In this document: positions 1-14,410 of the stretch, piece by piece
Numbering within the stretch: the first letter of the stretch is position 1
How the letters are laid out: every line of letters starts with the position of its first letter
Assembly: GCA_029259875.1 (NCBI GenBank)
Contig: JAJDEK010000019.1
Coordinates: 1-14,410 of the forward strand
Direction: 5' to 3'
DNA length: 14,410 nucleotides
DNA from: Planctomycetaceae bacterium
GTDB taxonomy: Bacteria > Planctomycetota > Planctomycetia > Planctomycetales > Planctomycetaceae
Made by a program: the position numbers and the translations under genes
Notes under the pieces: generated by a model
Databases searched by the model: none
The model's input: the letters and a program-made list of their open reading frames with translations, nothing else
Told to the model about the DNA's origin: nothing

Positions 1-231
1 AGTATCGTTGAAATCACCTAGTACGAACTCGGGAGTCGCCAGATTCATGGCAAGGTCATGGTCAGAGCCTTTCCAGAGTTCTGCTTCTTTCTGATGACAT
101 TGAAAACAGGTTTGTCGGCCCACATAGGTTGCCTGTTCACCCTCCGGAAGGGCAGACCACCAGTCGATGGCTAAACCGATCGATGTGATACTTAACAGTA
201 TGATCAAACCGTAAATCCATCGTTTCTTCAT
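1..231 (-). CDS. Multihaem cytochrome c, N-terminal part (cut by window edge)
   Basis: Only the first 77 codons are present; the gene continues past position 1. The ATG at 229-231 opens a frame with a short basic N-terminus (MKKRW), a hydrophobic stretch at residues 6-22 that would act as a signal peptide or membrane anchor, and then a haem-attachment motif CFQCH at residues 42-46. The sequence around it (YVGRQTC, then HQKEAELWKGSDHDLAM, then VLGDFND) matches from memory the start of planctomycete multihaem cytochrome c proteins, often fused to TPR repeats, in which this first CxxCH begins a cytochrome c554-like module. It would act in the periplasm in electron transfer; partner and substrate cannot be seen. 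No strong Shine-Dalgarno is visible. It lies downstream of hflX on the same strand, with about 240 bp between them, so co-transcription is possible but not shown. Confidence 0.8.
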   Translation of the reverse strand, partial: MKKRWIYGLIILLSITSIGLAIDWWSALPEGEQATYVGRQTCFQCHQKEAELWKGSDHDLAMNLATPEFVLGDFNDT

Positions 232-471
232 CACGTTACTGCTTTATCAGTCTATCTTGAGAAGTCTATTTGATTAGTAGTTTGAGGGTCATATCTCAGA
301 ATCAATGATCGATCAGAGCTTTGAGAAATGACGAGTATGTTCTCGTGAAATATCAGGATTCCCGAAGAGCGTACGAAAAGTTCTCTGTTTATTTTTAGAA
401 AGCATATTACTATCTATATGTAATACACAATTCGTAGGAAGTATGAAAGTTACTAGCGTAGTGAAACAGAA

Positions 472-1824
472 TCAGAGTTCATTGACAGTTTCTTCAGGAA
501 GCATGCCCTGCGGAAGCACCTGTTCGTCTCCTTGAATTTTCAGCTCTGTCTCTTCATTCAGTTTCAACAGTGGTAAAAAACGCCGGGCAATGCGGGCTTG
601 CAACGTGACACGAGAATCATCATTGGAATACTCGCGGGATAAGATCAGAGCATGATCTTCCAGTTGAGAAAGCAACTTCCCATTTCCAACAGGAGTTTCG
701 ATCTCTACGACAGCATAGCCGGATGCCAAACGGTCAATCACGGTTTGAGCGAGACGGTCCAGACCTTCACCGGAAACAGCGCTGACGCTGATGGCGTCAT
801 CATATTTTAAACGTAAGACATCGAGTTTTGATCTGTCTTCGACTTTGTCCGTTTTATTAAATACCAGGATCGCATCTTTGTGATCGATACCAATTTCATC
901 CAGGACCTTATAGACGGTTTTAATATGGTGTTCTACTTCCGGATTGCTGGAGTCAACTATGTGTAATAACAAGTCTGCTTGCCGCGCTTCTTCCAGTGTC
1001 GACCTGAATGAAGCAACCAGATGATGCGGAAGATCTCTCACGAATCCGACGGTATCACTGAGTAAAATTTCTCCCCAGTGCGGAAGTTCCCAGCGCCTTG
1101 TTCGCGTATCAAGTGTGGCAAATAATTTGTCGGCAATATAAACGTCAGCTCCTGTGAGCGCATTCATCAACGTGCTCTTGCCAGCGTTGGTATAACCGAC
1201 AAGCGAAACAGTGAGGTGCTGGAATCTATGAGCGACAGTTCGCTCTCTGCGGCGTTCTACTTCGGAGAGTTTGCGTTTCAATTCTGAGACGCGTCTGTCT
1301 AACAAACGTCGGTCTGTTTCGAGCTGCTTTTCACCAGGACCACGGCCTGCGCCAACACCCCCTTCAATTCGTTCCAAGTGAGTCCACAACCGTTTCAACC
1401 GAGTTCGGAAATAGAGTAATTGCGCCAACTCTACTTGTAGTTTCGCTTCATACGTTTTTGCATGAGTGGCGAAGATATCGAGAATCAATTCACTGCGATC
1501 CACGATAACCGTTCCGGTTTCTTCTTCGATATTTCTTCCCTGAGAGGGGGAGAGGTTGTTATCAAAAATGATGAGTTCGGCATCGAGGTGCTTCACCATT
1601 TGTTTAAGTTCAGCAAGTTTCCCTTTGCCCAGGCATGTGGCCGGGTGTGGATGCTCACGATTTTGAATGAGTGTGCCGACTACTTTGACTCCAGCGGTTT
1701 CCACTAAGCCTTTTAATTCATCCAGCGCTTGATCTTTATTAATGTGGTTTGAAGGAGAAATGACAGAGGCCAAAATGGCCTTTTTTTCTTTGACTTGTAG
1801 TTCTTCTCGTTTAGGATCTGCCAA
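472..1824 (-). CDS. hflX: GTPase HflX
   Basis: 450-residue HflX, a ribosome-associated GTPase that splits stalled or stressed 70S ribosomes in the cytoplasm. The N-terminal nucleotide-binding-like domain (about 15-150) is followed by the HflX signature GGVGAGRGPGEKQLETDRR at 155-173 and a coiled stretch to about 200. The G domain contains G1 GYTNAGKST (210-218), the G2 region ATLDTRTRR (236-244), G3 DTVGF (257-261), G4 NKTD (323-326) and G5 VSAVSG (347-352). A C-terminal domain follows. The start must be the TTG at 1824: the frame is closed by a TGA two codons upstream, no ATG comes early enough, and an AAGG lies 10 nt ahead. Length is normal for the family. It is not next to hfq, unlike in enterobacteria. 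The 216 bp upstream show no clear promoter. Confidence 0.96.
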   Translation of the reverse strand: MADPKREELQVKEKKAILASVISPSNHINKDQALDELKGLVETAGVKVVGTLIQNREHPHPATCLGKGKLAELKQMVKHLDAELIIFDNNLSPSQGRNIEEETGTVIVDRSELILDIFATHAKTYEAKLQVELAQLLYFRTRLKRLWTHLERIEGGVGAGRGPGEKQLETDRRLLDRRVSELKRKLSEVERRRERTVAHRFQHLTVSLVGYTNAGKSTLMNALTGADVYIADKLFATLDTRTRRWELPHWGEILLSDTVGFVRDLPHHLVASFRSTLEEARQADLLLHIVDSSNPEVEHHIKTVYKVLDEIGIDHKDAILVFNKTDKVEDRSKLDVLRLKYDDAISVSAVSGEGLDRLAQTVIDRLASGYAVVEIETPVGNGKLLSQLEDHALILSREYSNDDSRVTLQARIARRFLPLLKLNEETELKIQGDEQVLPQGMLPEETVNEL

Positions 1825-2040
1825 GGAGATTCAACCTTAAATTAGTATAGTGTAGACAGTCATGTGCGGACTGGTTTGTTGTCCCAATTTCTATCTCCCA
1901 TTTTAACAGGTTGTCTATGAGAGAATAGGCTATTTCTAGACTACCGACACCAATTCCTGTTTGTGAGTTCATTTATGAGTTTGGATGGGGATAGGTTTAT
2001 GGGATGCGGTAGAAGATACGGGAGATGGGGGTCCATGTGT

Positions 2041-3942
2041 CTAGTTGTGGTTTTTCATTAAAACGATATCCAGGGCATCTGCACGGGTACACGCTTCCCA
2101 ATATTCTTTATATTCCTGATACTGATCTTCGAACACGAGACCCCCGAAATGATCCACTTCGCGTTTACAGATTAGGTGTGAATTTTTGACAAATACAGAT
2201 GCCTGATATCGACCCCACTTACATTGCAATTCATGTTTGTAGGGTAATCCGTAGCCTTGATACCTTGAGGGGATTTCAATTTTGTGGTCATCGGTGAAGC
2301 GAACAGGATTGGGCGTTTGTAAAGCAGACGTTCTTTTTTGAACATTCACCACACCTACGGTATGCATCGATCCAATCCAGGGGATGCGAAATAAAATGAG
2401 ATCTTCGATCTGTCGAGACCATTGCTCCAGGGTAGTTTGATATGTGTAGCTGACATCTTGGAAAATGTCTTGGAGATTAATAAACCGAGGCGATTCAATT
2501 CTGGCTCCTGTCAAATGAGACGCCAGTTCTTTTTCCAGCGTGAGCAACGTAGACTCTTCGTTGCGGTTAACATATTTTAAACGCAGTTCCATGGCCGTAT
2601 CGCCAGTTGTTGTCACTTCTGCTGTGAACTGATAACTACAGTCTTCTGACAAAACACCATGACAGATGCGATTGATTTGATGGCTTTCCGAACTACGGTC
2701 GGGAATCGTAGTCAGTTCGCCTCCAGTGGAATTCAGGAGCAGTGCCTGCGTACCTTGATCATTCGATGGTAGATCTTTAAAAGTGACAGGTCCTCCAGCG
2801 GGGTCTAACCAAAGACGTTCATCTTTTTCTAAATCAACACAAACGATGGCATGATCAAATCGTGCTCCTGGCAAAAAAGAGACTGAGCCGTTCATGCGGG
2901 TGAGCAGAATGGCGATATGGCATTTGATTCCCAGATGTCTGAGCATGGAAACCACCAAAGAGGATTTATCTTTACAGTCGCCTCGCATATCCTCCAACAT
3001 GGAACCCACTTCGCGCGTTTTTTCCAGATTCAGTTCATTGGGGTGTCGCCCATATCTGACGTCTTCTGAAGAATATTTATAGATCGAACAAATTTTTTCC
3101 TCTTCGGTTTCATTTTCCAATGTGAGTTCTTCGGACAACTTCTGAATTTGAGAAGGTATCTTTTGAGGTGGCTCCAAGTCCTGCATATAAAATTTTGTGA
3201 CCGGTTGCCAGGAAGAGAGTGTTGTAATATCGACCCAAGGCAGGACATCGCGCGGATGGGGAGTGCCATCATCTGTTTCGTAACCGGGGACATCATGCAT
3301 GTCCCATTGGTAGACCTGATATTTTCCCTGTTTCCAATTCTTAGGTTGTTCTTCTGTCAGATACAATTTGTACTCGAGAGAAAACGGCTCGGCGATGGCA
3401 ACGGTAAAACGCATTCGGCGGCAAGGAATTGCGAAGCGAAAGAATTCCTGACCCCACATGCATGCGGCAATTCGATCTGCAATAAAAAAATCTTGTTGTT
3501 CTTCCAACTCGACTGTCACGCCCGGACGGAGTGGGTAAAAGTTTAAGTAAGTTTGCCCATATGGTTGAACAACTTTTTTGGCCTTCTTAACACTTCCATC
3601 TGGAAGATGCACTTTGGCCGTTTGAATTTTGTGTAGTGATGTTTGACGATCATAAAAACGATAGACTTCATCCCATTGTGCTAAGGATTCATTTGCATAA
3701 AGTTTTGTCAGATTATGAGTACGTCTTGTAATTGTTCCATCGCGATGCAACACACAAACGGAATCAGATAAGAGAATGTATTCTCCCCAATGCTGCAACT
3801 CTTCTTCAGAAACATCGGGTTGACAGACTTCTCGAGAGGGGATGCGCGTCGCAAATGGTGACGTGCTGCGCGCCATTTTAAATCGGGTACGCCACAGCTT
3901 ACGTTTTGGTTTCAAAGTCAATTCTTTACTGCTTTGATTCAA
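2041..3942 (-). CDS. DUF3857 / transglutaminase-like protein
   Basis: 633 residues. The N-terminal part (about 45-240) resembles the DUF3857 beta-rich domain. The middle is a transglutaminase-core (papain-like) domain with a visible triad: Cys323 in RGDCKDKSS, His364 in FDHAIV and Asp380 in WLDPAGG. The C-terminal 200 residues would be the usual beta-rich tail. Family members are thought to act as peptidases or amide-forming enzymes; the substrate is unknown. The start is TTG at 3942, with only a weak GAAAG ahead of it. An in-frame ATG at 3874-3876 (residue 23) has no Shine-Dalgarno, so the start is uncertain. Neither start gives a signal peptide: the N-terminus is basic and polar (KPKRKLWRTRFK), although many DUF3857 proteins are exported. 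A TATAAT hexamer at 4022-4027 on this strand lacks a good -35 partner. Confidence 0.85.
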   Translation of the reverse strand: MNQSSKELTLKPKRKLWRTRFKMARSTSPFATRIPSREVCQPDVSEEELQHWGEYILLSDSVCVLHRDGTITRRTHNLTKLYANESLAQWDEVYRFYDRQTSLHKIQTAKVHLPDGSVKKAKKVVQPYGQTYLNFYPLRPGVTVELEEQQDFFIADRIAACMWGQEFFRFAIPCRRMRFTVAIAEPFSLEYKLYLTEEQPKNWKQGKYQVYQWDMHDVPGYETDDGTPHPRDVLPWVDITTLSSWQPVTKFYMQDLEPPQKIPSQIQKLSEELTLENETEEEKICSIYKYSSEDVRYGRHPNELNLEKTREVGSMLEDMRGDCKDKSSLVVSMLRHLGIKCHIAILLTRMNGSVSFLPGARFDHAIVCVDLEKDERLWLDPAGGPVTFKDLPSNDQGTQALLLNSTGGELTTIPDRSSESHQINRICHGVLSEDCSYQFTAEVTTTGDTAMELRLKYVNRNEESTLLTLEKELASHLTGARIESPRFINLQDIFQDVSYTYQTTLEQWSRQIEDLILFRIPWIGSMHTVGVVNVQKRTSALQTPNPVRFTDDHKIEIPSRYQGYGLPYKHELQCKWGRYQASVFVKNSHLICKREVDHFGGLVFEDQYQEYKEYWEACTRADALDIVLMKNHN

Positions 3943-4092
3943 TGCGAATTATTCTTTCAGTCTGCTGAAAATTGACAAGAGGTGTCTAAGCTATTGTAGC
4001 GTTAAACCAAGTCCAGGTGCCATTATAAGTAGAGCGTGGTTTATTTGGTGACGAAAGTGATTGATCCCGAAATTAGTAAGCAGTAGAAATAG

Positions 4093-4122
4093 AAGAAGCG
4101 ATCGAAATTTCGATCGCTTCTT
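4093..4122 (-). terminator. 30-bp perfect palindrome, probable terminator
   Basis: A perfect inverted repeat with arms AAGAAGCGATCGAAA and TTTCGATCGCTTCTT, symmetric between 4107 and 4108. As RNA it would fold into a hairpin of about 12 bp with a small AU loop. It lies 42 bp downstream of the stop of the histone-like gene and about 150 bp upstream of the transglutaminase gene, where a terminator is expected. The U-rich tail on the minus strand is interrupted (CTTCTTCTATTTCT), so termination efficiency is uncertain. Because it is perfectly symmetric it could also be a protein-binding site. Confidence 0.5.
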
Positions 4123-4164
4123 ACTCGTTATGGCTTGTTGTCTCCAAATGCTAAAAAAGGACGA

Positions 4165-4407
4165 TTATCGTTTCCTTTTAGCAGCTTTTTTCTTCTTTGG
4201 AGCAGCTTTCTTCTTCACTGCCTTTTTCTTAGCTGCCTTTTTCTTTGGGGCTGCTTTTTTCTTTGCCTTTTTCTTTGGAGCAGCTTTTTTCTTAGCAGCT
4301 TTCTTTTTCACTGCTTTTTTCTTTACTGCCTTCTTTTTCACTGCTTTTTTCTTTGGAGCAGCCTTTTTCTTTGGTGCTGCTTTTTTCTTTGCCTTTTTCT
4401 TTGCCAC
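4165..4407 (-). CDS. Histone H1-like lysine/alanine-rich DNA-binding protein
   Basis: 80-residue protein that, apart from the initiator, contains only Lys, Ala, Pro, Val and Arg. By count, 45 of 80 residues are lysine, in 14 clusters of three or four separated by A, AA, AV or AAP, with a KRKR C-terminus. This matches the tail of histone H1 and the bacterial H1-like proteins (chlamydial Hc1/Hc2 type, and planctomycete AAPKKKA proteins). It is expected to bind DNA without sequence specificity and compact the nucleoid; there is no globular domain. The start is the GTG at 4405-4407: a perfect AGGAGG (4415-4420) lies 7 nt upstream. The open frame reaches an ATG at 4485, but that adds 26 non-lysine-rich residues, has no Shine-Dalgarno and lies at the predicted transcription start. 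The repetitive DNA could slip and change copy number. Confidence 0.85.
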   Translation of the reverse strand: MAKKKAKKKAAPKKKAAPKKKAVKKKAVKKKAVKKKAAKKKAAPKKKAKKKAAPKKKAAKKKAVKKKAAPKKKKAAKRKR

Positions 4408-4414
4408 CGCAAAT

Positions 4415-4420
4415 CCTCCT
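4415..4420 (-). promoter_or_regulatory. Consensus ribosome binding site AGGAGG
   Basis: AGGAGG on the minus strand, 7 nt ahead of the GTG at 4405-4407. It fixes the start of the histone-like gene at GTG rather than at the upstream ATG and suggests strong translation. Confidence 0.85.
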
Positions 4421-4441
4421 TTGAGAGTTAAACGAGGGCTG

Positions 4442-4477
4442 CCTTGCCGCTGGCTCCGGGCTATAAGTCGGCAAAGG
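4442..4477 (-). promoter_or_regulatory. Hairpin in the 5' leader of the histone-like gene
   Basis: On the minus strand CCTTTGCCG (4477-4469) can pair with CGGCAAGG (4449-4442) with one bulged U, giving an 8-bp GC-rich stem around a 19-nt loop. It ends about 22 nt before the AGGAGG site. It could stabilise the mRNA or modulate translation; no known riboswitch is recognised. Confidence 0.35.
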
Positions 4478-4490
4478 TCTGCCACAACGA

Positions 4491-4519
4491 ATAAGAAATG
4501 AGTTTGTCAACCTTGACAA
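4491..4519 (-). promoter_or_regulatory. Possible sigma-70 promoter of the histone-like gene
   Basis: On the minus strand TTGTCA (4519-4514) is followed after 17 nt by TCTTAT (4496-4491), matching the consensus at 5/6 and 4/6 positions. Transcription would begin near 4484, leaving a leader of about 77 nt with the hairpin and AGGAGG. The -35 region overlaps the GTTTGTC inverted repeats, which would suit repression. Confidence 0.35.
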
Positions 4520-4534
4520 ACCCCGGTGTTTGTC
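4502..4534. promoter_or_regulatory. Three GTTTGTC/GACAAAC elements phased at 13 bp
   Basis: Plus-strand GTTTGTC (4502-4508), GACAAAC (4515-4521) and GTTTGTC (4528-4534) alternate in orientation with starts exactly 13 bp apart. The first pair forms a 9+2+9 inverted repeat (GTTTGTCAA, CC, TTGACAAAC). The second pair is an inverted repeat with a 6-bp spacer. The set lies 95-127 bp upstream of the histone-like GTG and overlaps the proposed promoter. It looks like a multi-site operator; the cognate regulator is unknown. Confidence 0.5.
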
Positions 4535-4963
4535 CCTATTGAAAATGAAGTATCAGAGAATCTTATGATTTTCAAATTGACACTCATTACACAATAAGGA
4601 CTTACATCCATTTAATGTGGATCATCGTAAATATTTCCTAAAATTCTGCAAGTCATTTATTTTGTGAAATGCCAAAATTAGGCTTGTTGTAAAGCCACGC
4701 GTACTTTGTGATTCAACTTGAAATAATGACGTTGCAGAAATGTTTTCATTAAACGCAACGCATGACGCGCAAAAAGAGAAGTTGATTTAACACTGCTATT
4801 ATAGTGTGAAAACGACGTCATTGAATTTTTTTAAAACGATTTGTTTATAAAAAGTTGCTTGAAAAAAACAGACGAAGCGTTTTAAAAAAAGCATTAAAAG
4901 TAGGCCAAATATTTTTTGATGTTTTCTGACATTTTTTTTGCTTCATCGCTTTTTTAGAGCGTT
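4535..4963. other. Intergenic region, AT-rich, no gene seen
   Basis: About 430 bp between the isomerase stop and the operator-like repeats. The part from about 4820 to 4960 is very AT-rich with several T or A runs of 6-8. A small stem AGCGT/ACGCT (about 4958-4973) overlaps the isomerase stop but lacks a U-tract on the minus strand, so it is not called a terminator. No open frame, tRNA or convincing RNA fold was recognised. Confidence 0.5.
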
Positions 4964-5785
4964 TCAGACGCTTTCCCAGACATCTTTCATGTATCGAAAG
5001 CTTTCGCGCGCGATAAATTCTGCCCCTGGTTCGTAATCAAAAACTTCTACAGAGATCCATCCTCGATAGCAACTTTCCTTCAACGCTTTAAAGATAGGAT
5101 GGTAATCTGTCTCGCCCATTCCCGGTCCCAGCAGGTTGGAATCATTCACATGGAAGTGCCCTACTTTTGTATCATACTTCTTAATTAATTCAGGAATAGA
5201 TTCTGTTTCTGCGCCCACCATGGCTTTCACATCTTGATGCAAAACAAAATTATCGGCTTGAACCATATCAACTAACTTCATTGCATCTGCACAGGTATTA
5301 ATAAAATTAGTTTCTTTGGTTGTTAATGGCTCCATACAAATCCGCACGCCGCGTTCAGCAATTGAAGGCAGGCAATTTCGGAAAACTTCAGCGGCATTTT
5401 CATATGCTTGCTCAGGTGACATTCCTTCTTCAATATCGCGCTGGAAAGGAGAACCAAAGACCATTAAGTCTCCACCAAGATCCGCACAAAGATTTCCCAG
5501 CTCAATAAGATAGTCTGCTGTGGTTTGTCTGACATTGGCATCGGAAGTGGTCAAATGTAACCCATCGGTTTTTGCCAGAAGCCAATGCAGGCCAATGATT
5601 TCCAGTCCGCGATCTTCTGCCGTTTTTCGGATTGAGGCACGTCGTTCTTTAGAAATATCAGAGGGGCGGTCTGCAAAAGCGAATGGTGCTAATTCAATTC
5701 CTTTGTAGCCGATCTCGGCAATCAGGTCGCATTGTTTTTCCCAGTCCCAATCAACAAACAATTCCTGGCAAATCGCAAACTTCAT
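4964..5785 (-). CDS. Sugar phosphate isomerase/epimerase family TIM barrel
   Basis: 273 residues, a full-length xylose-isomerase-like (AP endonuclease 2 family) TIM barrel. The N-terminus MKFAICQELF and the following segment with IAEIGYKGIELAPF are typical of strand 1 and helix 1. Probable metal ligands sit at strand ends as in the family: Glu152 (CMEPL), Asp185 (HQDVKAM), His210/His212 (GHFHVND) and Glu247 (SVEVFD). Relatives isomerise or epimerise keto-sugars or related polyols in the cytoplasm; the substrate cannot be assigned from sequence. The ATG at 5783-5785 begins directly at strand 1, so the start is credible although the Shine-Dalgarno is weak. An inverted repeat GATAGC-AG-GCTATC lies about 60 bp upstream. 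It appears to be a single-gene transcription unit. Confidence 0.88.
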   Translation of the reverse strand: MKFAICQELFVDWDWEKQCDLIAEIGYKGIELAPFAFADRPSDISKERRASIRKTAEDRGLEIIGLHWLLAKTDGLHLTTSDANVRQTTADYLIELGNLCADLGGDLMVFGSPFQRDIEEGMSPEQAYENAAEVFRNCLPSIAERGVRICMEPLTTKETNFINTCADAMKLVDMVQADNFVLHQDVKAMVGAETESIPELIKKYDTKVGHFHVNDSNLLGPGMGETDYHPIFKALKESCYRGWISVEVFDYEPGAEFIARESFRYMKDVWESV

Positions 5786-6176
5786 GTAATTGTCTCACTT
5801 TAACTATTGAAAAAGATTCAAGGGTTATTTCAGCCTCTTGAGGATAGCAGGCTATCAATATTTCATCGAGGTATAAAGGCTTATCTCTTACAGCAGTTTT
5901 GAAGATTACTTTCACAGGGTTTACGCTACATTACCTTCAATCGAATTTTGAATACTGTGCAGACCGAGAACACTATAGTACCGAAGCTGAGTTCAAATAT
6001 GTATCGATTGTAATGATCGAAAGGTTTGTGGTGACCAATGAGAAAAGAATGAGTGATGAGGCAGGGTGGAATGGGTGTACTTGTTAAGAGAATGCAAGTT
6101 TAGTGACGAAGTAGATTTTAACTGTATCCAGTTTTCAATTTTGTTTGCTGAAAAGAATAAGTAGAGGAATAGACCA
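5786..6176. other. Divergent intergenic region between isomerase and YTV genes
   Basis: 391 bp from which the isomerase (minus) and the YTV protein (plus) are transcribed outward. It contains the inverted repeat GATAGC-AG-GCTATC at 5843-5856 and a short ACTTG/CAAGT stem at about 6077-6097. No good sigma-70 promoter stands out on the plus strand. A 62-codon TTG-initiated frame at 5899-6087 shows no family likeness and no ribosome site, so it is not called. Confidence 0.45.
6163..6168 (+). promoter_or_regulatory. Ribosome binding site of the YTV gene
   Basis: AGAGGA with 8 nt to the ATG at 6177. It supports that start, which also gives an intact signal peptide. Confidence 0.7.
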
Positions 6177-7538
6177 ATGAAAAATACAACCTGGATTCCC
6201 CTTCTGGCGGCCGCAATGATAATGGCCTGCTTTGGAGAGAATGCCCAGGCAGGCTACCTCGGAGCAGGTAGTTATAACTGTTGTCCCACAGAAGCATGTG
6301 CATCCTGTGGCGATTATAGCGCTGCCAAAGAATGTTCAAGTACCTGTTACAAGACGGTCGTAGATACTGTCTGGGAAAAGCAGAACTACACCTGTCAAAA
6401 AACAGTGTATGATACAATCTGCGAAAAAGTTCCCGTTCAATACTCCAAGAATGTTTACAAGACCTGCTACCGTGATGAATGCTATACGGTGTGCAAGCCT
6501 GTTTACAATACTTGTTATCGAGACGTCTGTTACAATGTTTGTCGTCCCGTTTACAAAACCTGCTATCGAACTGTAACCTGCAAACGCAGACGGCCCGTTT
6601 ATAACACTTGCTACCGTGAAGTATGCTACTCGGTCTGCAAGCCCGTTTATAACACCTGTTACCGCGATGTTTGTTACACAGTCAGACGCCCTATCTGTGA
6701 AACTCACTATCGGGATGTCTGCTGCACGATTTACAAAACGAATTATAAAACCTGTTATCGTGATGTATGTCGTACTGTTTGTAAGCCCGTTCATACCTGG
6801 CACAATGTTGAAGTATGCTGTGGTGAATGGAAAACAACAACTGAGCACTGCCCCGGACCAGTCGTTGAAAAATGCATCTGTGAGCCAGGAACCTGGGAAT
6901 ATGATTGCAGCTCATGCTGCCCGATCTACAAGCCTGGATGCTGCAAAACAGTGAAAGTTCAATGTCCCGGAACAACAATTTGCCGACGTACCTGGTGTCC
7001 CAAGACGGTAACCAGAAAAGTCTGCTGCACTACTTACCAACGTGAAGTCAAGCACCAGCGGGTTCCTTACACAGTATGTGAGCGAGTTCCTTGCACGATT
7101 ACCAAGAAGGTGCCTTACACATGCGTCCGTCATGAGTGTGAAACACGAACCAAGAGGGTTCCTCACACGACCTGCAAAATGGTACGTGAATGTCGCACTC
7201 GTAAAGTCCCTTACACAACATGCTGCTGGAAGGAAGAATGTGTCACTAAGCAGGTTCCTTACACGACTTGCACCATGGTTTCAGAATGCCGAACCAGAAA
7301 GGTTCCCTACACCACCTGTAGCTATGAGCAAAAGACCTGTACTCGTAAAGTTCCTTACACAACTTGTCAGCAAGTATGTTGCACTAGATATGTAACGCGA
7401 ACGAAATGTGTGCCACGAACTGTTTGTGTCACCAAAACACGATGTGTGCCAAGACAAGTTTGCCGTAAAGTCCCTGTCTGCTGTCCCGCGCCAAAGACAT
7501 GCACTGCACCGGCTCCCAAGACTTGTGTCAGCAACTAG
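6177..7538 (+). CDS. Secreted cysteine-rich YTV-repeat cell-surface protein
   Basis: 453 residues with about 67 cysteines (close to 15%). A signal peptide is clear: MKNTTW, a hydrophobic core, and a likely cut after AQA at residue 25. The mature protein has four parts. Array A (95-206) is seven 16-residue units of consensus [KN]TCYRDVCYTVCKPVY. A central non-repetitive CC-rich segment (207-295) follows. Array B (about 296-407) is seven units with period 16 built on VPYTTC, with R/K before it and EC or TC after. The C-terminus has CVPR[TQ]VC twice, 12 residues apart. VPYT-repeat proteins of this kind are known from planctomycetes (the YTV domain) and have been linked to the disulfide-linked proteinaceous cell wall. 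A structural, cross-linked envelope role is inferred. The many Lys/Arg residues make it strongly basic. It is followed by a strong terminator, so it is probably monocistronic. Confidence 0.88.
   Translation: MKNTTWIPLLAAAMIMACFGENAQAGYLGAGSYNCCPTEACASCGDYSAAKECSSTCYKTVVDTVWEKQNYTCQKTVYDTICEKVPVQYSKNVYKTCYRDECYTVCKPVYNTCYRDVCYNVCRPVYKTCYRTVTCKRRRPVYNTCYREVCYSVCKPVYNTCYRDVCYTVRRPICETHYRDVCCTIYKTNYKTCYRDVCRTVCKPVHTWHNVEVCCGEWKTTTEHCPGPVVEKCICEPGTWEYDCSSCCPIYKPGCCKTVKVQCPGTTICRRTWCPKTVTRKVCCTTYQREVKHQRVPYTVCERVPCTITKKVPYTCVRHECETRTKRVPHTTCKMVRECRTRKVPYTTCCWKEECVTKQVPYTTCTMVSECRTRKVPYTTCSYEQKTCTRKVPYTTCQQVCCTRYVTRTKCVPRTVCVTKTRCVPRQVCRKVPVCCPAPKTCTAPAPKTCVSN
6459..6794 (+). repeat. Protein repeat array A: 7 x 16 residues (CYRDVCYTVCKPVY)
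   Basis: Seven consecutive units of exactly 48 nt, with no insertion or deletion, encoding residues 95-206 of the YTV protein. Units 1, 2, 4 and 7 keep CYR[DE]xC...C[KR]PV. Units 3, 5 and 6 are degenerate and lose some cysteines. Codon choice differs between units, so the array is old rather than a recent DNA duplication. Confidence 0.85.
7062..7397 (+). repeat. Protein repeat array B: 7 x 16 residues (VPYTTC)
   Basis: VP[YH]T begins at residues 296, 312, 328, 344, 360, 376 and 392, an exact 16-residue period over seven units (48 nt each). The consensus is VPYTTC, three or four variable residues, then EC or TC and a basic pair. It has the same unit length and copy number as array A but a different motif. 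Confidence 0.85.
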
Positions 7539-7587
7539 TCAAAAGTAAAGCCAGAAGCGTTTTCAGCAATTGAAAATTGAAACTGCG

Positions 7588-7623
7588 AAGGGCGGTTGAT
7601 CCTAGATCAACCGCCCTTTTTTT
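7588..7623 (+). terminator. Intrinsic terminator of the YTV gene
   Basis: A 14-bp perfect stem (arm AAGGGCGGTTGATC, 7588-7601; partner 7605-7618) closes a 3-nt CTA loop and runs into an uninterrupted T tract to 7623. It sits 50 bp after the YTV stop and is followed by the convergent HAD gene. Confidence 0.93.
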
Positions 7624-7652
7624 AATGTATTAACTATAGTGGAGGGGCGTTA

Positions 7653-7760
7653 TTATATTGATTTTTCGAGAACAGAATCTAATGACGATATAACCATTGA
7701 CGAAGTTGGTGCATATTTCGAAGGCACAAGATGGTAACTACGAATGCAAATTTGATGGGC
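7653..7760 (-). other. Out-of-frame 3' remainder of the HAD hydrolase gene
   Basis: Read on the minus strand from 7760 this gives AHQICIRSYHLVPSKYAPTS, then MVISSLDSVLEKSI and TAA. That is the expected last strand and terminal helix of a small HAD hydrolase. It is separated from the main frame by a shift near 7760-7762. It may be a real mutation or a sequencing error. Confidence 0.65.
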
Positions 7761-8262
7761 TATCAACATCAGATTTGAGACTGTCGCCGACCATCATTGT
7801 TTCATGTGGAAGCGAGCCGAGTTTTTGGAGAGCTAGTTGATAAATTTTAGGATCTGGTTTGATGAATCCACATTCACATGAAAAGACAGTAGCGTCAAAG
7901 TACTGATTTAGATCATGTCTGACAAATGGCTTTTGATAGGGTGTTGCCAGGTTTGAAATGACCGTCGTTTTAATGTTGTTTTCTTTAAGTGCTTTAAGCG
8001 TTCGAAGTGTATCTGGATAGAGCTTGACTAGTTGCAGATCATCTTGAAGTTTCGTTTCAAGTGTAGCTAATTCTTCCTCATTATCCAGTTTGAGCAGTTC
8101 TACGTATTCTTGCAAAGTAGGGTGTTTTTTTGTCATCGCTAATTTGATGGCTTCATGAATATTTAGTGCTGAACTTTGACGCGCTAATTTAAGAAATGGT
8201 TGTGAATCTTGAGTAAGATATAACAAGGTGCCGTACAGGTCAAAAATGATTGATTTGATCAT
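7738..8262 (-). CDS. HAD-superfamily hydrolase, apparent 3' frameshift
   Basis: The frame gives 174 residues with the HAD core: motif I FDLYGTLL with nucleophile Asp8, motif II Ser103 (VISN), motif III Lys135 (IKPDPKIY) and motif IV GDSLKSD with Asp160 and Asp165. Having Tyr10 where most phosphatases carry the second Asp is the D-x-Y pattern of haloacid-dehalogenase-type members, so phosphatase activity should not be assumed. The helical cap occupies about 15-85. The frame then stops abruptly after DVD with SPSNLHS. The frame one base over continues from 7760 for 35 codons with a typical HAD ending (IRSYHL ... ISSLDSVLEKSI) to a TAA at 7653. Two lost bases would restore DVDGA, a common family continuation, and about 203 residues. 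The catalytic motifs precede the break. The ATG at 8260-8262 starts directly at strand 1. Confidence 0.75.
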   Translation of the reverse strand: MIKSIIFDLYGTLLYLTQDSQPFLKLARQSSALNIHEAIKLAMTKKHPTLQEYVELLKLDNEEELATLETKLQDDLQLVKLYPDTLRTLKALKENNIKTTVISNLATPYQKPFVRHDLNQYFDATVFSCECGFIKPDPKIYQLALQKLGSLPHETMMVGDSLKSDVDSPSNLHS

Positions 8263-8341
8263 AACGGGTTATTTGGGCCATAACAAAAGAGGTGATGTTT
8301 TTGAGAGTGTTTCGTTAGACTTTCCTTGAGTATTACTCTCA

Positions 8342-9403
8342 TTAACTCTCGCGCTGATTTTTATTACAGCTTGGATCCAGAGGTACTGCTTTACCTGTTT
8401 TTTCAATAGGGTGTGTAAACAGATAACGCCAGACATCTTCGTGAATATATTGACCTTTGGAGTTTTTGCAGGCACTGCCGCCGGGAACGACTGAGGAATG
8501 GGCACGTCGGGTGTTATTTTTGACATCGCAATTCGTAATTAACCGACGCGAATTTTTAAATGGTGCTTTTACCTGATCAACATCCACAATGGGACCATGT
8601 TCATTCAAACCCAACAGCTCCCAAGAGCGGCAGTAGTGATCGGCACTCCAGCCGCCATCGAGTACGTGTGAAAATCCGAAGTAGCGGTTCGAAGGTGTGG
8701 CTGAAGGCAGTGTTTGCCAATTCTGAAGCTGGTCCCGTGGACCACAGAACATAACGACGCGCCCCACTTTTTGATGAACGGCGAAACGAGCGGCTGTGGT
8801 CGATCCATGTGAACTCCCTGCGAGGATGACGTCTTCCCAGCGGAGTCCTTTGCCATCTTCGGTTATGAAATAGTTCCAATCTCCCTGAGGATTCTTTTTG
8901 GCCAGCCACTTCACAAACTGAAACGCGCGTTCTTTCATTCCATCTGGTAGGGGAATAGTGGCCTGATCACTAAAATCTTCGCCAGTTGCTGCTTCCAGTC
9001 GCATATTACCCCGGCAAGTCTCTCCTACTGGTTGTTCGCGGCAAACTTTGGAGAACCAGCGATTGGCGTAGTGTACTTGAATCGCATGTAGACCATAACT
9101 AGAGAGCCGATCAAAGAGTTGGCTGTTGTAGCCCATCAGCCAGATGACCAGTTTGCCACGCGGTTTGACTCTGGTATCAACGATGGCATGTTCGAGATCT
9201 TGTACCTTGCCACCAGATTTAAAAACGTAACCGATCTCCGGATGTTCTTTCGTACGTGGATCTATTTCACTGGCGCGTGCTTCCAGTTTGTATTGTTGGG
9301 GTTTAGGATCTGTGTAACGGAGTTTCTGTCTGTCGTCAGCCAGAAGACCATTGCTAAACAATTGAGTGAATACCACGAGAACAAACAGCGATTTCAGATT
9401 CAT
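8342..9403 (-). CDS. Secreted alpha/beta-hydrolase-like protein (BPSS1187-like)
   Basis: 353 residues from the preferred start. The N-terminus has a signal peptide (MNLKSLFVLVVFTQLFSNGLLA, cut near LLA|DD). Residue numbers here count from the upstream ATG at 9409. Strand 'KLVIWLMGYNSQ' (86-97) and a nucleophile elbow GSSHGS (198-203, Ser200), followed by a VVMFCGPRDQ strand (218-227), indicate an alpha/beta-hydrolase fold. His304 (RRAH) is a candidate catalytic histidine. Seven cysteines after the signal suggest disulfides. From memory it resembles the uncharacterised BPSS1187 family; the substrate is unknown. Two ATGs lie 6 nt apart (9409 and 9403): GGTGA (9410-9414) abuts the first but is 6 nt from the second, so the second is preferred. 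It lies 79 bp upstream of the HAD gene on the same strand and may share a transcript. Confidence 0.75.
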   Translation of the reverse strand: MNLKSLFVLVVFTQLFSNGLLADDRQKLRYTDPKPQQYKLEARASEIDPRTKEHPEIGYVFKSGGKVQDLEHAIVDTRVKPRGKLVIWLMGYNSQLFDRLSSYGLHAIQVHYANRWFSKVCREQPVGETCRGNMRLEAATGEDFSDQATIPLPDGMKERAFQFVKWLAKKNPQGDWNYFITEDGKGLRWEDVILAGSSHGSTTAARFAVHQKVGRVVMFCGPRDQLQNWQTLPSATPSNRYFGFSHVLDGGWSADHYCRSWELLGLNEHGPIVDVDQVKAPFKNSRRLITNCDVKNNTRRAHSSVVPGGSACKNSKGQYIHEDVWRYLFTHPIEKTGKAVPLDPSCNKNQRES

Positions 9404-9633
9404 TATCATTCACCAAAATAGAGACAGTTAATTGAATGGAGATCACTCCAGTACTGAATATATTCTAGTTAACCACGAATTCCTACTCTGCTACTTTGCT
9501 CGGGGCAGAACTTTAAAAAGAAAGATCTGAGTACAAAGCTAAAGAATCATTTACAGAAAAATGAATGCGCACTCGACTTCAAAGAACTATCGAACTTTGA
9601 TTAGAGGCTGCTGTGGCTTTCAAAGAATGTTCT

Positions 9634-11139
9634 TTAGAACATCCCTCCAAACGTTTCTAAGAAGAATGAACTAACGCTGGAAGGGTCGTCGTAATGCCAC
9701 ATGGTTCGGATCAGATCGTACATCATGATAGTACAGATCCCCAATAATAACGTGGAGATTCCAAGTGCGGCAAAAGTGCCTGCTCCCCATTCTGGTTCAG
9801 GTGCCATGGCTGCAGACCGACCACCGCTGAAACCAGCGGGTGCAACAAATTCGGCATGGCTTTCACCACTCTGGAATGAATCGTCGAAATCGTCGTCGTC
9901 TGCATCATAGATATCATCAAAATCATCTTCGTCATCGAAGGCCTCTGACAACATTGAATCATCACTGGCGAATTCATCATCATCGTCGTCGTCATCGAAG
10001 AGGCCTGATTCGCTGTCTTCATCATCTGAATCCAGAATCACTGAACCAGATGAACCCCCCACATCACCATCCTCATTCAACATGAGCACGCTGGTGTCGG
10101 CGCTAGAATCTGACAGATCGAAACTGCTGTCATCATCATCATCCAGAGTGGGGATTTCCAACGTAGCGTCTTTGTCACCACCGGCGGACATCATGGGTAC
10201 GGTTTTATCAATATCATCAACATCAATTGGCTCCAGGGAAATTCCGCTATCGGCAGTGATGGAGATATCACCATCATCTTCCAGAGAAATACCGCTCGAA
10301 TCTTCGTCGACGAGTGAAATTCCACTTTCATCAGCGCCTTCCAGTGAAATGCCACTATCAAGGGGACCCGCTAATGAGATTCCACTGTCAGTTGCCAGTG
10401 AGATACCACTATCTTCTTCGAGTATTGAAGAGTCTCCGTCATCACCCTGAATTAAGGCCACATCGCTGTCGCTGCCTAGATCGAAATCATCACCGACTAA
10501 AGCGACATCACTTTCACTGTTGGCTAGATCCGAGTGATCAGCCACAAGTTTGACATCACTGTCGCTACCCGCATCGATATCCAGGGTTTCAAAGTCGGGC
10601 TCAGAGTCAGCGTCAACCAGTTTGACATCACTGTCGCTGCTAAGATCAATACTCGAATCATCAGTGAGGCGGACATCGCTGTCTGAATCTTCGCCGACAG
10701 CAACCAGTTCCGGCTCACTATCTAGTTGTAGTTCATCACCATCATCATCAACAACCAGCCGTACATCGCTATCAGAACTGCTCAATTCGATGGGAGATTC
10801 ATCCTCCTCATCATGCACGCTTCCGCGAATCACAGTCGCTTGTTCACCGACTTCATCCTCATCAATCACACTATCTGAGCCGCTCGCAATGTCGTCTTCT
10901 TCCAGAATGGCTGAGCCAAATAGGTCCTCATCTTCACCCCCTGACATCAAAGGAATCGCAGGATCGGAATCAGCCTGAAACGAGCGGCCGAGTTCGTCAA
11001 TATCCTCCATGCGAAACTTCCACGCGCCTCTATCTGCAAATCCACGAATATCACCGCTCTCTCTGAGGCGATTTAATTCGTCTGTTTCCATGCCAAGCTG
11101 AGCAGCAGCTTCTTCTAGATTGAGATATTTTTTGGCCAT
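9634..11139 (-). CDS. Helix-turn-helix protein with acidic repeats and C-terminal membrane segment
   Basis: 501 residues in three parts. Residues 1-58 form a MerR/excisionase-type helix-turn-helix (MAKKYLNLEEAAAQLG..., ending KFRMEDIDEL). Residues 60-425 are a very acidic, low-complexity Asp/Ser region that includes six SDSDV[RKA]L-type motifs and six SGISL motifs. Residues 431-455 are Gly/Ala/Pro-rich, followed by one transmembrane segment (about 456-477: AALGISTLLLGICTIMMYDLI) and a 24-residue tail. This predicts a cytoplasmic DNA-binding domain on a long flexible linker, anchored in the membrane with the C-terminus outside. Similar architectures occur in planctomycetes, to my recollection, without known function. 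The start ATG 11137-11139 has GGAG 10 nt upstream and begins right at the HTH. It is the third minus-strand gene after an ECF sigma factor and pspA, but 445 bp separates it from pspA. Confidence 0.75.
   Translation of the reverse strand: MAKKYLNLEEAAAQLGMETDELNRLRESGDIRGFADRGAWKFRMEDIDELGRSFQADSDPAIPLMSGGEDEDLFGSAILEEDDIASGSDSVIDEDEVGEQATVIRGSVHDEEDESPIELSSSDSDVRLVVDDDGDELQLDSEPELVAVGEDSDSDVRLTDDSSIDLSSDSDVKLVDADSEPDFETLDIDAGSDSDVKLVADHSDLANSESDVALVGDDFDLGSDSDVALIQGDDGDSSILEEDSGISLATDSGISLAGPLDSGISLEGADESGISLVDEDSSGISLEDDGDISITADSGISLEPIDVDDIDKTVPMMSAGGDKDATLEIPTLDDDDDSSFDLSDSSADTSVLMLNEDGDVGGSSGSVILDSDDEDSESGLFDDDDDDDEFASDDSMLSEAFDDEDDFDDIYDADDDDFDDSFQSGESHAEFVAPAGFSGGRSAAMAPEPEWGAGTFAALGISTLLLGICTIMMYDLIRTMWHYDDPSSVSSFFLETFGGMF
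9709..9774 (-). other. Transmembrane segment of the HTH protein
   Basis: Codons 456-477 encode the only long hydrophobic stretch of the protein. It is preceded by a Pro/Glu/Trp-rich stretch and followed by RTMWHYDD, consistent with a single C-terminal anchor. Confidence 0.75.
10234..10413 (-). repeat. Six SGISL motifs
   Basis: Within residues 243-302 the motif [DES]SGISL occurs six times, at about 10-residue spacing for the first five. A degenerate DISIT copy precedes the last. Acidic residues separate the copies. Confidence 0.8.
10450..10776 (-). repeat. Six S[DE]SDV[RKA]L motifs
   Basis: Within residues 122-230 the motif recurs with starts near 122, 152, 168, 192, 208 and 223. It is an acidic Ser-Asp pair before a hydrophobic-basic-hydrophobic core. 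Spacing is irregular, unlike the SGISL block. Confidence 0.8.
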
Positions 11140-11584
11140 TGTGGCGCGACTCCGACATCAATGATGTTAATTGGAAATTGAAGTTATATTATTCGTCATC
11201 GGATCAATGACTGAGAAATATCAGTAATATCAAATCCGAAAACCAGTAGACGAACGCCTTTGCGAAGAACTTATGGGTTCTTTTGATAATGTCAGTGACA
11301 TCACCAACATCATCATGAATCCTGAATAGAAACAGAACTTTCATCAAGAAGCCTGTGTGAACTGCTTCATTTATCTATTTTTATTCTAAAATAGAACCGG
11401 TCCGTTGCAAGTACCAACTTGTTGTTTGGAAATTTCTTCGCCAACAAATGTTAAATCGGATCGTTTGTTCACATTTTTCCGGGTGAGGGTATTCTAAGAC
11501 AAATCAATTAAACTGATTATAGTGACTTTGATCTAATAGTTGCCTTCAGGCAATCAGGATAACCAATGTTTCAATACAAGGTTA
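11140..11584. other. Intergenic region upstream of the HTH gene
   Basis: 445 bp. It contains a 13-nt palindrome ATGTCA-G-TGACAT at 11289-11301, about 150 bp upstream of the HTH start and a candidate operator. A small TTGCC/GGCAA stem at 11540-11553 lies just after pspA, without a U-tract on the minus strand, so it is at best a weak terminator. No open frame or clear promoter is seen. Confidence 0.45.
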
Positions 11585-12139
11585 TTATTGACCCAGTTCG
11601 CGCTTCAATGCTGCTAACTCGGTTTCGATTTGTTCTGAACGTGATGGTGACAAGCTGGATTCTGATACTGGCAATTCGGACGCATCTTGTGCGGGTGATT
11701 CAGTCAGTCCAATAGATTCCGATAACTCCATTTGTTTTCGCTTCGCTTCTGCCAAGCGTGCTTCCAGAGCATATAATGTCGTTGTCAGATGTTCGCAGGT
11801 GGCAACAGCAGCCTGATGCTGCTGCTCAAGTCCTGCCATCAAATCCTCGACTTCTTGCTTTCGAACCAGCGAATTCCGTGCTTCTACTTCCTCTCCTGCC
11901 GCTAAAGCATTTTTAGCAGCTTCTTTCCACTGTGAAATCTGCTGCTGGTGCTCCTGTAGCTCATTCTGGATGGCTTGTTTATTGGTAATTGCTGTTTTTA
12001 CACTGCGGTTCGCGCCTGCTATGCCCTCTTTCATCTCAGCAATAATCTGCTCGATTTCAATGACAGGATCTGCTGCATTTTTAAGTAATTGAGTTAGATT
12101 ACAGGTAACGATGTCAGTGAGCCGACTAAAATAGCTCAT
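11585..12139 (-). CDS. Short PspA/IM30-family protein
   Basis: 184 residues, almost entirely helical and charged. The N-terminus MSYFSRLTDIVTCNLTQLL followed by ADP matches the amphipathic helix 1 and start of helix 2 of PspA/Vipp1 proteins, peripheral inner-membrane proteins that assemble into ESCRT-III-like scaffolds and protect damaged membranes. A long coiled coil (about 25-145) follows. A Ser/Glu/Pro-rich linker leads to a terminal helix ending IETELAALKRELG. It is shorter than the usual 220-230 residues. The start is the ATG at 12137-12139: GGAGAAGAGG lies just upstream, and the protein then begins like its family. The ATG at 12154 would add MEKRR, which is only the translated Shine-Dalgarno region. 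It follows the ECF sigma gene by 115 bp. TTGACT-18-TGCAAT (12209-12180) is a possible promoter of its own. Confidence 0.85.
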   Translation of the reverse strand: MSYFSRLTDIVTCNLTQLLKNAADPVIEIEQIIAEMKEGIAGANRSVKTAITNKQAIQNELQEHQQQISQWKEAAKNALAAGEEVEARNSLVRKQEVEDLMAGLEQQHQAAVATCEHLTTTLYALEARLAEAKRKQMELSESIGLTESPAQDASELPVSESSLSPSRSEQIETELAALKRELGQ

Positions 12140-12254
12140 TCTCCTCTTCTCCATACTGTATCAAATGGTTCACGAAAAGATTGCAATTTTGAAGGCCCTG
12201 ATGAGTCAACGCAATTCTCTTCTTTTAGGTTCACTTAATTTCTAAAATCTCACT

Positions 12255-12848
12255 TTATAGTTCATTCTGCTGTGAGCCGGTAACGCCCATGAGTTTTAAT
12301 TTCTCGCGTAATTTTTCTCGTGCCAGCCGCAAACGACTTTTCGCCGTTGCCAAATTTGTTTCCATTACTTCAGCCACTTCGTTGAGGGTAAGTTCTGAAT
12401 AATGGTGCAGAGTGAAGGTTAAACGTTGGTCTTCTGGAATTGTTCCCAGCAATTCGTCTACAATCAATGCTAATTCTTTGATATTGGCTTTCTCTTCCGG
12501 TGAAACCACTTCACTGGCCAGCCGGTTGAGGGAATCATCTTCATCTGTCTTTTTACCAGTGTAAGCTTTCACTAGTGCATCATGTGATTGACGACGAATG
12601 CTATCGATCATCAGGTTTCGAGCAACCCGGTACATCCAACCACGAAATCGGCCTTGCGGCAAGTAATCCCATGACTGATTATAGACTCTTAAGAGCGTTT
12701 CCTGAGAAAGATCTTCTGAAAGTTGGGAATCCCGAATATTTCGGAAGAAAAAACCAATCAGTGGTCCCTGATATTTATCCACTAGTTCATCGAACGCGCG
12801 CAGGTCACCACTTTGAATTCGGATCATTAATTGATCGTCTTCGGTCAT
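12255..12848 (-). CDS. ECF-type RNA polymerase sigma factor
   Basis: 197 residues with only regions 2 and 4, as in ECF (group 4) sigma-70 factors. Region 2 (about 17-87) has SEDLSQETLLRVY for core binding and FRGWMYRVARNLMIDS for -10 recognition. The linker 90-122 is acidic and polar. Region 4 (about 125-183) ends in the helix-turn-helix LTLNEVAEVMETNLATAKSR that contacts the -35. It redirects RNA polymerase to a regulon that cannot be read from here. The ATG at 12846-12848 has GGGA 8 nt upstream. No anti-sigma factor (no membrane protein with a zinc-binding anti-sigma motif) is adjacent; the next gene is pspA, 115 bp downstream. Activity may therefore be controlled by another route, or the anti-sigma may be elsewhere. 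Confidence 0.93.
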   Translation of the reverse strand: MTEDDQLMIRIQSGDLRAFDELVDKYQGPLIGFFFRNIRDSQLSEDLSQETLLRVYNQSWDYLPQGRFRGWMYRVARNLMIDSIRRQSHDALVKAYTGKKTDEDDSLNRLASEVVSPEEKANIKELALIVDELLGTIPEDQRLTFTLHHYSELTLNEVAEVMETNLATAKSRLRLAREKLREKLKLMGVTGSQQNEL

Positions 12849-12935
12849 GATGCTTTTCCCGAATAGAACAGGCTTTGCGCTAGATGCTAAGCCTGACTCT
12901 AACTCTACTGCTGTTTGTCAATCATTCAAGTCTAT

Positions 12936-12974
12936 TGTCGTCCTTCATTCAATTTCAAGAAGACGACATTTTTT
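12936..12974 (+). terminator. Terminator-like hairpin in the LarA-like gene's upstream region
   Basis: TGTCGTC-C-TTC (12936-12946) pairs with GAA-GACGACA (12959-12968) with one bulged C, around a 12-nt loop, and is followed by six T. It is oriented to stop plus-strand transcription, but no plus-strand gene ends before it. It may be an attenuator for a distal promoter or may end a small or antisense RNA. Confidence 0.4.
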
Positions 12975-13079
12975 ATACTGTGATATTATGATATTGTGAT
13001 CAGATATCCTGTAGAATTCACCTCTAAATCGCTAACATTTCAGCCTTGTGTCACTTTTAACTCAAATCAATAGCAAAAT

Positions 13080-13108
13080 TTGACAGAAAACCTTTACACT
13101 TTATTGAT
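13080..13108 (+). promoter_or_regulatory. Possible promoter of the LarA-like gene
   Basis: A perfect TTGACA (13080-13085) is followed after 17 nt by ATTGAT (13103-13108), only 3/6 to the -10 consensus. The position is right for a leader of about 30 nt before the GTG at 13145. Weak evidence. Confidence 0.3.
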
Positions 13109-13144
13109 CATTGTAAAAAGCTATTGAGTGAACAGGATATTGTT

Positions 13145-14386
13145 GTGTCGATCACGGAAACCGTCAAAGTCGAACTGAACTATGGTTATACCGGAGAATT
13201 CCAGTGCGAAATCCCGGCAGAGAGGCTTATCTGGTACCAGCAAGCACCCGCACCATTGGAAGACGTTCCGCTGAAAACGCAGCAGGTTTTGAATAACCCA
13301 CTAGAGCTGCCTCCACTCGATTTAGCGCTAATTCCTGGGGACAAAATCACGATCATTGTTGACCATGAGACTCCTGTAGTCGATGAGATCATCAATTCCG
13401 TATGGGATTTTTTCTCAGACTGTGGGATTGAAGCCACCGATGTGACAATCTTACAAGCGCAATCAGGCACACTCGATCTTCAACAAAAATTGATGAATAT
13501 AGTAAATCCGGAATTAAAGCAGGATGCTCAGTGGGTCATACATGATCCCGAGTCGAAAGAAGCACTTGGTTACCTGGGGACCTCGGCAAGTGGGGAACGC
13601 GTCTACCTCTCAAAGCATTTACTGGAAGCCGATTTTATTCTTCCGATTGAACGCGTAAGCTACGACCCGCTCATTGGCTACGCAGGAGGAGGCAGTTTAC
13701 TTTATCCTGAGTTCTCTTCTCAAGAAGCCATTCTGAAGAGCCGAGGTCAATCACATCGTGAATTGACTCCCGCAGAGAGCAGGCCTTTACGTCAGCTCAT
13801 CGATGAAGTGGGTTGGATGCTTGGCCTGCAATATAGCTTACAGGTGATTCCCGCTGCCGGACAGGGAGCCTCAGAAATTCTCTTTGGTGGCATCGAAGCA
13901 ACTTTTCGAAAAGGCAAAGAACTTCTAGATCAATTCTGGAAGTTAGAACCGAGTTACAAATCAGAAGTGGTCGTCATTGCCGTTGAATGTGGGCCCGCGG
14001 GCCACGCATGGACTCAATTGGGACGTGTATTGGAAACCGCTAGAAATTTGGTATCCCAAGACGGGCGCATCATACTGCTTACTGAGATTGATGAACCGTT
14101 TGGTGAAGGAATGCAAATTTTGTCAGGCTGTCTGGAACCACTTGATGCCATTAAACCGCTCCGTGACAGACAGTCCAATGATCTTGTTACCGCCACTCAG
14201 ATGGCGCTCGCTGGAGACTGGGCACGGATCTGTCTGTTGAGTAAAGCCAACACCGATGATGTTGAGGACCTGTTTATTATTCCGCTCGAAGATAAAGCGG
14301 AAGTTCAACGCCTTTTACAAACAGATGAAACCGTTGCCATTATCGCTTCGGCCCAGTATGTCTATGGACAACTGAAACAAACATAG
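13145..14386 (+). CDS. LarA-like protein (lactate racemase domain, DUF2088), probably atypical
   Basis: 413 residues from the preferred start. Residue numbers here count from the alternative TTG at 13124. The N-terminal half matches the LarA N-terminal domain (LELPPLDLALIPGDKITIIVDHETP at 60-84). LarA enzymes use a nickel-pincer cofactor bound to a lysine to racemise or epimerise 2-hydroxy acids. The equivalents appear as His140 (IHD) and Lys164 (LSK before EAD). However, the usual GTHR histidine motif is replaced by QSGT (113-116), and the metal-ligand histidine in EPHxFAGFSGG by Asp181 (YDPLIGYAGG). The C-terminal half ends QYVYGQLKQT. Function may be altered. The GTG at 13145 has AGGA 7 nt upstream, whereas the TTG has no good ribosome site. 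It is divergent from the sigma factor gene. Confidence 0.75.
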   Translation: MSITETVKVELNYGYTGEFQCEIPAERLIWYQQAPAPLEDVPLKTQQVLNNPLELPPLDLALIPGDKITIIVDHETPVVDEIINSVWDFFSDCGIEATDVTILQAQSGTLDLQQKLMNIVNPELKQDAQWVIHDPESKEALGYLGTSASGERVYLSKHLLEADFILPIERVSYDPLIGYAGGGSLLYPEFSSQEAILKSRGQSHRELTPAESRPLRQLIDEVGWMLGLQYSLQVIPAAGQGASEILFGGIEATFRKGKELLDQFWKLEPSYKSEVVVIAVECGPAGHAWTQLGRVLETARNLVSQDGRIILLTEIDEPFGEGMQILSGCLEPLDAIKPLRDRQSNDLVTATQMALAGDWARICLLSKANTDDVEDLFIIPLEDKAEVQRLLQTDETVAIIASAQYVYGQLKQT

Positions 14387-14410
14387 CCGGCATGCGGATG
14401 CTTACAAAAT

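Follow-up and report, generated by a model that had tools for sequence, protein, structure and literature searches.

A single gene in the stretch of DNA analysed here (the window; 14,410 nucleotides of contig JAJDEK010000019.1 from a Planctomycetaceae bacterium) encodes a cysteine-rich YTV-family protein that is very probably one giant two-stranded antiparallel β-hairpin, or ribbon, in which residue i faces residue 491 − i. At the level of sequence, this reading is carried by the equal lengths of two repeat arrays across lineages, by two-residue deletions matched between the arrays, and by a ladder of covarying residue pairs that is replicated in related families; the strands themselves are predicted. 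The outgoing leg would consist of array A and its flank, the tip of the PG-containing spacer, and the returning leg of array B and its flank, giving approximately 190 rungs without a register shift. The protein family is a known one, and the two-leg hairpin is the addition made here.

The gene occupies positions 6177-7538 of the forward strand and encodes 453 amino acids, of which 67 are cysteine, with 73 lysine and arginine residues against 32 aspartate and glutamate residues; these counts bear out the description of a basic protein with about 67 cysteines in the first-pass annotation, which had been made from the sequence alone. The YTV motif of planctomycete wall proteins, which had also been recognized there, is corroborated by the PF07639 (YTV) profile, which matches the protein in seven stretches, scoring 85 bits where the cut-off is 21 (E 3.7e-24). 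The protein is cysteine-rich like YTV wall proteins in general, a trait that is not universal, as some homologues have between 2 and 12 cysteines. Judging from its N-terminus, the product is presumably exported: residues 1-25 (6177..6251, forward strand) are hydrophobic, end in AQA and would constitute an export signal, within which AlphaFold2 places a helix at residues 7-17 with low pLDDT. A strong terminator-like inverted repeat with a T-run, read directly in the sequence, lies immediately 3′ of the gene (7589..7624, forward strand). Of the 16 other genomes in the window’s genus, 15 carry relatives that are 91-97% identical and the last, a draft (G007), has a 43% match only; in its own genome, a 74% complete draft, the window gene is the sole one found. 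Protein matches were obtained in 59 of 59 related genomes (its own included) and in 166 of the 170 genomes of the family, and the YTV family in none of 14 named control genomes; one study describes YTV as restricted to Planctomycetales (PMC8567305).

Array A spans residues 94-205 (6456..6791, forward strand) with the consensus YKTCYRDVCYTVCKPV, and array B spans residues 296-407 (7062..7397, forward strand) with the consensus VPYTTCTYVCETRTKK, both derived from 12 orthologues. Each comprises seven 16-residue units without an indel, and the 90-residue spacer between them is rich in cysteine and CC pairs, so that the two arrays of seven around a CC-rich spacer stand as first annotated; of the span then given, 6459..7397, the end is retained and the start moves one codon upstream. 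In most of 23 orthologues laid out by eye, the penultimate unit of array A is a CCTxYKTx-like variant. Residue identity at a lag of 16 is 0.311 in the window protein, compared with 0.087 ± 0.012 in shuffled sequences (z 18.3). No DNA-level repeat was detected inside the gene by Tandem Repeats Finder at a score of 50, which argues that the units are not recent copies. The two motifs had been called unrelated, which can no longer be maintained: at the best of all rotations, the unit profiles of A and B resemble each other more closely than do controls whose columns were permuted (P 0.0115). The array B unit is most like itself at a turn of 8 residues (P 0.019) and the array A unit at turns of 4 or 12 (P 0.016), with 8 next. 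In view of this rotational likeness and internal self-likeness, both arrays may represent versions of a single short motif, approximately V-x-x-T-x-x-K/R-x; that A and B are homologous is suggested, not proven.

The register of the proposed hairpin was obtained from covariation. Among 105 same-family orthologues with arrays of 112 residues each (100 of them distinct, Neff 49.6), the covariation that links residues of A to residues of B is concentrated, after average-product correction, on the line A_i + B_j = 103, which is flanked by shoulders at 105 and 101 (z 11.1, 7.6, and 5.8 against farther diagonals), and the largest other diagonal reaches 0.033 compared with 0.182 on the ladder. This line ranks first or second in all five blocks that it crosses, namely A × B and the four neighbouring ones. 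A triplet of this kind, with i + j constant and shoulders at ±2, is the signature expected of an antiparallel β-ladder. In a landmark-free alignment of 100 orthologues, numbered by the columns of P0001, i + j = 491 tops 673 antiparallel diagonals (z 12.1, 202 pairs), followed by 493 (z 9.3), 489 (z 7.7), and 490 (z 4.1), with the next unrelated diagonal at 3.3; 491 was again the best in each of three random 30-row subsets (z 6.0-7.8). The signal extends from residue 54 towards the tip, where it amounts to 0.20 at residues 238-245 and where 491, 493, and 489 are the highest of the tip-only diagonals listed; at residues 158-165 it is almost nil (0.03). The cysteine-containing head (residues 26-53; 6252..6335, forward strand), which would form the open end of the hairpin, gives no ladder signal where measurable, the covariation at residues 38-53 being 0.01 and −0.05.

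Replication was sought in further families, from which rows more than 97% identical were removed (35 reduced to 31 in family f2, 31 to 28 in family f5, 38 to 31 in a group of paralogues with six units in each array, and 30 to 29 in an HflX control); family f4, with 3 genomes, was too small to be included. In f2, whose proteins are approximately 750 residues long (31 rows, Neff 18), the triplet of 751 with 749 and 753 (sums counted from zero) provides the best three of 1207 diagonals, with about 338 pairs (z 7.2, 5.9, and 5.2). In the paralogues (31 rows, Neff 24), 464, 466, and 462 are the best three of 637, with 195 pairs (z 8.7, 5.9, and 5.5, the next being 3.2). The f5 replicate (28 rows, Neff 25) is weaker: its triplet of 543, 545, and 547 (241 pairs; z 5.0, 4.3, and 3.9) ranks second of 807, behind an edge diagonal of 42 pairs with z 5.8, and its parallel lags of 16, 32, and 48 reach z 7.9, 7.4, and 5.0. 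The HflX control, consisting of same-family orthologues (29 rows, Neff 25), showed neither a long diagonal nor a triplet, the best z being 4.2 on 42 pairs.

Structure prediction leads to the same register. From an alignment of 14 sequences, AlphaFold2 models the window protein as two continuous β-strands, both ends of which sum to 491. Predicted leg 1 comprises residues 57-225 (6345..6851, forward strand), made up of the N-terminal flank, array A, and the first part of the spacer, and predicted leg 2 comprises residues 266-434 (6972..7478, forward strand), made up of the end of the spacer, array B, and the C-terminal flank. At the predicted tip, residues 226-265 (6852..6971, forward strand), short pairs at 229-235/256-262 and 239-243/248-252 continue the sum of 491 and are interrupted at PG motifs. 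Confidence in this model is low (pLDDT 55.6, pTM 0.18), with values mostly of 54-69 in the strands, dips below 50 at residues 133-142 and 345-359, and values below 50 at residues 1-60; they are also low at residues 430-453, which include a C-terminal tail that varies among orthologues (residues 438-453 and the stop codon; 7488..7538, forward strand). For a distant lineage with five units in each array (16 sequences), the predicted strands are residues 47-188 and 229-370, every pair summing to 417, with moderate confidence (pTM 0.28; pLDDT in the strands largely 65-81, falling in places to about 56). Before modelling, P0011, P0013, and P0014 were dropped from alignment A2 and P0058 and P0102 from alignment A4 because their ends or arrays were misaligned. 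The agreement in register between prediction and covariation is that of a separate method that is not wholly independent, as AlphaFold2 draws on alignment covariation too; its 14 sequences were mostly outside the covariation set. The first-pass annotation had called for a structure prediction, and in the low-confidence model the two arrays do share a geometry, as antiparallel partners. The lineage with five units per array (P0033, P0036, P0084, P0114, and others) also possesses a confidently predicted helical C-terminal domain after the strands, for which PF14559 is listed in P0084 and P0114 and whose helices at residues 437-537 of P0033 are mostly above pLDDT 80; it is possibly an adaptor on the hairpin.

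Covariation is blind to whether a contact lies within one chain or between two, and the same ladder, on the identical diagonal i + j = 491, would arise from an antiparallel domain-swapped dimer that joins leg 1 of one chain to leg 2 of a second. We regard such a swap as improbable, since the ladder reaches into the tip itself and AlphaFold2 closes the tip in both lineages modelled, these being single-chain runs that are unable to show a swap. No sequence match to the window protein was found in the PDB. A Foldseek search with the low-confidence model gave 221 matches, one alone below 0.001 (E 3.6e-5) and reflecting local long-hairpin likeness, and no meaningful relative, the TM-scores being at most 0.17 among the 50 matches listed. 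The solved structures with long antiparallel hairpins, which include the phi29 collar/tail axis (6qz9) and the pores of lysenin, aerolysin, and complement, are locally alike, a likeness that is suggestive only; in these the hairpin forms just a part of a domain, whereas the window protein would, in its low-confidence model, be nearly all hairpin.

The distribution of cysteines on the rungs of the proposed ribbon bears on how such molecules could be joined. Cysteine faces cysteine on the ladder 0.64 times per protein against 1.90 expected, which is 0.34 of expectation or an approximately threefold depletion (z −13 relative to permuted rows, a test that takes no account of kinship), while cysteine pairs at other offsets from the ladder are near expectation (0.86-1.05). 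Along one strand, cysteines at i and i+2 are nine times rarer than expected (0.22 against 1.98), those three apart occur at 0.54 of expectation and those one apart at 0.85, and, per protein, a single cysteine is present on about 52 of 191 rungs. Depletion both across the rungs and along the strand suggests that cysteines are held apart within a ribbon. Charges on the rungs are likewise skewed, pairs of positive residues being less frequent than expected (0.61 against 1.52) and pairs of opposite charge more frequent (10.56 against 8.97). Nine homologues chosen for having 2-12 cysteines all keep the 16-residue pitch (z 7.8-25), and the fold would thus be independent of disulfides; YTV homologues with 2-9 cysteines that keep the 16-residue period include L058, L067, L164, L168, P0083, P0105, and P0112.

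These observations count against the stacked disulfide rungs that had originally been suggested, and equally against a solenoid with 16-residue coils in each array, both of which we now regard as very unlikely. A high cysteine content and parallel covariation at the repeat period would be in keeping with either, the best parallel lags in the window family being 16 (z 5.3) and 32 (z 4.7), with stronger values at the same lags in f5. Duplication of units gives such lags too, and may explain those of f5, where the units are nearly identical; we read the parallel lags and stray diagonals of both families as unit duplication and noise. Lags of 16 and 32 are absent from the six best parallel lags of the paralogues with six units per array, the ten best A × B diagonals include none near 103 ± 16, and the best parallel A × B diagonal has z 3.55 on 63 pairs. 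Together with the depletion of facing cysteines, the pitch retained by low-cysteine homologues, and the lack of solenoid coils in the AlphaFold2 models of the window protein and its relative with five units per array, this favours the antiparallel hairpin.

Across relatives, the lengths of the two arrays change together. The lengths of A and B, in residues, were measured between four landmark profiles (N-flank, spacer start, spacer end, and C-flank) built from 33 orthologues that are themselves among the measured loci; these replaced Viterbi counting with fixed A and B profiles, which was noisy for distant members. From 169 loci, 10 duplicates were removed, and of the resulting 159 a further 37 with weak landmarks, mostly distant class-level homologues, were set aside, leaving 122. 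The arrays are equal in 112 of these: 102 measure 112/112, four 128/128, four 144/144, one 96/96, and one 110/110. In family f5, measured with its own landmarks (31 rows, 28 usable; L055 and L173 denote a single gene, and three genes are shared with the first tally), 25 of 28 are equal, mostly at 144/144 and also at 128/128 (twice), 138/138, and 224/224. Equal arrays thus occur with 6, 7, 8, 9, and 14 units, and with 18 when counted by eye. The first-pass annotation had asked whether 7 + 7 is kept in orthologues: the equality is, the number seven itself is not, other loci having 6, 8, or 9 units. Unrelated copy numbers, which it had named as contrary evidence, were looked for, and the lengths of A and B co-vary instead. 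As far as the sequences of these relatives indicate, the equal copy number is no coincidence.

The ten unequal loci fall into three kinds. L041 contains an assembly gap (a run of X, with part of the sequence duplicated), and L093 is truncated where its contig stops; neither counts as a true mismatch. In L044, L047, L048, L050, and L077 the landmarks were misplaced in a paralogue group; when these five were aligned separately with six others, each of the 11 measured 96/96. L042 (32/112), L094 (80/96), and L153 (96/112) are real mismatches that gaps or contig ends do not explain. L094 and L153 are similar genes of one genus, and in both array A has one unit fewer than B (5/6 and 6/7); they may represent a real off-by-one clade or an assembly error. 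The unequal rows of f5 are L179, L183, and L187. All six unexplained unequal genes are in draft assemblies of about 100 to 790 contigs, and collapsed repeats are a possible cause that is not shown, many equal genes coming from drafts too; loci from assemblies of 10 contigs or fewer are equal in 24 of 24 cases (paralogue group and weak-landmark rows aside).

The correspondence extends below the level of whole units. L136 has one 14-residue unit in each array, the residues gone being 59-60 of A and 45-46 of B, with a sum of 105 against the 103 predicted from the ladder, and L181 has three such units in each array, with sums of about 133 against 135. In L054, array A has 18 units, six of them short (276 residues), and array B has 17 + 1, again with six short (260 + 16 = 276). 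In all three genes, the short units are at mirrored places, a unit near the spacer in A corresponding to one near the spacer in B; the positions, which were assigned by eye, may be off by about 2-3 residues. The short units of L054 stem from tandem copies of one 5-unit block and represent fewer than six independent events. L054 itself is an 885-residue open reading frame in which this block of 76 residues is tandemly repeated in both arrays, and past the last B unit likeness to the family is lost, as if by a frameshift. Odd lengths are shared as well, as in the 110/110 and 138/138 genes. The original proposal that both arrays build one structure is strongly supported by these matched deletions and by the co-varying lengths. 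That equal copy number merely reflects shared ancestry, a 7/7 state inherited without structural coupling, would suit the 102 loci of that length and has next to no probability, as equality persists at the other unit numbers and odd lengths and is accompanied by residue-level covariation for which the HflX control argues against an artefact.

YTV-domain proteins (PF07639) have been reported from wall preparations (PMC8567305; PMC5287468), including SDS-resistant walls of Rhodopirellula, Gemmata, and Tuwongella, and the window protein belongs to the same family by profile match; one YTV protein is listed among the essential genes of Planctopirus limnophila (PMC10632474). The question of how the protein-rich planctomycete wall is constructed goes back to the 1980s (PMC8567305, citing papers from 1984 and 1986), and the relation of this wall to peptidoglycan is disputed (PMC4432640; PMC5287468). 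The accessible portions of PMC8567305, PMC10632474, and PMC5287468 describe no fold or array pairing for YTV proteins, and no YTV fold, mirror-matched arrays, or single-cysteine rungs were found in the literature searched, which covers few subscription journals and was available in part. The isolation of the cysteines on the ribbon, considered alongside reports that place YTV proteins in the SDS-resistant wall, makes bonding between neighbouring ribbons their likeliest role. Cysteines that can nearly never bond straight across the ribbon would cross-link neighbouring molecules, and the ribbons, once exported, would be packed into the SDS-resistant protein wall, with rod length set by copy number.

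The rise of a β-strand is 0.33 nm per residue, and strands of 169 residues would give a ribbon of roughly 56 nm. We are inclined, with some reserve, to regard YTV proteins as a new architectural class of approximately 450-800 residues, almost wholly one β-hairpin, in which mirror-matched arrays that expand in step set the length of the rod, the single-rung and almost never facing cysteines of the cysteine-rich members bond between molecules, and the rods form a covalently linked sacculus of protein that strengthens peptidoglycan or takes its place. The cysteine-rich envelope proteins of Chlamydia are joined by intermolecular disulfides. The window protein may resemble them in cysteine richness and in bonds of this kind; we know of no repeat hairpin in the Chlamydia proteins. 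The hairpin would offer a testable model for the rods of which the planctomycete protein wall may consist, and the register i + j = 491 makes wall build-up directly testable at residue level. It suggests a simple, tunable, genetically encoded β-ribbon rod of about 50-110 nm, and it poses an evolutionary puzzle, in that two arrays that are separate and have diverged alter their lengths in concert, even by as little as two residues.

Repeats of other kinds occur elsewhere in the window. On the reverse strand, a Lys/Ala-rich open reading frame with KKKAAPKKKA-type repeats at 4165-4485, which we take to be histone H1-like, contains the window’s only repeats detected by Tandem Repeats Finder (4189-4403). 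Also on the reverse strand, positions 9634-11139 encode an acidic protein rich in Ser and Asp, in which SDSDVxLV and DSGISL motifs recur between a weak, below-cut-off match to HTH_17 and a hydrophobic C-terminal segment.
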